Part shown: piece after piece, positions 1 to 64,000 of the stretch
Numbering within the stretch: position 1 is the first letter of the stretch
Layout of the letters: the number at the start of each line of letters is the position of its first letter
Notes under the pieces: model-generated
Database searches by the model: none
What the model was told of the DNA's origin: nothing
Seen by the model: the letters and a program-made list of their open reading frames with translations, nothing else
Position numbers and translations under genes: made by a program
From: Candidatus Woesearchaeota archaeon
GTDB taxonomy: Archaea; Nanobdellota; Nanobdellia; Woesearchaeales; UBA10216
Length of the DNA stretch: 64,000 bases
NCBI GenBank assembly: GCA_016185705.1
Contig: JACPMZ010000004.1
Coordinates: forward strand, 1-64,000
Direction of reading: 5' to 3'

Positions 1-3
1 TGT

Positions 4-33
4 ATAGGGTCGTGACATATGTCACTACCCTAT
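4..33. repeat. 30-bp palindrome at IS left end
   Basis: ATAGGGT, one base, the 14-bp palindrome GTGACATATGTCAC, one base, ACCCTAT. The only break in symmetry is the base pair at the two single positions. It could be a transposase binding site or the promoter/operator of the transposase gene. Confidence 0.7.
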
Positions 34-70
34 TAAGCTGTTCTTGAAAACCTCTTTCCTGGTGATGCTG

Positions 71-922
71 ATGAAGAAAGAAGAGATTAGACTGGAATTT
101 TTTAAGCTGAAGAATAAAGGTGTATCATATGCTAAGTGCAGAACCTTGCTGTTAAGCCAATTTGATTATCTGGTGTCTGTTAGGACACTTAAAAGGTGGG
201 TTTCACGGCTTGATACAGGTTCTTGGGACTTGATGGATGCATCCAGAAGGCCCAAGAAGCTTTATTTCAAAGTTAGCTCTGAATTGATTAAGAAAGTGTG
301 CTTGATAAGAGAGCAAACAGGTTGGGGTCAAGATAAGATACTGCAGAAATGCCCTGAGCTCGGCATTTCTGCAAGTTCTATAAAACGCATCATAAAAGCA
401 CAAGGCTTGTCGAGGAAAGTTAAACTCAGAGGTAAACGCGTTAAATGGGTGCGCTGGCAACGAGCGCACCCTAATAGCCTTTGGCAAATTGACCATTCTG
501 ATGAACAGGATAAAGAAGGAACCTGGACTTTAAGCGTTATAGATGACTGTTCAAGATACAGCTTGACACTAGTCAAGCTGAAAAACGTAACAACAACTAT
601 TGTTACACACATCCTTGACCGGCTCATAATAGTCCATGGTAAACCGAGAGAAATTCTCTCAGATAACGGCTCAGCATACGGTGGCACCAGCAAACACAGC
701 AAATTTGACCGCTGGTGCCACAGAAGAGGCATCAAACACATTCGTTCAAGCATTCACAGCCCAACCACTTGTGGCAAAGTAGAAAGACTCTTCCAAACAA
801 TAGACAAGGAAATTCAATACTGCAATAACGACCAAGAACTCTTCCGTTTACGGTACAACCATCACCGCCCACATAGCAGCCTCAGCGGACGAACACCCGC
901 TGAGGTGTATTTCGGGCGGTGA
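71..922 (+). CDS. IS481-family DDE transposase
   Basis: Transposase of the insertion sequence, about 283 aa. It has an N-terminal helix-turn-helix region (roughly residues 1-110) and a C-terminal rve integrase core. The catalytic triad is visible: Asp in QIDHSD, Asp in SDNGSAYGG and Glu in GKVERLF. The YNHHRPHSSL motif and the TPAEVY ending are typical of the family. In-frame starts at 44 (TTG), 65 and 71 are possible; 71 gives the usual MKKEE-type N-terminus. The stop codon lies inside the right-end motif. The frame is intact, so the element may be active. Confidence 0.88.
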   Translation: MKKEEIRLEFFKLKNKGVSYAKCRTLLLSQFDYLVSVRTLKRWVSRLDTGSWDLMDASRRPKKLYFKVSSELIKKVCLIREQTGWGQDKILQKCPELGISASSIKRIIKAQGLSRKVKLRGKRVKWVRWQRAHPNSLWQIDHSDEQDKEGTWTLSVIDDCSRYSLTLVKLKNVTTTIVTHILDRLIIVHGKPREILSDNGSAYGGTSKHSKFDRWCHRRGIKHIRSSIHSPTTCGKVERLFQTIDKEIQYCNNDQELFRLRYNHHRPHSSLSGRTPAEVYFGR

Positions 923-943
923 CATATGTCATGGTCCAGCACA

Positions 944-1065
944 TTATTTTCGGTTTCCTTCGCTCTTTAAAGCAGCAGGCTCAATCATCAATACGTAAGC
1001 TCCATTGCTTTTCGGGCAGTGTTCAACGCCTTTGGGAACTACTGCTATTTCGCCTTCATTCAGCT
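944..1065 (-). pseudogene. cupin-domain C-terminal remnant
   Basis: The minus strand downstream of the kinase gene has an open frame reading KIKLNEGEIAVVPKGVEHCP and then a vllIEP-like segment. This is the signature of the second half of a small cupin protein (metal-binding His in GVEHCP). No N-terminal half exists upstream, because the frame runs out of phase into the kinase gene. The frame stops at 944-946, immediately beside the IS tip. I infer a small cupin gene cut by deletion and/or IS insertion. Confidence 0.5.
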
Positions 1066-1953
1066 TTATTTTACTCCGCTGACTATTGTCGTTCCAGCAG
1101 TTTCTATCAGCGAGTATGGCAGGTCTTCCGGAGAGGTGATGACGATTTTCGTGTGCGGTGAGTTCTCTACCACTTGCTGAAGGGAGTTTGTTTTGACAAG
1201 CATTCCTTCGCTGCTTAATAAAATTGCTTCCTCCAATGTCAGCTGCGGCTGGACTTGACCGTCTGCGTTTAGCACTCCGCCTGTTTGAGTCAACGCGACA
1301 TACAGATGCGGTTTTAATTTCGAAACCACTGCTGCCGCTACCGAATCTGCGTTTATGTTATATTTTTTTCTTTCGCTGCTGACCCCAAGACTTGGTATGA
1401 GAGGTATCCCACTGCTGTCCTGGCGGTTGATGAGCCGTTCCTGCCACATTTTCTCCCAGTTAATGCTCTCTGCTTTCCCTGTTCTGCCGCCGTATTCATT
1501 TCCCAAGCTCTTTGCAATAACCACTTCAGGGTTTAGTATACTTCCATGCTTTAAAGGCATAGTTCCATACTTTAAATGCTTGTTAAGGGAATTGATTAAC
1601 CTGTAGCCCATGTGCTGTATTGCAGTGTAGACGATTTCAAAGTTATCATCTGTCGTAATGGTCAGCCCGTCTTTTTTTCCGTGATTGACTCCGCCTTTGT
1701 TAAGCGCTTTCTGTATCTGCGGACCGGCTCCATACACTACTACAACCTTCCCTTTCACAAGTCCGAGAATTTCGCTGGTTTTGACGATTGCTTCTCCAAC
1801 TTTATATGCATCCTCTTCACTCTGGCAGAGTGAGCCGCTTACTTTTACGACTACATCCGAGTTCTCGTACTGGGCTAAGCTGCTCTGCGCTTTTTCTATT
1901 CCTGCTATTATCTCAACAGCGCTTCCATGACCGTTTTCTTCATGCGTGTTCAT
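1066..1953 (-). CDS. argB: acetylglutamate kinase-like amino acid kinase
   Basis: Amino-acid-kinase fold, 295 aa, close to the usual ArgB length. Visible motifs are the N-terminal VVKVSGS phosphate loop, VVYGAGPQIQKAL followed by GLTITTDD (ArgB has GGGPQI and GLRVTD), NINADSVAAAVVSKL, and an LTQTGGVL segment where ArgB normally has LTDvpGVL. In ArgB/LysZ enzymes this fold phosphorylates N-acetylglutamate or a carrier-bound amino acid. No other arginine or lysine genes are nearby, so the substrate is open. I chose ATG 1953 over the longer frame because a TATA-like box ends about 32 nt upstream and the longer frame would overlap the divergent gene. Confidence 0.75.
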   Translation of the reverse strand: MNTHEENGHGSAVEIIAGIEKAQSSLAQYENSDVVVKVSGSLCQSEEDAYKVGEAIVKTSEILGLVKGKVVVVYGAGPQIQKALNKGGVNHGKKDGLTITTDDNFEIVYTAIQHMGYRLINSLNKHLKYGTMPLKHGSILNPEVVIAKSLGNEYGGRTGKAESINWEKMWQERLINRQDSSGIPLIPSLGVSSERKKYNINADSVAAAVVSKLKPHLYVALTQTGGVLNADGQVQPQLTLEEAILLSSEGMLVKTNSLQQVVENSPHTKIVITSPEDLPYSLIETAGTTIVSGVK

Positions 1954-1984
1954 TTTAACCACATAGGGCAGTAATGCCGTTTTC

Positions 1985-1993
1985 TTTATATAA
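1985..1993 (-). promoter_or_regulatory. TATA box for argB-like gene
   Basis: TTATATAAA on the minus strand, 32 nt before ATG 1953. This fits a leaderless or very short-leader archaeal transcript. Confidence 0.6.
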
Positions 1994-2043
1994 TTACCGC
2001 CCAATCCTCGACAAAAATAAACGATTATGTCCAGAAAGAAACA

Positions 2044-2052
2044 TTTATATAG
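2044..2052 (+). promoter_or_regulatory. TATA box for ACT-domain gene
   Basis: TTTATATAG, centred about 26 nt before ATG 2074. It sets the start of the divergent gene and implies a leaderless mRNA. Confidence 0.6.
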
Positions 2053-2073
2053 TGATTGGCGCTTGCTGTTATT

Positions 2074-2706
2074 ATGAACATCACCAAACTGACCGAGCGG
2101 TTTATTGAAAACCATCCAAGTGTGAAGGATTGCGTGAAAGGCAAGTTGATTAACTACTCAAAGCTGTCAAGAAAAATTATGAGTGAGCACAATCTCAGAC
2201 GCAGCGATTTTGATGCTGTTTTGATTGCCTGCCGCCGTTATTTCTGGAAGGTTTCCAAAGGCAGTTCAAATGAGGATGCCGTAGTGCAGATGCTTTTGCA
2301 GAGCAAGGTTGAGGCAAAGAATCAGGTTGCGGTTGCGGTGATTGACAAGGACATTTACACCGAGGACTTGCTTGGTTTGGAAAAGAAAGCAAAGAAGAAT
2401 GATGACATATTCTATGCAATTGAAGGTACGAAATCAATCACTCTTGTTATTTCAGCGGGCTTAATTGAGGAAGTGAAAAGCAGCTTCAAAAGCAGCGTCA
2501 AAAAGCTGTGGAAGGACTTGGCTTTGGTTATCATCAAAAGCCCTGAAGGCAAGCAGGACACCACTCCCGGATTTCTTGCTTTTTTGTCCGGCAAAATAAG
2601 CTACCGCGGCATTAATATTCTTGAGTTCATGAGCTGCTGGTCTGAAACGCTGTTCGTGGTTGCAGAGAAGGATATCGCCGGTGTTATGGATGCGTTGAAA
2701 TGTTAG
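2074..2706 (+). CDS. ACT-domain-like conserved archaeal protein
   Basis: About 210 aa. The N-terminal 100 residues are helical with a DNA-binding look (KLINYSKLSRKIMSEHNLRRSDFDAVLIACRRYFWK). The C-terminal half (AIEGTKSITLVISAGLIEEVKS ... SYRGINILEFMSCWSETLFVVAEKDIAGVMDAL) resembles the ligand-binding ACT fold of aspartate kinase-type regulators. A regulatory, possibly amino-acid-sensing, role is inferred. It is divergent from the argB-like gene, with back-to-back TATA boxes between them. The stop codon is the first triplet of a twin-hairpin repeat. Confidence 0.55.
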   Translation: MNITKLTERFIENHPSVKDCVKGKLINYSKLSRKIMSEHNLRRSDFDAVLIACRRYFWKVSKGSSNEDAVVQMLLQSKVEAKNQVAVAVIDKDIYTEDLLGLEKKAKKNDDIFYAIEGTKSITLVISAGLIEEVKSSFKSSVKKLWKDLALVIIKSPEGKQDTTPGFLAFLSGKISYRGINILEFMSCWSETLFVVAEKDIAGVMDALKC

Positions 2707-2812
2707 AAACGCTGATGCACAAACATCAGTGCGGAGTAAGCATTCAGCGTTTCTGAGTGCTCAGAAGCTTTGCTTCTGACACATGCTCAAGAACACCGGG
2801 TGTTATTGACAT
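2704..2812 (+). repeat. twin-hairpin element, copy A
   Basis: First stem AGAAACGCTG at 2705-2714 pairs with CAGCGTTTCT at 2745-2754. The joint is split by an extra small hairpin (AGAAGC/GCTTCT, 2763-2776). Then come CATGCTCA, a second stem (AACACC/GGTGTT) and terminal TGACAT at 2807-2812. It belongs to a four-copy family and is the only copy with a third hairpin. The stop codon of the preceding gene lies at its left border. Confidence 0.7.
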
Positions 2813-2837
2813 AGCGACTGGCGGCATTGCGCTGGTG

Positions 2838-2985
2838 TCAGCCGCTATAAAACATTTAAGCAGCTGACATTTCGCAGCAGCAGTATTATCACAACGCTAA
2901 CCTGCTACTACTGCGCTGCCACTGCTGTAAAACGCCAGTGCCACGCCCAGCTTGAACAACAGGACAAACTATAAAAACCCTCCGC
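2838..2985 (+). promoter_or_regulatory. shared upstream module (scpB operon copy)
   Basis: A CAGCAG-rich imperfect hairpin (GCAGCAGCAGTA ... GCGCTGCCACTGCTG) is followed by TTGAACAACAGGACAAACT and a CTATAAAAA box at 2969-2977. The same order of motifs occurs before the RPA gene at 60150-60300. The TATA box is about 28 nt before ATG 3001. Confidence 0.55.
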
Positions 2986-3000
2986 GTTTTCTTTTTCTTT

Positions 3001-3576
3001 ATGGAGCAGGAGGCAACAGCTGAAAATTTGCAGTGCAGGTTCATGCTTGAGCTAATGGGCGCTCCGAAGGATCACGTTGAGAAGACGCTTAAGCTTGTTC
3101 TTAATAAGCTTAAGGACGAGAATGGCGTTACTGTTAATTCCGGCAATGTGCATCCTGCGAAGGAGAATGATGAGCTTTTTTCCACTTTCGCTGAGCTTGA
3201 CGCAAATTTTAAGGATTTCTCCACTCTTACGAGGATTTGCTTTGACTACATGCCTTCTTCGCTTGAAATAGTCAGCCCTGAGCATTTCAGGATGCCTGCT
3301 CTGCATCTGTCCGATTTTGTTTCTGACACGCTCGGCTTGCTGCACAGCATTGACTTTAAGCTGAAGGATGTCAACGCCAAGAACCAGCTCCTTGAGAGGA
3401 ATTCTGCCAATCTTATGAAGAATTTTCTGCTTCTGATTTTAAGCTCAGGAAAGAAGCCCATTTCTGAGATTTCAAAAGCCATAGGAATAAAGCCGGAGCA
3501 GCTTGAGCCGTTCATGGACGCTTACAGCAAGGAAGGGCTTATCAGGAAAGCAGGCGATTTGTGGGAGAAGGTTTGA
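3001..3576 (+). CDS. conserved protein with C-terminal winged helix
   Basis: 191 aa; I do not recognise the family. The last 50 residues (KPISEISKAIGIKPEQLEPFMDAYSKEGLIRKAGDLWEKV) form a clear helix-turn-helix/winged-helix pattern. The N-terminal part is mixed alpha/beta with few charged clusters. It precedes scpB by 58 bp on the same strand, so a chromosome-related or regulatory role is possible but inferred only from position. ATG 3001 is set by the TATA-like box 24-32 nt upstream, implying a leaderless mRNA. Confidence 0.6.
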   Translation: MEQEATAENLQCRFMLELMGAPKDHVEKTLKLVLNKLKDENGVTVNSGNVHPAKENDELFSTFAELDANFKDFSTLTRICFDYMPSSLEIVSPEHFRMPALHLSDFVSDTLGLLHSIDFKLKDVNAKNQLLERNSANLMKNFLLLILSSGKKPISEISKAIGIKPEQLEPFMDAYSKEGLIRKAGDLWEKV

Positions 3577-3634
3577 AGGCAAAATAAAGGAAATAATTAA
3601 AAAGCTGCTTTCCGCGATTGGACGAGGTTAAAAA

Positions 3635-4180
3635 ATGGATGATGCTAAAGGCGCTGATTTGAAGAACAGAATTGAAGCAATCCTTTTCTCTTCAGGCAGG
3701 AAGATGAACATAGAGGAACTCGCCAAGCTTTCCCGTTCAGATTCTGTTGCTGTCTTAAGGGAGCTTCAGGCGCTTAAGGGCGAGTATGGCAGCAAGGATT
3801 CTTCCCTGCTTCTTTTGGATGAGGGCAGCGGTTGGAAGCTGACTGTCCGCGAGCAGTACGCGAATGTTGTCAGAAGGATTGTTGCTGAGACTGAGCTTAC
3901 CCGCTCTGTCATGGAAACCCTTGCTGTGATTGCGTGGAAAGCTCCTGTGATGCAGTCAGACATAATTAAAATCCGCACCAATAAGGCTTACGACCACCTG
4001 GCTGAGCTGGAAACCTCTGGCTTCATCAGCAGGGCAAAGCACGGCCGCACCAAGCTGGTTAAGCTCACTGACAGGTTTTTTAATTACTTTGACCTGAAGA
4101 ACGCTGAGGAGATAAAGGAGAAGTTTAAGGTTGAGGAGGCGCCTGCCCAGCAGACTCCTGCTTCTGGACAGCAGCAGTAG
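3635..4180 (+). CDS. scpB: segregation and condensation protein ScpB
   Basis: 181 aa with two winged-helix domains. The ScpB signature is clear: RIEAILFSSGRKMNIEELAKL at the start, then ETLAVIAWKAPVMQSDI and DHLAELETSGFISRAKHGRTKLVKLTDRFFNYFDL. ScpB binds ScpA (kleisin) in the SMC-ScpAB complex that compacts and segregates chromosomes. No scpA or smc gene is in the window. A GAGG tract lies 9 nt before the ATG and could act as a Shine-Dalgarno site. The last 56 bp overlap the convergent gene; the Gln/Pro/Ala-rich tail may be disordered. Confidence 0.9.
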   Translation: MDDAKGADLKNRIEAILFSSGRKMNIEELAKLSRSDSVAVLRELQALKGEYGSKDSSLLLLDEGSGWKLTVREQYANVVRRIVAETELTRSVMETLAVIAWKAPVMQSDIIKIRTNKAYDHLAELETSGFISRAKHGRTKLVKLTDRFFNYFDLKNAEEIKEKFKVEEAPAQQTPASGQQQ

Positions 4181-4511
4181 CAAGCTCAGCAAGGTCGTAT
4201 GCGCCAGTTCCCAGAACCATTTTGAGTCCGGGGCTTAGGCGCAGCTGCTGGGGGGAAACGTGTTTTCTCAGCTGCCGGATTTTTTCCTCCAGCGAGTTTT
4301 TCAGTTCCATTACTTCTGTTATCGGCACCATTTCATGAGGCGTGACATAGCAGATTACTAATTCCTTATATGCTGCGCCAAGAGCCATTAAAGCAGTATC
4401 TAATTTGCTTTCCTTAGCTATCTGCAACGCATCTTCATATGTCTGCTTTGCATGAGCGTAAGAAGTCATATCCGCCCAGATTTCCCACTGCGATTTATCA
4501 TTGACAGCCAT
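4125..4511 (-). CDS. hypothetical helical protein, convergent with scpB
   Basis: 128 aa, mostly helical (YAHAKQTYEDALQIAKESKL, then ELKNSLEEKIRQLRKHV), with a low-complexity Ala/Gln/Pro tail. I do not recognise it. Its 3' end overlaps scpB by 56 bp tail to tail, and both encoded tails are low-complexity, so one may over-run. A TTTAAAAAG box centred 26 nt before ATG 4511 supports a leaderless start and a real gene. Confidence 0.55.
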   Translation of the reverse strand: MAVNDKSQWEIWADMTSYAHAKQTYEDALQIAKESKLDTALMALGAAYKELVICYVTPHEMVPITEVMELKNSLEEKIRQLRKHVSPQQLRLSPGLKMVLGTGAYDLAELATAAVQKQESAGQAPPQP

Positions 4512-4558
4512 AAGGTATCATAATCATCTATACTTTTTAAAGTTGCGTATATACTGTA

Positions 4559-5098
4559 TTAATAGACCAAGCTTTCAATGCCTTCAGCGTCACTCCTGTT
4601 TTCGTGTATCCGGTCAGCGCCTACGTATTTCAATATTCTGTTTATCTGCCACGGTTCATATTCAGTGGCCTTAGCTAACCGTTTCTTGTCCCATCCACAC
4701 TGCGTGCCGGTTTGCAGCACTTCAATTATCATCTCAGGAAGGATAACCCCTTTGCCGCCTGTCGGGATCAGGCCGTGCTCTTTCCATATCTCTCCAATAG
4801 TCCATGACTTGCAGAATCCAGCTTTCCTCTCCGCTGCTCTGGCGTTTCCATCCGTCTCCTTGTAAAGGTTCAATGCAGTCATTATCTGGGCTTCATTCAG
4901 AGGATATTTAACGATTCCGTTTCTTCTGTAACCTCCCCTCTGGTTTAAAATAATCTCCAGGCCGCCATTCTGCCACGCATGCTTTACAGTCATCCAATGC
5001 ACACGAAGCGCCTTTGCAGCCCTGCCGACCACTCCCCCGTATTTTTTGTGGCTCTTTTGAATTTCTTGCCGCCTTTCGTCAGAAATTTGAAGGGACAT
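4559..5098 (-). CDS. homeodomain-like HTH protein of unknown function
   Basis: About 179 aa. It looks like two tandem helix-turn-helix units: KYGGVVGRAAKALRVHWMTVKHAW near residue 20, and LYKETDGNARAAERKAGFCKSWTIGEIWKEHGL near residue 80. A third helical block (CGWDKKRLAKATEYEPWQINRILKYVGA) follows. The pattern suggests a DNA-binding regulator or a domesticated transposase-type DNA-binding protein. ATG 5098 and GTG 5101 are both possible starts. No partner gene is obvious. Confidence 0.55.
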   Translation of the reverse strand: MSLQISDERRQEIQKSHKKYGGVVGRAAKALRVHWMTVKHAWQNGGLEIILNQRGGYRRNGIVKYPLNEAQIMTALNLYKETDGNARAAERKAGFCKSWTIGEIWKEHGLIPTGGKGVILPEMIIEVLQTGTQCGWDKKRLAKATEYEPWQINRILKYVGADRIHENRSDAEGIESLVY

Positions 5099-5130
5099 CA
5101 CGCCTTACAGGTACGTTTTTGCTTAAAAAT

Positions 5131-5280
5131 TTAGCGGTTCTGTAAGTATCTCAGCATGTTTCGCAACTCTGCTTCATTTCCAACTCCATTAACTTTGCGA
5201 ATGGGGGTGAAATTAAGCACGGCTGAACCATTTGCGTATTTCAGGATACCGTTAAAAATAAAAACACCGCTTTCATCATA
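5131..5280 (-). other. possible gene fragment in intergenic gap
   Basis: A minus-strand frame of about 50 codons without ATG reads GVFIFNGILKYANGSAVLNF, then PIRKVNGVGNEAELRNMLRYLQNR, and stops at 5131-5133. The composition looks protein-like, but it has no acceptable start (TAA lies just upstream) and overlaps the promoter of the zinc-ribbon gene. It may be a decayed gene or chance. Nothing else is visible in 5102-5285. Confidence 0.25.
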
Positions 5281-5285
5281 GCGTT

Positions 5286-5426
5286 ATGCTTTTCCTCCTC
5301 AGATGCCCACGCTGCAAGAATCAGATGAAGTACGCTGCCAAGGGCAGCATTCTCGGCAAGCGCAAGAGCTGCGTTTACTGCAATTTTTCAATGGATGTCA
5401 GGAAGAGCGTCCTTCAGCAGATTTGA
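5286..5426 (+). CDS. 46-aa zinc-ribbon protein
   Basis: A short frame starting at ATG 5286 encodes MLFLLRCPRCKNQMKYAAKG, then SILGKRKSCVYCNFSMDVRKSV and LQQI, ending at TGA 5424-5426. The CPRC and CVYC pairs, 19 residues apart, form a classic zinc knuckle pair, and the rest is basic. Small zinc ribbons of this type in archaea are often transcription- or ribosome-associated; the exact role is unknown. An A/T-rich TTAAAAATAAAAA tract lies about 25 nt upstream. The gene runs straight into twin-hairpin copy B. Confidence 0.75.
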   Translation: MLFLLRCPRCKNQMKYAAKGSILGKRKSCVYCNFSMDVRKSVLQQI

Positions 5427-5427
5427 C

Positions 5428-5540
5428 ATGTCTGAAATCGCTTTTGGCGCACGCTCTTTTGCTTCAGCGAAGAGCAAGCCAGCGATTTCCGAGCATGCTC
5501 AAAACACGCCACGGGCTTTAGCCCGTGGTTGTTTTGACAT
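5428..5540 (+). repeat. twin-hairpin element, copy B
   Basis: ATGTC at 5428-5432 is followed by stem 1 GAAATCGCT (5434-5442) paired with AGCGATTTC (5481-5489), with an inner GCTCTT/AAGAGC hairpin. The joint GAGCATGCTC lies at 5491-5500. Stem 2 is AAAAC/GTTTT closing CCACGGG-CTTTA-CCCGTGG, and GACAT ends it at 5536-5540. Stem sequences differ from the other copies but pairing is kept. It sits between two convergent genes and supplies the last codons of the 88-aa gene. Confidence 0.75.
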
Positions 5541-5784
5541 TTGATATTTGGAGTATTTTCTCCCGTGAAATCCTTGAGAGCTCAAGAAAGCCCGTAACTA
5601 TCCGGTGTTCCAAGGCCTTTTCGCCTGGCTGGGGCTCATAGTGGCAGATGAAGTAGCTGATTGCCCGCATAGCCACGTTATTGACTTCCTGGTGTGTCAC
5701 AATTTCAAGCGCATTTCCGCTAATGTCAGGATTATCAGCTGCAACTCTTATGAGTGCAGTGTGGTAAAATAGCTCATAGTCCAT
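5518..5784 (-). CDS. hypothetical 88-aa protein
   Basis: 88 aa and unrecognised; helical in the middle (NALEIVTHQEVNNVAMRAISYFICHYEPQPGEKALEHRIVTGFLELS). The final residues (VKTTTG and stop) are encoded by the arm of twin-hairpin copy B, so the original C-terminus may have been replaced by the repeat. A CTTTAAATA box at 5807-5815, 23-31 nt before the ATG, supports the start and a leaderless mRNA. Confidence 0.5.
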   Translation of the reverse strand: MDYELFYHTALIRVAADNPDISGNALEIVTHQEVNNVAMRAISYFICHYEPQPGEKALEHRIVTGFLELSRISREKILQISNVKTTTG

Positions 5785-5927
5785 TGCAACTGGCTTTGCG
5801 CGTCGCTATTTAAAGTTTTTTCCTTGCCAAATCCGCCTCCCAAAAAGCATACCTTTTTATACCCTTAAAACTTCGTGTTTATCGTCGAGAAATCGGCTGT
5901 TTTTTACCGGAATTTTTGGTTGCGAAA

Positions 5928-8900
5928 ATGGACTCAAATCAGCCACAGGAGCAGCGAATTATCCAGAGGGAGATTGAGGAGGAGATGAAGGTCTCTTACC
6001 TTGATTATGCCATGTCTGTTCTTGTAAGCAGGGCTTTGCCTGACATCAGGGATGGGCTTAAGCCGGTTCAGAGAAGAATTCTTTACACCATGTTCCGGCT
6101 TGGCTTGCTTCACAACAAGGCGCATCGCAAGTCAGCAACTGTTGTTGGCAACACGATGGCCCGTTTTCATCCGCATGGCGATGCTGCTATTTATGATGCC
6201 CTGGTCAGGATGGCGCAGGATTTCTCTTTGCGTTATCCTCTGGTTGACGGGCAGGGGAATTGGGGTTGTTTTACTAAGGACACTAAAGTAAAATTAACAG
6301 ACGGCAGAGGCTTAAGCTTTGGAGAGCTTATTAAGGAACAAAGGGCTGGCAAAAGACACTGGACATTTACTTTCAATAATGAAGAAAAAAAGATTGAAAT
6401 TGCCGAAATCAAGAAGCCAAGGATGACTCGCAGGAACTCGGATTTAGTGGAAATTGAGCTTGATAATGGCGAGAAGATAAGATGTACGCCAGACCACAGG
6501 TTTATGCTGCGCAATGGTTCGTATAAGGAAGCTAAAGACCTGAAACCGAATGAATCCTTGATGCCTTTTTATTCTAAATTGTCTGATGGAGTTGAAGACA
6601 CGAATATGAAGAGTTATCTTTTGGTTCATCAGCCCTTTCAACATGAGTGGCAGTATGCTCACAGATTAGCTGACGAGTGGAATTTGCAAGCTAAAGTTTA
6701 CGATAAGGGTTCTGGTAGAATTAGGCATCATGTTGATATCAACAAGCTAAACAATAATCCTGACAATATTAAGAGATTGCATTGGAAGGAGCATTGGAAA
6801 ATTCATGCAGAGCTCGCTTCCTTCAGGCACAAGAATGATGCTGCGTATGTTAAAAAGCTGGCTGACGGTAGGAGGAAATATATAGAAAATAACAGGGAGA
6901 TTTTATCTAAGCGGGTTGTGAAGCTTAACAAAAAATTGTGGAAAAATTCTAAGTTCAGGGCTAGACAAACTGCTCGCTTAAATGCTCTAATGTATTTTGA
7001 TGATTTTCCGACGCTGGTTTCTGAAGCAAAAATCTACAATCACAAAGTTGTTAGTGTAACTTTTCTTGAACAAAAGGAGGACGTTTATGACATAACCGTA
7101 GTGCCACACCATAACTTTCTTCTCGCTGCCGGAGTATTCGTTCATAACTCTATCGACGGGGACCGTGCTGCCGCATTCAGATACACCGAGGCGCGCTTGC
7201 AGCGGCTTGCCGAGGAGCTGCTTGCGGACATAGACAAGGAAACTGTTGATTTTGTTCCTAATTTTGATGGCTCTGTTAAGGAGCCGGTTGTCATGCCTTC
7301 CAGGTTTCCGAATTTGCTGGTTAACGGCAGCTCAGGCATTGCTGTTGGGATGGCAACCAATATTCCTCCGCATAATCTGGGCGAGGTGACTGCTGCTGTG
7401 ATTTCTCGCATGGAAAACCCGGAGATTTCTTTGCAGGAGCTTATGAAGGTTTTGCCTGGCCCTGATTTTCCTACAGGCGGAATTATCAGCGGCAGCGCGG
7501 GGATTGCTGCTGCTTACAGCTCAGGCCGCGGGCTCATTAGGGTTCGCGCAAAGCATTCTGTTGAGACGATTAAGGGCCGCAGCCACATAGTTGTTACAGA
7601 GATTCCTTACATGGTCAACAAGTCTCTTTTGCTTGAGGAAGTTGCCGAGCTTATAAGGAGCAGGGTTATTCAGGACATAGCCGATATACGGGATGAGAGC
7701 GACAGGAACGGCATGCGCATTCTTTTTGAGCTGAAGAAAAATGCCAATGATGCTGTTGTTGCGAATCAGCTTTTTACGCATTCCCGGCTTGAGTCCACTG
7801 TTTCCATTGCCCTTATCGGGCTTGTTGATGCCACGCCCCGCACTTTAAGCCTGCTGCAGCTTCTTGACGGCTTTATCTCGCATCGCAAAAGCGTTGTTAC
7901 AAGGCGCGCTGAGTTTGAGCTCAGCAAAGCCGAGGATAGATTGCACATTGTTGAAGGGCTTATCAGGGCTTTAACCAGCATAGATGATGTTGTCAAGGCA
8001 ATAAAGCAGTCCAGGGATGCTGCTGCTGCTAAAGTTGCGCTTATGCAGGGCTTTTCTCTTTCTGAAAAGCAGTCTTTGGCTGTGCTGGATATGCGTCTTC
8101 AGAAGCTGTCTTCTCTCGAGCAGCAGTCGCTGAGAGATGAAAATTCCGGGCTTGTTCGCGTAATAGAGGAGCTTAAGGGAATTCTTGCTTCTCCGCAGAA
8201 AATTCTGGACATTATCAGGTCTGAGCTTCTTGAGATTAAGGAAAAGTTTGGTGATGAAAGGCGCACTGTTGTTGAGGAAGCTGCTGAGCAGGACTTTGTC
8301 CGCGAGGATTTGATTAAGCCGGAGGAGGTTGTTATCACTATTTCGCATTCCGGCTATGCCAAGCGAACTGCGGTTACTCATTACAGGCAGCAGCATCGCG
8401 GCGGCAAAGGAGTGATTGCAGCTTCTCCGAAGGAAGGAGATTTAATTGAGCACCTGTTTGTTGCAAACACTCATTCATACATCCTGTTTTTCACCAACCG
8501 CGGCATGGTGCACTGGCTAAAGGTGTTTGAGATTCCTGATGCCGGGCGCAACGCAAGAGGAAGGGCTATTGTTAACCTGCTCAATCTCGGCTCCGGCGAG
8601 GAAATAACCGCGTTTGTTCCTGTGATGGAATTCAATGGCAGCAGCTATTTGGTTATGGCTACGAAGAACGGCACGATAAAGAAAACCGAGCTTAAGGCTT
8701 ATTCCAATCCGCGCAGAGGCGGCATTATTGCCATTTCGCTGGAGGATGGCGATGAGCTGATTAGCGTGCGGATGACTGACGGCAGCAAGCAGATTATCCT
8801 CGCTACAAAAAACGGCCATGCAGTCAGGTTTAATGAGTCAGATATCAGGGATACCGGGCGTTCAGCCAAGGGCGTGCGTGGCATTAAATTAAGGGAGGAT

Positions 8901-9257
8901 GCTGTTGTTGGCATGGTTGTTGCAGAGGAAAATAAGAGCTTGCTGACAGTCTGTGAAAAGGGCTATGGCAAGCGCACTCCTGTTTCCGATTACCGGCTCA
9001 TCAGCCGCGGCGGCTTTGGAGTCATTAATATTCAGACTTCAGAACGCAATGGCAGGGTTGTCGGCATCGCTTCTGTAGCTGACGACGATGAGCTGGTGTT
9101 CATCAGCAGGCACGGCATTATGATTAGGGTTCCATCCAGAGACATTTCTGTCATAGGCAGGAACACCCAGGGTGCCAGAATTATGCGCCTTGCTCAGGAT
9201 GATTTTGTTGTTGCGGTTGCCAGGATTGTGAAGGAAAGCAGCAGCGTTCAAAATTAA
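5928..9257 (+). CDS. gyrA: DNA gyrase subunit A with in-frame intein
   Basis: The precursor is 1109 aa; removing the 294-aa intein leaves about 815 aa, normal for GyrA. N-terminal core: DYAMSVLVSRALPDIRDGLKPVQRRIL, HPHGDAAIYDALVRMAQDF and the catalytic Tyr in AAFRYTEARL just after the intein. The C-terminal beta-pinwheel carries the GyrA-box QQHRGGKG. Gyrase introduces negative supercoils together with GyrB, which is not in the window. ATG 5928 is preferred; TTG 5916 is in frame. A TTTTTATA box about 70 nt upstream would give a short leader. Confidence 0.95.
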   Translation: MDSNQPQEQRIIQREIEEEMKVSYLDYAMSVLVSRALPDIRDGLKPVQRRILYTMFRLGLLHNKAHRKSATVVGNTMARFHPHGDAAIYDALVRMAQDFSLRYPLVDGQGNWGCFTKDTKVKLTDGRGLSFGELIKEQRAGKRHWTFTFNNEEKKIEIAEIKKPRMTRRNSDLVEIELDNGEKIRCTPDHRFMLRNGSYKEAKDLKPNESLMPFYSKLSDGVEDTNMKSYLLVHQPFQHEWQYAHRLADEWNLQAKVYDKGSGRIRHHVDINKLNNNPDNIKRLHWKEHWKIHAELASFRHKNDAAYVKKLADGRRKYIENNREILSKRVVKLNKKLWKNSKFRARQTARLNALMYFDDFPTLVSEAKIYNHKVVSVTFLEQKEDVYDITVVPHHNFLLAAGVFVHNSIDGDRAAAFRYTEARLQRLAEELLADIDKETVDFVPNFDGSVKEPVVMPSRFPNLLVNGSSGIAVGMATNIPPHNLGEVTAAVISRMENPEISLQELMKVLPGPDFPTGGIISGSAGIAAAYSSGRGLIRVRAKHSVETIKGRSHIVVTEIPYMVNKSLLLEEVAELIRSRVIQDIADIRDESDRNGMRILFELKKNANDAVVANQLFTHSRLESTVSIALIGLVDATPRTLSLLQLLDGFISHRKSVVTRRAEFELSKAEDRLHIVEGLIRALTSIDDVVKAIKQSRDAAAAKVALMQGFSLSEKQSLAVLDMRLQKLSSLEQQSLRDENSGLVRVIEELKGILASPQKILDIIRSELLEIKEKFGDERRTVVEEAAEQDFVREDLIKPEEVVITISHSGYAKRTAVTHYRQQHRGGKGVIAASPKEGDLIEHLFVANTHSYILFFTNRGMVHWLKVFEIPDAGRNARGRAIVNLLNLGSGEEITAFVPVMEFNGSSYLVMATKNGTIKKTELKAYSNPRRGGIIAISLEDGDELISVRMTDGSKQIILATKNGHAVRFNESDIRDTGRSAKGVRGIKLREDAVVGMVVAEENKSLLTVCEKGYGKRTPVSDYRLISRGGFGVINIQTSERNGRVVGIASVADDDELVFISRHGIMIRVPSRDISVIGRNTQGARIMRLAQDDFVVAVARIVKESSSVQN
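6267..7148 (+). other. GyrA intein with HNH endonuclease
   Basis: Protein-splicing element of 294 residues, between VDGQGNWG and SIDGDRAAA of GyrA. It begins with Cys1 (CFTKDTKVKLTDG, block A). Block B is IRCTPDHRFML with the Thr and His of TPDH. It ends with VYDITVVPHHNFLLAAGVFVHN and the +1 Ser of the extein. The middle has an HNH-type homing endonuclease pattern (HHVDINKLNNNPDNIKRL, then WKEHWKIH) rather than LAGLIDADG. All splicing residues are present, so splicing should be efficient. Confidence 0.92.
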
Positions 9258-9269
9258 AAACAGCTGTTT

Positions 9270-10580
9270 TTATGTGCTGTTTTCAATTTTTTCCAGAGCT
9301 TCACTGCAATACCTGTCGTATTTCTCACAATAAAAATCATTGGCATTGAAATATATTTCGCTGCTGTCTTTGTTTTTTTCAAATCTTTCCGCGGCTTTCC
9401 TTATTCCTTCCTCGCCGTCTGCTGTTGAGAAATAGTACGGTATGACTTTGTTGTTTGTGTAGTATGCAACCGTCGGGTTTGATGTTAATATTGTCCCGCT
9501 GTAGCTGTATTCTGGCGCTGCTGCCTGCTGCCTTTCATGATAGTAGCCGTAGTTTTCTGCAGTGATGTTGAATGTTACGAATCCTGCAGCTAAAAACAGC
9601 AATGCTGTCGCTGCCATGCCTGTCCGATTTCCTGTTTTTGTCAGCAGAAGCTGGTATACGCCTTGCCCTGCAAGTATTGCCGCTGCCGGCAGGAACAGCA
9701 GCGCGAACCGTTCCTGCTTGTTTATTATCAGGGTAAAATAAAGCAGGTATGTTGCAAGGTAGCTGAGCAGCAGGTATTTTTTTGTTCTTACTGCTGCTAT
9801 GACTCCAAGAGGAAGGAAAATAAAGAACAGGTTTTGCTTTACTAAGACAATCAGGTAGAAGAATGCGTTGTAAAGCAATCCGTGCACTGCTTCTATGGGG
9901 TTTGACTGGTGGCTCGCTGCCAGAATAAGCGGTTCAAGCGCTGCTCTGATGTTTTGTCCGTAGCTGAAAAAGTTTATTGTCAGGTAAATTAATATTATTG
10001 TGGCAAAGGGTACGGCTGTTTTCGCTGCTGCTATTTTTAATTTTTTTTGTTGCAGTAATTGCAATAGCGGAAGCAGTAAAATTATTATCAGCAGAAAATG
10101 CGGGAACTTTGTTAAAGCAGCCAGCCCTGATGTTGCGCTTGCTGATGTTAATCTTTGTGTTATCAAAAAATACAGTGTTGCTAATGCAAGGAGTGTTGAG
10201 GGTATTTCTGTCATGAACAAAGATGATTGTTTAAAGAATATTGTCGAGCCCGCTACCAATAACGCGCTCAGTATTGCAGCCCTTTCATTGAACAGTTTGG
10301 CGGCAATAATGTATGTAAGCAGTATTGTTCCTGCTGCGAACGCTGTCATCAGCATTTCTGCCGTGAATGGATTAAGCAGCCCTATCAGCAGCGGCAGCAC
10401 CGGCGGCCTTATCGGCTCCCAGAATCCTGACTGCCCGGAAGAGTAGATGTACTTGCCCATGCCAACATACACTGCTTCGTCCCACTGGGCTGGGTGGAAG
10501 CTTAGTGCAATTAGCGTTTTTGCTATGATAAATACTGCAATTATCAGTAACAGCAGCTTTTGTTTACTTACTGATATCAT
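9270..10580 (-). CDS. GT39-like membrane glycosyltransferase
   Basis: About 436 aa with many hydrophobic helices. The first loop has HPAQWDEAVYVGMGKYI and the EPIRPPVLPLL motif typical of GT-C enzymes (PMT/ArnT-like), where the WDE acid is catalytic. These enzymes move a sugar from a polyprenyl-phosphate donor outside the membrane. A soluble C-terminal tail of about 90 residues follows the last helix. ATG 10580 is preferred to TTG 10616. Palindrome P1 lies upstream. Convergent with gyrA, 12 bp apart. Confidence 0.8.
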   Translation of the reverse strand: MISVSKQKLLLLIIAVFIIAKTLIALSFHPAQWDEAVYVGMGKYIYSSGQSGFWEPIRPPVLPLLIGLLNPFTAEMLMTAFAAGTILLTYIIAAKLFNERAAILSALLVAGSTIFFKQSSLFMTEIPSTLLALATLYFLITQRLTSASATSGLAALTKFPHFLLIIILLLPLLQLLQQKKLKIAAAKTAVPFATIILIYLTINFFSYGQNIRAALEPLILAASHQSNPIEAVHGLLYNAFFYLIVLVKQNLFFIFLPLGVIAAVRTKKYLLLSYLATYLLYFTLIINKQERFALLFLPAAAILAGQGVYQLLLTKTGNRTGMAATALLFLAAGFVTFNITAENYGYYHERQQAAAPEYSYSGTILTSNPTVAYYTNNKVIPYYFSTADGEEGIRKAAERFEKNKDSSEIYFNANDFYCEKYDRYCSEALEKIENST

Positions 10581-10631
10581 GGCTGATTTAGAAGAAGAAA
10601 AGGAAAAGAGTTGCAAGGTAGCTGCTTGCTT

Positions 10632-10681
10632 GCTGCTCTTTTTCCCTCCCTCTAAATTTTAAGGGAGGGAAAAAGAGCAGC
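10632..10681. repeat. palindrome P1
   Basis: Perfect 19-bp arms (GCTGCTCTTTTTCCCTCCC and its complement) around a 12-nt AT-rich loop. It lies between two same-strand glycosyltransferase genes. Member of the family with core TCCCTTAAATTTTAAGGGA. Confidence 0.85.
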
Positions 10682-10713
10682 GAAATTGGTGGATAAACGT
10701 CGATGAAAAAAAT

Positions 10714-12045
10714 TTACTTTAAACCAGCTGTATTCCCTTTCTTGTTCAGCAAATACCACTGCATTGGCTTTCCTGCCAGCACCCTGAGGATTCCCACATT
10801 CACATGGTACGTTACTATTAGTCCGATGCTGAACGCTGCCAGAAGCATGTGAACCACTCTTTTTCCATAACCGATTTTTATCAGGCCGTATATGCCAGCA
10901 AATAGCAATCCTGACGTTGCTGCTATGTTCCTTGCCGATTCAAAAAAGAATTTTCCGAAGTCTATTGGCGCTGGTTCGTGCGTTATTATGCTTAGCGCTC
11001 CGAGTATTACTACAGAGGCAAGCGCCATGCTCAGCATGTATCCTGAGAATATGTAGCTTACCAGCAGTTTTTCTTCCAGGTCAAGCTTTTTGCCTAAGAA
11101 TAGCGTTTTGAAATGTTCGCGCAGGCTGAATAATACGCCGTATGCCCATCTTTTCTGCTGCCTGTACAAATCTGCCGGAGTAAAGGGCAGCTCGTTTTCG
11201 CATTCCAGCTGCGGAAGGTACTGTATTTTGTGGCCGTTTTCCAGCAGTCGGAGGCTGTATTCTATGTCTTCTGTCAGCGAGCCGTGTTCCCAGCCGCCTA
11301 ATCTGATGAGCGTGTCTTTTCTTACTGCTTCTGCTGAGCCGCAAAGCACGCTTAATCTTTTTCGGTTGTTGAAGAATGGCAGCGCTATGTGGTGGAAGAC
11401 TGAGCCGATGGATGCTCCTAATATGCTTACTAAGTTTTGGCCTGCGTTGAAGTATTTCCACCTTGCCTGCACGCCTGCTATGCTGCTGTCATGCTCCATT
11501 GGCGAGATAATTCGGCGGATAAAGTCTTTTCCCGGCAGGAAGTCTGAGTCAAACAGCGCAAGGTATTTTCCTCTTGAGTGGGAAAGAAGGTTGTTTAGGT
11601 TGCCTGCCTTGTATCCTGAGTTGTTTGCCCGTTTGTAAACCTTTACGAGCTCGTGCTTTTCTGCGAACTGCTTTATCCTGGCTGATACATATTCTTTGTC
11701 GCTGTCATCTCCTATGAGTATCTCATACTTGTCTTTTGGGTAATCAAACTCCAGGCACTTTTCCGCGCATTTCAGGGCGGCAAGCTCATTCCTTGTTGGT
11801 ATCTGCACTGTCACGAACGGATATTGTTGCAGCTCTTTTTCTTTGTACGGCTCTTTCCTGTTTATCATTACATATATGGTTGTCAGGAAGTACAGCATTG
11901 ATATGGCCGCAAGCACGGTCAGCATTGCATAAAAGGCATTGTTGAAGATTGCGTGCAGTACATCAAGCATTGGCCTGCCTAATTCGTTGTACTGCTGGAA
12001 GTACAGTTCTGCCAGTTCCACTGCTTTCTGTGGGAGCACGCTCAT
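10714..12045 (-). CDS. processive GT2 glycosyltransferase (cellulose synthase-like)
   Basis: 443 aa. There are two N-terminal helices, a cytosolic GT2 domain and four C-terminal helices. Motifs are TVQIPTRNELAA, GDDSDKE (first Asp pair), ALFDSDFLPG (DxD), TEDIEYSLRLLENG (catalytic Asp) and QQKRWAYG (Q-x-x-R-W). This layout matches BcsA/hyaluronan-synthase-type enzymes that polymerise or extrude a beta-linked glycan. It overlaps its upstream neighbour by 4 bp (ATGA), so the two GT2 genes are translationally coupled and may act together. Confidence 0.85.
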   Translation of the reverse strand: MSVLPQKAVELAELYFQQYNELGRPMLDVLHAIFNNAFYAMLTVLAAISMLYFLTTIYVMINRKEPYKEKELQQYPFVTVQIPTRNELAALKCAEKCLEFDYPKDKYEILIGDDSDKEYVSARIKQFAEKHELVKVYKRANNSGYKAGNLNNLLSHSRGKYLALFDSDFLPGKDFIRRIISPMEHDSSIAGVQARWKYFNAGQNLVSILGASIGSVFHHIALPFFNNRKRLSVLCGSAEAVRKDTLIRLGGWEHGSLTEDIEYSLRLLENGHKIQYLPQLECENELPFTPADLYRQQKRWAYGVLFSLREHFKTLFLGKKLDLEEKLLVSYIFSGYMLSMALASVVILGALSIITHEPAPIDFGKFFFESARNIAATSGLLFAGIYGLIKIGYGKRVVHMLLAAFSIGLIVTYHVNVGILRVLAGKPMQWYLLNKKGNTAGLK

Positions 12046-13271
12046 TTCAGGTAAAACCTCGTTTTTATAGCTTTAAACCTCAGCAGACTTATAAATATTA
12101 CCATATTTAGAATAATCGTGTACGGGAAGTACAGGAACAGCGCAGCAGCATTTCTCAGGTGCAGCTTGTCCTTGTATGAGTATATCCCGAGTGTCATTAT
12201 TGCTGCGCTTACTGCTCCGGAAAGCACTCCGAAGATGCTGTACGCAGATATTCCCCACTCCGGAATCTTGTATAGAACATAAAGCGGCCCTGACAGCGTA
12301 AACCACCTGAACAGGTATGCTATGCTTTCTGTTCCTGCAGGCATCCAGTAGCTTACCTGATATATGATTACAGGCAGCGACAGCACCGCATATATGCTCC
12401 ACCAGAACTGGTTTATGAAGAGGAATGCTATCGGCACTGAGCTTCCCTGCTTCAGCAGTTGCCTGTTCTTCCTTAAAGATTGCATGCCTCCAAGCCACCA
12501 CCTGCTTCTTTGCCTGTAAAATGCAGCAAGCGTTTCCGGAACTATTGTTGCTGAAACAGCTTGCCTGACGCTGAATGTTTTGTATCCCGCCCTTCTTATT
12601 TCCAGCGATATGTCCATGTCTTCTGTGAGCGTGTCCTGCTTGAACCACCCGATTTCCTGCAATACTTCTTTGCGGTAGCACGACATTGCTCCGAAAAACC
12701 ACACGCCATGCCCGAACACCTGCGAGAAGCTTGTGCGTATGATGTTATGGTAATAGTACTCTACGTTCTGGAACATTCCGAGGATGCTGTGGCTGTTCTT
12801 CACCCTAAACACTCCGCTTGTTGCCCCGATTTTTTTGTCTGCAAACGGCTTTACAGCTTCCTTTACGCAATCAGTTTCCATCATGGTGTCCGCGTCCAGC
12901 GCCAGTATGAAGGCGTGCTTTGCAGCTTTGGCTCCCAATGTCAGCGCTTCTGCCTTTCCTTTGTGCAGCTGCTTCAGCAGTTTTACTTCGTTGTATCTTT
13001 TTGCTGCTGTGGCAGTGTTGTCTGTTGAGCCGTCGTCCACTACTATCACTTCCATTTTTGCAGGCGGATAATTGCTTGCAAATACTGCTTCCAGGCATTT
13101 TCCGATATTCTTTGCTTCGTTGTGCGCAGGGATTACTATGCTTATTTTTGGCTCAAATTCCGGAAAAGTGCGCTTTGCAAAGAATGATGCTATATACACT
13201 GCTGACACAAACGCCAAAAAGAGCAGCAGCAGGCCGAACATTACACTGCTTGCTGCCATTATGATGTCCAT
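12042..13271 (-). CDS. processive GT2 glycosyltransferase
   Basis: About 409 aa; sister of the downstream gene. One or two N-terminal helices (MFGLLLLFLAFVSAVYIASFF) precede a GT2 domain: ISIVIPAHNEAKNIGKC, VVDDGSTDN, ALDADTMMETD, TEDMDISLEIRRAGY and RQRSRWWLGGMQSL. C-terminal membrane helices follow. I start it at ATG 13271, because an ATTTAAAAC box lies about 25 nt upstream. The longer frame would overlap the DUF4190-like gene. The substrate is unknown; two different processive enzymes suggest an alternating polymer. Confidence 0.85.
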   Translation of the reverse strand: MDIIMAASSVMFGLLLLFLAFVSAVYIASFFAKRTFPEFEPKISIVIPAHNEAKNIGKCLEAVFASNYPPAKMEVIVVDDGSTDNTATAAKRYNEVKLLKQLHKGKAEALTLGAKAAKHAFILALDADTMMETDCVKEAVKPFADKKIGATSGVFRVKNSHSILGMFQNVEYYYHNIIRTSFSQVFGHGVWFFGAMSCYRKEVLQEIGWFKQDTLTEDMDISLEIRRAGYKTFSVRQAVSATIVPETLAAFYRQRSRWWLGGMQSLRKNRQLLKQGSSVPIAFLFINQFWWSIYAVLSLPVIIYQVSYWMPAGTESIAYLFRWFTLSGPLYVLYKIPEWGISAYSIFGVLSGAVSAAIMTLGIYSYKDKLHLRNAAALFLYFPYTIILNMVIFISLLRFKAIKTRFYLK

Positions 13272-13306
13272 TCTAATCGTGCTGTTTTTTGATGTTTTAA
13301 ATCTTT

Positions 13307-13639
13307 CTAAAGCAGCTTCTTTGATTTCAAAATGGCTATTACTACTGCTACAGGCGCTGCTAATCCTGCAATCCATGCAGTAAGTATTGTTTCCGGAGTG
13401 TATTTCAGGTATATTCTTGCCAAGTAAAATAGTCCGCCATAGTAGGGCAATGTTCCCAGTATGATGCCTGCAGCAGCAAGTGTTTTGCCTTTCCGCCTCT
13501 GCATGTTCTTTAGCGCTGACACTCCCAAGCCTATTGCCACTGCGCCCAGCGCTAAGTTCAGCAGCTGAACCGGAACAAGGGAAAACAGCCCTATCAACGC
13601 TGATGCTACCGCTCTTTTATTATAGCCCCCCTTTGCCAT
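13307..13639 (-). CDS. DUF4190-like small membrane protein
   Basis: About 110 aa with three predicted membrane helices. The pattern ASALIGLFSLVPVQLLNLALGAVAIGLGVSALKNMQRRKGKTLAAAGIILGTL is that of DUF4190/DUF4870-like proteins. Function unknown. ATG 13639 fits a GTTTAAAAGC box about 25 nt upstream. Confidence 0.65.
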   Translation of the reverse strand: MAKGGYNKRAVASALIGLFSLVPVQLLNLALGAVAIGLGVSALKNMQRRKGKTLAAAGIILGTLPYYGGLFYLARIYLKYTPETILTAWIAGLAAPVAVVIAILKSKKLL

Positions 13640-13679
13640 TACCCAACGCATGTGTCAATAGCTTTTAAACGTTTGCTTC

Positions 13680-14333
13680 TCAGCTGAATATCGCTTTCAG
13701 AAACGATATAATCTGTTTTCCCCCAATTTTTGATTTTCCAGCTGCCCGTTCGCCGAATGTGTAGTAAACGTTTGCTATCCTCGCGTTTGGCAGCTGTTTC
13801 AGCAGGTCAAACAGCACTTTATATCCCTTTTCCTCAAACCTTTTTTCTTTGAACAGCTCTGCCTTTATTCCGAAGTACCCTGACATAGGGTCCTTGATGT
13901 TTCGCATTAGCCGTATGCGGGCAAGGCCCGTTGCAGCAGCCGACATTATTTTTCTCTGCAGCGGCCATTTTCCAGCTACTTTGGCCCGCGTGCCTATCAC
14001 TACATCGTTCCCTTCCCTTAGCATGGCAGCTATTTCCCTGATTTTTTCCGGCGGGTGCTGCAGGTCGCCGTCTATTACTATGATAAACCGTGTTTCCGCT
14101 GTTTTGGCTGCGTCAACCACGCTTGCCGTCAGCCCATGCACAGAAGCATTTGTCCTGTCCAGCAGCTTTGCGTCAAGCTTGCGCACAATTTCCTTGGTTC
14201 CGTCACCTGAGCCGTCGTCAGCCACTATTATTGTTATTCCTTTGTAGCTGCTTTTGATTATTTTAATTAATTCCCCGACACTTTTTGCCTCATTAAGCGT
14301 TGGTATTATGACTGTAGTGTCAGCGTAATTCAT
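13680..14333 (-). CDS. dolichol-phosphate mannosyltransferase-like GT2
   Basis: 217 aa, soluble, with no membrane tail. GT2 motifs: TVIIPTLNEAKSVGELI, IVADDGSGDGTKEIV, VIDGDLQHPPEKI (DxD plus QHPPE, the DPM1 signature), and KDPMSGYFGIKAELF. It probably loads a hexose onto a polyprenyl phosphate, giving the lipid-linked donor used by the GT-C enzymes nearby. A TTATAATAAT box starts 25 nt before the ATG. Confidence 0.82.
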   Translation of the reverse strand: MNYADTTVIIPTLNEAKSVGELIKIIKSSYKGITIIVADDGSGDGTKEIVRKLDAKLLDRTNASVHGLTASVVDAAKTAETRFIIVIDGDLQHPPEKIREIAAMLREGNDVVIGTRAKVAGKWPLQRKIMSAAATGLARIRLMRNIKDPMSGYFGIKAELFKEKRFEEKGYKVLFDLLKQLPNARIANVYYTFGERAAGKSKIGGKQIISFLKAIFS

Positions 14334-14366
14334 AGAATCAGTGAATGTCTCTTTTTTTATAATAAT

Positions 14367-14816
14367 TTACCTTCTTTTTTTGATTTTGACCATATCCCCA
14401 AGCGTGACCACTGCGCTGCTGCCTTTTCTGCTGAATTGCATGTCCTGAACTTCTTCTACCAGTTTCAGTCCCAGCATTTTTTCCAGCTTCCGTGCGCGTT
14501 CTATCTGGGGCGCAATAGTTCCTGTCTCAAGCTTGTGCAGCGTTGACTCTTTTTCAGCTATCTTTTTGGCAAACTCTTTCTGGCTGAGGCCGAGCTGCTC
14601 CCTTTTCCTTTTCAGCAGCTGGCCGAAATTATTGACTACTGCTTCAACTGCCTCTGCTTTCGCCTGTATTTGAGGCCTTTTTGGCTCAACAGCTTCTATT
14701 TGCAGTTTGCCTACAACATGGCCATACTTTGCGCATTCGCTGCATACACTCATCTCGCTGCCTTCTATTACAGCTTTGAACATCTCTGCTTCCCTGCCGC
14801 ACATGTCACAGTTCAT
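14367..14816 (-). CDS. mbf1: archaeal MBF1 transcription factor
   Basis: 149 aa. An N-terminal zinc ribbon (CDMCGREAEMFKAVIEG, then CSECAKYG) precedes a Cro-type HTH (LLKRKREQLGLSQKEFAKKIAEKESTLHKLETGTIAPQIERARKLEKMLGLKLVE). This is the standard layout of archaeal multiprotein bridging factor 1, which links regulators to the TBP/TFB machinery and, in recent work on the family, associates with stalled ribosomes. A TTAAATAGA box lies about 30 nt upstream. Confidence 0.92.
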   Translation of the reverse strand: MNCDMCGREAEMFKAVIEGSEMSVCSECAKYGHVVGKLQIEAVEPKRPQIQAKAEAVEAVVNNFGQLLKRKREQLGLSQKEFAKKIAEKESTLHKLETGTIAPQIERARKLEKMLGLKLVEEVQDMQFSRKGSSAVVTLGDMVKIKKRR

Positions 14817-14909
14817 GGAATATGAGTCCAGCAGCGCTTTTTCTATTTAATTTTAGTGTTTTTGTAAAGTAAGCTTTCCAATGGCAACCTGCCCTGCTTC
14901 TGTCCGGGA

Positions 14910-14955
14910 GCTTTATTTTCCCCTCCCTTAATTTCAGGGGATGGGAAAATAAAGC
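14910..14955. repeat. palindrome P2
   Basis: GCTTTATTTTCCCCTCCC (14910-14927) pairs with GGGATGGGAAAATAAAGC (14938-14955) with one mismatch. Confidence 0.8.
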
Positions 14956-15070
14956 GCAAAGAGAGTTGCGAAGCCATTGGAAACCTTACATAACAGTTTT
15001 TTTTGGCAATGTCAGCTTTTGTGTGTTCCGCTGCCAGATTTTTACTCCCTCCCCCGCAACCATAATTCTT

Positions 15071-15124
15071 CTGCGCCATATTTCCTCCCCCTTAACTTTC
15101 GAAGGGGGAGGAAATAGGGCGCAG
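15071..15124. repeat. palindrome P3
   Basis: 23-bp arms, CTGCGCCATATTTCCTCCCC plus CTT and its complement, with one mismatch and an 8-nt loop. Confidence 0.85.
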
Positions 15125-15232
15125 TTGCAGGCAAACAGCAAACTATGTGCGGGAGCAGCATGCTCAACTTGCGGAGATACTTATAGAAACATTTATAACC
15201 ATTAAAGTGCAAAGCTATTTTGGTCTGGTAGT

Positions 15233-18076
15233 ATGGCTCGCTCTAAAAATGTGCACACTAAATCGGCAGCGCCTGATTCTGTGAGCAAGGCAATTTTAAT
15301 TGCATCAGCTGTTGGAGTTGGCATAGCCCTTTTTTACATAATGGGCGGCCCTCCCTTCATCGGGCTTGTCACTGACTCTGCAGGCAATTTAGTCAGCCCA
15401 TGCCCTGATATTGGCGATGTCAACGGCGATGGAAAAATGACTTTTGGCGATGCCATTAAGGTTGAATTGAACGTCTCAGGTTCTGCTCCCTTGACAGCTG
15501 CCGAGGCAGCGAGGGCTGATGTGAATAATGATGGGAAAATATCTGCTGCTGATGTTGACGTTATCAACGGCTACGTCTCAGGCGCACTGACCACTCTTTC
15601 AGCTTGTGTAAATACAAAGCCTTTGCGGTGCTCCAGTTTCGGCGATATTGACGGCAACAAGCGCATCTCAAATGCTGATTTGTCTTTGCTGCAGTCTTTC
15701 GTAAACGGCAAAGGCAGTCTTACTGCTTCCCAGAAAATACTTGCTGATGTTAATAGCGATGGGAAAATAGATTTTGGTGATGTGGGTCTCATGGTTAATC
15801 ATTTGCAGTTTTCTGATGAATTTCCTGTGTGCGCAGCATCAGGGAGTGTTCCGTGCTCTGATTTCGGTGACATTAACACTGATAGAGTTATCAATTACAA
15901 AGACCTTGCCCTTATTGCGCAGCACTTAAGCGGCCAGTCTGTTCTTACTGCCAAGCAGATTGGCGATGCTGACGTTGACGGCAGCGGCGCTGTGTCATAC
16001 GGGGATGCATTGGCTGTTGCTGCTGTTGCATCAGGCCGGTCAAGCACTTTTTCTGTTTGTGCCAGTCCTGCCGCAGCTGGTGCGGGCAAGGTTTCGCCTT
16101 GTTCTGGTTTTGGTGATGTGGATGGTGATGGTGTTGTTTCTGTTGCTGATTCTGATTTGATTAGTAAGTTTGTTTCCAAGTTGGTTACGCTTTCGGCTGA
16201 TCAGAAGTTGAGGGCTGATGTGAGTGGCAATGGTGTGGTTGATGTTTATGATGGCTTATACGTTAAGCAGTATGTTGAAGGTGTGAGGGATTCTTTTGCT
16301 GTTTGTCCTGTTCCTGCTTCGGGTGGTGTGGGTAAGGTTTCGCCTTGTTCTGGTTTTGGTGATGTGGATGGTGATGGTGTTGTTTCTGTTGCTGATTCTG
16401 ATTTGATTAGTAAGTTTGTTGCTGGGCAGGTTGTGTTTTCGGCTGATCAGAAGTTGAGGGCTGATGTGAGTGGGGATGGTGTTGTTTCTGTTACTGATGC
16501 TTTGTTTGTTCAGCAGTTTGTTGGGGGTTTGAGGGATTCTTTTGCTGTTTGTCCTGTTCCTGCTCCGGGTGCTTCTGGAGGCAAAGCTTCTCCCTGCTTG
16601 AGTTTCGGAGACGTTAACGGAGACGGAGTGGTCAGCGCTGAGGATGCTGATTTAATCAGTAAGTTTGTGGATGGCACTGGCCAGATTCCTTCAGGCAGGC
16701 ACCAGTGGGCTGATGTCAGCAATGACGGCACCATCAACAATGCCGACGTTACAGCCATTAATAATTTCCTGAATGGCATTACTCCTATTTTCGGTGTTTG
16801 CAAGGTTGTTAAGGAATTGGTTTGCAGTAATTACGGTGATGTTGATGCGAACGGCTTTATTTCATCTGCTGATGCGTCTGCTGTCAGCAGGCACATTTCC
16901 GGACAGGCTCTTTTGTCAGAAGCGTTGCAGAAGCGCGCAGACGTGAATAATGACGGGGTTATTAATCAGGATGACAGCGTTGCCATCATACAGATGTCTC
17001 AGGGCGCCGAGAAAACCTTTAGCATTTGCCCATTTAATGGCAGAGAATCTGATGTAGGCACTAATTTTGGCGCTCTTCAGCTTAAGATAGGTGATAAAGC
17101 GCCTGATGCCCGGCCAAAGGGCGTTGCAAAAGTCAGGTTTGAGGATAATTCCAAGCCGATAATTGAGTTTAATCATGATTTTGACAAGTCCCAGCTCAGG
17201 GTCACAACAATCAGGGTGGAGAAGCAGCTTACCGGCAGCGGCAGGTCATTGCTTTGGGTTAAGGGCATGGATTTGCAGGGCACAAAAACTGTGTATTTGG
17301 AAAAGATTAAGGCGGGCAACGCTGTCTGCATTCTGGATGCTGAGCTTAATGATTTGTCTTCAGTGACAGATGATTGCTCCGGTGCAGGTGAAAAGCTTGT
17401 GGCATGCAATGGCGCAAGCCACGACGGCTATGTCTGCGCAAGCGAATCAGACTCATTTAAGGTTTCCGGACTGTCGCATTCAGTGGTGTTTGAGTCAGAT
17501 GTTCCTGCGCCTGCTCCAGCTGGCAGCGGCGACACCGGCGGTCGTGGCGGTGGCAGCGGCTCTGTCGGCAAATTCTATACCATGCTTGCGGATTCGGAAA
17601 ACTTTCATGTTAGGGAGAGGGATGCGATTACAGTTAACTTTGAGGGGCAGGCTTACAGGTTTACCGTAACTGACATTTCCTCGTCAGTTACCCTTACGCT
17701 TACTCCAGGCACCATCCAGTATGAGCTTAAGCAGGGCTTTAACCGCATTGATTTGAATAAGGACGGTCAGGCAGACATTCGGATAAGGGCAGCTATTCTG
17801 ATCCCTTACCTTGACGCAACTTTGAGGTTTGAATTGATTAAGGAAGCTGCCGCCGACATTACGCCGCCAATAAGACCTGCGCCGCCCGCAGTGGATGCTC
17901 CTCAGCAGGTTCCTGTAAGTGTTTCAGACATTTCAGATGAACCCCAGCCGCTTCTGCCCAAGCCCAAGAAGCTGCATGTGCTGTACACAGGCATACTCGT
18001 CCTGATAGTAGCAGCATTCTTCGGATTCGTTGCTTGGAGGCGCTACAAATCTGAAGAAATAATCTATGGGCCGTGA
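15233..18076 (+). CDS. cell-surface protein with seven dockerin units
   Basis: 947 aa. An N-terminal anchor helix (AILIASAVGVGIALFYIMGG) is followed by seven tandem type-I dockerin-like units of about 70-80 aa, roughly residues 55-600. Each has two EF-hand-like calcium loops (GDVDGDG and ADVSGDG types) and is bracketed by Cys (CxxFGD ... FxVC), suggesting one disulphide per unit. A beta-rich domain, a Gly-rich linker, a Pro-rich stalk and a C-terminal helix (ILVLIVAAFFGFVAW) follow. Dockerins normally bind cohesins; no cohesin is in the window. Seven units in one protein is unusual. Units 4 and 5 are near-identical. Confidence 0.85.
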   Translation: MARSKNVHTKSAAPDSVSKAILIASAVGVGIALFYIMGGPPFIGLVTDSAGNLVSPCPDIGDVNGDGKMTFGDAIKVELNVSGSAPLTAAEAARADVNNDGKISAADVDVINGYVSGALTTLSACVNTKPLRCSSFGDIDGNKRISNADLSLLQSFVNGKGSLTASQKILADVNSDGKIDFGDVGLMVNHLQFSDEFPVCAASGSVPCSDFGDINTDRVINYKDLALIAQHLSGQSVLTAKQIGDADVDGSGAVSYGDALAVAAVASGRSSTFSVCASPAAAGAGKVSPCSGFGDVDGDGVVSVADSDLISKFVSKLVTLSADQKLRADVSGNGVVDVYDGLYVKQYVEGVRDSFAVCPVPASGGVGKVSPCSGFGDVDGDGVVSVADSDLISKFVAGQVVFSADQKLRADVSGDGVVSVTDALFVQQFVGGLRDSFAVCPVPAPGASGGKASPCLSFGDVNGDGVVSAEDADLISKFVDGTGQIPSGRHQWADVSNDGTINNADVTAINNFLNGITPIFGVCKVVKELVCSNYGDVDANGFISSADASAVSRHISGQALLSEALQKRADVNNDGVINQDDSVAIIQMSQGAEKTFSICPFNGRESDVGTNFGALQLKIGDKAPDARPKGVAKVRFEDNSKPIIEFNHDFDKSQLRVTTIRVEKQLTGSGRSLLWVKGMDLQGTKTVYLEKIKAGNAVCILDAELNDLSSVTDDCSGAGEKLVACNGASHDGYVCASESDSFKVSGLSHSVVFESDVPAPAPAGSGDTGGRGGGSGSVGKFYTMLADSENFHVRERDAITVNFEGQAYRFTVTDISSSVTLTLTPGTIQYELKQGFNRIDLNKDGQADIRIRAAILIPYLDATLRFELIKEAAADITPPIRPAPPAVDAPQQVPVSVSDISDEPQPLLPKPKKLHVLYTGILVLIVAAFFGFVAWRRYKSEEIIYGP
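16085..16578 (+). repeat. 246-bp tandem duplication in dockerin gene
   Basis: Units 4 and 5 repeat with a period of 246 bp (82 codons), starting at about 16085 and 16331. The DNA is nearly identical in the first two thirds and strongly G/T-rich on the plus strand, unlike the neighbouring units. This indicates recent duplication or gene conversion. Confidence 0.8.
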
Positions 18077-18122
18077 CAGGTTCAGTCCTTCAGATTGTCT
18101 TTTTTTCCTTCTGTCTTTCCCT

Positions 18123-18171
18123 GCTGCTTTTTTGCCTCCCTGTAAATTTTAAGGGGAGGCAAAAAAGCAGC
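18123..18171. repeat. palindrome P4
   Basis: Perfect 18-bp arms (GCTGCTTTTTTGCCTCCC and complement), between the convergent dockerin and lipoprotein genes. Confidence 0.85.
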
Positions 18172-18230
18172 GGGCAGAGGTGGCACCGAACTTTAACAAG
18201 CGTTTTCTGCAAATTAAATAACAGCAGCAA

Positions 18231-18551
18231 TCATTCACCACTATACTGCTCCAAGCACGCAGCATACTCGTCCGTATTTGCCCACGCACAGCTTCCTTCA
18301 ATGCACCCGCAGCTCGTAAACTCAAGGCAGCTGTACTCTTCCCGATATTCGCACGTCGTGATAATGCCTTCTTCATTTTTTGGAACGCAAAGCTGCCCTG
18401 AGCATCCTGCGCTTGCGCAGTCAGCGTCTGAAGTGCATTCATTTTCAACCTGGACTTCATCGTCCGGAACATCTGTTGCTTCCTCAGCTTCTTCAGCCTG
18501 GCAACCTGCTGCAACCACTGCCAAAGCAACCAATAACAAGAGAGTCTTCAT
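18231..18551 (-). CDS. Cys-rich lipoprotein
   Basis: 106 aa. The signal peptide MKTLLLLVALAVVAAGCQ carries a lipobox-like VAAGC. A short acidic linker and a small domain with eight further Cys follow (CTSDADCASAGC, then LCV, CEYREEYSCLEFTSCGC and SCAW). It resembles the eight-cysteine-cluster secreted proteins of archaea. It is probably exported and lipid-anchored; the role is unknown. It shares a symmetric TATA box with yjbQ. Confidence 0.75.
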   Translation of the reverse strand: MKTLLLLVALAVVAAGCQAEEAEEATDVPDDEVQVENECTSDADCASAGCSGQLCVPKNEEGIITTCEYREEYSCLEFTSCGCIEGSCAWANTDEYAACLEQYSGE

Positions 18552-18572
18552 GCAAATTGCGTGTACTGTTAA

Positions 18573-18586
18573 TTATTTATATTTAA
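18573..18586. promoter_or_regulatory. bidirectional TATA box
   Basis: TTATTTATATTTAA is read as TTAAATATAAATAA on the other strand. Its centre is about 27 nt from both start codons (18551 and 18606). One element probably drives two leaderless genes. Confidence 0.65.
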
Positions 18587-18605
18587 TCCTCTTAACAGCG
18601 TTAAA

Positions 18606-19010
18606 ATGCCCGAATTTTCCTTTTCCACGATGAGAAATGAAGAGATAGTTGACATCACAGAGCGCGTTCAGAAGGTTGTGAAAGCATCAAAACTGAAGGA
18701 AGGGCTGTGTCTGATGTACACCCCGCACTCTACCGCAGCCATAATTGTTAATGAAAACTGCGATCCCGGCATATGCGAGGACATTGTGTCCTCACTTTCA
18801 AACATGGTGCCTAAAAGTGCTGGTTACAGGCATGACAAGGTTGATGGCAACGCAGCTGCCCACATCAAGTCTGCGCTGCTTGGACCCTCTGAAACGCTCA
18901 CTTTCAGGAACAGCCAGCTTTTCCTTGGAAAATGGCAGGCAGTCATGTTCTGCGAGTTTGACGGCCCAAGGGCAGAAAGGCGCGTTGTGGTGGAATTGCT
19001 CTCAAAATGA
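18606..19010 (+). CDS. yjbQ: YjbQ/UPF0047 family protein
   Basis: 134 aa, the normal length. Family motifs are EIVDITERVQKVV, YTPHSTAAIIVNENCDPGICEDI, HIKSALLGPSETL and WQAVMFCEFDGPRAERRVVVELL. The family is broadly conserved; members can replace thiamine-phosphate synthase genetically, but the true reaction is unsettled. It overlaps the AK6 gene by 4 bp. Confidence 0.92.
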   Translation: MPEFSFSTMRNEEIVDITERVQKVVKASKLKEGLCLMYTPHSTAAIIVNENCDPGICEDIVSSLSNMVPKSAGYRHDKVDGNAAAHIKSALLGPSETLTFRNSQLFLGKWQAVMFCEFDGPRAERRVVVELLSK

Positions 19011-19510
19011 CAAAAATCATAGCTGTAACAGGCACTCCTGGCACTGGAAAGTCCACAATAGCCAGAAAACTCTCACTTTTGCTTCACTACCAGTACTTGG
19101 ACGGCTCGCAGCTCATAAAATCAGCCAAAATAGCTCGTGGATACGACAAAAAGCGCAGAACAGCCATAGTTGACCCCGCACTTTTCACTCGTGAAGTGCT
19201 GAAAGTGAGGGCTAAATGCGCTAAAAAGGGCATAAAAGGGCTTATAGTAGACTCTCACTTAGCCCATTTCCTGCCAAAAAGGGCAGTTTCCTGCTGCATA
19301 GTGCTTTCCTGCGCAATCAGCGCGCTTGCCAAGCGGCTGTCCAAAAAAGGCTTTAATCAGCCAAAAATCCGCGAAAATCTGGATGCTGAAATCTTTGACA
19401 CAATTCTGGTTGAGGCAACTGAATCTGGCCACAAAATTTTCAGGTTTGATACAACAAAACCAGCCGGAAAAGCCCTGAAAATTCTTGCAAATAAGCTAAA
19501 AAAGCTTTAG
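19007..19510 (+). CDS. AK6/Fap7-type adenylate kinase
   Basis: 167 aa. P-loop VTGTPGTGKSTIARKL, the VDPALFTREVL segment in the NMP-binding region, LIVDSHLAHFLP (Walker-B-like) and RLSKKGFNQPKIRENLDAEIFDTIL are typical of archaeal AK6/Fap7. The family has adenylate kinase/ATPase activity and helps late 18S/16S rRNA maturation with uS11. Start overlaps yjbQ (ATGA). Confidence 0.9.
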   Translation: MTKIIAVTGTPGTGKSTIARKLSLLLHYQYLDGSQLIKSAKIARGYDKKRRTAIVDPALFTREVLKVRAKCAKKGIKGLIVDSHLAHFLPKRAVSCCIVLSCAISALAKRLSKKGFNQPKIRENLDAEIFDTILVEATESGHKIFRFDTTKPAGKALKILANKLKKL

Positions 19511-19569
19511 TCCGCTGCCAGTCCGGATTAAGTCCGGAAACTGGTCCGCGTTTTGGTCCGTTTCCGGAC
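19511..19569. repeat. TCCGGA-rich repeat cluster
   Basis: At least four (A/T)GTCCGGA- or CTGGTCCG-type words occur in 59 bp between convergent genes. The same words recur inside the next gene at about 19848-19887. They may be a diverged local duplication or protein binding sites. Confidence 0.5.
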
Positions 19570-20163
19570 TTAAATTTCAGCAGAAATCAGCACTTTTCTT
19601 CCGTTTTTTTGCTTGTTTTCAACCATTTTCTGCAATCGCAGTTCCTTGAGGTAATCATAGAACGCAGTCCTTCCGCAAAACTGCTTTTCTTTGACAATTA
19701 CCGTCTCAATTTGCTTTGTTGTGTAATAACCATTTTCAGCCATCTGCAGTATTTTCTGCATTACAAATTCCTTCCTTTGAGGCCTTATCATGCTCGCAAT
19801 TCTGCTTACAAACGATTTTTCGGAAGCGGACTGATTTTTCGGTTCGGAAACTGGTCCGGATTCCAGTCCGGACTTAGTCCGGATTTGCTCAAAAACAGGC
19901 CTTTTTTGGGCTATTTTTACTGCTTCCTTAAGCTCAGTTATTTCGCTTCTCAATGCGTCAATTTCAGCGTCATGCCTTCCAAGCTCAAACTGGATTTTTT
20001 GGTGCGTGTTCTGGTTTTCAATTTCCTGCTTCCGCAGGTAATTGAGCCATGAAAAGGTAAGCCGTTTTTCAGCTTTGATTTTTTCAAACGCTGCTGTGAG
20101 GGATTTGTCAAGCTCTCTCCAGTGATGGTCATGTTCTTTGAATATACGAAAAGGATTCCACAT
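19570..20163 (-). CDS. coiled-coil plus winged-helix protein
   Basis: 197 aa. Residues 10-95 are helical, including a heptad-rich stretch (FELGRHDAEIDALRSEITELKEAVKIAQKR). A Ser/Pro/Gly linker encoded by TCCGGA-type repeats follows. The C-terminal winged helix is about residues 125-195 (VMQKILQMAENGYYTTKQIETVIVKEKQFCGRTAFYDYLKEL). It is probably a DNA-binding regulator that dimerises through the coil. The TATTTAAATAAG box at 20184-20194 supports the start. Confidence 0.6.
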   Translation of the reverse strand: MWNPFRIFKEHDHHWRELDKSLTAAFEKIKAEKRLTFSWLNYLRKQEIENQNTHQKIQFELGRHDAEIDALRSEITELKEAVKIAQKRPVFEQIRTKSGLESGPVSEPKNQSASEKSFVSRIASMIRPQRKEFVMQKILQMAENGYYTTKQIETVIVKEKQFCGRTAFYDYLKELRLQKMVENKQKNGRKVLISAEI

Positions 20164-20183
20164 GCCCTGTTTGTGGGCAAACT

Positions 20184-20229
20184 TATTTAAATACTTTGCG
20201 AGTATGTCTCACTTTGTGAGTATTTATGA
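20184..20229. promoter_or_regulatory. divergent promoter with direct repeats
   Basis: Minus TATA is at 20184-20194 and plus TATA-like GTATTTATGAG at about 20219-20229. Between them lie direct repeats TTTGCGAGTAT (20196-20206) and TTTGTGAGTAT (20213-20223), with CTCAC/GTGAG symmetry. This is a plausible operator for the winged-helix protein. Confidence 0.5.
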
Positions 20230-20246
20230 GTAAAAAGTGAGGTTTT

Positions 20247-21338
20247 ATGAAGCAATTATCTGCTGTTGAAGTGCACTTTTTGACTGCTGAGATGCAGTTT
20301 CTTGTAGGCAGCAGGCTGCAGCAGGTTTACCAGCCAGCTAAAAATGAGCTTGTTTTGCAGTTTTATGTGCGCAATAAGGGCAGTGCACTGCTGAAAGTGA
20401 GGGTTCCTGAGCTGCTTTACCTTGCTTCTGGGAAGGATTCTGCACCAAAAGTGAGCGGATTTTGCTCGCTGCTTCGCAGCAAGCTTGGTAGCAGCACGCT
20501 TTCTTCCATTTCCCAGTCCGGCTTTGAGCGCATTGTGCAGCTTTCATTCTCGTCAAAAAAGGGCTCATTTGGGCTTATTTTTGAGCTTTTCAGCAAGGGC
20601 AACATTATCCTTACCTCCGGGCAGAAAATAGCTGCTGTGCAGCAAAAGCAGCACTGGAGCAGCAGGCAGCTTAGGATGGGTGCTGATTACGCGCTGCCTC
20701 CCAAAGCAGCTGACCCGAGAGTTCTCGGCGAGAAAAAGCTTCTGGAGATGCTTAAATCAACTAATAAATCTGACCTTGTCCGCTTTCTTGCCATCGAGCT
20801 CAGTTTAGGCGGCTTATACGCTGAGGAGCTCTGTCTGCTTGCCGGTGTTGGCAAGAAGTCAAAGCCCGCTGATGTTTCTGCCGCTGATGCAGGAAACCTT
20901 CTTCAGGCGCTCAAAAAGCTGCTCAGTTCAGGGCTTTCTCCGTCGGTGATTTATGAGGGCGGAAAGCCGATAAACGCTGTTCCGGTTGCTCTCAGCTACT
21001 ACAGGGGTAGCGAAACAAAAGCGCGCAAAACCTTCAGCGAAGCCCTGGAGGCAGTCTCAGCAGCCGGCATGCCCTCGCCTTTCAGTTCCGAGATTTCTCG
21101 TCTTAAAGCAATCATTCAGCAGCAGGAAGAAACCATTGCATCCGCCAGGGATTCTGCTGAAAAGAATAAGCGCAGCGGCGAATTGATTTACGAGAACTAT
21201 CAGGAGGTTAAGGATATTCTTGAAGCTGTCAGCACCGCCAGAAAGCAGGGCAGCTGGGACGCTGTTAAAAAGCTTCCGAACAAAAAGATTAGGTTTGTGG
21301 ACGAGAAATCAGGAAGGATTGCGGTTGAGTTTCAGTAA
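20247..21338 (+). CDS. NFACT-family protein (RqcH/Tae2-like), short form
   Basis: 363 aa. The NFACT-N domain is clear (MKQLSAVEVHFLTAEMQFLVGSRLQQVYQ, LRSKLGSSTLSSISQSGFERIVQLSF, LIFELFSKGNIILTSG). A coiled-coil segment (AIIQQQEETIASARDSAEKNKRSGELIYENYQEVKDIL) follows. Full RqcH proteins bind stalled 50S-peptidyl-tRNA and add Ala tails; they are about 550-700 aa and include NFACT-R. Here the protein stops soon after the coil, so NFACT-R is missing. No second piece is nearby. Confidence 0.8.
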   Translation: MKQLSAVEVHFLTAEMQFLVGSRLQQVYQPAKNELVLQFYVRNKGSALLKVRVPELLYLASGKDSAPKVSGFCSLLRSKLGSSTLSSISQSGFERIVQLSFSSKKGSFGLIFELFSKGNIILTSGQKIAAVQQKQHWSSRQLRMGADYALPPKAADPRVLGEKKLLEMLKSTNKSDLVRFLAIELSLGGLYAEELCLLAGVGKKSKPADVSAADAGNLLQALKKLLSSGLSPSVIYEGGKPINAVPVALSYYRGSETKARKTFSEALEAVSAAGMPSPFSSEISRLKAIIQQQEETIASARDSAEKNKRSGELIYENYQEVKDILEAVSTARKQGSWDAVKKLPNKKIRFVDEKSGRIAVEFQ

Positions 21339-21862
21339 TAAAACTCAAACTTTTTGGCAGCAGCAGCTTCGTGCTTTGCCCTGAATTTGCCGTACAGCTT
21401 GATGAACACTTCCTGTTCGGGCAGTATGCCTGCCGCTGTTATTAAATCAGCGAGCACGTATCCTGAGTAATCCGCTTCCGGCTTGTATTCAAGCAGCCGC
21501 TTCAGGGTGTAGCTGCAGAGAAAGCCGTTATTCATTGCTACTGCCACGTTTTTGCCGCTGCTGCTTTTAACGCTCAGCCCATCAAAATTTATCTGAAAAT
21601 CGCTGATTTTCACGTCGTGGTTGTGCAATTCCAGCTTTATCAGGTCAGCTGCAACCGCCTTGAAATCGCTGTTGCGGATGTGTTTTCCCAGTTCAGCTGT
21701 GTTCAGGAAACCGGCCAAGCCCTCGCTTTTTGCCTTAACTGGCCTGTGCACCCTGCCCAGGTATTGCGCTACTTTCTGCCTTCCTCCACGCTGCGTCCAC
21801 GAATTCTCCACAAGGTAAGCGTATTCGCTGCCGGAAATCCTTTTGACCCTGACAAAGCTCAT
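21332..21862 (-). CDS. conserved hypothetical protein
   Basis: 176 aa. The start SFVRVKRISGSEYAYLVENSWTQRGGRQKVAQYLGRV resembles the N-terminal beta-hairpin of IS1634-type transposases and related archaeal proteins. The rest (FQINFDGLSVKSSSGKNVAVAMNNGFLCSYTLKRLL ... LADLITAAGILPEQEVFIKLYGKF) is a conserved-looking alpha/beta domain of unknown role. It overlaps the NFACT gene by 7 bp tail to tail. Confidence 0.6.
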   Translation of the reverse strand: MSFVRVKRISGSEYAYLVENSWTQRGGRQKVAQYLGRVHRPVKAKSEGLAGFLNTAELGKHIRNSDFKAVAADLIKLELHNHDVKISDFQINFDGLSVKSSSGKNVAVAMNNGFLCSYTLKRLLEYKPEADYSGYVLADLITAAGILPEQEVFIKLYGKFRAKHEAAAAKKFEFYY

Positions 21863-21971
21863 AAACCGCTTTTAGGCACCAGGTGATATATAATGTTTGC
21901 TGTTCGCTGCCGCCGCTGCTCCAGATTGGCTCAAAAAGCATCAGAATTGGTATTGGTCGTCGGAATAGTGC

Positions 21972-22625
21972 TTATTGTTTCTCCCCAAACGCTTCCCTTA
22001 CCTGTTTGATGTACTTCCCTTCCACGAACACATATCTTTTCAGTTCTGTGAGCATTTTTTCAATTTCCGGCAGTATCCATTCGTCTCCGTGTTTGTGCTG
22101 CCAGATTGCTTCATCCACTAAGTATTGCCAGTTGAGGCGCTTTTCTTTCTCTGCAATAGTTCTAATGTCGTCGAAGTCGTTCTGCCTTTCTGTGACCGCC
22201 TTAAGCAGCATGATGAATTCCTTTCTTAGGACTTTTACCTTGAATGTGTGCTTTCCTTTGAATTCGTGGATTGCGTACAGATCTGCCCTCATTTTTGGGC
22301 TGATTATGGTTTTGAAAACTTTTTTCACGAATAGGTCAAACCTTATGTCGTATCTGGCGTACATTGCTGGTTTGTGTTTGTCTCTGAGTTTCTCTGGAAC
22401 GTAGATGTTGCGCAGCTCTGATTCCCAGAAGCCGAGCTTTTCAAGCGCATTGATGAACTCGGCTCTGTCGCCTTCAGCGTCAAACAGCAGGTCTATGTCT
22501 TTTGTTTCATCTTTGTAGCCGTAGAACATCATTGCGTTTCCTCCAAACGCCCAGCAACCTACGTCGCGGGTTATTCTCTCGCTTATCAGCTTGAATAATT
22601 CCATCTGGTCTTCGTAAGCTATCAT
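21972..22625 (-). CDS. nucleotidyltransferase, putative AbiEii-like toxin
   Basis: 217 aa. The polymerase-beta-type nucleotidyltransferase motif is CWAFGGNAMMFYGYKDETKDIDLLFD, with the DxD pair in KDIDLLF. A helical C-terminal half follows. This looks like the DUF6036/AbiEii group, where such enzymes can be toxins that modify tRNA 3' ends. It overlaps the upstream HTH gene by 4 bp (ATGA), the arrangement of antitoxin-toxin pairs. The TA role is inferred. Confidence 0.65.
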   Translation of the reverse strand: MIAYEDQMELFKLISERITRDVGCWAFGGNAMMFYGYKDETKDIDLLFDAEGDRAEFINALEKLGFWESELRNIYVPEKLRDKHKPAMYARYDIRFDLFVKKVFKTIISPKMRADLYAIHEFKGKHTFKVKVLRKEFIMLLKAVTERQNDFDDIRTIAEKEKRLNWQYLVDEAIWQHKHGDEWILPEIEKMLTELKRYVFVEGKYIKQVREAFGEKQ

Positions 22626-23242
22626 CCTGTTATCACCCTGTCAACGTCGCCCTTTCTGAAGGGTATGGCCGTCTTCCATTTTTTTTCAATAGGATAAAAT
22701 GCGGGCTCTTTTGTCGGGTAGTTCTTGATTAGGAATGCTCTGTGAAGCGCTTTTTTTCTCAAATAGCTCTTTGGAATCTCTTTAACCCTGAAGTATTTTT
22801 TTGCCAGGTCATGCAGCGCCCCGACTTTCTGCCAGCAGTTTTTCTGCTTGGCAAGTTTGTAAAGCTTTGGCCAGTCAGTGATGTGGCTGAACAGCCGCAT
22901 GCTTGCCAGTATTGCCCTGAAGCTCTGCGTCTGGAGCGCATCCACCAGTGCTTCTTCCGGCCCGTAGCTGCCGTGCACCTGGTGGTCATACCATTCTGCT
23001 ATCTTCATTGGCGAATGCTTGTTTATGATGTCAAACATTCCTTCTGAGCGTGGCCGCTGCTTTCGCATTGTTATCTTGTATATCCTTTTGCGCCTGCCTG
23101 CCCCGCTAACTGTCGCATGCTGTTCTTTTTTCAGCTTGCTCAGCAGGTTGAGCGCAGACTGCCTGCCTATGCCCAGTTTTTCAGCTGCTGTTTCAACTGT
23201 CTGCAGCCCTTCAAGCTTCCGCAGCGCATCATCATGTTTCAT
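22622..23242 (-). CDS. winged-helix protein, putative antitoxin
   Basis: 206 aa. The N-terminal winged helix (LQTVETAAEKLGIGRQSALNLLSKLKKEQHATVSGAGRRKRIYKI) is followed by a domain of unknown fold rich in basic and aromatic residues (HSPMKIAEWYDHQVHGSYGPEEALVDALQTQ). It is followed and overlapped by the nucleotidyltransferase. An AGTTTAAATATTA box about 25-30 nt upstream supports ATG 23242. Confidence 0.6.
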   Translation of the reverse strand: MKHDDALRKLEGLQTVETAAEKLGIGRQSALNLLSKLKKEQHATVSGAGRRKRIYKITMRKQRPRSEGMFDIINKHSPMKIAEWYDHQVHGSYGPEEALVDALQTQSFRAILASMRLFSHITDWPKLYKLAKQKNCWQKVGALHDLAKKYFRVKEIPKSYLRKKALHRAFLIKNYPTKEPAFYPIEKKWKTAIPFRKGDVDRVITG

Positions 23243-23333
23243 AATGTTATATTAGCATAAGTAATATTTAAACTTTTTGTTTTTAATATTATGTTAAACT
23301 GCATTGTACAGCGCTGTTATTATGCTGTTGCAG

Positions 23334-23369
23334 CTGTAAAATGAATTGCCACTGTAAAATGAATTGCCA
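23334..23369. repeat. 18-bp exact tandem duplication
   Basis: CTGTAAAATGAATTGCCA occurs twice back to back in the gap between the HTH gene promoter and the 5S gene. Confidence 0.9.
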
Positions 23370-23449
23370 TCTTGGCGGCAGAAACATGTGATGAGCAGTT
23401 TGTAGAGCTAAAGCAAGAACTTGAAGAATTAAAACCGATCCCGCGGTTT

Positions 23450-23456
23450 AAAAAAA
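23450..23456 (-). terminator. T-run after 5S rRNA
   Basis: Seven T residues on the minus strand, a few bases beyond the 5S closing stem. This fits archaeal T-tract termination. Confidence 0.6.
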
Positions 23457-23458
23457 GT

Positions 23459-23573
23459 GATGAACAGCGATCCTAATTTCCCACGGAATGCAGTACACTT
23501 AGGAACGTGCGCCCGCTTAACTTCCGAGTTCGAAATGGGATCGGGTGTACCCGGGCGGCCATGGCCGTTCATC
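23459..23573 (-). rRNA. rrf: 5S ribosomal RNA
   Basis: 115 nt. The ends GATGAAC and GTTCATC form helix I. Conserved words on the minus strand include CCCATTTCGAACTCGGAAGT followed by TAAGC, and the helix III/loop B region. It is solitary: no 16S, 23S or tRNA is adjacent. An ATTTATAAAG box at 23595-23604, centred about 27 nt before the 5' end, gives it its own promoter. Confidence 0.93.
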
Positions 23574-23594
23574 GGGAAACAGTATTTTTGCCGG

Positions 23595-23604
23595 ATTTAT
23601 AAAG
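23595..23604 (-). promoter_or_regulatory. 5S rRNA TATA box
   Basis: CTTTATAAAT on the minus strand, centred 27 nt upstream of the 5S 5' end. It slightly overlaps the stop region of the Nudix gene. Confidence 0.65.
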
Positions 23605-24396
23605 TTAATGTTGATGCGCGCTTATTAGCCGCCCTGCTTCTTTAAGTGAGGAATACCTTTCCAGGAATCCTATTAGCTGGTCTGAGGACGGAATTCCTCT
23701 GTGTGCCCCTGTTGTTGCAACTTCCCTGACTGCCGTGGTGCTGTTGGGCAGGAACAGCATTTCTGGGTTTTCCTCATCGCCTAAACGGACTTCCCTGTAC
23801 CCTACCGGTATTGGTAAATGCACAGTCACTCCTGTGTCTTTTCTTGAGCCAAAGGTTACCGCCACCACGTTTGCTCTTTCTTTAAGGAAATCAGCGTTTT
23901 CATAAAATCTGTTGCTGCCGTAGCTTGTTTCTTCAAGAAGCTCCCTTTTTATTGCAGCTTCCAGGCTTGTTCCGTCTTTTTCTCTGTCTACGAATCCGGA
24001 GCCCAGCAAAACCAGTTCCCTGCTGTTGCCCGTTCCTTGCACTCCCAGCGGGAAGTATCCGTCGGCTGTTTCCTGGCAGACAGTCACCCCTAAGGGATTC
24101 GGGTAGTCTTCCATTGCGCGTTCCTCCGCTTTTAGCACTGCGTGTTGCGCATACCTTACCGGCCTGACAAGAAGGGATAGTTTTCCGCCTTCTTCTTCTG
24201 CAGTTTTAAAGCCCCACAAATAACCGTTAAATTTGACAGGGTCTTTTTCAAGTTCCATTTCTTTGGCGTCAATTGCTTCCTGTTCTTTCTTGGTTACTTT
24301 TAGTTCTGATTCAACTGGTCCTAATACCACATTCTCAAGCCTTTCAAAGCCTTCCCAGTAGAAGAATATCTGTTTTCCATGCTCTGATTTTCTCAT
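23605..24396 (-). CDS. Nudix hydrolase
   Basis: About 263 aa. Nudix box: GSGFVDREKDGTSLEAAIKRELLEETSYG (Gly, Glu, REL-x-EE and Gly positions present). The enzyme should cleave a nucleoside diphosphate linked to another moiety; the substrate is unknown. The N-terminal 120 residues are outside the core and unassigned. ATG 24396 lies just before the end of the HAD gene, so the two are co-transcribed. Confidence 0.8.
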   Translation of the reverse strand: MRKSEHGKQIFFYWEGFERLENVVLGPVESELKVTKKEQEAIDAKEMELEKDPVKFNGYLWGFKTAEEEGGKLSLLVRPVRYAQHAVLKAEERAMEDYPNPLGVTVCQETADGYFPLGVQGTGNSRELVLLGSGFVDREKDGTSLEAAIKRELLEETSYGSNRFYENADFLKERANVVAVTFGSRKDTGVTVHLPIPVGYREVRLGDEENPEMLFLPNSTTAVREVATTGAHRGIPSSDQLIGFLERYSSLKEAGRLISAHQH

Positions 24397-24397
24397 C

Positions 24398-25150
24398 TTA
24401 AGCCGCCACTCCAAAGTATCTTAGAGCTTCAGTTAACTCGTCTACAGAATTCGCCACCCTGAAGTTTTGTGACGGTCTTGTTTCATCAGCGTGGACAGCT
24501 CTCATCGCCTCTGCTTTGTCAATGAAAGGCGTAAATAAAATTCCTTTCCACCCAAACTGTTCTATTCCGGTTCTAAGGTAGCTTGTTTTGTCATCTATGT
24601 AGACAACCCTGCTAAACCCAAGTGCCCGGATTTGCTCGTACATTGGCGTTTCAGGCTTGGCAGAGCCTGCTCTAAAGGAGAATATTTCCGGATTGGATGG
24701 CTCATAAACGTCCATCATTTCCGGATGCCTTTTCTTAACTATCTCCACGTCAATCTCGCACGTGTTTGAGAAAAGGCCTACGGCATAGCCTGCCTCGTGC
24801 AGCCTTCTTTTTAACTCGACTACAGGGTCTATCTGCCCTTTATAACGCATACCAACTAGTTCTGTCAGCTTTTTTTCAGATAGTTTTTTTCTGGGGTTTA
24901 TTAGCTTTTCAAGTCTGGATAAGTAATCCTGTCTGTTAATTTTGCCGGTATGAAAGTTCGGTTCAAGGTTTTCAGCTGTGTAAGCGGCTCTAAACTTTTC
25001 TGCACTTTTTCCATCCAATGATAGCTTTGCAGCTTCCCTGAAAAACGTGTCGTAATCCAGCTCAAGGAGCACTGCGCCTATGTCAAACAGTACGAGTGTT
25101 TTGCGCCCCTGTTGCTTTTGCTCATTCCCCACCATACCCTCCAAATTCAT
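24398..25150 (-). CDS. HAD-superfamily hydrolase
   Basis: 250 aa. Motif I LFDIGAVLLE (nucleophile Asp; the second motif-I Asp is replaced, as in the YihX-like branch), motif II LFSNTC, motif III Lys in SAKPETPMYEQI, motif IV VVYIDDKTSYL. The cap domain is helical. It is probably a phosphatase for a sugar phosphate or nucleotide; it is paired with a Nudix enzyme. TTTTATATAA at 25171-25180 sets the start. Confidence 0.8.
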   Translation of the reverse strand: MNLEGMVGNEQKQQGRKTLVLFDIGAVLLELDYDTFFREAAKLSLDGKSAEKFRAAYTAENLEPNFHTGKINRQDYLSRLEKLINPRKKLSEKKLTELVGMRYKGQIDPVVELKRRLHEAGYAVGLFSNTCEIDVEIVKKRHPEMMDVYEPSNPEIFSFRAGSAKPETPMYEQIRALGFSRVVYIDDKTSYLRTGIEQFGWKGILFTPFIDKAEAMRAVHADETRPSQNFRVANSVDELTEALRYFGVAA

Positions 25151-25202
25151 CTTAACCTAATAGTAGTAACTTATATAAAAGCCTTTCGGGGGCTTCTGAG
25201 GG

Positions 25203-26000
25203 CTATTTCATTTTCCTCACATCAGCAGCGTTGTGTATGTGCTGCTCCTTTTCTGCAGAAACATGGCCTGATAGCAAGCCCCTTTTAGCCAGCAGCGGGA
25301 AAACCTCGTACTCCAGGCTGCCGGAGGTGTAGTTGAACACATCAGGGCTTGCCACGAATATGGCAGAAAACACCAGGTATATGTCTGTTTTTTTCGGCTT
25401 CTGCACAAAGTCCAGTATTTTTTCGCCTTCCATTGTTACTGTTCCTTTTTCGCTTGGGTTCGCTGCTGTGGTCAGCATCAGCGTTGCCACTGAGCTTTGC
25501 TTCATGTGCTTGTTCAGAAGCGCTTCCAGGTTTATTTTTTCAAACAGCACATGCCCGTACACAACAAGGAAGTCGCTGCTTATTTTTCCTTTTACTAAGT
25601 TCAGGGAATCAGCCGAGCCCCTGCTTTTTTTCTCCTCAACGTAGTTCACTTTGACGCTGTAGTCGCTTCCGTTTTTAACGATGTCAAATATTTTTGTCAG
25701 CACGTTTTTTCTTGCGATGATGTAAACTTCCTTGAACCCGTTTTCCCGGAGTTTTTTGAGTGCAAGCTCTATTACTGTGCTGTTCTTTACCTTTGCTGTA
25801 ATCCTGTATTCTTTGTCTGAAATTTTCAGGCGGGACTCTTCCCCTCCGCTCAGTATTACTGCTGTCCTGTTTTCGCCCAAAGCGTTCTTTGCAAGGAATT
25901 CTATGGCTTGCGACCTGTTGCGTATGACAACATTGTCTATGACCGAATCAATGTCTTTGAGTATTTTTTCGTCTATGGTGATGCTGATTTTGTTTTTCAT
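25203..26000 (-). CDS. ribbon-helix-helix/nucleotidyltransferase fusion
   Basis: 265 aa. Residues 1-45 form a CopG-type ribbon-helix-helix (KISITIDEKILKDIDSVIDNVVIRNRSQAIEFLAKNAL). Residues 48-265 form a sugar-nucleotidyltransferase fold: AVILSGGEESRL, a degenerate LAGGxGtRL loop without the usual Lys-Pro, and LVVYGHVLFEKINL in place of the usual GD. The degeneration suggests a sugar-nucleotide-sensing DNA-binding regulator rather than an active enzyme. Upstream is palindrome P5, with no strong TATA box. Confidence 0.75.
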   Translation of the reverse strand: MKNKISITIDEKILKDIDSVIDNVVIRNRSQAIEFLAKNALGENRTAVILSGGEESRLKISDKEYRITAKVKNSTVIELALKKLRENGFKEVYIIARKNVLTKIFDIVKNGSDYSVKVNYVEEKKSRGSADSLNLVKGKISSDFLVVYGHVLFEKINLEALLNKHMKQSSVATLMLTTAANPSEKGTVTMEGEKILDFVQKPKKTDIYLVFSAIFVASPDVFNYTSGSLEYEVFPLLAKRGLLSGHVSAEKEQHIHNAADVRKMK

Positions 26001-26027
26001 TTATGCCGCGCCCGTTTTTTTGCTATC

Positions 26028-26078
26028 GCGCTCTATTTCCTTCTCTCTCCAAAATTAAGAGAGGAGGAAATAGAGCGC
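26028..26078. repeat. palindrome P5
   Basis: 20-bp arms GCGCTCTATTTCCTTCTCTC and complement with one mismatch, in the divergent gap before the UDP-glucose dehydrogenase gene. Confidence 0.85.
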
Positions 26079-26165
26079 AGTTGGCAGCAGACAAATACAG
26101 GCTGCTTGCAGGGGATATTGCAGCAATGTATATAAAACTATCGCATAAAGTAGGATAACGGTAAG

Positions 26166-26176
26166 ATATTTATATG
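26166..26176 (+). promoter_or_regulatory. TATA box for the UDP-sugar operon
   Basis: ATATTTATATG, centred 27 nt before ATG 26198. It rules against the longer frame starting at 26174. Confidence 0.65.
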
Positions 26177-26197
26177 CTGCTGCCGCTGCCCTTTTCC

Positions 26198-27496
26198 ATG
26201 AAAATTTCTGTTATCGGCACGGGATATGTAGGTTTGGTTACTGGCGCCTGCCTTGCCAATATTGGAAACGATGTTATCTGCGTTGACATTGATGATGAGC
26301 GCATTTCCAATTTAAGGAGGGGTGTTATCCCTTTTTACGAGCCAGGGCTTCGTGAGCTGGTTGAGCAGAACGCAGCTCAGAAGCGCCTGATGTTCACTAC
26401 TGATTCGCAGCTTGCCATTGAGAATTCTGATGTTGTTTTTATTGCTGTCGGCACCCCTTCTGACGGCAACGGCAAGGCAGATACTGCTGCTGTTTTTCAG
26501 GTTGCTGATACCATAGCAAGATTTATTAACGGCAAAAAAATCGTGGTTGTCAAAAGCACTGTTCCTGTTGGAACTTGCGCTAAGATTAAGGAGCGCCTTT
26601 CTGCGCAGATTAAGGGCAGGTTTGGGTTTGATGTTGTTTCCAATCCAGAGTTTTTGAGGGAGGGCGAGGCAATTCAGGATTTTATGGTTCCTGACCGCAT
26701 TGTTATTGGCGCTGATAATGGCGAAGCTGCGCAAAAGATTGTTGCGCTTTACAAAGCCATTGAACGCACCGGCAGGCCGATTGTTGTTACTGATTTGCAG
26801 ACCGCTGAGCTTGTTAAGTATGCGAGCAATGCAATGCTTGCGGCAAGGATTTCTTTCATGAATGAGCTTTCGCATTTGTGCGAGAAGGTTGATGCTGATG
26901 TCAAGGCGGTTGCCCGCGGCATCGGTTTGGATAGCAGGATTGGCTCGCGATTTTTGCAGGCAGGCGCTGGTTTTGGCGGCAGCTGCTTTCCAAAGGATGT
27001 TCGCGCTTTGGCGCAGATAATGAAGGAGCACAATCTGCCGTCTGATATGCTTGATGCGGTTGAGTCTGTCAACACGAGGCAGAAGCTTTCAATTGTTCCT
27101 AAGGTTATGAAGCTGGTTCCTGATTTAAAGGGTAAGAGGATAGCAGTGTGGGGCTTGTCGTTCAAGCCAAAAACAGATGACATGCGTGAAGCAGCTTCCA
27201 TCGCCATTATTAATGAGCTGCAGAAGCTCGGCGCCAATATTGCTGCATTTGACCCTGTTGCTGAAATCAGTGCCAGAAAAATTTTTGAGGGCATTTCGTA
27301 TGCTGAGACTCCTCTTGGCGCTTTGGAGGGCGCGCATGCATTGGTCATTGTTACAGAATGGGATTTGTTCAGGGAGCTTGACAAGGCAAAGATGAAGGAG
27401 CTTATGGCTGCTCCAAATATTGTTGATGCCCGGAATATTTATGATCCGAAGGATTTCAGGGAGATTGGCTTTAGCTATGTTGGTGTTGGCAGATGA
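26198..27496 (+). CDS. ugd: UDP-glucose 6-dehydrogenase
   Basis: 432 aa. N-terminal Rossmann ISVIGTGYVGLVTGACLANIG, ENSDVVFIAVGTPSDGNG, VVKSTVPVGT, EFLREGEAIQDF, LVKYASNAMLAARISFMNE and the catalytic Cys in GFGGSCFPKDV. Oxidises UDP-glucose to UDP-glucuronate with two NAD+. First gene of a tight three-gene operon with 4-bp overlaps. Confidence 0.93.
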   Translation: MKISVIGTGYVGLVTGACLANIGNDVICVDIDDERISNLRRGVIPFYEPGLRELVEQNAAQKRLMFTTDSQLAIENSDVVFIAVGTPSDGNGKADTAAVFQVADTIARFINGKKIVVVKSTVPVGTCAKIKERLSAQIKGRFGFDVVSNPEFLREGEAIQDFMVPDRIVIGADNGEAAQKIVALYKAIERTGRPIVVTDLQTAELVKYASNAMLAARISFMNELSHLCEKVDADVKAVARGIGLDSRIGSRFLQAGAGFGGSCFPKDVRALAQIMKEHNLPSDMLDAVESVNTRQKLSIVPKVMKLVPDLKGKRIAVWGLSFKPKTDDMREAASIAIINELQKLGANIAAFDPVAEISARKIFEGISYAETPLGALEGAHALVIVTEWDLFRELDKAKMKELMAAPNIVDARNIYDPKDFREIGFSYVGVGR

Positions 27497-28242
27497 AAGC
27501 GATTTTGACTTGCGCGGGTTATGCTTCGCGGCTTTGGCCTCTTACTAAGGATACTCCAAAGCCTTTGCTTGAGGTAAAGGGCAGGCCGATAGTTGAGCAT
27601 ATCATTGAAAAGGTTGTTGAGATTCCTGAAGTTGATGGCATCTACATTGTTACCAACGAAAAGTTTTACAGCAATTTTGAAAAATGGCTGCAGGGCAAGT
27701 CGTTTAAGATACCTGTAAAAGTCCTTAATGACGGCACTACTAGCAATGACGACCGCCTTGGTCAGGTCGGCGACATTCAGTTTGTGATAGAAAAGGAAAA
27801 TATTAGCGATGATATCCTGGTTGTTGCAGGCGATAACTTGTTTAATTTTTCCCTGCTTCCTGCCCATGAGAATTTTAAGAGCAATTCAAGCATCGTTAAC
27901 CCTTTATGGGAGTCCAAGAGCTACAGGGCTGCCCGCGAGTCAGGTAGCGTTGTGCTTAATGATGACGCTTCATTTGCAGAGTTCATGGAGAAAGCCCCTG
28001 CTCCGAAGTCAACACTGCTTTCGCTAGGAATTTATTTTTTTCCCAGGCAAAAGCTGGGCTTAATTAAGCGTTACATCGCTGAAAAAAACAATGCTGACAA
28101 GATGGGCTACTTCATAACTTGGCTCATGCAGCACGAAAAGGTTTATGGCCACGTTTACTTTGAGAAGTGGTTTGACATCGGCTGGATTGAGGCTTTGGAG
28201 GAGGCCCGGCAGAGCTTTGGCTCTGTTCTGGTTGCAAAATGA
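27493..28242 (+). CDS. sugar-1-phosphate nucleotidyltransferase
   Basis: 249 aa. [36 protein letters not shown] is the nucleotide-binding loop (a variant of LAGGxGtRLxPLT). VVAGDNLF supplies the metal-binding Asp. The role is to make an NDP-sugar from a sugar 1-phosphate, probably UDP-glucose for the dehydrogenase in the same operon; the nucleotide is not certain. Overlaps both neighbours by 4 bp. Confidence 0.85.
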
Positions 28243-29165
28243 AAACTGTTCTTGTTACTGGCGGCGCCGGATTTATTGGAAGCCATCTTTGCGGGTTTTT
28301 GCTTGAAAAAGGGTTTAAGGTTATCTGCGTGGATAATTTTCTTACAAGCACCGCAGATAGCATAGCTGCAATCAGGGATAATCCTGGCTTTAAGCTTATT
28401 GACCACGATGTTTCCGCGCCTTTGGAGGTTGATGGGGAGATTGACTATGTGTTGCATTTTGCCAGCCCTGCCAGCCCTGTTGATTACTCTAAGCTTCCCA
28501 TTCAGACTCTGAAAGTCGGCGCTTTGGGCACGCATAATGCTTTGGGCATTGCGCGCAGCAAGAGCGCTGTTTTCATGCTTGCTTCCACATCTGAGGTGTA
28601 TGGCGACCCGGAAGTTAGTCCGCAGCCGGAGAGTTATTGGGGCAATGTTAACTGCGTTGGGCCCCGCGGCGTGTATGACGAAGCCAAGCGTTTTGCTGAA
28701 GCATTGACGATGGCTTACCATAAGGCGCACAGGCTTAACACCAAGATTGCGCGCATCTTCAACACTTACGGTCCGGGCATGCGCAAAAAGGATGGCAGGG
28801 CAGTTCCCAATTTTATTATGCAGGCCATCAGCGGCAGGCCGCTGACAGTTTATGGTGATGGCTCGCAGACCAGGAGCTTCTGCTACATCACTGACATGGT
28901 TGAGGGCATTTACAGGCTTATGCTTTCTGATGTTAACGGGCCTGTGAACCTTGGAAACCCGGAGGAGCATGCTATTCTGGAGCTTGCCAAAAAAATTATT
29001 GGGTTATCTGCCAGCAAAAGCGGGATTGAATTCAGGGAATTGCCTGTTGATGATCCAAAGGTCAGGCAGCCAGACATCTCTAAGGCAAAAAGCCTGTTGC
29101 GCTGGGAGCCAAAAGTCTCAATGGATGATGGCTTAAAGAAGACGATTGAGTGGTTTAGGCGTTAA
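28239..29165 (+). CDS. uxs: UDP-glucuronate decarboxylase (UDP-xylose synthase)
   Basis: 308 aa extended [18 protein letters not shown] loop and YDEAKR catalytic pair. The UXS-specific stretches are [46 protein letters not shown] and [15 protein letters not shown]. It converts UDP-glucuronate to UDP-xylose, the next step after Ugd. Tail-to-tail overlap of 4 bp with the GtrA-like gene. Confidence 0.9.
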
Positions 29166-29560
29166 TATTCCCTGAAAATCCAGTGCTTGCTTACCAGATA
29201 ATTTGCCGCCGACATGAATATTGTGACACCCAGCATAGCTGGCAAATAATACGCTGCGCTGGCATCCTGCTGCAAAATTTCTGCTGCTGTTTCTGTAATC
29301 AGGTAAACAAGCGACCAGTTTGCCATCGCCATTACTATCGTTGCAAAAACATACTTTGCAAACCTGCCCCCCGCCCGGCTTAACCTGTTAAAAGTTATGC
29401 TGCGGTGGTAGAGAAATTTGAAGGTTGTGCCTGCTGTCAGTCCGAGCGCATACGACAGGGCATACCACAGCTGCAATATTTCTGTCAGCGTGGTTGTAAT
29501 GGCTGCTGCCAGCAGTACTCCAATTCCCCCTCCTATTACGAATGTCAGATATTTTCTCAT
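29162..29560 (-). CDS. GtrA-like membrane protein
   Basis: 132 aa, four membrane helices. [44 protein letters not shown] and [11 protein letters not shown] are GtrA hallmarks. GtrA proteins are thought to help flip polyprenyl-phosphate-linked sugars. Third gene of an operon with the methyltransferase and the polyprenyl-phosphate GT2, a common bundle. Confidence 0.85.
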
Positions 29561-30162
29561 TTTCTTTCTATTATGACAAAAGTTGGCGTCAGGAAGTTAA
29601 GGTTCTTTCTTATCGCTGCTTTGTATATCATGTATGGGAAAAATCCGAGTATTTTTGCTTTTGGGAACAGATTGCGCACGTCTTTTTCCCCAAAGAAGTG
29701 TTTGTGCTCAGGGTTTTGCACTTTTTGCGGCGGCATGCCAAATGCGCTGAGCAATCTGTATATCAGGCAGCGGCTGTTGGGAGTTGTTATTATCATTATT
29801 CCTCCTGGCTTCAGGACCCGCCGCATTTCATTTACCGACTTTTCCGGGTTGTCAAGGTGCTCAATTACTTCGCTGCACCATGCTAAGTCAAAGCTGTTCG
29901 ATTTGAAAGGCAGCTTTTTGTTGCAGTCTGCGATTATGCATTTTTCGTATGCCTTTTCAATATCTATGCTTGTTACTTTGTACCCTTTGCTTTCAAGCCA
30001 TTTTGACTGTATCCCCTCCCTGCATCCTACGTCGAGGGCTGTTTGGCCTTTAATGGCAGTTTTTATTGCTTTGAGCGCCATTAGTTTGCCTTTGGTTTTG
30101 TGGCGGAGTGTTTCCTGGCCTGCATCTATCGGCATTTTTTTCAGAATTTTCAGCATTCCCAT
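29557..30162 (-). CDS. class I SAM-dependent methyltransferase
   Basis: 201 aa. TALDVGCREGIQSKWL (SAM loop), TSIDIEKAYEKC, FDLAWCSEVIEHLDNPEKSVNEMRRVLKPGGIMIITTPN. Methyltransferase of the type found in glycan clusters; the acceptor is unknown. Overlaps gtrA by 4 bp; starts 2 bp after the GT2 gene. Confidence 0.85.
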   Translation of the reverse strand: MGMLKILKKMPIDAGQETLRHKTKGKLMALKAIKTAIKGQTALDVGCREGIQSKWLESKGYKVTSIDIEKAYEKCIIADCNKKLPFKSNSFDLAWCSEVIEHLDNPEKSVNEMRRVLKPGGIMIITTPNSRCLIYRLLSAFGMPPQKVQNPEHKHFFGEKDVRNLFPKAKILGFFPYMIYKAAIRKNLNFLTPTFVIIERK

Positions 30163-30164
30163 CT

Positions 30165-31094
30165 TTACATTATCCTTTTAATTGAGTATGGCGGCTGCCC
30201 TTTGTAATGCGTTTTTATGAGTATGTCTGCAATGAATCCGAAAAGTATGAGCTGCGTTCCCAGCACCGCAAGAAGCACCGCCAGCAGCAGCAGCGGCCTG
30301 TTTGCGATTGGCTCAGCCCTGAAAAATTTGAGGGACAGCAGGTATAGCCCTGCAATTCCTCCCAGGAATCCAAGCAGTATCCCCAGCCCTCCAAACAAAT
30401 GTATCGGCCTGGTGGAGTACTGCATCCAGAACTTGACAACAAGCAAATCCAGAAACCCCTTCAGCAGCCGCTTGAAGTTGTATTTTGTTCTGCCTTTGTA
30501 CCGAGGCCTGTGCCTTACGACAATCTCGCTTACCTTAAAACCTTTCCACATCAACAGAGCTGGAATGAATCGGTGCATTTCCCCGTACAGGTCAAGGTTT
30601 TCAACAGCTTCCCTTTTGATTGCCTTCAGCGTGCAGCCTGAGTCATGTATGCGCTCCCCTGTTAATGTTTTGCGAAGGGCGTTCGCAAATTTTGAGAACA
30701 GGCGCTTGTGCAGCGCATCTTTTCTGTGTTTTCTCCATCCTACTACTGCATCGCTTTTTTCCAGCTCAGCTATCATCGCAGGTATGTCGTTAGGGTCGTT
30801 TTGCATGTCAGCATCCAGTGAAACAATGATGCTGCCTTTCGCATGCTTGAAGCCCGCATCAAGCGATGCTGTCTGCCCAAAATTTTTTCTGAACTGTATC
30901 AACCGCACGTTTTTGTTTTTTTGGCGCAGCTCAGCGACTTTCTGCGCAGTGCTGTCTGTGCTGCCGTCATCTATGAATATTATCTCATAGCTTCTTTTTA
31001 AGGTGTTCAAAACTGCAGCCAATTCCTCGCCTAATGGAATTATGTTTTCTTCTTCATTGTACGCAGGAATCACTGCAGAAATTTCTGTGGCCAT
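30165..31094 (-). CDS. polyprenyl-phosphate GT2 (ArnC/DPM1-like)
   Basis: 309 aa. GT2 core: SAVIPAYNEEENIIPL, IFIDDGSTDSTAQKV, VSLDADMQNDPNDIP and the DPM-type HDSGCTLKAIKREAVENL. Two C-terminal helices (IHLFGGLGILLGFLGGIAGLYLL, LLLLAVLLAVLGTQLILFGF). It makes a lipid-linked sugar for later transfer by GT-C enzymes. The TATTTAAATT box at 31119-31128 sets the start. Confidence 0.88.
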   Translation of the reverse strand: MATEISAVIPAYNEEENIIPLGEELAAVLNTLKRSYEIIFIDDGSTDSTAQKVAELRQKNKNVRLIQFRKNFGQTASLDAGFKHAKGSIIVSLDADMQNDPNDIPAMIAELEKSDAVVGWRKHRKDALHKRLFSKFANALRKTLTGERIHDSGCTLKAIKREAVENLDLYGEMHRFIPALLMWKGFKVSEIVVRHRPRYKGRTKYNFKRLLKGFLDLLVVKFWMQYSTRPIHLFGGLGILLGFLGGIAGLYLLSLKFFRAEPIANRPLLLLAVLLAVLGTQLILFGFIADILIKTHYKGQPPYSIKRIM

Positions 31095-31183
31095 TTAAAG
31101 AATGGTGTCTGCGGATAGTATTTAAATTTTTGGAAAGCTCGGCGTTGCAAGGGCTGGCTTGTCCATGCTTGCATGCACCCCTT

Positions 31184-31230
31184 TTCCAATTTCACCTCCC
31201 TTAACTTGATAGGGAGGGTGAAATTGGGAA
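31184..31230. repeat. palindrome P6
   Basis: TTCCAATTTCACCTCCCT pairs with AGGGAGGGTGAAATTGGGAA with two single-base bulges; less regular than other members. Confidence 0.75.
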
Positions 31231-31261
31231 ATGAGTATGCAAAATTAATCTGCGAGCGAAC

Positions 31262-31375
31262 ATGTCAAGAACTGCGGACTAAAGTCTACAGCGTGCAGTT
31301 CTTGAGCATGCTCAGAAACGCTGTATGCTTACTCCGCACTGAAGTAAGGAGATTGCGCATCAGCGTTTCTGACAT
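31262..31375 (-). repeat. twin-hairpin element, copy C
   Basis: Inverted relative to copies A, B and D. ATGTC at 31262, short stem CAAGAACTGC/GCAGTTCTTG (31266-31304), joint GAGCATGCTC (31304-31313), long stem AGAAACGCTG/CAGCGTTTCT (31314-31370), GACAT (31371-31375). The long stem is close to those of A and D; the short stem is different in sequence but fully paired. It sits in a 340-bp divergent gap. Confidence 0.78.
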
Positions 31376-31402
31376 TTCAACAATGGCGCCGCTTAGGAGA
31401 AA

Positions 31403-31413
31403 CTATTTATATC
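31403..31413 (+). promoter_or_regulatory. TATA box for GAE-like gene
   Basis: CTATTTATATC centred 27 nt before ATG 31435. Confidence 0.6.
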
Positions 31414-31434
31414 CCGCCAGGCCCCCGGAATTTT

Positions 31435-32364
31435 ATGGACACTGTTCTTGTTACTGGCGGAGCTGGCTTTATCGGCAGCCATGTTTGCGAAGAGCTTCTT
31501 AAGAGTTGCAAGGTAATTTGTTTGGACAGCATTGGCAGCGATGATGGCAGGCGAGGCATTGTCAATGCTTTGAGTCAGCCAAACTTCGCTTTTGTGAGCG
31601 CAGACATTACTGGCAATATTGAGCAAGTTTTTCAGCAGCGCCGGATTGACTGCGTTGTTCACCTTGCTGCAAAAACCGGAGTGCGCCATTCCATTCTTGA
31701 CCCAAAGTCGTATTTTGCCGTTAATGTTAACGGAACGCTTAACATCCTGAACCTTTGCCGCAAATATAAAGTCAAGAAAATGGTGTTTGCTTCTTCTTCC
31801 AGCGTTTATGGCTCTGCCAATGCCCCTTTCACCGAGTCCCAGCAGTGTTTGCCTGATTCTCCTTATGGCGTCAGCAAGCTTGCTGCTGAGCATTTGTGCA
31901 GGATTTACAGCAGTCTGTATGGCATGAATATTGTCTGCCTCCGTTTCTTCACTGTGTACGGGCCGCGCGGCAGGGCTGATATGGCGCCTTTTATTTTTAC
32001 TGACCGGATCAGCAGGGACCAGCCGATTACTGTGTTTGGCGATGGCTCAAGCATGAGGGATTACACTTACGTTAAGGACGCTGTTTCCGCTGTTATGGCT
32101 GCTATGAGCTCTGATTTGGTTTTTGAAGTTATCAATGTGGGCAATTCCCGTCCGGTAAAGCTTATTGATTTCATAGCTGTTGTAGAAAAATTATTGGGGA
32201 AAAAAGCTGATATAGCGGTTGCCCCTAATCAGCCGGGTGACATGAAAGCTACCTGCGCTGACATAGCCAAAGCGCGCAAACTGCTTAACTATAATCCTGC
32301 AGCTTCAGTTGAGCAGGGAATGGCGGAGTTTGTTGAGTGGTATAAGCATAAGGGCTTCGGCTGA
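31435..32364 (+). CDS. UDP-glucuronate 4-epimerase-like SDR
   Basis: 309 aa. [57 protein letters not shown], catalytic YGVSK, and RFFTVYGPRGRADMAPFIF with QPGDMKATCADIAKA, as in GAE-type epimerases. It likely converts UDP-glucuronate from Ugd to UDP-galacturonate; UDP-glucose 4-epimerase activity is the alternative. Confidence 0.85.
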   Translation: MDTVLVTGGAGFIGSHVCEELLKSCKVICLDSIGSDDGRRGIVNALSQPNFAFVSADITGNIEQVFQQRRIDCVVHLAAKTGVRHSILDPKSYFAVNVNGTLNILNLCRKYKVKKMVFASSSSVYGSANAPFTESQQCLPDSPYGVSKLAAEHLCRIYSSLYGMNIVCLRFFTVYGPRGRADMAPFIFTDRISRDQPITVFGDGSSMRDYTYVKDAVSAVMAAMSSDLVFEVINVGNSRPVKLIDFIAVVEKLLGKKADIAVAPNQPGDMKATCADIAKARKLLNYNPAASVEQGMAEFVEWYKHKGFG

Positions 32365-32396
32365 TTCTGTTATGGCTGTTATTATTAATTACCGCA

Positions 32397-34106
32397 TTAG
32401 CCATCAGAATCAGCTGTGTCATAAACAAATATCGTGTGCCCTATTATCTCAACCGGTTCATACTCGGATAACCATTCATAGCAGGATTTGTTTTGCATGA
32501 ACGCTCCTTCTTTGTTGGTAATGCTCACCGCTACCAGCCCGGTTTCTTTGCCGCATTCTTCTGTGTAGTTTGCTGCTAAGTCTTCCTGCGAGTGCGCAAA
32601 TCCGGGCACCCATGCCTGGAAATAAGGCGATGGCATATATTCGTAATCCACGTAAGCTGCCGGGTCTGTTGTTCCGAAGTAGCTGAGCTTTATGCTTTCG
32701 TATTTCTCAAGCCCTTTCAGGTCCTGGCCTAAGTCCAGGTTTGCGCCCAAAAAGTATTTGTATCCTTCATCATCATCCACAAACTCATTAAAGTAGGCGA
32801 TGTAGTGGGGAAATGCCGTTAATGCTGCTATCACATACCATGCAAGAAGCGCATACACCATGACCGGTTTTTTTGTGAGGGCTGTCCGTCCTGCAAACAC
32901 AAACAGCAGCATTAGCACAGGCAGTATGTGCTGTATTCCTGAGCCAATGTTTACAATGGTGGCAAATGCTGTGAAATAAATCAGCGCAGGTGTTAGCACA
33001 AAGAGCAAATCGTGTTTGTATGTTTTTTTGTTCACAATCAGCATTGTCACGCTTGTTGCAATCAGCAGTAAGAACGCTGCAGGCAATTTCACCAGCATTT
33101 CAAGTATGTGGAAGTACCATACGCTTCCCTCCTTTTCCTCCCCCAGTATGAAGCTTGGCTTTGTGCTTGTTGCTGATATGTAGGCCTGCTGCGATACGCC
33201 TACAAAAAATGAGGGGAATGGCAGCGGAATTTTTTCCATGACGAATGAAGCAGCGTTCTTGTATTGCGTCGGAATGCTGTCGTGGACTAATTCTATATAT
33301 CGTTGCGGCGCTCCGCTTGCGTAGCTTCCTGCATCAAAGCCGTATGCTGCCCAAAGAACCAGGAAAGCTGCTGCCATTATTGCTGCGGCGCTTATTACGA
33401 AGTGCAGCCCTTCATTTTTCAGTTTCAGCTGCTTCAGCGAATACGGTTTTTTTGACGCAAACCAAAATGCTGCCATGCAGAAAAATATTGGCAGGAAAAG
33501 GGCTGCTGCAAATTTTGATGACAATGCCAGCCCGAAGAATGTTCCTGTGAAAATTATGTTCCTGATGCCTGGCTGTCGCATCAGTTTCCAGAAGTAGTGC
33601 AAGCTTATGAATGAGAATGCAGCAGCAGCAAAGTCAGTCATCAGCAATGCAGACCATCCCAGCACTGCCGGGCTGAACGCATACAAAATAAGAGCTGTTA
33701 GCCCTGCCCTGCTGCCGTACAGCTCCTTAGCCCAGCGGTAAACATAGAGTCCGGCAAGCATCGCTATTGCAATAAGCGTCAGTCTGCCGAAAAAAATGTA
33801 TTTCTCAGCGTCAATTCCTGAATTGTAAAGGAATTCCTGCGCGCAGCCGTAGTAAAGAAACTGCCGGCAATAGGTGTTTTCATGCGGAAATTCCTGCTGC
33901 GAAAGAAACATTGGCAGCGCTGCAATCTTATGCGTCAGCGGAGGATGCCCCGGCCCCATTCGGTAATCGTTTGTTTCAAGGAAATAGTATCCTGCGGCCA
34001 GCCTGTTGTTTTCCTCAAATGTAGCTGCCTTTTCATTTGCAACAGCCGCAAGAATTCCTGCAAATATTATCAGAATGGCAGCAGCAGCCGCATTAAATTT
34101 GTTCAT
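32397..34106 (-). CDS. GT-C membrane glycosyltransferase (GT39/PMT-like)
   Basis: 569 aa, about 11 helices. The first external loop has FEENNRLAAGYYFLETNDYRMGPGHPPLTHKIAALP, with the acidic residues and HPPL motif of PMT-like enzymes. AKELYGSRAGLTALILYAFSPAVLGWSALLMTDFAAAAF is the family's second signature. It is a close relative of the gene at the right edge of the window. It probably transfers a sugar from polyprenyl phosphate to protein or glycan. Confidence 0.85.
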   Translation of the reverse strand: MNKFNAAAAAILIIFAGILAAVANEKAATFEENNRLAAGYYFLETNDYRMGPGHPPLTHKIAALPMFLSQQEFPHENTYCRQFLYYGCAQEFLYNSGIDAEKYIFFGRLTLIAIAMLAGLYVYRWAKELYGSRAGLTALILYAFSPAVLGWSALLMTDFAAAAFSFISLHYFWKLMRQPGIRNIIFTGTFFGLALSSKFAAALFLPIFFCMAAFWFASKKPYSLKQLKLKNEGLHFVISAAAIMAAAFLVLWAAYGFDAGSYASGAPQRYIELVHDSIPTQYKNAASFVMEKIPLPFPSFFVGVSQQAYISATSTKPSFILGEEKEGSVWYFHILEMLVKLPAAFLLLIATSVTMLIVNKKTYKHDLLFVLTPALIYFTAFATIVNIGSGIQHILPVLMLLFVFAGRTALTKKPVMVYALLAWYVIAALTAFPHYIAYFNEFVDDDEGYKYFLGANLDLGQDLKGLEKYESIKLSYFGTTDPAAYVDYEYMPSPYFQAWVPGFAHSQEDLAANYTEECGKETGLVAVSITNKEGAFMQNKSCYEWLSEYEPVEIIGHTIFVYDTADSDG

Positions 34107-34148
34107 GCGCCTTAGCGAACTTTGGCGCGATTAAAAAGTTTTGGATTG

Positions 34149-34238
34149 CAGCAAATTGCAAAAATAAAGGAGCATTCACTTTGCAATTTGCTGTTTAGTA
34201 AAGCGCGCAAAATGTTTGTAAATTAATGCGCTTTACTA
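34149..34238. repeat. tandem hairpin pair upstream of GT-C gene
   Basis: CAGCAAATTGCAAA (34149-34162) pairs with 34180-34193, and TAGTAAAGCGC (34196-34206) pairs with 34228-34238. Both are perfect. Two hairpins 2 nt apart recall the twin-hairpin family, but the ATGTC/GACAT joints are absent. Confidence 0.75.
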
Positions 34239-34265
34239 TTGGATTCGGGGTGCGTTCTTGCAGCT

Positions 34266-36557
34266 TCACTTTAGCCCTCTTGTCCTTCTCCTCAGCTTCC
34301 TGAACAGCTCTTCCCCGGTAAGCTTTGAGAATTCTTTTTTCAGTGCGTCTATGTTTTTTCCCGGCACTGTTACTGGAGGCGGCACTGGCGCATAGTTTGG
34401 CGCTGGCCTGTATTTGCGCGGCTGCGGCATTTCCGGCTCAGGAATCCCTGCTGCTGCCTTCATTCTTCTTAAGTATATGTAGATTATCAGTGAGCCGACT
34501 GCTGCTGCTCCTATGAGCCACAGGAATATTTTTACCAGTCTGCTGCCTTCCGGCTGCGACCTCGGGTCTGCGGGGTCTGTGCCTTTTTCAACTTCAAGCG
34601 CATCGCTGCTGCCGTCTCCGTCGCTGTCAATTTTCGTTGGGTTTGTGCCAAGCTGGAATTCCCTTATGTTGCTTAAAGTGTCTCCGTCATTGTCATTTTG
34701 GGCGTCGTTAAAAAATGTGTTCAGCCCGTATTGGCTTTCCCAGGCGTCATTCATTCCGTCATTGTCGCTGTCGTCGTCGCAGGCATCTCCTTTTCCGTCA
34801 TTGTCTGCGTCCTTCTGGTCAGGGTTGTATTTTCCTGGGCAGTTGTCTGCGCTGTCTGTTACAGCGTCTGAGTCGCGGTCGTTTGTTGCAGCGCATTTCC
34901 TGTTTATTCCGCATGTTCTGCTGGTGCAGTCCTCATCTGATTTGCAGTTTTTGTTCCTCTGGCAGAGATTCCCTTTCAGTGTGCACGCTCCGCCGCAGTC
35001 AACATCTGTTTCTCCGCTGTCCAGCTCATTGTTATAGCACGGGCCTCGCGAGATGCATATTTTTTCTGCGCAGTAGTTTGTTTCGCAGTCAGCATTTTGC
35101 GAGCATTTGCTTCCTGCTGTGCAGGCATCGCATATTCCGCCGCAGTCCGCGTCTGTTTCGTCCTGGTTCTGGAAGCCGTCGCTGCAGCTTCCTGCCGAGC
35201 ATTGCCCTTCAAAGCAGAAATTGTGCAGGCAATCCTCGTTTGATTCGCATTTTTTTTCTATGTCGCATTTTCCGCAGCTTCCTCCGCAGTCAACATCGCT
35301 TTCATCTCCGTCCTGCAATCCATTTTTGCAGGCAAGCTCAATGTTAAGGCTTGCTTCTACTGTTACTCCGTCGCTTTCTTTTTCTTGGCTCCAGAGTCCT
35401 GCGTTGTTCTGCGCTTTTACCCTGAATAAGTATCTGCTGCCATCTTCCAGTTTTAAGCCGTCCGCGGTTACCTCTGCAGAGGCCGTTGTTGTCCAGTTCA
35501 GTATTGTCTTGCTTCCGGAGACGATGGAGTAATTGTAATTCTTAATGCCGCTTTCCTTGTCTTCTGCTTTCCATTTTGCTTTCAGCCTGTCAGTGTAGTA
35601 TGTGTACTGCTCAGGCGCATCGTCAAGCTCCTGGCTGTCATTCACGCTAACCATTGCCGGCGGCGATTTGTCAACTGTGAACGCTGTTTGCGCTGCTGCC
35701 TCTTTCGGCCCTTCAAATATGCATTTTATGTTGTACGTGTACGTTCCATCTGCTAACTGCAAAGATGCTTCATGCGTGATGCCCTGCACGTTGAATGTGC
35801 CTGAGCTTTCAGAAGCAGCGCCTTGCCCGTATGTGCATATGCTGTTCTTGTTTGTCGTGACTTTCAGCACGATTACCTGCGCTGTGTAGCTGCTGTCCGC
35901 GGGCAGCACTTCCAGTATTTTTGGCTCTTCGCTTGTGTTTACCTTGAAGGTTACTGCTGCAAAAGTTGATTTGTGCCCTGCCAGGTCCCTGCATGCTGCG
36001 TTCAGCGCATGGTCCTTGTTGTCCTGAAGCCCTGTCAGCAGCTTTTCATGCGTAGTTTTGTAGCTGCTTTTGTCTGTGTCAGCAGCTATGCTGTTTGCCA
36101 TTTGATTGTAGTCTTCAGCTGTTTCATCATACCTGCAGCTTGAGTTTTCGCTTGTCACTATCTTCAGCAGTGTCTGCAGCGGCGTCTGGATTACTTTGTC
36201 CGGCTCTGCTTTTGCGCTTAAAATTATTGGAGCTGTGCTGTCTGCCCTGAGAAGCAGCTTTGCATATTCCTGTCCGCTGCTGCAGTTGATAAAGAAATTG
36301 TAGTACGTTTCGTAGGCAGGCAGGGTTACGTCCAGTGTGTGCCCTGTTGCGCCCGTTACATCAAAGTCACTCATTTCATCATACGGCTTGTCAAACGGCG
36401 TGCTGTATCTGCATGATGCAGCTGCTGCAGTTGTAATGGCTAAGTTAAATTCCAGCTGCTGCGCAATGCCGAACTGCGGGCTGCTTACCTGTATCTCTGC
36501 TGCCGCAGTTTTTATGATTATTAAGAATAGCAGTAGAACTATCAGCCCCTTTTTCAT
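34266..36557 (-). CDS. secreted membrane-anchored Cys-rich protein with TSP3 repeats
   Basis: 763 aa. Signal peptide (LIVLLLFLIIIKTAAAEI). Beta-rich domains to about residue 330 and an FnIII-like segment (KAKWKAEDKESGIKNYNYSI). Then three Cys-rich modules of the C-x-DGxQDGDEsDVDCGGxCGxC type. Thrombospondin type-3 calcium repeats follow (DNCPGKYNPDQKDADNDGKGDACDDDSDNDGMND). A membrane helix (LVKIFLWLIGAAAVGSLIIYIYL) and a short basic cytosolic tail end it. A surface protein with disulphides and bound calcium, and a likely glycoprotein acceptor. TATA box CATTTAAATAG about 25 nt upstream. Confidence 0.85.
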   Translation of the reverse strand: MKKGLIVLLLFLIIIKTAAAEIQVSSPQFGIAQQLEFNLAITTAAAASCRYSTPFDKPYDEMSDFDVTGATGHTLDVTLPAYETYYNFFINCSSGQEYAKLLLRADSTAPIILSAKAEPDKVIQTPLQTLLKIVTSENSSCRYDETAEDYNQMANSIAADTDKSSYKTTHEKLLTGLQDNKDHALNAACRDLAGHKSTFAAVTFKVNTSEEPKILEVLPADSSYTAQVIVLKVTTNKNSICTYGQGAASESSGTFNVQGITHEASLQLADGTYTYNIKCIFEGPKEAAAQTAFTVDKSPPAMVSVNDSQELDDAPEQYTYYTDRLKAKWKAEDKESGIKNYNYSIVSGSKTILNWTTTASAEVTADGLKLEDGSRYLFRVKAQNNAGLWSQEKESDGVTVEASLNIELACKNGLQDGDESDVDCGGSCGKCDIEKKCESNEDCLHNFCFEGQCSAGSCSDGFQNQDETDADCGGICDACTAGSKCSQNADCETNYCAEKICISRGPCYNNELDSGETDVDCGGACTLKGNLCQRNKNCKSDEDCTSRTCGINRKCAATNDRDSDAVTDSADNCPGKYNPDQKDADNDGKGDACDDDSDNDGMNDAWESQYGLNTFFNDAQNDNDGDTLSNIREFQLGTNPTKIDSDGDGSSDALEVEKGTDPADPRSQPEGSRLVKIFLWLIGAAAVGSLIIYIYLRRMKAAAGIPEPEMPQPRKYRPAPNYAPVPPPVTVPGKNIDALKKEFSKLTGEELFRKLRRRTRGLK

Positions 36558-36602
36558 GCATCAGCTGTCGCTTGAATACTATTTAAATGTTGTTAGATTC
36601 TA

Positions 36603-36619
36603 AAGTCAGCTTCTGACTT
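36603..36619. repeat. short palindrome in divergent promoter
   Basis: AAGTCAG-CTT-CTGACTT between the TATA boxes of the TSP3 and heptose genes; a possible operator. Confidence 0.55.
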
Positions 36620-36664
36620 CGCGCTTCCAAAACTTTTTTATTCCCTCGCGGATTGCTTTTCTGA

Positions 36665-37705
36665 ATGTTTACTGCCAATTTTGCGTCTGATAAAATCATC
36701 GCTCTGGAAGATGCTGCAAAAAAGATTGCTGAGTTTAAGCAGGCAGGCAAGAAAGTTGGATTGTGCCACGGCGGCTTTGATTTGCTGCACCCGGGCCATA
36801 TCAGGCATTTTGAGTCTGCTGCCAGGATGTGCGATTACCTTTTTGTTTCTGTGACGTCTGACCGCTTTGTAACGTCAAGGAAGGGCATTGGCAGGCCAAT
36901 TTTTTCTGAAAAGCTCAGGGCCTATTCGATAGCGTGCCTGCAATTCGTGGATTTTGTTGTCATCAGCGATTTTGAGACAGCTGTTGAGGTTATTGGGCTG
37001 CTTAAGCCCTCGTTTTACATTAAGGGCCCTGACTTCGCTTCCAAGACCACTCCCGGTATTTTTGCTGAGCGCGAAGCCATAGCTGCTGCCGGAGGCGAGG
37101 TGAGGTACACTGCCGACCAGAAGCTTTCAACCACTGACATTATTTCCAGCATACGCAAAGCTGACCATGAGAAGGTTTTGGCAGTTGTTGATCGCGATGG
37201 AACTTTGATTGAGAATGTTGATTACCTTGGAAAAGAGGCAGCTTGGAAGTCGCAGGTTAAACTGAAGAAGGCGGTTGTTGATTTTATCTCATACATTCAG
37301 GCAAAGTTTGATTCTGTTAAGGTGGTTGTTTCCAACCAGCAGGGCGTTGCGCGCAGCTACTTTACTGCCAAAACGGTTGAGGAAGTCAATGCGCATGTTG
37401 ATTCTTTGCTTAACGAACGCGGCATAGCAATTGACAGCTGGCAGTTTTGCCCCTATGCTGATTCAAATTATGCAGCAGCATCCGGCATTTTTTTTAATCC
37501 TGATTATGTCAGGGAAGAGTCAGGACGAAAGCCCGCTACTTCCATGGTTCTTGCTGCTATGCAACAGCTTGGCTTTAATATAAATCAGTTTGACAAAATA
37601 ATGGTTATTGGCGATTCAGAGGATGATGAGCTTCTCGCAAAAAACCTGGGCGCTGTGTTTGTTGATGCTAATCTGTCTTATGAGGGTATGAAGGCATTAC
37701 TGTAG
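36665..37705 (+). CDS. HldE-type nucleotidyltransferase fused to GmhB-type phosphatase
   Basis: 346 aa. Residues 30-165: cytidylyltransferase-like domain of HldE-C type (LCHGGFDLLHPGHIRHFESA, YIKGPDFASKTTPGIFAEREAIAAAGGEVRYT, and STTDIISSIR). Residues 172-346: HAD-IIIA phosphatase (LAVVDRDGTLIENVDYLGK, VVVSNQQGVARSYFT, KPATSMVLAAMQQL, VIGDSEDDELLAKNLGA), like GmhB. It would dephosphorylate heptose 1,7-bisphosphate and then activate heptose 1-phosphate with a nucleotide. In bacteria HldE-C is usually fused to the kinase instead. It overlaps the convergent kinase gene by 38 bp. Confidence 0.85.
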   Translation: MFTANFASDKIIALEDAAKKIAEFKQAGKKVGLCHGGFDLLHPGHIRHFESAARMCDYLFVSVTSDRFVTSRKGIGRPIFSEKLRAYSIACLQFVDFVVISDFETAVEVIGLLKPSFYIKGPDFASKTTPGIFAEREAIAAAGGEVRYTADQKLSTTDIISSIRKADHEKVLAVVDRDGTLIENVDYLGKEAAWKSQVKLKKAVVDFISYIQAKFDSVKVVVSNQQGVARSYFTAKTVEEVNAHVDSLLNERGIAIDSWQFCPYADSNYAAASGIFFNPDYVREESGRKPATSMVLAAMQQLGFNINQFDKIMVIGDSEDDELLAKNLGAVFVDANLSYEGMKALL

Positions 37706-38729
37706 CTTCTCCGTTGTATGTCTTTTCCACGAACTGGATTAGGTTGTCTGCGTTGACGCTTTCTTTGTTGCCTAAGTATGACACCGCAATTCCTCCTGCG
37801 CAGTTTGCTATGAATGGTATTAGCTCGGTAATCCCTGCATGCGCAAAAAGCGATGTTACTGTAAATACTGCATCTCCTGCTCCCACTGTGTCCACAGGCC
37901 TGATTACGAACGCTGGGCTGAATGTCAGCTGGCCATTGTTGAAGTAGCCCGCGCCCTGCCTGCCCATTGTTACGAGGAAATGGTTGAAGTTGCTTTTTTG
38001 CTGCAGCTTTCTCATCAGCTCATGCACCGGGCTGAAACGGTCAGCCACGGCATACTGCAGTTCTGTTATGTCCATGGTTATGTAAGCTGGCTTGCTGTAT
38101 TGAGTAACGAAGTTGAAGCCAAGGTTTGCGCTGTTGCACTGCGCGTTCACTGCCAAAAACTTGGTTTTTCCTTCAAGAAACCTGATTATGTTTTCTGTTA
38201 TGAATCCGTGCCCGAAATCCCCCACAAGGACGAGGTCGTGCTTTGGCAGCTCCTCCCCAAGAAATGACATCAGCTCTTTTTCTGTTTCCCCGTCTATCGG
38301 CTCCTCATTTATGAATTCAACTTTGAACAGCTTTTCGTTCCTTACAGCATCCAAATATCTTTTTTTTGTTGTTGTCGGAGAGTTCTTTTTGATGAAGTAT
38401 TTGAGTGCAACATTCTTCTTGACAGATTCGTTGATGAAATCTTTTCGGTCATCACGGTCTCCGATTGCGGTAACGCAGGTTACTTTATCCACGAATCCGC
38501 TTGCGTGGTTTGCAACTGCCAGTATGCCGCCTGCGTACACTTCATGGCTTTTGTAGTCTACTGAGAGTATTGGGTCCTTGGTTGCCCTGCCTTTAGGTAT
38601 GGTAAAATGGTATTCGTCTATTATTGTATCTCCAATCGCCAGGACTTTAGTGCGCTTCAGTTGTGCCAGAATTTGTTTAATTTTCTCAAGGGAGTATTTT
38701 GATTTTACGCTTTCTATGTAACCGTCCAT
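37668..38729 (-). CDS. PfkB-family heptose kinase (HldE N-terminal-like)
   Basis: About 353 aa. KVLAIGDTIIDEYHF, VYAGGILAVANHASGF, VLVGDFGHGFIT, VTMGRQGAGYF and the catalytic DTVGAGDAVFTVTSLFA match the RfaE/HldE kinase domain, which phosphorylates D-glycero-D-manno-heptose 7-phosphate at C1. I start at ATG 38729: a CTTTAAAAAC box at 38751-38760 is about 26 nt upstream, and the longer frame runs into palindrome P7. It completes the heptose set with the convergent fusion gene and gmhA. Confidence 0.82.
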   Translation of the reverse strand: MDGYIESVKSKYSLEKIKQILAQLKRTKVLAIGDTIIDEYHFTIPKGRATKDPILSVDYKSHEVYAGGILAVANHASGFVDKVTCVTAIGDRDDRKDFINESVKKNVALKYFIKKNSPTTTKKRYLDAVRNEKLFKVEFINEEPIDGETEKELMSFLGEELPKHDLVLVGDFGHGFITENIIRFLEGKTKFLAVNAQCNSANLGFNFVTQYSKPAYITMDITELQYAVADRFSPVHELMRKLQQKSNFNHFLVTMGRQGAGYFNNGQLTFSPAFVIRPVDTVGAGDAVFTVTSLFAHAGITELIPFIANCAGGIAVSYLGNKESVNADNLIQFVEKTYNGEATVMPSYPHKTD

Positions 38730-38799
38730 GTATTCCAGCATTTTGCGGTAGTTTTTAAAGTTAATTGCTGGTTGCCTGTTTCCCAAGAGTTTTTTTACA

Positions 38800-38849
38800 G
38801 CTTTTTCTTTTCTCTCCAATAACTTTAAGGGAGGGAGAAAAGAAAAAGC
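38800..38849. repeat. palindrome P7
   Basis: GCTTTTTCTTTTCTCTCC pairs with a GGAGAAAAGAAAAAGC-type arm, with a small bulge; in the divergent gap between the heptose kinase and the flippase pair. Confidence 0.78.
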
Positions 38850-38946
38850 CGCGGAAAATGAGCAAGCAGCGAAAGGGGATAAAGCATGTGCTTATTGGCT
38901 TTGCAATTGCATAAATATTAAATACGCTTTAGTATTCGCACACTTC

Positions 38947-39306
38947 ATGAAGTCATCAAAAATTTCATTGTTTCTCATTGTTCTGTTCACAGCTTTCTCG
39001 GCTGCTGCGCAGTATTTCTATAAGCTGGCATCAGGCACTCTGGCACTGAATTTCACAGCCGTTGTTACCAACTATTACATTTATATCGGCTTTTTCCTGT
39101 ACGCTGCGGGAGCAGTGCTGGTGCTTTACGCGCTTAAGGGGGCTGAGCTGTCAGTTGCTTATCCATTCCTTGCTTTGAGCTATGTCTGGGTTGCGCTTAT
39201 CTCGGTTTTTTTGCTGCATGAAACCCTGCTTTTGATTAACTGGGTTGGCGTTGGCTTTATTGCCGCCGGGCTAAGTTTTATCGGCTATGGTGCTGGGCAT
39301 GGTTAA
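38947..39306 (+). CDS. EamA/SMR-type membrane protein, subunit 1
   Basis: 119 aa, four helices. SVAYPFLALSYVWVALISVFLLHETLLLINWVGVGFIAAGL is the small-multidrug/ArnE-like pattern. With the next gene it probably forms a heterodimer that flips a polyprenyl-phosphate sugar, as ArnE/ArnF do. AAATATTAAATA box about 25 nt upstream. Confidence 0.75.
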   Translation: MKSSKISLFLIVLFTAFSAAAQYFYKLASGTLALNFTAVVTNYYIYIGFFLYAAGAVLVLYALKGAELSVAYPFLALSYVWVALISVFLLHETLLLINWVGVGFIAAGLSFIGYGAGHG

Positions 39307-39652
39307 TGCGCTGTTTGTAGTTGGAGTTGTAGCGCTTCTTACGGTTTTGGTGGCTTTCGGCGCTTTGTTCTTCAAGCTTGGCTCCGCAAAATTCTCGCTT
39401 AACGTTTTCCAGCAGCTCAGAAACTATAAGCTGATGCTTGGTGTTTTCTTTTACATGCTGCCCATGCCTTTTTATTTGTGGGCTTTGAAGAATGCTGATT
39501 TGGCAATTGTGTTTCCGATTAATGCTTTGACTTATGTGTGGGTCGCTCTGCTCTCGCAGAAGTTTCTTGGCGAGCGCATGAACAGGTTCAAGTGGCTGGG
39601 CATTGCTGCGATTGTGATTGGAGTGGCAGCTATTGGATATTCTGCAGCGTGA
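39299..39652 (+). CDS. EamA/SMR-type membrane protein, subunit 2
   Basis: About 117 aa, four helices. AIVFPINALTYVWVALLSQKFLGERMNRFKWLGIAAIVIGVAAIGYS is similar to subunit 1. Overlaps it by 8 bp (or 20 bp if ATG 39287 is used). Paired ArnE/ArnF-like flippase subunit is the best call. Confidence 0.75.
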   Translation: MVNALFVVGVVALLTVLVAFGALFFKLGSAKFSLNVFQQLRNYKLMLGVFFYMLPMPFYLWALKNADLAIVFPINALTYVWVALLSQKFLGERMNRFKWLGIAAIVIGVAAIGYSAA

Positions 39653-39693
39653 GCAGGGTTGGTATGCGCTGCTGTCCGTTCTTAGCTAAGTGC

Positions 39694-39745
39694 CCGCTGC
39701 TTTTTTCCCTCCCTCTGAATTTTAAGGGAGGGAAAAAAGCAGCGG
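39694..39745. repeat. palindrome P8
   Basis: Perfect 20-bp arms CCGCTGCTTTTTTCCCTCCC and complement. Followed by a flank GAGGGCAGCTTAGCTGCTTG shared with P9. Confidence 0.88.
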
Positions 39746-39894
39746 AACGTAATAACGTACCGAGGGCAGCTTAGCTGCTTGCAGAGGTACTGTAAGTTGT
39801 TAGGTGGATAGCAGAAAGCGTAATTGAATGAGCGCGATTGCTGTCAATACAGCCGCCTGAAAAATTTTTTAAACCAGTGCTTATGCCCAAATGC

Positions 39895-40593
39895 ATGCGA
39901 AAGTCAGTCAGTATCATTATTCCTGCCTTTAATGACGAGGCAACTTTGGAGGGCAGCGTTAAGAGCGTTCTCGTTATTGCAAAAAAGCTTTTTTCTGATT
40001 ATGAGCTGCTTATTTTTGATGACGGCAGCACTGACAGGACCGCAGATGTGGTTGACATGCTCGCAAAGAATCCCCGCATCAGGGCTTTTCATAACCCGAA
40101 AAACATGAACGTTGGGTACAGTTACCGCAAAGGCATTAACGCAGCGTCTAAGGATTATGTTATGCTTCTTCCCGGGCCTGACAGTCTTACGGTGGATTCG
40201 CTTGAATTCTACATGGGCAAAATCGGCCAGGCCGATATTGTAACATCCCACAGCAGCAACAGGGAAGTGCGCTTAAGGCATCGTTTGGTTATTTCTGCGA
40301 TTGCCTCGGCTGCTCTTAACTTTCTCTTCGCTCTGAGATTAAAATACTATTTTGGGATGCAGATGTACAAGACCAGTCTTGTTAGGAAAGTTCGCATTAC
40401 AACCAACAGTTTCGGCGTTTATCCTGAGATTCTTATTCAGCTTGTCAAGGCAGGGCATTCTGTCAGGGAAGTTCCGATTCAGGCGCTGCCTGAGACCAAT
40501 TCAACAACTGCCCTCCGCTGGAATAACATCCGCGGAATTGTCAGCGTTGTCGTAAGACTGTTTTTCAGGGTGCATTTTCGTTTGCCGTTTTAG
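39895..40593 (+). CDS. GT2 family glycosyltransferase
   Basis: About 232 aa. SVSIIIPAFNDEATLEGSV, LIFDDGSTDRTADVVDML, MLLPGPDSLTVDSLEFYMG; the usual DxD is changed to PGPD, so metal binding may differ. C-terminal QALPETNSTTALRWNNIRGIVSVVVRLF. ATG 39895 fits a TTTTTTAAAC box 21-30 nt upstream; ATG 39883 is the alternative. Confidence 0.75.
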   Translation: MRKSVSIIIPAFNDEATLEGSVKSVLVIAKKLFSDYELLIFDDGSTDRTADVVDMLAKNPRIRAFHNPKNMNVGYSYRKGINAASKDYVMLLPGPDSLTVDSLEFYMGKIGQADIVTSHSSNREVRLRHRLVISAIASAALNFLFALRLKYYFGMQMYKTSLVRKVRITTNSFGVYPEILIQLVKAGHSVREVPIQALPETNSTTALRWNNIRGIVSVVVRLFFRVHFRLPF

Positions 40594-40642
40594 GGAAAGG
40601 GTTGTTCCTGGTTTGCTAACTTGCTCCATTTTAGCATTTCAT

Positions 40643-40812
40643 CGCTGCTTTTTTACTCCCTTAACTTTCAGTGCCTCAGCAACAGGACTTTTTCCTCCGC
40701 GCTCTATTTCCACTTCCCCCGAAATTAAGGGAGGCGGAAACAGAGCGCGGTGAGGGCAGCTTGGCTGCTTGCGGAGATACTGAAGTTTGCGAAAGGAGGG
40801 AAAAAAGCAGCG
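40643..40812. repeat. palindrome P9, interrupted outer copy
   Basis: Left half CGCTGCTTTTTTACTCCC plus TTAACTTTC (40643-40669); right half GAAAGGAGGGAAAAAAGCAG plus CG (40791-40812). About 120 bp, including a second palindrome, split its loop. Confidence 0.8.
40697..40750. repeat. palindrome P10, nested in P9
   Basis: CCGCGCTCTATTTCCACTTC plus CC pairs with 40729-40750 with three mismatches. Followed by the GAGGGCAGCTTGGCTGCTTG flank. Confidence 0.8.
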
Positions 40813-40837
40813 CAGTTATAAAAAAGACGCGGATATT

Positions 40838-42028
40838 TTACAGGGCTTTCATGTAGATTGCGTGGTGTGTTGGCATGCCCCAGCTTTTTATGAACGGCTC
40901 ATCTTTGTTGCAGAATTCAATTATGTCGTTTGCGTTTCCTGCTGCAAGAAGTTTTAGTATGGTTCTGATGCTTTCCGCTGATTTGACTGATGTTTCTTTG
41001 TCTTCCTGTTTCGCAAGCACCCGCTCAGAGCTTAGTGCAGTTTCTATTTGGCTCAGAAGCTGCCCGCATTTTTTAGCGCTTTCTTCATTAAAGCCGTCTA
41101 TCAGGGAATCAATTAGCGTTATGAGCTCTTTCGCTGCATTCTCCAGCTGTTCGTCCGGCTGTTTCAGCAGCAGCTTTTTTCCGAACATGTAGCTTAGCGC
41201 GCTTTTTTCAATAAATTCGTTCTCCAGGTTAAGCTGCTCTTCTGCTTTCAGCTTTTTTTTTGCCCAGTAAATTATTGAGCTGTCCTTGTACGGCGGCCAT
41301 GAGGCGTAAAGAATGAAGCCTGCCCTGTGCATCTGGGCGTTGAATTTTTTCAGCTCGTAGAACCGCGATAGTCTTACTGTCGGGTTGTCCAGCACGTCAG
41401 CAGTCCATGAGTGGAGCGTTGTTGTGTGCGGTATTGAGTTCCATTTGCCGTGTAACCATTTTTTTGCTGCTTCTTCCGAGCTGAGCCCTGTTAGCTTCTT
41501 TACTCTTGCGTGGATTGCTTTAAGCATTAGTTCCTGGAAATTTCCGTAGCTTTCGCAGTAGTTTAGTATCAGCAAGCCGTTCTCTTTCAGCGCTTTGGAA
41601 AAGAATTCCATCCAGAGGGAATCCGGTTTTACAAGGTAGATGAATCCTTCTGCCACCGCATAGTCGTACTTCGCATAAGCGGGCAGTTTTGAGTATTCCT
41701 CAATTGTTTCGCTCCCTAATTCTGCAAGTTTTTCAGACAGCCCGAACTTTTCAAAGTAGTTCCTTATGTGGGGGTGCGCTGCTTTGTTTGGCTCAATTAA
41801 GGTGCATTTGGCTCCCCATTTTGCGAACACCAAGGCGTTTTCCCCTGCTGACGGCCCTATCTCAAGCAATTCTGAGTTTCTGAATGCATTTGGGTGCAGG
41901 CACAGTTTATCGGTAAACAGGTTCCTTCTTTCCTTTTCATAAGAATCAAATTCCTGCTGTGTTTGCAGGTTGCGGTGCTGGGAAAGGATTCCGCGTTGTT
42001 CAAAGTATTGGTATTGTGTGGGCTCCAT
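40838..42028 (-). CDS. class I SAM-dependent methyltransferase
   Basis: 396 aa. Residues 45-150: NSELLEIGPSAGENALVFAKWGAKCTLIEPN (SAM loop) and LKENGLLILNYCESYGNF. The C-terminal 200 residues are helical and unassigned. Starts 1 bp after the epimerase gene, so co-expressed with it. Probably methylates a sugar or small acceptor of the glycan. Confidence 0.75.
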   Translation of the reverse strand: MEPTQYQYFEQRGILSQHRNLQTQQEFDSYEKERRNLFTDKLCLHPNAFRNSELLEIGPSAGENALVFAKWGAKCTLIEPNKAAHPHIRNYFEKFGLSEKLAELGSETIEEYSKLPAYAKYDYAVAEGFIYLVKPDSLWMEFFSKALKENGLLILNYCESYGNFQELMLKAIHARVKKLTGLSSEEAAKKWLHGKWNSIPHTTTLHSWTADVLDNPTVRLSRFYELKKFNAQMHRAGFILYASWPPYKDSSIIYWAKKKLKAEEQLNLENEFIEKSALSYMFGKKLLLKQPDEQLENAAKELITLIDSLIDGFNEESAKKCGQLLSQIETALSSERVLAKQEDKETSVKSAESIRTILKLLAAGNANDIIEFCNKDEPFIKSWGMPTHHAIYMKAL

Positions 42029-42029
42029 G

Positions 42030-43019
42030 TCAGGGCTGGTGCACGTAGTCCAGCGGCTCGTTTTTTATGGCTTCCCAGTTTTCTTCCACCCATCTGATGC
42101 AGTCTGCTATGCCTTCGTCTATGCTTATTTTTGGTTTCCAGCCGAGGCTTCTTGCTTTGTCAGAGTTAATTACATATACTGCGTCCTGCCCCAGCCGTTC
42201 TCCGATGTTTTCGGTTACTTCGCTGAAGTGAACGTGCATCTTAAGGCAGATTCTCTGGACGACGCCTTTTACAGGGTAGCCTGTTGTTGTTGAGAGATGG
42301 TATATTTCTCCTGTTTTGCCGTGTTCAATTATTTTCAGGACGCCTTCTGCAGCGTCTTTGACGTGGAGGAATGACTTTACGGCTATTCCTCCTGAGTGCA
42401 GGGGTATTTTTTTCCCTTTTTTGATGTAGATTATTGAGCGCGGTATTATTTTGAAGAGTTGCTGGCCCGGGCCGTAGTAGTTTGTTGGCCTTATGATTAT
42501 TGCGGGAAAATTGAAGGTTTTTGTAAGAAGCTTGATGAATGTGTCTCCGGCTGCTTTTGATGCTGCGTAGGGCGTGCTCGGGTTGCTGGCTTGCTCCTCA
42601 TATACGTTCCCCATGCATGCGCCGTAAATTTCAGGTGAGGAAATGTGAATATATCTTTTCAGGAATTTTTTGTCTTTCAGGCGATTGGTCAGTTCTACCA
42701 GGGCAAGCACGTTGGTTCGGTACCAGTCTGCAGGGTTTTTCCAGCTGGGCTCCACTTCGCTTTGCGCGGCAAAATTAATGAGTGTTTCGGGCTGCTCGCT
42801 GTCAAGGGCTTGAATAAGCTGCTGCATGTCCCTGTTGAAGTCAATTTTCATGAACCGGAATCGTTCAATATGAGGGTTTTTTTTGTAGGGGAGGAACATG
42901 CCTGGTGCTTCATCGTTTCTGCTTATTCCGATGATTTCATAGCCTGTATTCGAAAGGAGGCAGTCTATCAGATGAGAGCCCGCAAATGAGTTGCTTCCGA
43001 GAACAACAATCTTTCCCAT
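42030..43019 (-). CDS. NDP-sugar 4,6-dehydratase-like SDR
   Basis: About 329 aa. VVLGSNSFAGSHLIDCLL (variant NAD loop), LINFAAQSEVEPSWKNPADWYRTNVLALVELTNRL, ISSPEIYGACMGNVYEE, catalytic YAASKAAGD, IIRPTNYYGPGQQLFKIIPR. The AAQSEVEPSW and SPEIYG stretches are like dTDP-glucose or GDP-mannose 4,6-dehydratases. It would give a 4-keto-6-deoxy sugar, the precursor needed by the aminotransferase operon. TATTTAAATA box about 27 nt before ATG 43019. Confidence 0.8.
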   Translation of the reverse strand: MGKIVVLGSNSFAGSHLIDCLLSNTGYEIIGISRNDEAPGMFLPYKKNPHIERFRFMKIDFNRDMQQLIQALDSEQPETLINFAAQSEVEPSWKNPADWYRTNVLALVELTNRLKDKKFLKRYIHISSPEIYGACMGNVYEEQASNPSTPYAASKAAGDTFIKLLTKTFNFPAIIIRPTNYYGPGQQLFKIIPRSIIYIKKGKKIPLHSGGIAVKSFLHVKDAAEGVLKIIEHGKTGEIYHLSTTTGYPVKGVVQRICLKMHVHFSEVTENIGERLGQDAVYVINSDKARSLGWKPKISIDEGIADCIRWVEENWEAIKNEPLDYVHQP

Positions 43020-43117
43020 TGCTGTGGGCAACTTTTTGAGTTTATTTAAATATTTGCTTTGCGTGGTAATGTCAAGTTGTGTGTCCTGCGCTCCTGAGCT
43101 TGCCGATGCCTGCTTGG

Positions 43118-43167
43118 CTGATTTTTTTCTCCCCCTTTATTTTTTAAGGGGGGGAGAAAAAAATCAG
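43118..43167. repeat. palindrome P11
   Basis: CTGATTTTTTTCTCCCCCTT pairs with AAGGGGGGGAGAAAAAAATC plus AG; two extra G in one arm. Confidence 0.82.
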
Positions 43168-43230
43168 AGCAGTGTGCGACGGTTTTGCCACTTAACTTGA
43201 CATTACCGCTTTGCGTTATGTCATATTGAA

Positions 43231-43342
43231 ATGTCAGAAACGCTGATGCGCAATCTACCCGCTTCAGTTGGCAGTAAGCATACAGCGTTTCTGAGTATGC
43301 TCAAAAGCACGCCATGGGCTGTAGCCCATGTGCTTTTGACAA
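43231..43342 (+). repeat. twin-hairpin element, copy D
   Basis: ATGTC (43231), long stem AGAAACGCTG/CAGCGTTTCT (43236-43292), joint GAGTATGCTC (43293-43302), short stem AAAAGCAC/GTGCTTTT enclosing CATGGGC-TGTA-GCCCATG, then GACA. Same orientation as A and B. Confidence 0.78.
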
Positions 43343-43441
43343 GTCCATGCGCTCCCGGTGTTTTGCCAAGCTGCCATGATTTTTATCCCCTTCTAAGCTG
43401 AGTGTCTATGCAAACCGCTTGTTTCTGTTTATCCGGCAATT

Positions 43442-43490
43442 GCGCTTCATTTCCACCTCCCTCAAATTAAGGGAGGTGGAAATGAAGCGC
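43442..43490. repeat. palindrome P12
   Basis: Perfect 20-21-bp arms GCGCTTCATTTCCACCTCCC and complement, loop of 7-8 nt. Followed by CAGAAGCAGGGCTGGTTGCC and ATTGGAAA, a flank shared with P2. Confidence 0.88.
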
Positions 43491-43577
43491 TTGGGCAGAA
43501 GCAGGGCTGGTTGCCATTGGAAAGTTCGCTTTACGCCATGAAAAACTTTTTTAACAGCAGTTTACTGCCCCTTTGTT

Positions 43578-44603
43578 ATGAAGGCAGCTATTCTTGAGCA
43601 GCAGCGCTCCCCTCTTGTTGTTGATGATGTTCAGCTGCCGCAGTCGCTTGACTACGGCCAGGTGCTTGTTAAGATTCATTACAGCAGCATTTGCGGAGCT
43701 CAGATTAATGAGATTGATGGCGTTAAGGGGCCTGACAAGTACCTGCCGCATCTTCTTGGCCATGAGGGCTCGGGTGTTGTTGAAAAAATCGGCCCTGGCG
43801 TCAGGAATGTCGGGCCCGGCGACAAGGTTGTTTTGCACTGGAGGAAGGGCAGCGGCATAGAGTCTGCGACTCCTAAATACATGAGGAATGGCCGGCAGGT
43901 TAATGCCGGCTGGGTTACGACGTTTAATGAGTATGCTGTTGTTTCTGAAAACCGGGTTACCAAGATTCCTGATGATGCTGATTTGAAGTCTGCGTCAGTT
44001 TACGGCTGCGCTGTAACAACTGCTTTTGGCGTTGTTAGGAATGACGCTATGCTTGGCAGCGGCCAGTCTGTTGTTGTGTTTGGCTCTGGCGGTGTTGGGG
44101 TGATGGTTGTTCTTGCAGCAAGCTTGGTGTCTGCTTATCCGATTATAGCTGTGGATGTCAATGATTCAAAGCTTGATGCTGCCAGGCAGTTTGGAGCCAC
44201 TCATGTTGTCAATTCCCGGAAAGCAGACGCCAGGGCAGCAGTCAGCAGCATTTTGCCTGATGGCGCTGATGCAGCTATTGACACTACAGGAATCAGGGAA
44301 GTGAGGGAACTTGCTTACGAGCTTGCGAATAAGGATGGAACTGCTGTGCTTGTTGGAGTTCCTAAGGCAGGTGAAAAAATTTCAATAGATTCGTTTCCGC
44401 TGCACTTCAATAAGAAAATTACCGGCTCTCACGGCGGCGATTCCAATCCTTCTTACGATATTCCCCGCCTTATGCGCCTGCAGAAAGCCGGAAAATTCGG
44501 CCTTGATGGGCTTATGAGCATTTATTCTCTTGATAAAATTAACGATGCAATTGCTGATTTGCGCGCTGGAAAGGTTATTAAGTGTGTGATTAAAATGCAA
44601 TAG
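43578..44603 (+). CDS. zinc-type alcohol dehydrogenase (MDR)
   Basis: 341 aa. Catalytic zinc ligands SSICGAQINEIDG (Cys) and LGHEGSGVVEKIG (His). VVVFGSGGVGVMVVLAASL is the NAD(P) loop. The four-Cys structural zinc site of classic ADHs is absent. In this setting it may oxidise or reduce a sugar or polyol precursor; MDR enzymes occur in bacterial surface-sugar clusters beside split transketolases. ACTTTTTTAAC box 26 nt upstream. Confidence 0.82.
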   Translation: MKAAILEQQRSPLVVDDVQLPQSLDYGQVLVKIHYSSICGAQINEIDGVKGPDKYLPHLLGHEGSGVVEKIGPGVRNVGPGDKVVLHWRKGSGIESATPKYMRNGRQVNAGWVTTFNEYAVVSENRVTKIPDDADLKSASVYGCAVTTAFGVVRNDAMLGSGQSVVVFGSGGVGVMVVLAASLVSAYPIIAVDVNDSKLDAARQFGATHVVNSRKADARAAVSSILPDGADAAIDTTGIREVRELAYELANKDGTAVLVGVPKAGEKISIDSFPLHFNKKITGSHGGDSNPSYDIPRLMRLQKAGKFGLDGLMSIYSLDKINDAIADLRAGKVIKCVIKMQ

Positions 44604-44646
44604 AATTTGGACTTGCGCTTCTCCGCGAACCTCAATTATTCCCGTC

Positions 44647-44687
44647 CTGCTTTCTCCCCATGTCAGGTTAAGGAAGGGGGAAAGCAG
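44647..44687. repeat. palindrome P13, degenerate
   Basis: CTGCTTTCTCCCC pairs with GGGGGAAAGCAG with one bulge; loop contains a GTTAAGG remnant. Between convergent genes. Confidence 0.65.
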
Positions 44688-44714
44688 TACTGGTGCGGTT
44701 GTGAATGGGGCAGC

Positions 44715-45647
44715 TTAGCCCTCAAATTCCTTTGCTTGTTCAGAGCTCCATTTTGAAGCATATTTTGTCGGCGGGTATATGTATTTTGCTTTCAGGAGTT
44801 TTTCAGGAATTTTTTCTGCTTCCAGTTCAATGATGGCATCGTCTGCCTTTGCTGTTATCTTGTTCCCTTTTATGCTGATTATTTTTCCCGGCTCCATCCT
44901 TTTGCTTTCTGGGCTGGCTTCTGCTGTTTTGGCGCTTATGATGCTTATTGCATAATCCTCAAAGATTAGTTTGGCGCACGGATACGGTTTGGTGTAGCTT
45001 CTGACTGTCCGCTTGATTGCGTCAGCGGTCATTCTTAGGTCAATGACTGTGTCGTGCGGCGTTCTTTTTCTCCAGTAGTTTGCTTTGCTGCTGTCCTGCG
45101 GCGCTGCTTGGATTGTGCTGAGCTGCTCGCATAGCTGTTTTGCTGCTTCGTAAGCTATCGCATTCACTTTTTCCACTGCATCAGCGATTGTTTCATGCTC
45201 TTCTATGGCGAATGGTTTCTGCAGCAGTATGCTTCCGCTGTCTATTCCCTCATCCATGCGGAAGAAGCTCAGCTTTGATTCCCGTATGCCCATTGCGATG
45301 AGCCAGTGCAGGGGGTGCCTTCCGCGGTTGTGCGGCAGCGCTGTGGGGTGGCTGCCTATGCACATCTTCGGGATTGCAAGCGCTTCTTTTCCTATTATCA
45401 TTGGCCACGAGGACAAAATGCAGTCTGGTTTTAGTTTTTTCAGCAGGCTGACTGATTCTGCAGAGTTGATGTCTTCTATTTCGTAGTAAGGTATTTTGTG
45501 CTGTTCAGCAAATCCTGCAGTGTCTGCTGAGTTTACCGGCCTTGATTTTTCCGGCAGTGATATGAGTACCGGCTCTGCTCCGCTGTCCATTGCTGCTTTT
45601 GCGCAGTTTAGTGTAAATTCCGTTGTTCCCAGAATGATGATTTTCAT
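44715..45647 (-). CDS. formyltransferase (Fmt-like, sugar type)
   Basis: About 310 aa. KIIILGTTEFTLNCAKAA, then GSHPTALPHNRGRHPLHWLI and MDEGIDSGSILLQK, the formyltransferase core with catalytic His and Asp. The Asn of the usual N-x-H motif is Gly here, which deserves checking. A C-terminal OB-like domain follows. It probably transfers a formyl group from 10-formyl-THF to the amino sugar made by the aminotransferase upstream. Last gene of a five-gene operon; 102-bp gap before it. Confidence 0.8.
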   Translation of the reverse strand: MKIIILGTTEFTLNCAKAAMDSGAEPVLISLPEKSRPVNSADTAGFAEQHKIPYYEIEDINSAESVSLLKKLKPDCILSSWPMIIGKEALAIPKMCIGSHPTALPHNRGRHPLHWLIAMGIRESKLSFFRMDEGIDSGSILLQKPFAIEEHETIADAVEKVNAIAYEAAKQLCEQLSTIQAAPQDSSKANYWRKRTPHDTVIDLRMTADAIKRTVRSYTKPYPCAKLIFEDYAISIISAKTAEASPESKRMEPGKIISIKGNKITAKADDAIIELEAEKIPEKLLKAKYIYPPTKYASKWSSEQAKEFEG

Positions 45648-45749
45648 TTTTTTACAAGCTGTGTTTATCTGCGTTATCATGAGTCCGCATCTGTTCTGTT
45701 TTCGCCTGCCCTTAACTTTTTTGGGACAGCTCAGGCCAGCAGTGTTCGG

Positions 45750-46823
45750 CTATTGCGCTTTGAATTCCTTTAATGCCTCTAAGACTTTGTCAATGTTTTC
45801 AAGCGGCTGTGACGGCCCGCTTGGCAAAAATATTCCCTGCTCGTGGAAGATTCTGGAGTTGGGGAAATCGCCGCTTTCAATGTATGGAGCTGTTTCCAGG
45901 CTTGGGAGGAATGGCCTTGTCTCAATTCCTTTCTCTGCGAGGAATTTGATTAATGCTTCCCTTTGCCTGCATAAGATTTCCACGTATATGGGTATCTCGC
46001 CTGCTTCCAGGTTCACCGGTATTATTTTCAGATGCCTGATTTCTTTAAGCGCTGCTTCGTATTTCATGTAAATTTTTCGTACGTGCTCAATTCGCTGCTT
46101 CACTTGGGACAGGTGCACAAGCCCTATGGATGCAAGCATGTCTGTAAACTTGAAATTAAGACCCACACGCTGATACTCGGGGATGAAGTGGTCCGGCGTT
46201 CCGTTGTTTCTTATAAGCTTAAGTTTGTCGTAAAGTTCCCTGTTGTTTGTCAGTATTGCTCCGCCCTGGCCTGTTGATATGAGCTTTGTTACGCCCAATG
46301 ATACGCATCCCATGTCTGACTGCGTTCCCAGGTATCCGGCGCTGTTTCTTGAGAATATTGCCTGGCACGCGTCCTCTACAACCAGCAGCCCGTGTTTCTT
46401 TGCTGTCGCGTTGATTGCTTCCATGTCTGAGCTTCTGCCGTTTAGATGCACGGGCATTATTGCTTTTGTTTTCTCAGTTATTTTTTCCTCTATTTTTTCA
46501 GGGTCAATTAGCGGCAGGTCTTTCTTAACATCTGCCAATACTGCCTTTGCCCCCATTATCATTGGCGCATTTGCTGAAGCTATCCAGCTTCTGTTTGGCA
46601 TTATTATTTCATCCGCAGGCTTTATGTCAGCAGCCATCATTGCCATTAGCAGTGCGATGCTGCCTGATGGTGCGGCAACTGCATGCTTTGCATTGAGCGC
46701 TTTCGCAAGCTGCTGCTCAAACTCTGCGGTTACAGGCCCGAGGCTGATATGCTCGTTCCTGACTGCTTCAGCAAATTTTCTGGTTTCCTCCTCTCCAAAC
46801 GAATTCCTGAACCAGCTTATCAT
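45750..46823 (-). CDS. DegT/DnrJ/EryC1/StrS aminotransferase
   Basis: 357 aa. NEHISLGPVTAEFEQQLAKALNAKHAVAAPSGSIALLMAM, the PLP Asp/Gln region VEDACQAIFS, and the PLP Lys in VSLGVTKLISTGQGGAILTN. C-terminal LPSGPSQPLENIDKVLEAL. It transaminates a 4-keto or 3-keto NDP-sugar to an amino sugar. Overlaps the upstream C-methyltransferase by 4 bp. Confidence 0.9.
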   Translation of the reverse strand: MISWFRNSFGEEETRKFAEAVRNEHISLGPVTAEFEQQLAKALNAKHAVAAPSGSIALLMAMMAADIKPADEIIMPNRSWIASANAPMIMGAKAVLADVKKDLPLIDPEKIEEKITEKTKAIMPVHLNGRSSDMEAINATAKKHGLLVVEDACQAIFSRNSAGYLGTQSDMGCVSLGVTKLISTGQGGAILTNNRELYDKLKLIRNNGTPDHFIPEYQRVGLNFKFTDMLASIGLVHLSQVKQRIEHVRKIYMKYEAALKEIRHLKIIPVNLEAGEIPIYVEILCRQREALIKFLAEKGIETRPFLPSLETAPYIESGDFPNSRIFHEQGIFLPSGPSQPLENIDKVLEALKEFKAQ

Positions 46824-48052
46824 ATTGTTTTGACCTCTGGAAGTATGGTAATGAATCTGCCGCCGCCTTCAAGGAACTTTTTGTTCTTCTCCATAATTGG
46901 CTTTTCATACTGCCATGCCAGGATTACAGCATAGTCTATCTGCTCATCAATAAGCGCCTCCCTGCCTTTCACTGGTATGTTGAGTCCCGGGCTGTAAAGC
47001 TTCTGGCGCGCTTTGTTGTCGTCCACTAAGAACATGATTTTGCTTTTGTCCAGCCCGAACTGGTGCAGCATGGTCGTTACGCCTACTGATGCGCCGTATG
47101 CAGCAATTTTTCTGCCCTCTGACTGCAGCTGTGCAAGCATTTTGTTAAGGTTTTCCTTAAGCATTTCCATCCTCTGCGCAAATGCCCTGTATGTTTGCGG
47201 TTCGTGCAGCTTTTCCTGCCCCTCTGCCTTAATCATCCCCTCTGCTGCTTCACTGCGCTGATGCTTCCCTCTGTTTAGCTGTATTGTGCATCTTATTGAG
47301 CCGCCTTTTGTTGGAACGCGCTCCGCGTTTATCAGTTCCATTCCGTTGTTTGCGAAGAAAGTGTCCAGCGGTTTTATGGCAAAGTAGCTTAAGTGTTCGT
47401 GGTATATGTTGTCAATTATGTTTTTCTTTAACAAATCCAGCACATATCCTGTTTCAATGACAAATATTCCGTCTTTGTCCAGCAGCTTTTTTATTCCCTT
47501 TAGCATGCTTTGCAAATCATCTATGTTGGCAAATGTGTTGTTGGCTGTTACAATCTTGGCAGGCCCGTATTTTCTCCTTATTTCAGCTGCCAGCTCTGCT
47601 GTAAACAGCGATGGCACTGTTTCAATGCCTGACTCTGTGGCTTCCTTTGCGATTTTCTCAGCAGGGTCAATTCCAAGCACACGCATCCCGCGGTTTTTGA
47701 AAAATCTCAGGAATGAGCCGTCGTTGCTTCCAATGTCCACTGCCAGAGTGCCTTCTGCCGGCTGGGCAATAGCCAGCGCTGCATCCGCGTATTTGCCGAA
47801 GTGCTCTACCAGCCCAAGGGAGTCTGATGTGCGGTAGATGTATGGCCCGTACACTTCTGCCGGATCAATCGCTTCTGTCAATTGCAGCAGCCCGCAGTCC
47901 ATGCACAGATACATGTCCAAAGGAAACTTTTCCGCGGCTTCTTCTTTAGGCATGTATGCATCCCCTATTGGCGTTGCTGCCATCTTGACAACCAGTTCAA
48001 GCTTGTTTGAGCTGCAAAGTCTGCAGCTGTCGCGTTTTGTTACTTTTGTCAT
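46820..48052 (-). CDS. NDP-sugar C-methyltransferase
   Basis: 410 aa. Zinc-binding N-terminus (CRLC ... CMDCGLLQL), SAM domain (LAVDIGSNDGSFLRFFKNRGMRVLGIDP), IYHEHLSYFAIKPLDTFF and the C-terminal Rossmann half (GRKIAAYGASVGVTTMLHQFGL ... FLVDDN). This is the TylC3/NovU/CloU family that adds a branch methyl to a keto-deoxysugar. Overlaps both neighbours by 4 bp. Confidence 0.88.
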   Translation of the reverse strand: MTKVTKRDSCRLCSSNKLELVVKMAATPIGDAYMPKEEAAEKFPLDMYLCMDCGLLQLTEAIDPAEVYGPYIYRTSDSLGLVEHFGKYADAALAIAQPAEGTLAVDIGSNDGSFLRFFKNRGMRVLGIDPAEKIAKEATESGIETVPSLFTAELAAEIRRKYGPAKIVTANNTFANIDDLQSMLKGIKKLLDKDGIFVIETGYVLDLLKKNIIDNIYHEHLSYFAIKPLDTFFANNGMELINAERVPTKGGSIRCTIQLNRGKHQRSEAAEGMIKAEGQEKLHEPQTYRAFAQRMEMLKENLNKMLAQLQSEGRKIAAYGASVGVTTMLHQFGLDKSKIMFLVDDNKARQKLYSPGLNIPVKGREALIDEQIDYAVILAWQYEKPIMEKNKKFLEGGGRFITILPEVKTI

Positions 48053-49704
48053 TTGTGGCTCCGCAAAAATTTTTCTGCATCCGCATTTGTTTTTTTCATG
48101 AACTCTGCAATTTCATCGTCATTTTTGGGCGCGAACGGCGCGGTGATTGTGTCTGCCCTGTTGAAGGGGCCTGTTGTGCTTTCGTGGAACACAAGCCAGT
48201 CAGACGTTATTATTAAGGTATGGTAATGTTTGTCATTCATCCTGCAATAAAATGGTTTCCCTGATTCATAATCCCCGATTTCAAATGCTTTTGTTATTTT
48301 GCCGTTATCATCAAAAACAATTACCCGGGCCGTGCCTTCAACAACATGGAATGACTCCGCCTTATTGACATGCTTATGCGGCCTTACATAAGTGCCCTTT
48401 CCATGCACTATGAGCATTTCCTGCAGCTTATCCCCTTCAGTGCTGTGCATGCACAGTCTGCTTTTCTTTTGCGTGCTTCTTTGCGCTTTTGCCTTTATCA
48501 GCTCAATGTCTTTTTTGTCAGCAATTCTGTCTTGGGCGTAGTACACTTCATCGCTTGCTTTCCTGAACCTGTTGAATATTGACAGCTCGCTTATTGGTGA
48601 AAAGCTTGCCCATTTGCCGTTAAAATTTTTGTCCACAATTATTTTTTTTTCAGCTTCCGGGTTTACGCTCAGGATGCACAAATCCGCTTCATTGAGCTTG
48701 TCAGAGCTGCGGATTGGCAGCTTTGAGCCGGGCATCAGCATGCCTTGCTTGTTTTCGTTGTCATCTGCAACAAACGATACAAAGTCTTTCAGCTCAAATA
48801 AGTTTATTAGCGTGCTAGCAGTATGCCCTGCGCCGAACACTGCTATGTTGCCTTTTTGGCTTTTCATGAACTCCTGCGCTGCTTTCTTTTTTTCAGCGAA
48901 TGCTTCAGCATACTTTTTTGCGGCTTCAATTTCATGCTCACCGTTTTGGATGCTTTTTTTTTCTGCGGGCTTTGCGATGGCAACCAATGAATTCTCCATC
49001 AGGTATTGGTATGTTTCAAATCTTTCGGCGGCAAACCCTGCCGACATTATGCAGCTCTTGAATGCTGCTGGTGTAAAGTACGCTAAGTGCTCTTCCCAAA
49101 TCATTCCGTAATCAAGCTGCTCAATTGCTTTGGTGCAGTCCGGCACTTCAAGCACTGCAACGCCTTCAGGCTTCAGCAGTTCTTTGATGCTTTTCATGAA
49201 TTCGCTGATGTTGTAGGCGTGCTCCAGTATGTGCCTTGCCAGCACGATGTCAAATTTCCCGTTTTTCTCAGCAACTTGTTTGGCTGCCTGCACATTCAGC
49301 AGTTGCTGCACAACTTCCACGCCGTTGTGGCTTTTGCCTGCTCCCAAATCGCTGACAGGATCCAGTCTCATGCCGCTTAGTCCGAGTTTTTTCAGCCGCT
49401 GTAGCAGAGAATCGTCTTTATAGCTGATGGCGCATACTTTGCTTCCCAGTCCGGATATTATTTTGGCCAATTCATCCAGATGGCGTTCAGGCTCAGTGTA
49501 AGTAAGCCAGTCGTGCTTGGATGCTATTTCAGCTGCAGGAAATGTGTCTGTTAGCTGCATTAAGCCGCAGGCGTTGCAAACTCCAATGCTGAGGTTGTGC
49601 GTGTATTCCTGCTCATCTGCATTTTTCAAAAATCTGTTGGATACAGGTTGCTGCCCAAGGTTCATGATTTCCTGCACATCCTGCCTGCACACCCTGCAGT
49701 TCAT
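48049..49704 (-). CDS. C-methyltransferase-like protein fused to WbuC-type cupin
   Basis: 551 aa. Residues 1-390 resemble the neighbouring C-methyltransferase: CRVC ... CNACGLMQLTD, IVLARHILEHAYNISEFM, WEEHLAYFTPAAFKSC and GNIAVFGAGHTASTLINLFEL. The N-terminal SAM loop is poorly conserved (SGLGSKVCAISYKDDSLLQRL), so it may be inactive or differ in cofactor. Residues 400-551 form a WbuC-like cupin (VRPHKHVNKAESFHVVEGTARVIVFDDNG). WbuC is a metal-binding protein of O-antigen clusters. The fusion links two steps or adds a sensor. Confidence 0.78.
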   Translation of the reverse strand: MNCRVCRQDVQEIMNLGQQPVSNRFLKNADEQEYTHNLSIGVCNACGLMQLTDTFPAAEIASKHDWLTYTEPERHLDELAKIISGLGSKVCAISYKDDSLLQRLKKLGLSGMRLDPVSDLGAGKSHNGVEVVQQLLNVQAAKQVAEKNGKFDIVLARHILEHAYNISEFMKSIKELLKPEGVAVLEVPDCTKAIEQLDYGMIWEEHLAYFTPAAFKSCIMSAGFAAERFETYQYLMENSLVAIAKPAEKKSIQNGEHEIEAAKKYAEAFAEKKKAAQEFMKSQKGNIAVFGAGHTASTLINLFELKDFVSFVADDNENKQGMLMPGSKLPIRSSDKLNEADLCILSVNPEAEKKIIVDKNFNGKWASFSPISELSIFNRFRKASDEVYYAQDRIADKKDIELIKAKAQRSTQKKSRLCMHSTEGDKLQEMLIVHGKGTYVRPHKHVNKAESFHVVEGTARVIVFDDNGKITKAFEIGDYESGKPFYCRMNDKHYHTLIITSDWLVFHESTTGPFNRADTITAPFAPKNDDEIAEFMKKTNADAEKFLRSHK

Positions 49705-50543
49705 TTTTTCTCCGCCATTCTTTGAAGGCCTTCAGTTAGCGATGTGAAAGCCATGTCAGGAAATGCCTGCATAAGCTTATCATTCCTGAATACGTGATCT
49801 GCTTTTTCTTTTGTCCTTTCCCTTGTTGCCACTTTAACCTTTGAGTTTGTCAGCGACGAAATTATCTCTATGATTTCAGCAAACGTATTGCTTTTCCCGC
49901 TCGCTGCATTCAGAACTCCGTTAAACCCTTTCCTGATTATGGCATCAACCAGTTTAACCACGTCATCCACGAATACAAATTCGCGTTTCTCGCTGCCATC
50001 ACCCCACAGAGTGATAGTTTCCCCTTTCATGGCAGAATTCAGGAATGCGCTTGGTCCGTAGCTGCCTGTGTCTCCCGGCCCGTAGATTGCCGGCGGCCGC
50101 ACAATTGCCAGCGGGCTTGTTGTTTTGCTGAGCATCCTTTCGCAGGCAAACTTTGCAATCCCGTAAAACGTGGTTGGATTGATGGCTGTATCCTCGCTGA
50201 TGCTGAGGTTGTGCACGTCTTCTCCATAGACAGCTGCTGAGCTGAAATAGATAAACTGCCTGACTTTTTTTTCTTCAAGCGCTTTGCATATGTTTCTTAC
50301 CATCATGACATTTTTCAGGAAGGTGTCAGGATTGTCGCCGTGCTCGCGCTTTATGGCAGATAGCATTATGACAGCTGTGCGCTCGTCAAGCAATTTTTTT
50401 ATTTCGCCTATCTGCGTTTCATCTGTTATGTCGTCAGGCAGCGATTTTCCTGTTACTTCCGGATACTTGCTCTTGAAGAAAGATTCCATGTGCGTGCCTA
50501 TGAATCCTGTGTGTCCGAAAATCAGTATTTTCTCCGCAGACAT
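49701..50543 (-). CDS. NDP-sugar epimerase/dehydratase (SDR)
   Basis: About 280 aa. KILIFGHTGFIGTHMESFF, SSAAVYGEDVHNLSI, catalytic YGIAKFACE, IVRPPAIYGPGDTGSYGPSAFL. First gene of the five-gene amino-deoxysugar operon. Exact reaction unknown (4-ketoreductase or epimerase). ATG 50543 is chosen because of the bidirectional TATA box; the longer frame would read across the divergent gene's start. Confidence 0.82.
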   Translation of the reverse strand: MSAEKILIFGHTGFIGTHMESFFKSKYPEVTGKSLPDDITDETQIGEIKKLLDERTAVIMLSAIKREHGDNPDTFLKNVMMVRNICKALEEKKVRQFIYFSSAAVYGEDVHNLSISEDTAINPTTFYGIAKFACERMLSKTTSPLAIVRPPAIYGPGDTGSYGPSAFLNSAMKGETITLWGDGSEKREFVFVDDVVKLVDAIIRKGFNGVLNAASGKSNTFAEIIEIISSLTNSKVKVATRERTKEKADHVFRNDKLMQAFPDMAFTSLTEGLQRMAEKK

Positions 50544-50566
50544 TTCCCGCTGAGGAGTGCCAGAAT

Positions 50567-50578
50567 CTTTATATAGAT
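50567..50578. promoter_or_regulatory. bidirectional TATA box between sugar operons
   Basis: CTTTATATAGAT, centred about 26 nt before GTG 50598 and 29 nt before ATG 50543. It could serve both leaderless operons. Confidence 0.65.
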
Positions 50579-50597
50579 TTGCTTTTTCCCATGCAGC

Positions 50598-52223
50598 GTG
50601 GATTATGTTATCGGCGTGGACCTGGACAACACTATTGTCAGCTACGACCCCCTCGCATTTCGCATTGCCTCGGAGCTTAACCTGGTCAGTGAGGGCACGG
50701 AGAAATCTAAGACCGCTGTTCGCGACCATATCAGGAAGCATTACGGCGATGACAGGTGGCAGGAGGTTCAGGCAGTAATTTACGGCGAGCGGATGGGGGA
50801 TGCCCGCCTTATGCCTGGCGTAAGCAGCTTCCTCAGCTTATGCTCGAAGAATAATTTCAAGGTTTATATTGTGAGCCACAAGACAGAGTTTTCTAATTAT
50901 TACGGCGATGGTTACAGCTTCAGGCAGGCAGCCATGGACTGGATGGAGAGAAATGGCTTCTTTAAGGCAGATGGATTCGCTATTCCAAGGGAGAATGTTT
51001 TTTTCGAGTCAACAAGGCAGGGTAAGCTTCGCCGCATAGCTGAGCTTGGATGCACTCACTTCATTGACGACCTTGAGGAGACGTTTGCTGATGCAGAGTT
51101 TCCTGCCGCGGTTGAGAAGATGTTGTTTGACCCTCACAATGAACATTCTGGCTTGAATGGCGTGCGCGTTTTTGGAAGCTGGGATGATATTAACAGCTAC
51201 TTGTTCCACTTGGTTGAGACTGACCAGTCCATTGTCAGCGGCCTTGTGGGAAGCCGCATTATTTCTTCCAAGACCATCCGCAGAGGCAGGAACAGCCGCA
51301 TTTACTTATTGAACTGCGAGTCCGGAAATTTTGTATGGAAGGTTTATTTTGCGGATGCCTCAGGCACCAGCGACAGGATGCTTACTGAATTTTTTGCTCT
51401 GCAATTCCTCTGGGATTATGGTGTGCGGAGCATCCCGAGGCCGATTTCAATTTTGGAGAGAAAGCACTGCGCGGTCTATGAATATGTGGAGGGAGTTCCG
51501 ATAAACTCAGCGCAGATAACATCCGGGGATGTGCAGGCAGCTGCTGATTTCCTTGTCGGGCTTCACAGACTTAAGGTGCTTGGCGGATGCATCCCTTATG
51601 CCTCAGAGGCGTTCTTTTCAGTCAGGGAGATTATAGAAAATATGGAGCTGAGGTATGCTAAGCTTGCTGAGCTGCCTGATGCAGAGCTGCATGAATTCAT
51701 TGGGAGCGAGTTTTACCCGTCATTTAAGCTGGTTTCTGAATGGTGCAGGAAAAATCTTGCTAAGCACAATCTAGGTTATTCTGCTGTTCTGGATGAAAAA
51801 TACCGCACTCTTAGCCCTTCCGATTTCGGCTTTCATAATGCTCTCAGGAGGGCGGATGGCTCGGTGGTTTTTCTTGATTTTGAGCATTTTGGCTGGGATG
51901 ACCCTGCGAAGATGATTGCCGATTTTCTGCTGCATCCTGATATGAATTTAAGCGTTGAGCATAAGAGGCAGTTTGCTGATGCGCTGCTTTCCTATTTCCC
52001 TGACCCGTCTCTTCGCAGGCGGCTCACGATTTTATTCCCCCTGTTCGGCCTGAAGTGGTGCCTGATTATGCTGAATGAATTCCTTCCTGAGCATTTTCTG
52101 AGGCGCCAGTTTGCAGACAGCGAAATCTTAGAGACGGAAGTGAAAGCTGCGCAGCTGGCCAAAGCCCGCGGTTTGCTGAACCAAATAATTAAGAACTACT
52201 CCGAATTCCCTTACAGTGAATGA
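50598..52223 (+). CDS. HAD phosphatase/aminoglycoside-phosphotransferase-type kinase fusion
   Basis: 541 aa. Residues 1-200: HAD domain (YVIGVDLDNTIVSYD nucleophile DxDxT, IVSHKTEF motif II, THFIDDLEETF motif IV). Residues 210-541: APH/choline-kinase fold (KTIRRGRNSRIYLLN, FVWKVYF with the ATP Lys, YEYVEGVP, catalytic PSDFGFHNAL and metal-binding FLDFEHFGWDDP). A phosphatase and a kinase on one chain suggests a phosphate swap on a sugar or sugar acid. GTG start, supported by TATA spacing and lack of other starts. Confidence 0.82.
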   Translation: MDYVIGVDLDNTIVSYDPLAFRIASELNLVSEGTEKSKTAVRDHIRKHYGDDRWQEVQAVIYGERMGDARLMPGVSSFLSLCSKNNFKVYIVSHKTEFSNYYGDGYSFRQAAMDWMERNGFFKADGFAIPRENVFFESTRQGKLRRIAELGCTHFIDDLEETFADAEFPAAVEKMLFDPHNEHSGLNGVRVFGSWDDINSYLFHLVETDQSIVSGLVGSRIISSKTIRRGRNSRIYLLNCESGNFVWKVYFADASGTSDRMLTEFFALQFLWDYGVRSIPRPISILERKHCAVYEYVEGVPINSAQITSGDVQAAADFLVGLHRLKVLGGCIPYASEAFFSVREIIENMELRYAKLAELPDAELHEFIGSEFYPSFKLVSEWCRKNLAKHNLGYSAVLDEKYRTLSPSDFGFHNALRRADGSVVFLDFEHFGWDDPAKMIADFLLHPDMNLSVEHKRQFADALLSYFPDPSLRRRLTILFPLFGLKWCLIMLNEFLPEHFLRRQFADSEILETEVKAAQLAKARGLLNQIIKNYSEFPYSE

Positions 52224-53032
52224 TTATGGCCTTTGATGAACGCTCCAGGCAAATCCGGAAAACAATCATTAAAATAATGGAGTGCAGCAAGCGCGGCCAT
52301 TTGGGCTCTGCATTTTCCTTGGTTGAGATTCTGCGCGTCCTTTATGACGACATTCTGAAGTATGATGTCAGGAATCTTAAGCTGCCTGACCGCGACCGCT
52401 TTATCCTGAGCAAGGGCCATGGTTGCTTGGCTTTGTATGCTATTCTTGCTGACAAGGGCTTTTTCCCTGAGCCAGAGCTTTGGAAATTTTGTCAGCCGGA
52501 TTCATTCCTTGGCGGGCATCCTGAGCACAGGATTCCTGGTGTTGAGATTTCAACTGGCAGCTTGGGGCACGGGCTGCCCATAGGCGTGGGCATGGCCCTG
52601 AATGCGAGGTACGAAAAATCGCCTTACAGGACTTTTGTTGTTATTGGAGATGGCGAGGCAAATGAAGGGAGCATCTGGGAAGCTGCTTTGTGCGCAGGCA
52701 AGCACAGGCTGAGCAACCTTATTGTTATTATGGATTACAACAAATACCAGTCTTACGGCTCAACTGCCGAGGTTCTTGACCTTGAGCCGCTTGCTGACAA
52801 ATGGAGAAGCTTTAACTTTGCCGTGCAGGAGGTTGACGGCCACGACGTGCAGGCGCTGAAAGCTGTATTTTCCGGTTTGCCTCTGAACGCAGACAAGCCG
52901 ACTGCTGTTATCTGCCACACTATGAAGGGCAAGGGCGTGAGGTTTGCAGAAGGCAACATGGATTGGCATCACAAGTCCGGTTTGACTGGGGATGACATTA
53001 AGCAGCTGCTCAGGGCTGTGGAGGATTACTGA
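52220..53032 (+). CDS. transketolase, N-terminal subunit
   Basis: 270 aa. GHLGSAFSLVEILRVLYDDIL, LSKGHGCLALYAILADKGFF, TGSLGHGLPIGVGMALNARY and the TPP motif IGDGEANEGSIWEAALCAGKHRLSNLIVIMDYN. Split transketolases are normal in archaea. Overlaps the preceding gene by 4 bp. Confidence 0.92.
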   Translation: MIMAFDERSRQIRKTIIKIMECSKRGHLGSAFSLVEILRVLYDDILKYDVRNLKLPDRDRFILSKGHGCLALYAILADKGFFPEPELWKFCQPDSFLGGHPEHRIPGVEISTGSLGHGLPIGVGMALNARYEKSPYRTFVVIGDGEANEGSIWEAALCAGKHRLSNLIVIMDYNKYQSYGSTAEVLDLEPLADKWRSFNFAVQEVDGHDVQALKAVFSGLPLNADKPTAVICHTMKGKGVRFAEGNMDWHHKSGLTGDDIKQLLRAVEDY

Positions 53033-53946
53033 TGAGAAAGACTGTTTTGGAGATGGTTTACGAGCTTGCCAAGAAAGACAAGAGAATTTTTTTCATCGGC
53101 TCTGATTTGGGAAAGGGAACTATGGATGAGTTCAAAAACGATTTTCCTGACCGCTTTTTCATGGAAGGCGTTTCCGAGCAGAACCTTATTGGCATGGCTG
53201 CTGGTTTGGCGATGGAAGGGAAGATTGTTTATGTTAATACCATAGCTACTTTTCTTACGCGCAGGTGCTTTGAGCAGACAGTTGTTGATTTATGCCTGCA
53301 CAACCTGCCTGTTCGCTTAATAGGCAATGGCGGCGGAGTAGTATATGCTCCATTGGGCCCGACGCATGACGCTATTGAAGACATAGCCATTATGCGCGCG
53401 ATTCCCAACATGACAGTTATTGCCCCTGCTGACGCAGAGGAAATGAGAAGAATGATGCCCCTTACAGTTGATTATCCAGGCCCCATATACATCCGGCTTG
53501 CAAAAGGCGGAGACCCAATCGTTACGGAAGATGTAAAATTTGAAATTGGAAAAGCCATACCCGTCAAAGAGGGAAAGGACGCTTTAATTATAACAACAGG
53601 CATTACGCTTGGCTTGGCTCAGGCCGCTTCTGATATGCTTGAAGCAGAAAGCATCCGGGCAGCCATTCTTCACGTTCCTACAATAAAGCCGCTGGACAGC
53701 AGGCAAATCATCAGCAGCGTCAAAAAAGCTCCGGTAGCAGTAGCAGTGGAAGAACACTCTGTCATCGGCGGCCTTGGCAGCGCTGTTGCCGAGCTCATTG
53801 CAGAGGCCAGTTTGCACAAGAAGTTCAGGCGCATCGGAATTCCGGATGCGTTTCCTGACCAGTACGGCTCTCAATCCAGTTTAATGCAGCGTTACGGAAT
53901 TACTGCTGAAAGGATTGTTGAGGAGATAAGGAAGATGAGGATGTAA
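53032..53946 (+). CDS. transketolase, C-terminal subunit
   Basis: 304 aa. FIGSDLGKGTMDEFKNDFPDRFFMEGVSEQNLIGMAAGLAM (catalytic Glu), the pyrimidine-binding domain and a C-terminal transketolase domain (VAVEEHSVIGGLGSAVAELIAE). With the N subunit it moves a two-carbon unit. It could make sedoheptulose 7-phosphate for GmhA, or attach a two-carbon branch to a sugar; both are inferences. Shares one base with the previous stop. Confidence 0.92.
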   Translation: MRKTVLEMVYELAKKDKRIFFIGSDLGKGTMDEFKNDFPDRFFMEGVSEQNLIGMAAGLAMEGKIVYVNTIATFLTRRCFEQTVVDLCLHNLPVRLIGNGGGVVYAPLGPTHDAIEDIAIMRAIPNMTVIAPADAEEMRRMMPLTVDYPGPIYIRLAKGGDPIVTEDVKFEIGKAIPVKEGKDALIITTGITLGLAQAASDMLEAESIRAAILHVPTIKPLDSRQIISSVKKAPVAVAVEEHSVIGGLGSAVAELIAEASLHKKFRRIGIPDAFPDQYGSQSSLMQRYGITAERIVEEIRKMRM

Positions 53947-54007
53947 AGGCGTTTTGCACAGTCGCGCAGCGCTTTGCATCTGGCATGGTTAAGCAAATCT
54001 TTACACT

Positions 54008-54067
54008 GCTGCGTTTCTTTTTCCCTCCCCCTGACTTTTAAGGAGAGGGAAAAAGGGAAAGGGCAGC
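54008..54067. repeat. palindrome P14
   Basis: GCTGC-TTTCTTTTTCCCTCCCC pairs imperfectly with GGAGAGGGAAAAAGGGAAAG plus GGCAGC; several bulges. After the transketolase genes. Confidence 0.72.
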
Positions 54068-54099
54068 GAGATTACAGCCGCGAAAAAACAGGCATAGCT

Positions 54100-54105
54100 G
54101 AGGTG
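54100..54105 (+). promoter_or_regulatory. Shine-Dalgarno-like GAGGTG
   Basis: GAGGTG 8 nt before ATG 54113 matches the archaeal anti-Shine-Dalgarno; an exception to the leaderless pattern and support for this start. Confidence 0.6.
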
Positions 54106-54112
54106 CACAAAA

Positions 54113-54775
54113 ATGGGAAAACTGCAGGAAATCATTACGCCTTTGCATAAAAAGACTGCGCGCGATTACATCGGCAGGATGACTGATGATAAGATTCATT
54201 GCATGCAAATCGCCCGGCAGTACGGAAAGGAGTACTGGGATGGCGATAGAAGATACGGCTACGGCGGCTACAGGTATGATGGCCGCTGGGCTGCTGTTGC
54301 TCAGAAGCTGATTGAGCTTTACAATTTACCTGCCGACGCAAAGATTCTGGATGTTGGCTGCGGCAAGGGGTATCTTCTTTTTGAGCTGAAGAAGCTTCTG
54401 CCGGCTGCAGAGGTCAGGGGCATTGATATTTCAGAGTATGGCATCCGGAATTCTAAGGAAGAAATCAGGAGCAACCTGTCAGTGCACCGCGCGCAGGACA
54501 AGTATCCTTTTGCGGATAAAGAATTTGACCTCGTAATTTCAATCACCACCCTGCACAACCTTACGCTGCCTGAGCTGCACTCTGCTCTTACTGAAATTGA
54601 GCGGGTTGGCAAGGAAAAATATGTAGCCATGGAAAGCTACCGCAATGAAGCTGAGCTGTTTAATTTAGAGTGCTGGGCTCTTACTGCCGAAGCTTTCTTC
54701 AGGCCTGATGAGTGGGCGTGGATGTTCAGCCGCTTTGGCTATACTGGAGATTACGAATTCATATTTTTTGAGTAA
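54113..54775 (+). CDS. class I SAM-dependent methyltransferase
   Basis: 220 aa. ILDVGCGKGYLLFELKKLLPAAEVRGIDISEYGI (SAM loop and acidic end of strand 2), FDLVISITTLHNLTLPELHSALTEIERV. Methyltransferase; acceptor probably a sugar or lipid intermediate. Followed at 1 bp by a tiny membrane gene. Confidence 0.85.
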   Translation: MGKLQEIITPLHKKTARDYIGRMTDDKIHCMQIARQYGKEYWDGDRRYGYGGYRYDGRWAAVAQKLIELYNLPADAKILDVGCGKGYLLFELKKLLPAAEVRGIDISEYGIRNSKEEIRSNLSVHRAQDKYPFADKEFDLVISITTLHNLTLPELHSALTEIERVGKEKYVAMESYRNEAELFNLECWALTAEAFFRPDEWAWMFSRFGYTGDYEFIFFE

Positions 54776-54776
54776 A

Positions 54777-54878
54777 ATGAAGAGCGCTGCTGATATTTTG
54801 CTGCTGATATGGATATTATCTGTAATTGCAGCTTTTCTGCTGCTGCGCTCATCACAGCTTTTGAGGTTTTATACATGA
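54777..54878 (+). CDS. 33-aa single-helix membrane peptide
   Basis: ATG 54777 lies one base after the methyltransferase stop. It encodes KSAADILLLIWILSVIAAFL, then LLRSSQLLRFYT, one membrane helix with a basic tail. Its stop overlaps the next gene's ATG (ATGA at 54875-54878), the same coupling seen in other operons here. A real small subunit or a leader cistron for the GT-C gene; unrecognised. Confidence 0.6.
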   Translation: MKSAADILLLIWILSVIAAFLLLRSSQLLRFYT

Positions 54879-56707
54879 TTGCTGAGATTGTTTTTGCGCT
54901 GCTGCTGGTTTTTTTTGTGTACCTGCTGGGCTCAAGGATTCTTTTCAGGATGCAGCTATTATGGCATGAAAGGATTCTTTTCTCCTTTGGCCTCGGCGCT
55001 GTATTAACATCTTTGGCTGTGTTTTATCTCGGCTTGCTTGGCTTTCTTTACCGCTGGGTTTTTGCAGCTGCAGCTGTATTATTGCTGCTGTTTTCTGTCG
55101 ATGAAATAAAAAAGCTGCTCAAAATAAAATTGCCAAAAATAGGATGGAGCTTAAACGCATTTTTTTACGTTGCAACAGCTTTGCTTATTCTTGCAAATTT
55201 TGTCATGGCTTTGGCTCCTGTCTTCAGCATTGACGCTTTGAATTACCATCTGCCAATAGCCAAGTATTATGCTCAGCAGCATGCAGTTGTTGAGATGCCC
55301 AACCATGTTTATTCCCGGCTGCCTCACGGGCTCAGCATGATTTTTGCAATTCCTGAATTGTTCGGGCTTGGCGAAATGGCAGCTGCCCTGATTTCAGCTG
55401 CTTTAAGCTCGGCTGCAGTGCTTGCTGTTATCGCAACAGCTCATCGCTTCTTCTCGGGAAAAGCTGCAGGCCTGGCTGGTGTAATGTCTGCATCGCTGCC
55501 GATTTACATTGAGTTTGCTTCCCAGCCGCTGGTTGATTTGCCTGTTGCATTTTTTTCAATGCTTTCATTTTACGCTTTCCTTTCAGTTGCTGAGAAAAAG
55601 CAGCTTATGGCTTGGACAATTCTGTTTGCCATATTCGCTGCCAGTTTGGCTTTTTTCAGGATAACCACTTTGTTTATGCCTTTGATTTTTGGCTTGGTTT
55701 TGGCTGCATTTCTGATTCGGCAGGGCAATTATCTGCAGCAGCTAAAATATCCGGCAATAGCAGCGTTTGTAATGCTGCTTGTTGCTGCGCCGTGGTTCCT
55801 GTGGGTTTTTGCAAGCACCGGAGACCCGATTTATCCTTTCCTCTCTGATTTTACGCATGACCCTGTTGCCAGGCAGCTTAAGGAGCATTCTGCCAGCTTG
55901 GTGATTGAGGGCAGCGGCTCGGATTCGTTTAATGCCTCAGGTTTTCTTAAGCTGTTTTTGCTGCCATTTTCAGTTACGTTTAATCCTGCTGTTTACGACA
56001 GCATTCTCGGAGTAAGTCCGTTGTTTCTTGCGTTTATGCCGCTGTATTTTTCCCGTTCAGTTCCCAAGCGCAAATACGCAGCTGCCGCAGCATCAGTATT
56101 CCTGCTGTCAATGTTTGCGTGGCAATTTACCAATCCCGGGCTTCGCTACCTGCTTCCTGCGCTGATACTTCTGATTCCTCCAGCTGCTTACGCTGCTTAT
56201 TGGGCAATGCAGAACTCCCGCTTCAGGGTGATTATTTTCGCTGCAATGATTCTGACGCTGCTTTTCTCAGGGCCGGTGTGGCTGGGCATCGCTGCCAAGC
56301 GCATTCCAGGAGCTTTGGGATTTGTTTCTGAGCAGGATTATCTTGCTGCAAAGGAAGACGCCAATCCTGTCAGAGCAGTTAATTTTGCTAACTCAAACCT
56401 GCCGGATACTGCAGTGGTTATGCTTTATCAGGAAACCCGCAGCTATCAGTTGCAAAAAGCTTATTTTCTTTCAGACACTTATCTTCAGCAGCAGATGGAC
56501 TTTGATGGGTTTGAAGCTGCATCTCAGCTAAAGGCAGAGCTGCAGAATCTCGGCATTACTCATATTCTCGTCGGGAAGCACGGCCTTGCAGACGACGTCT
56601 TCGGCAGCGTTCAGCACCGCGAAGCTCTTATGGATGATTTGATAAAAGCGTACACCGAAGTTTTGTATGAGGACGAGCATCACAAGCTGCTGAAATTAAT
56701 TTATTAG
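54875..56707 (+). CDS. GT-C/ArnT-like membrane protein
   Basis: About 610 aa, at least 11 helices. The external loop FSIDALNYHLPIAKYYAQQHAVVEMPNHVYSRLPHG corresponds to the acidic catalytic loop of GT-C enzymes, with IDAL in place of WDE. C-terminal soluble part of about 130 residues (NSNLPDTAVVMLYQETRSYQLQKAYFL). Probably a polyprenyl-phosphate-sugar glycosyltransferase. ATG 54875 is chosen for the ATGA coupling; an earlier in-frame ATG at 54809 exists. Confidence 0.75.
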   Translation: MIAEIVFALLLVFFVYLLGSRILFRMQLLWHERILFSFGLGAVLTSLAVFYLGLLGFLYRWVFAAAAVLLLLFSVDEIKKLLKIKLPKIGWSLNAFFYVATALLILANFVMALAPVFSIDALNYHLPIAKYYAQQHAVVEMPNHVYSRLPHGLSMIFAIPELFGLGEMAAALISAALSSAAVLAVIATAHRFFSGKAAGLAGVMSASLPIYIEFASQPLVDLPVAFFSMLSFYAFLSVAEKKQLMAWTILFAIFAASLAFFRITTLFMPLIFGLVLAAFLIRQGNYLQQLKYPAIAAFVMLLVAAPWFLWVFASTGDPIYPFLSDFTHDPVARQLKEHSASLVIEGSGSDSFNASGFLKLFLLPFSVTFNPAVYDSILGVSPLFLAFMPLYFSRSVPKRKYAAAAASVFLLSMFAWQFTNPGLRYLLPALILLIPPAAYAAYWAMQNSRFRVIIFAAMILTLLFSGPVWLGIAAKRIPGALGFVSEQDYLAAKEDANPVRAVNFANSNLPDTAVVMLYQETRSYQLQKAYFLSDTYLQQQMDFDGFEAASQLKAELQNLGITHILVGKHGLADDVFGSVQHREALMDDLIKAYTEVLYEDEHHKLLKLIY

Positions 56708-57341
56708 CTTTTACCCAACACTCCGCATGCAGCCAAATCCTTTCTTAGCCGGGCTGCCTGTGTGTAAAGAATCGTTTTCTCTACTCCGTAATCACTGGCA
56801 GCTTGGAGATTGGATTCCCTGTCGTCTATGTACAGCCAGTGCTCAGGATTAATGTTGCGTGCAGCAAATACTGCTTCAAATGCGCCTGTTTCAGGCTTTT
56901 TTACTCCCATTCTGTGCGAGAGATGATGTCCCCTTCTTTGAATAACTGGAGGTATCTCTGCTCTTCCGCATACTCTTTTTCGTGCGCTTCCCTCACTTTC
57001 GCTTCCCAGTCGTATGAGCAGTTTGACAGAATCATTTTTCTGAACTCAGGTTTTATTCGGCGGATAAGGCTGACTACGCTCTTTCGCGGCGGTTCCCAGT
57101 TGGAAAGTATTGCGTTTTTTACCTGCCTTAATTTTCCTTCTCCTTCCCAGTCAAGCTGCGATGCCATGCTTCTTGCCACGCTGTCCAAACCAGTTTGCCC
57201 TCTAAGGTAGTTGCTGAATGTTTCGGTTTTTGTAAGACGGGAATATTGGGCCGGGGTAAGGCCTAACTTTTTGGCAGGCATCGCATCATCCCGCTGGATT
57301 ACTCCGCCAATATCCCACAATATTACTTTGATTTCTGCCAT
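56704..57341 (-). pseudogene. HAD-family hydrolase with frameshift
   Basis: Two frames together make one HAD phosphatase. Residues from 57341: VILWDIGGVIQRDDAMPAKK (motif I) to MILSNCSYDWEAKV (motif II), ending LFKEGDIISRTEWE at a stop. The next frame continues SHRMGVKKPETGAFEAVF (motif III Lys) and WLYIDDRESNLQAA (motif IV). Joining needs a one-base shift near 56917-56922. It may be a recent frameshift, a sequencing error or recoding; no slippery run is evident. It overlaps the convergent GT-C gene by 4 bp. Confidence 0.75.
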
Positions 57342-57374
57342 AAGAATTAGGCAATTGGCAGTGTTTTATAAATT

Positions 57375-58343
57375 CTACTTTAATCCCAGCTCCTTCATCC
57401 GCTTGATGTTGTGGTATATTGGATTGTTAAGCCCGTCAGAAATTTTCCCTGCTCTGAACGCTTCCGCCAGGCTCTGCACCGCCTGCTCAACCGTAAACTC
57501 AGGCTTAAAGCCCAGCATTTTGCCGATTTTGTCTGAGTTGATGTGATAGCTTCTGTTGTCGTCTGTTGGAACGACTTCCATTTCTCCGCCGCAGAGCTTT
57601 TTGACTATGTTTGCAATTTCAGTTACTGTAAGGTTCTGGTAGCCGGCATTGAATGTTTGGCGCTTAATCTTTTCTGAAGGCGCATTAAGCAGCAGCTCAT
57701 AAACGCGAACCATGTCTTTAATGTTAATGTTAGGACGCATCTGGCTGCCTCCGAATATCCTGATTTTCCTGTTAATCAATGCGTTCATTGTTAAAATATT
57801 GACTACAACGTCCAGCCGCAGCCTCGGCGCGTATCCGCATACTGTTGCCGGCCTTATTACAACCCATTCAAAATCCTCATTATGCAACGCTTTTTCGCAG
57901 TCTGCCTTGAATTTGGAATAATCTGTCAGCGGTTCCAGCGAAGCAGTTTCCACAACGTTTTTCTCAGCTTTCAGCCCGTAAACGCTGGACGTGCTGGCAA
58001 AAATAAATCGTTTTACGCTATTTGCTTTGGCTGCTTCTACTACATTAAAGAACGCATCATAATTGATGGACTTGCCAAGCTCAGGATCCAGCTCAAAGCT
58101 GGGGTCATTGGAAATGCACGCAAGGTGTATTATCGCATCTGCTCCTTTAGCTGCCCCGATTAATTTTTTCTTGTCGCGTATGTCTGCCTTTATTTCAGTA
58201 AGTTTAGGATGCTTCTGCAGGACATCGCCGTAAATGTACAGGTCATAAACAGCTATTTCATGGCCTTTGCTCAGCAAATAAGGAACCAGCTCGCTTCCAA
58301 CATATCCTGCGCCGCCTGTTATCAATATTCTGATTTTTGCCAC
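57375..58343 (-). CDS. NDP-sugar epimerase (SDR)
   Basis: About 322 aa. IRILITGGAGYVGSELVPYLLSKG, IIHLACISNDPSFELDPELGKSINYDAFFNVVEAAK, STSSVYGLKAEKNV, catalytic YSKFK, IRPATVCGYAPRLRLDVVVNILT. Extended SDR; the substrate is unknown, but it could be the NDP-heptose epimerase step. GTG 58343 is the only start that fits the AGTTAAAGG box; the longer frame reads through palindrome P15. Confidence 0.78.
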   Translation of the reverse strand: MAKIRILITGGAGYVGSELVPYLLSKGHEIAVYDLYIYGDVLQKHPKLTEIKADIRDKKKLIGAAKGADAIIHLACISNDPSFELDPELGKSINYDAFFNVVEAAKANSVKRFIFASTSSVYGLKAEKNVVETASLEPLTDYSKFKADCEKALHNEDFEWVVIRPATVCGYAPRLRLDVVVNILTMNALINRKIRIFGGSQMRPNINIKDMVRVYELLLNAPSEKIKRQTFNAGYQNLTVTEIANIVKKLCGGEMEVVPTDDNRSYHINSDKIGKMLGFKPEFTVEQAVQSLAEAFRAGKISDGLNNPIYHNIKRMKELGLK

Positions 58344-58385
58344 CTGCCATGTTTTTCTGTTTTTTGCCTTTAACTTCTGCTTTGT

Positions 58386-58439
58386 CCCGCTGCTTTTTTC
58401 CCTCCCCTTAAATTTTAGGGGAGGGAAAAAAGCAGCGGG
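58386..58439. repeat. palindrome P15
   Basis: Perfect 23-bp arms (CCCGCTGCTTTTTTCCCTCC plus CCT, and complement) around an 8-nt loop TAAATTTT; the most regular member of the family. Confidence 0.9.
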
Positions 58440-58473
58440 GACGTGCGGAACGAAAATAAAAAATTGCTTATGC

Positions 58474-59457
58474 TTATTTATCGCCCAAATACTCAAACCA
58501 TTTCTTGGTTGCCTTTGCTATTGTTTTCGGTTCCCACAGCGGAGCGTTTTTCCAGTAGTCTATGTTGTCCAGCATTATTTTTACGCCTTCTTCAAATGAT
58601 ACTTTTGGCTGCCAGCCAAGCAATTGTTTTGCCTTGCTTATGTCTGCGTGCGTGCTTTCCGGCTCGCCGGGCCTTTTTGGAATTTTAACTGTGGGGCCTC
58701 CTATCAGTTCAGCAAGGTATTTGACTGGCTGCGGATTTCCTGTGCCTATATTTATTGCTTCTCCCTGAACACTGCTTTCCGCAGCCATTAATGCAGCTTG
58801 TGCAGCGTCTGTTACGTATGTAAAATCCCGCTTCTGCGAGCCATCGCCTATTACTGTCAGCGGCTTTCCGTGCAGTTTCTGCGCAAGGAACACTTTGAAC
58901 ACTGCGCCGTAAGTATTGTTTGTTCTTGCCCTTGTCCCGTAAACGTTGAAATACCTCAATGCGACAACAGGCATCCTGTACATTTTGCCCCAGAACATTG
59001 CGCACTGCTCCCCAAGGTACTTGGTTAATGCGTACGGATACATTGGCTTTATCTCTGCTGTTTCCGGAGTTGGATAAATGTCAGGTATTCCGTAGCATGA
59101 TGAGGATGCAGCGTAAACTATTTTTTTTACGTTGTACTTTCTGCATGCTTCCAGCACGTTTACCGTTCCGCTGACGTTTGCCCGGTAGTATTTTTTTGGA
59201 TGCTCTATGCTGGGCACTATGTCTGCAAGCGCTGCAAAGTGGAAAACGTAGTCAGCGTCAAAAATGCTTTCATCAAAATCATCTGCCAAATCTGTTTTGT
59301 GAAACTTATAATTAGGATTGTCCTTAAACATGTCAACGTTTTCCTGCTGGCCGTTTGACAAGTCATCCACAGCTGCAACCTTAAAGCCTTTGCTCAGAAG
59401 CAACTCTACAATGTGGCTGCCTATGAACCCTGCGCCGCCCGTAACCACTGCTTTCAT
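58474..59457 (-). CDS. UDP-glucose 4-epimerase-like SDR
   Basis: 327 aa. [73 protein letters not shown], catalytic YALTKYLGE, LRYFNVYGTRARTNNTYGAVF and ADISKAKQLLGWQP. Most like 4-epimerases of UDP-hexoses or UDP-N-acetylhexosamines. Confidence 0.83.
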   Translation of the reverse strand: MKAVVTGGAGFIGSHIVELLLSKGFKVAAVDDLSNGQQENVDMFKDNPNYKFHKTDLADDFDESIFDADYVFHFAALADIVPSIEHPKKYYRANVSGTVNVLEACRKYNVKKIVYAASSSCYGIPDIYPTPETAEIKPMYPYALTKYLGEQCAMFWGKMYRMPVVALRYFNVYGTRARTNNTYGAVFKVFLAQKLHGKPLTVIGDGSQKRDFTYVTDAAQAALMAAESSVQGEAINIGTGNPQPVKYLAELIGGPTVKIPKRPGEPESTHADISKAKQLLGWQPKVSFEEGVKIMLDNIDYWKNAPLWEPKTIAKATKKWFEYLGDK

Positions 59458-59484
59458 TTGGTGAAAAGAATTAAGAGTGGTTTC

Positions 59485-60078
59485 TTATAGTTTTTGATTA
59501 GCGCTTTCCTTTATCTTCTTATGCAGGTAATCAGTAATCAGGTGGTGCAGCATAAGGTGGCAGTCTTCTACCCTGCCGTAGTGGCTGGATTTGACATGAA
59601 TGTAATGGTCTACCATGTCTTTCAGCTTGCCGCCGTCAAAACCCAGAAAAGCAAATGTCTTTGCCTTGAATCTTTTGGCCATCTCTATTCCTTTAATCAC
59701 GTTTGGCGAGTTGCCGCTGCCGGTTATTGCTATTACGACATCCCCTTCATTAACCAGGTTATTGAGCTGCTGGGAAAATACTTCGTCAAAATGCACGTCA
59801 TTCGCAAAGGCAGTCATTACAGCTACGTTGTCTGTCAGTGATATTACGCGGAACCGCTTTTCGCTGGGGTCGTACACTTTCTGCAGCGTTCCCTTGCCCA
59901 AATCGCAGGCAAAATGGGATGCAGTGCTCGCACTTCCGCCATTTCCGAAGATAAAAACCTGCTTGCCGTCTTTCCATGCCTGAAACAGCGCATCCACGAC
60001 AACCTTAACGTCTTCAGGGTTGATAGAATCCATGTCTCTCTTTTTCTGCTCAAAGTAGCTTTTGATGTATTCAACCAT
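59485..60078 (-). CDS. gmhA: sedoheptulose-7-phosphate isomerase (GmhA-like)
   Basis: 197 aa SIS-domain protein. VFIFGNGGSASTASHFACDLGKGT, ISLTDNVAVMTAFANDVHFDEVFSQQLNNLV, VVIAITGSGNSPNVIKGIEMAKRF and YGRVEDCHLMLHHLITDYL match GmhA. It converts sedoheptulose 7-phosphate to D-glycero-D-manno-heptose 7-phosphate, the first step of NDP-heptose synthesis. TTTTTAAAAAC box about 26 nt upstream. Confidence 0.88.
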   Translation of the reverse strand: MVEYIKSYFEQKKRDMDSINPEDVKVVVDALFQAWKDGKQVFIFGNGGSASTASHFACDLGKGTLQKVYDPSEKRFRVISLTDNVAVMTAFANDVHFDEVFSQQLNNLVNEGDVVIAITGSGNSPNVIKGIEMAKRFKAKTFAFLGFDGGKLKDMVDHYIHVKSSHYGRVEDCHLMLHHLITDYLHKKIKESANQKL

Positions 60079-60149
60079 AGCAATTGCAATAAACGCTGTT
60101 TTTAAAAATATTTTGATGGGGGCGTGTTGTTAAGTTTTCGGGCGCTGCT

Positions 60150-60300
60150 AAATATTTTAAGCAAACGATAATACGCAGCAGTAGTAGTAGCGGCTGCGAC
60201 GGCTGCTGCATCTGCGCTGCTACCACTGCTGATGCTCAAAGCCAAAACACTGCTGCTTGCAGATTGAACAACAAGACACAATCAAAAACTATAAATAACT
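60150..60300 (+). promoter_or_regulatory. shared upstream module (RPA copy)
   Basis: Hairpin GCAGCAGTAGTAGTAGC ... GCTGCTACCACTGCTG, then AAAACACTGCTGCTTGCAGA, TTGAACAACAAGACA and the TATA box ACTATAAATAA (60288-60298). Same motif order as at 2838-2985 before the scpB operon. The TATA box is about 28 nt before ATG 60321. Confidence 0.55.
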
Positions 60301-60320
60301 CCGTTTTTTACGCTTATTTG

Positions 60321-61409
60321 ATGATGCAGCTTTCTTATGAGCAGGTTGTTGGTAAAATAAAGGAAAATTCCGCGCTCAGCAACGAGCAGATTGATAGCAG
60401 CATTAATGCTAAGCTTAAGCAGTTTGCAGGGCTTGTGAGCAGGGAAGGTGCAGCGCACATTCTTGCCAATGAGCTTGGCATCAAGCTTGCAACTCAGGAT
60501 ATTGCCAAGTTAAAGATTAAGGACATCATGGTCGGCATGCAGAACCTCGAGGTTTTGACAAAGGTTTTGGCTGTTTTCCCTGTAAGGCAGTTTAATTCCA
60601 ATGGCAGGCAGGGCCAGGTTGGCTCTGCTGTTTTGGGCGATGAAACCGGCACTATAAGGGCTGTTTTCTGGAACGAGCAGGCAAACAAGCTGGAATTTTT
60701 GAGCAAGGGCGATGTTCTTAAGCTCAAGGGCGTTTACGTTAAGGAGAACCGCAACAGCACTCTGGAGCTGCATTTTAATAATCGGAGCATGATGGTTGCC
60801 AATCCTCCCGGCGAAAGTGTTGAGGCGCAGGAGTTCAGGCGCGAGAATCCCCGCCGCAGGATTAATGAGATTAAGGATGACGACCGCTTTGTGGAAGTTT
60901 ATGGCACAGTGACTGACGTGTACGATTTAAGGTTTTACGAGGTCTGCGGCAGGTGCGGCAAGCGCGCCAAGCCGCAGGATGCCCAGTTTGTCTGCCCTGA
61001 GCACGGCGCAGTCAGCGTAAATTATTCTTATGTTTTGAACCTTTTCCTTGACGACGGCACTGCTTCTGTAAGAACTGTTTTTTTCCGGCAGAACGCTGAA
61101 GCATTCCTTAACAAGACTTCTGAGGAGATTCTTGCTTTCCGTGAAGCGCCTGAAGCGTTTGAGCAGCTGAAGAATGATTCTTTGGGCAGGTTTATCCGTA
61201 TTAACGCTCGCGTTAATAAAAACGAGATGTTTAACCGCGTTGAGCTTATTGCCAATGAGGTTGAGGATGCCAAGCCAGCAGATGTTCAGCCCGTGCTCAA
61301 TTCATCCCAGCCCTCTGCTGTTGATGGGCAGGCAAACGCTGAAAACGCTCAGCAGGCAGCAGTTGAGGAAAACAAAATTGAAGACAGCAGCGAAGAACAA
61401 TTAAAATGA
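60321..61409 (+). CDS. replication protein A (single-stranded DNA-binding)
   Basis: About 362 aa. An N-terminal helical region is followed by OB fold 1 (LTKVLAVFPVRQFNSNGRQGQVGSAVLGDETGTIRAVFWNEQANKL) and OB fold 2 with an embedded zinc finger (CGRCGKRAKPQDAQFVCPEHG). An acidic Gln/Glu-rich tail ends it. It binds ssDNA in replication and repair. ATG 60321 or 60324; the first fits the TATA spacing. Confidence 0.9.
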   Translation: MMQLSYEQVVGKIKENSALSNEQIDSSINAKLKQFAGLVSREGAAHILANELGIKLATQDIAKLKIKDIMVGMQNLEVLTKVLAVFPVRQFNSNGRQGQVGSAVLGDETGTIRAVFWNEQANKLEFLSKGDVLKLKGVYVKENRNSTLELHFNNRSMMVANPPGESVEAQEFRRENPRRRINEIKDDDRFVEVYGTVTDVYDLRFYEVCGRCGKRAKPQDAQFVCPEHGAVSVNYSYVLNLFLDDGTASVRTVFFRQNAEAFLNKTSEEILAFREAPEAFEQLKNDSLGRFIRINARVNKNEMFNRVELIANEVEDAKPADVQPVLNSSQPSAVDGQANAENAQQAAVEENKIEDSSEEQLK

Positions 61410-61879
61410 TGTTTGTTTCGCATCTTCTGTTTGGAATGCTGGCAGGGATTCTTGGATGCAGTTTTTTGAGATGTGATAATGTTGTCGTGTTCGCGTCTGT
61501 TTCTGCCTTTGCTTCCATGATTCCTGACCTTGACCATTTAAACTCAAAAATCAGCAGGAAGCTGCAGCCCTTTGCCGTCATATTGTCGTTGTTCAGGCAC
61601 CGCGGCTTTGTGCATTCTGTTTTTCCGCCGCTGGCGCTTTACTTTTTGCTGCTGAGCTTTGACTTTTACATAGCCGCTGCTGTTTTCATCGGCTACCTGT
61701 CGCATCTTCTTCTGGATTCGCTGACGGTCAAAGGAGTCAGATTGCTGTATCCTGTTGTTCCTTTCAGAATATCAGGATTTATTAAAACAAACAGCTTTTC
61801 AGAAAAAATTTTGGCAGTTATGCTGCTGGTGCTTCTGATTATGTATTTGGCAGATATTTTCGCAAATCTTTTCCCTTGA
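61406..61879 (+). CDS. YdjM-like membrane-bound metal-dependent hydrolase
   Basis: 157 aa, four or five helices. SHLLFGMLAGIL, SMIPDLDHLNSKI, FRHRGFVHSVFPPLALYFL and GYLSHLLLDSLTVKGVRLLYP are the DUF457/YdjM metal-binding motifs. Family function is poorly known. Overlaps the RPA gene by 4 bp. Confidence 0.85.
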   Translation: MMFVSHLLFGMLAGILGCSFLRCDNVVVFASVSAFASMIPDLDHLNSKISRKLQPFAVILSLFRHRGFVHSVFPPLALYFLLLSFDFYIAAAVFIGYLSHLLLDSLTVKGVRLLYPVVPFRISGFIKTNSFSEKILAVMLLVLLIMYLADIFANLFP

Positions 61880-61959
61880 GCGCTTGTGTAAATGCCGCAG
61901 CGTGCAACTGGCAGATGCAATTCCAAAACGCTTAAATATATGCGCTGCTATTTAATACC

Positions 61960-62052
61960 ATGGCTACTATTAAGGAGTTTGTGATAAAATTCTTTTTGGT
62001 TCCTGTTATTTTGATTTTAATTATTTTTATTCTCAGGTGGCTGTTTTTCTAG
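61960..62052 (+). CDS. 30-aa hydrophobic membrane peptide
   Basis: ATG 61960 to TAG 62052 encodes MATIKEFVIKFFLVPVILIL, then IIFILRWLFF. A CTTAAATATATG box about 24 nt upstream gives its own promoter and supports a real leaderless gene. Unrecognised. Confidence 0.5.
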   Translation: MATIKEFVIKFFLVPVILILIIFILRWLFF

Positions 62053-62115
62053 GCCGTGCAAATGCAAATTTTTAATCTGCTAATGAAAATCTTTAAATAA
62101 CACCTGATATTCACT

Positions 62116-62289
62116 ATGGTGAAGAAAATGGTTTCGTTTTTTACAATACTCAGTTCACTTGGCGTGCTTGTCGGCTTGTTCCTCATCAGCCAGGGCCTGT
62201 GGGGCAGCGGCATTGGCGCAACCCTGACTTTGTTTGTCGGCGTTTTCGTTACTGTCAAGGAAATTCTGGATATGTTTTTTGCCAAGTAG
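62116..62289 (+). CDS. 57-aa small membrane protein
   Basis: ATG 62116 to TAG 62289. Two hydrophobic helices: FFTILSSLGVLVGLFLISQG and GIGATLTLFVGVFVTVKEIL, with a KK N-terminus. A CTTTAAATAA box at 62091-62100 is about 20-25 nt upstream. Unrecognised; the codon pattern and promoter argue that it is real. Confidence 0.6.
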   Translation: MVKKMVSFFTILSSLGVLVGLFLISQGLWGSGIGATLTLFVGVFVTVKEILDMFFAK

Positions 62290-62360
62290 CTGATGGTTAA
62301 GGAATTTGTTTGAGCAGTGAGTTTAACGCATGTCGCAGCCAATTATGCTGATTTGCAGGA

Positions 62361-64000
62361 TTACTGTGTGATGTTGTACACAAAAAGGCTGTATCCTATT
62401 TTATCAATTGCCTCGTAATCCTGCAGCCAGCTGAAGCAGCTTGTGTTCGGCATGTGCAGCCCGACTAAGTTTGAGGAACTTACTACCACAATCCCTGTTG
62501 TTGGGCCGCAGTTGGTGTTATTTGTCTTTACGTTTTGGTAAATTGACGGCAGGTCCTCGCGGTTTATGCCGTAGTAGTCCGGCTCTGAGAAGCCGCCGTA
62601 GCTGAGCTTTATTCTGTCTATGCCTTTTTTCTCCATGTAGTTTCTCAGGTGTATCATGTTTTCCCCGCCAAGTTCCGAGTTTGCGCCCGGTATTATCTTG
62701 TAGCCGTTTTCAGGGCCCCCTGCCAGCTCATTGTAGTATGCGGAGTAGTGGGGGAAAATGGTTAAGGAGGATATCACGTATGAGATGCTTAGCAGCAGCA
62801 ATACCGCTGCTGCGATTCTGCTGCGCACCTTCACGGCTTTGCTGACAAAAACAAAAAGGAACGGCAGTGCTGGAAGTACATACCTTATCCCGTTCTCAAT
62901 GCGTATGAGGAACATAAAGAACAGAATAATTGAGAGAAATGGCAGGATGAGTGCAAGCTCGTCTGTAATGGCTGCCCTTGTTTTCCTGAAAAACACCAGT
63001 GAAGCGGCAAATGCCGCGAGGATTAGCAGGTGCAGCTTAATGAGCAGCGTCAAGGGGTAGTAATACCACACCCCTGTGCTGAATTTTCCCAGCACGTAAA
63101 ACATTGACGTGGCTCCGAATGATATTGCCGGTATGCTGAACATGTCCTTAAGCAATGGATACGGCAGCATGGCTGGGATTTTGTCCATTGTAAACCTTGC
63201 AATTCCCTGCAGCGGTTCAGGGGCTAAACGGCTTAGCTCCCCGGAATTGTATCTTGCCTTGTCTATGTAAAGCCCCGGGTCGTCCTTTAGGCTCTTGCCG
63301 AGCGGCGTGAACGTTCCGTTAAACCCGTAAACTGCATTCATGAACAAATAGCCGATGAACATTATTGCGATAAAGCCGGCAGCAAGCTTTTTCATCTTCA
63401 GCTTTTTTTTACTCTCATAATAGTAGCTGATTCCGAGAATCGCAAAAACAGGTACGAGAATGAATGCGACAAACCTCGTGGATATTGCCGCAGCGAAAAA
63501 AAGCCCTGCAAGCGCAACCCTCTGCTTCGTTGTTTTCCTGAGCATTCTCCAGTAAAAGTATACTGCGAGGAAAATGAAGACTGCCGAGGCCATGTCGGTT
63601 GTGACTGCGCCTGCCAGCGACAGCACTGCCGGGCTGAACGCGTAAAGGAACAGAGCAAAAAGCCCTGCGTTTACGCCATACAGCTCCTTGGCGAATTTGA
63701 AAACGAAAACCGCGAGGATTATTGAAAGAAGCATTATTGGAATGCCTGCCAGCAAAACAATCCTGTCTGCGTCATTTCCTGAATGGAAGAGAATCCTGCT
63801 GGAAAGCGGCTGTATGTCGTTTTTCAGCGCAAGCTCCTCATGGTCTTCAGGCAGGTTTATCCTTTCAGGCGCGAGGAAGGGTATTGTCATGAGGTGCACA
63901 AGCGGAGGGTGGCCCTGGACGAGGAAGTTTCCTGTTTTCAGCAGGTAGTAGCCCCTTGTCGCATGCCCCGGCTCGTCAGCAGTGACTGATTTGTCCTGTA
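62361..64000 (-). CDS. GT-C membrane glycosyltransferase (GT39/PMT-like), 5' partial
   Basis: The frame continues without a stop to the right edge, so the N-terminus lies outside. The edge region reads VTADEPGHATRGYYLLKTG, then NFLVQGHPPLVHLMTIPFLA. This includes the catalytic DE and the HPPL motif of PMT-like enzymes. AKELYGVNAGLFALFLYAFSPAVLSLAGAVTTDMASAVF and the soluble C-terminal tail are clearly homologous to the 32397-34106 protein. Paralogous glycosyltransferases of the same surface pathway. Confidence 0.87.
   Translation of the reverse strand, partial: QDKSVTADEPGHATRGYYLLKTGNFLVQGHPPLVHLMTIPFLAPERINLPEDHEELALKNDIQPLSSRILFHSGNDADRIVLLAGIPIMLLSIILAVFVFKFAKELYGVNAGLFALFLYAFSPAVLSLAGAVTTDMASAVFIFLAVYFYWRMLRKTTKQRVALAGLFFAAAISTRFVAFILVPVFAILGISYYYESKKKLKMKKLAAGFIAIMFIGYLFMNAVYGFNGTFTPLGKSLKDDPGLYIDKARYNSGELSRLAPEPLQGIARFTMDKIPAMLPYPLLKDMFSIPAISFGATSMFYVLGKFSTGVWYYYPLTLLIKLHLLILAAFAASLVFFRKTRAAITDELALILPFLSIILFFMFLIRIENGIRYVLPALPFLFVFVSKAVKVRSRIAAAVLLLLSISYVISSLTIFPHYSAYYNELAGGPENGYKIIPGANSELGGENMIHLRNYMEKKGIDRIKLSYGGFSEPDYYGINREDLPSIYQNVKTNNTNCGPTTGIVVVSSSNLVGLHMPNTSCFSWLQDYEAIDKIGYSLFVYNITQ

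Follow-up and report, generated by a model that had tools for sequence, protein, structure and literature searches.

Introduction

Prokaryotic MITEs are short, non-coding elements that carry the inverted ends of full-length insertion sequences, are flanked by target duplications and occur in many intergenic copies (PMC10969869), and the elements described here share these traits. Unlike those MITEs, however, ours share one type of long central palindrome across three or four groups whose ends are unrelated. For the ISH3 family, the part of the published description available to us gives Y-2-R-3-E-3-R as the transposase motif and target duplications typically of 5 bp (PMC2266710). The elements of this study resemble that family in having a DDE transposase with this motif, an archaeal host and full-length copies of 1224-1412 bp; target duplications are likewise short in the MITEs, mostly of 5-7 bp. 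They differ from it in their CAGTATCTCCG ends, in transposase scores well under the curated cut-off and in that the MITE at our locus lacks a transposase gene; furthermore, placement upstream of promoters, which is strong here, is not mentioned for ISH3 in the available part of that source.

Insertion sequences that target REP palindromes, such as IS1397, IS621, ISPpu9 and ISRm22, have been described (PMC1525189). They share with our locus a mobile element lodged in a dispersed intergenic palindrome, for some of them at the palindrome axis; but while 100% of the copies of the type 1 elements in that work lie at one REP point, insertion into a hairpin was the exception in our case.

TnGBS, ISLre2 and ISKra4 enter bacterial DNA 15-17 bp ahead of the -35 box of sigma-A promoters, and tethering to the initiation complex, as of the Ty3 integrase to TFIIIB, was proposed to account for it; with respect to archaea, the accessible text notes only the AT-rich target of ISH6 (PMC3942029). 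These elements and ours are alike as DDE elements at a fixed distance upstream of a promoter, a similarity of function and not of membership, since TnGBS-type elements combine Mutator-type transposases with bacterial promoters, whereas here ISH3-like transposases go with archaeal BRE/TATA sequences. The three transposases that we scanned matched DDE_Tnp_1 and ISH3-like models and not the Mutator-type (p-MULT) transposase of TnGBS-type elements. The fixed-distance habit is thus known in a few bacterial transposons; our search of the literature, with most subscription journals outside its reach, found no report of it for archaea.

The nested site

The window, that is, the whole stretch of 64,000 nucleotides that was analyzed, belongs to a genome of 1.23 Mb (G000) and contains a palindrome, P10 (40697-40750), inside another, P9. 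The outer arms of P9 (40643-40662 and 40793-40812) are 20 nt long, 85% complementary and exact over the first 12 positions, with 130 nt between them. Exact 12-mer inverted pairs separated by no more than 200 nt numbered 82 in the window vs 0-5 in 20 dinucleotide shuffles, and those at a separation of 100-200 nt numbered 5 vs 0-4; taken alone, the wide arm pairing of P9 is only suggestive of a split hairpin. Without the insert, P9 aligned over its full length to dozens of intact hairpin copies from the same genome. The split is therefore real, because both halves are halves of a known hairpin type. The sequence-only reading, which described an insert of about 120 bp with P10 and its flanks between two P9 halves that still match each other, was right on both points, and the insert resolves into a 114-bp element plus 6 bp of duplicated target.

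The left half of P9 (40643-40668; the hairpin features are given without strand) comprises the arm CGCTGCTTTTTTACTCCCTT and the beginning of the loop, AACTTT (40663-40668), the left target copy. The right target copy, AAGTTT (40783-40788), is identical to it at 5/6 positions and precedes the right half, GCGAAAGGAGGGAAAAAAGCAGCG (40789-40812). The insertion borders could thus be set at 40669/40782, with an imperfect target duplication. Excising the 114-bp element together with one 6-bp target copy restored a hairpin of 50 bp, the median length of the family; as removal of anything from 4 to 8 bp also gave a good hairpin, the length of the duplication is only approximate. The flank inverted-repeat score of P9 was 12.9, above the 99th percentile of shuffled pairs (11.5).

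The inserted element (40669-40782, + strand) was delimited by an inverted-end search, by its fold and by a second copy at G000:C7:141687-141808, where the inner unit's own flanks were found again. Its left terminal inverted repeat, CAGTGCCTCAGCAA (40669-40682, + strand), has 3 mismatches to the consensus CAGTATCTCCGCAA, and this implies that the insertion is old; the right one, which reads TTGCGGAGATACTG on the + strand (40769-40782, - strand), has 0 mismatches. Between them lie a small left hairpin, AGGACTTTTTCCT (40684-40696), the central hairpin P10 and a small right hairpin, GGCAGCTTGGCTGCT (40755-40769), and in the fold of the single strand the ends pair as a closed stem bearing these three hairpins. 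No ORF of at least 80 aa overlaps the element, a short, non-coding MITE with no transposase gene.

P9 occupies the gap between convergent glycosyltransferase and methyltransferase genes. With regard to a possible role as terminators, the hairpins of the window lie mostly between divergent or co-directional genes, and P9 was the only one seen between convergent ones. A scan of genome contigs with this methyltransferase as query found no relatives. In another genome of the genus (G001) the genes around the site are syntenic and in the same order, but the 3' end of the glycosyltransferase gene overlaps that of the methyltransferase gene, and no hairpin separates the two. This locus agrees with the absence of both P9 and P10; since the whole hairpin and its insert are missing, the genes overlap and no intermediate with P9 alone is present, it is not a clean pre-insertion allele.

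The two palindromes belong to different types of a broad hairpin family: P9 is of type A (CGCTGCTTTTTTCCCTCCC...) and P10 of type B (GCGCTCTATTTCC...). Scanning stretches of the genome gave at least 113 hairpins of this family, and a covariance model at least 150 strand-wise matches. Among 28 relatives, strand-wise matches were obtained in G001 (34), G002 (21) and G007 (2, both weak), so that the family is essentially confined to the genus. A REP/REPIN-RAYT identity was considered and rejected, as no Y1 transposase (PF01797) match was present in G000; G001 had one such match.

Relatives of the inserted MITE

The end motif CAGTATCTCCGC, with up to one mismatch, occurs at 45 sites in the 1.23-Mb genome, compared with 1 for a reversed-pattern control. 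Complete ISH3-type MITEs (20 in total) have three forms: 73 bp without a central hairpin, about 105-124 bp with one, and about 180 bp with a type A hairpin inside a type B stem. Seven of the 20 are abutted by exact target duplications of 5-7 bp (ACAAA, ATTGT, GGATAA, TGCCATT, AACCC, GTTGT and CGGCAA), to be set beside the 5/6 bases at P10. A strict 5-bp alignment, which undercounts duplications longer than 5 bp, gave 4 vs 0.2 in permutations.

The 73-bp copies (L062, L066, L072, L038, L064) and the 124-bp copies (L054, L067, L069, L070, L074, L125) are otherwise near-identical and differ by one 51-bp central hairpin at one exact point, with CGC repeats on each side; such pairs with and without the hairpin occur in more than one right-arm sequence variant. 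This pattern would correspond to a recurrent precise loss or gain, and loss by slippage fits as well as gain. Other MITE-like elements (L029 2088-2221, L071 1259-1392, L139 389-522 and window 14863-14995) have different ends, either TATTGAAAAGTTCAC or TGTAAAGTAAGC/TGTTATGTAAGG, and their central palindrome is again of the CCCTCCCTTAA type, so that this type is common to three or four unrelated MITE groups.

The CAGTATCTCCG ends of the P10 MITE are also those of four full-length, transposase-encoding elements found elsewhere in the order: L080 (1224 bp), L258 (1255 bp), L265 (1246 bp) and L090 (1412 bp). Target duplications of these elements were TTAAA at L090 and no more than 3 bp at L265, with none clear at L080 and L258. 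The transposases of L080, L090 and the related L112 matched DDE_Tnp_1, and their best NCBIfam match was ISH3 (NF033541; E 1e-27 to 1e-29), with 95-102 bits against a cut-off of 225; because these scores fall under the curated cut-off, we call the elements ISH3-like and not ISH3. The Y-2-R-3-E-3-R motif was present in 5/5 transposases. A search for an ISH3-type transposase in G000, G001 and G002 found none, and the MITE copies in G000 may therefore be stranded.

Origin of the nested site

We propose that P9 was an older dispersed 50-bp hairpin repeat, lying in the gap between two convergent genes, and that a putative ISH3-like DDE transposase recognizing CAGTATCTCCG ends mobilized the 114-bp non-autonomous MITE in trans; the MITE would have entered the P9 loop by a staggered cut that duplicated about 6 bp. 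We give this reading a probability of roughly 90%. It builds on the P9 halves, the transposon ends, the approximate target duplication and the many paralogues with the same ends and with duplications, and also on autonomous relatives in the order that share these ends and on the same-genus genome with nothing at the site. The ISH3-like transposase is the presumed mover, and the way in which the hairpin loop was chosen can be suggested from the promoter data presented below.

The presence of two long palindromes with similar cores might suggest that a single palindrome was duplicated or inverted locally to give P9 and P10. Yet the inner hairpin differs in type from the outer one (GCGCTCTATTTCC vs CGCTGCTTTTTT), and the flanks and ends of the inner unit recur at unrelated loci; simple local duplication, which the sequence-only reading had named as what would overturn an insertion, is excluded in practice.

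The same reading had taken the site as direct evidence that the palindromes themselves move as units and preferentially enter the core of a sister element. It was correct in that a unit moved, as the inserted piece is bounded by transposon ends, is flanked by a target duplication and has relatives elsewhere in the genome that share its ends; but the moving unit is the MITE, and P10 is only its central arm, so the palindrome family as such is not what moved. Mobile palindromes preferring sister cores would fit the type A hairpins found centrally in the type B stems of L020, L022, L030, L034, L038, L041 and L047, some of them flanked on either side by GTTATT-like repeats, as well as the presence or absence of the 51-bp hairpin at a single precise point of the ISH3-type MITEs (73/124 bp) and the sequence CTCC(C)TTAAC(C)TT found next to the same end of P10, L022 and L061. 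However, the A-in-B copies share one architecture and may be one ancestral event copied on, slippage deletion between the bounding CGC repeats explains the forms with and without hairpin equally well, and no target duplications flank the 37 hairpins that lack a recognized MITE (the longest repeat averages 3.05 vs 2.90 in permuted pairs). MITEs are, in addition, far commoner at promoters than in hairpins. This alternative is thus very improbable. As for nested copies, among the 20 complete MITEs only that of P10 is flanked left and right by hairpin halves that clearly pair; L073, whose flank score reaches the 99th percentile but which lacks a target duplication, is a weak case, and in L022 and L061 only one flank has the half-hairpin CTCC(C)TTAACCTT. 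A preference for sister cores is accordingly not the rule: there are one clear case and a few weak ones, and the commonest target is the promoter.

Placement upstream of archaeal promoters

The insertion of a MITE into a hairpin is an ordinary event, but tracing the nested palindromes led to a second pattern: in many genomes, elements that differ in their ends lie at a fixed distance upstream of archaeal promoters. In this genome, 8/45 ISH3-type ends have a TATA-like motif 14-16 bp outward, whereas the 3-bp bins at greater distances hold 0.29 on average (p about 5e-10), and in other genomes of the order the motif is found at 13-17 bp from 24/44 ends, where 0.5 was expected per bin (p about 3e-35); as not all copies are independent, these promoter-spacing p-values are guides. 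The full-length L080 is among the elements placed in this way. Random intergenic points gave about 0.9% per bin and no peak. Ahead of the TATA-like box, offsets 9-11 are A-rich, as in a BRE, and an outward ORF start was found in 30/35 cases, at a median of 30 bp past the box. Such short distances from box to start are expected for leaderless archaeal genes. The elements are therefore placed directly in front of core promoters, with roughly 45 bp between them and the start codon.

Across the order, then, ISH3-like elements lie most often 14-16 bp upstream of a TATA-like box. This spacing could reflect survival only, random insertions nearer to the promoter having been lost by selection, and it is true that insertions in core promoters or genes would be harmful and that the copies stand just outside the BRE-like position. 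Selection alone, however, predicts a broad spread past 14 bp, and not a peak that is missing from random intergenic points, recurs in other genomes of the order and, for the unrelated 143-bp MITE described below, places 24 ends at 14-16 bp, whereas the 3-bp bins from 20 to 61 hold 0.57 on average. We consider survival alone unlikely. Most likely, the transposase is tethered to, or recognizes, the BRE/TATA (TBP-TFB) promoter complex.

The P9 loop would then be an off-target site, perhaps aided by the BRE-like GCGAAAGG at the usual offset. When the P10 flanks were scored with promoter weights, the pre-TATA part of the right flank was in the top 1% of window positions, which, with two ends tested, is only a hint. 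A broader proposal, for which we see the chances as even, is that at least two unrelated archaeal DDE groups (the ISH3-like one and that of the MITE with 9-bp duplications) evolved TBP-TFB-tethered integration, with the hairpin loop and its BRE-like sequence acting as a decoy for the same machinery. Such tethering might be regarded as the archaeal counterpart of Ty3/TFIIIB and TnGBS/sigma-A targeting. If the spacing does reflect tethering, archaeal transposases would have TBP/TFB or some other promoter-bound factor as a partner, the insertions would provide a natural record of active promoter positions in uncultured DPANN genomes, and the spread of elements in gene-dense genomes without gene breakage would be explained.

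A second MITE and other features of the window

A second MITE of 143 bp, with GGTAATGTCAAGTT ends and unrelated to the ISH3-type MITEs, is located at window positions 43065-43207, between target copies of GCTTTGCGT (43056-43064 and 43208-43216), and has about 38 copies in the genome. Exact duplications of 8-9 bp flank 19/38 copies. A TATA-like box lies 14-16 bp from 24/76 of its ends (p about 3e-32 relative to the 20-61 bins), and 25/38 copies have the motif at 11-17 bp on one side. This MITE resembles IS1 in its 9-bp duplications and in its ends of the GGTAATG type, but an IS1 identity was rejected, as no PF03400 transposase match was obtained in 21 genomes. Six of the 38 copies (L038, L041, L060, L066, L069, L071) are no more than 15 bp away from an end of an ISH3-type MITE, and in several of them the 9-bp target directly abuts that end. 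Targeting of sister elements was considered for this adjacency and set aside, as most of it follows from the two MITEs sharing their preferred position in front of a given promoter.

Elsewhere in the window, the gene for an archaeal DNA gyrase subunit A (5916-9254) is split by an intein (Intein_splicing, E 7e-25); among named sequences, the GyrA protein was closest (60%) to that of a Candidatus Woesearchaeota MAG. In addition, positions 15233-18073 of this Woesearchaeota genome encode a protein of 947 aa with repeated dockerin type I domains.
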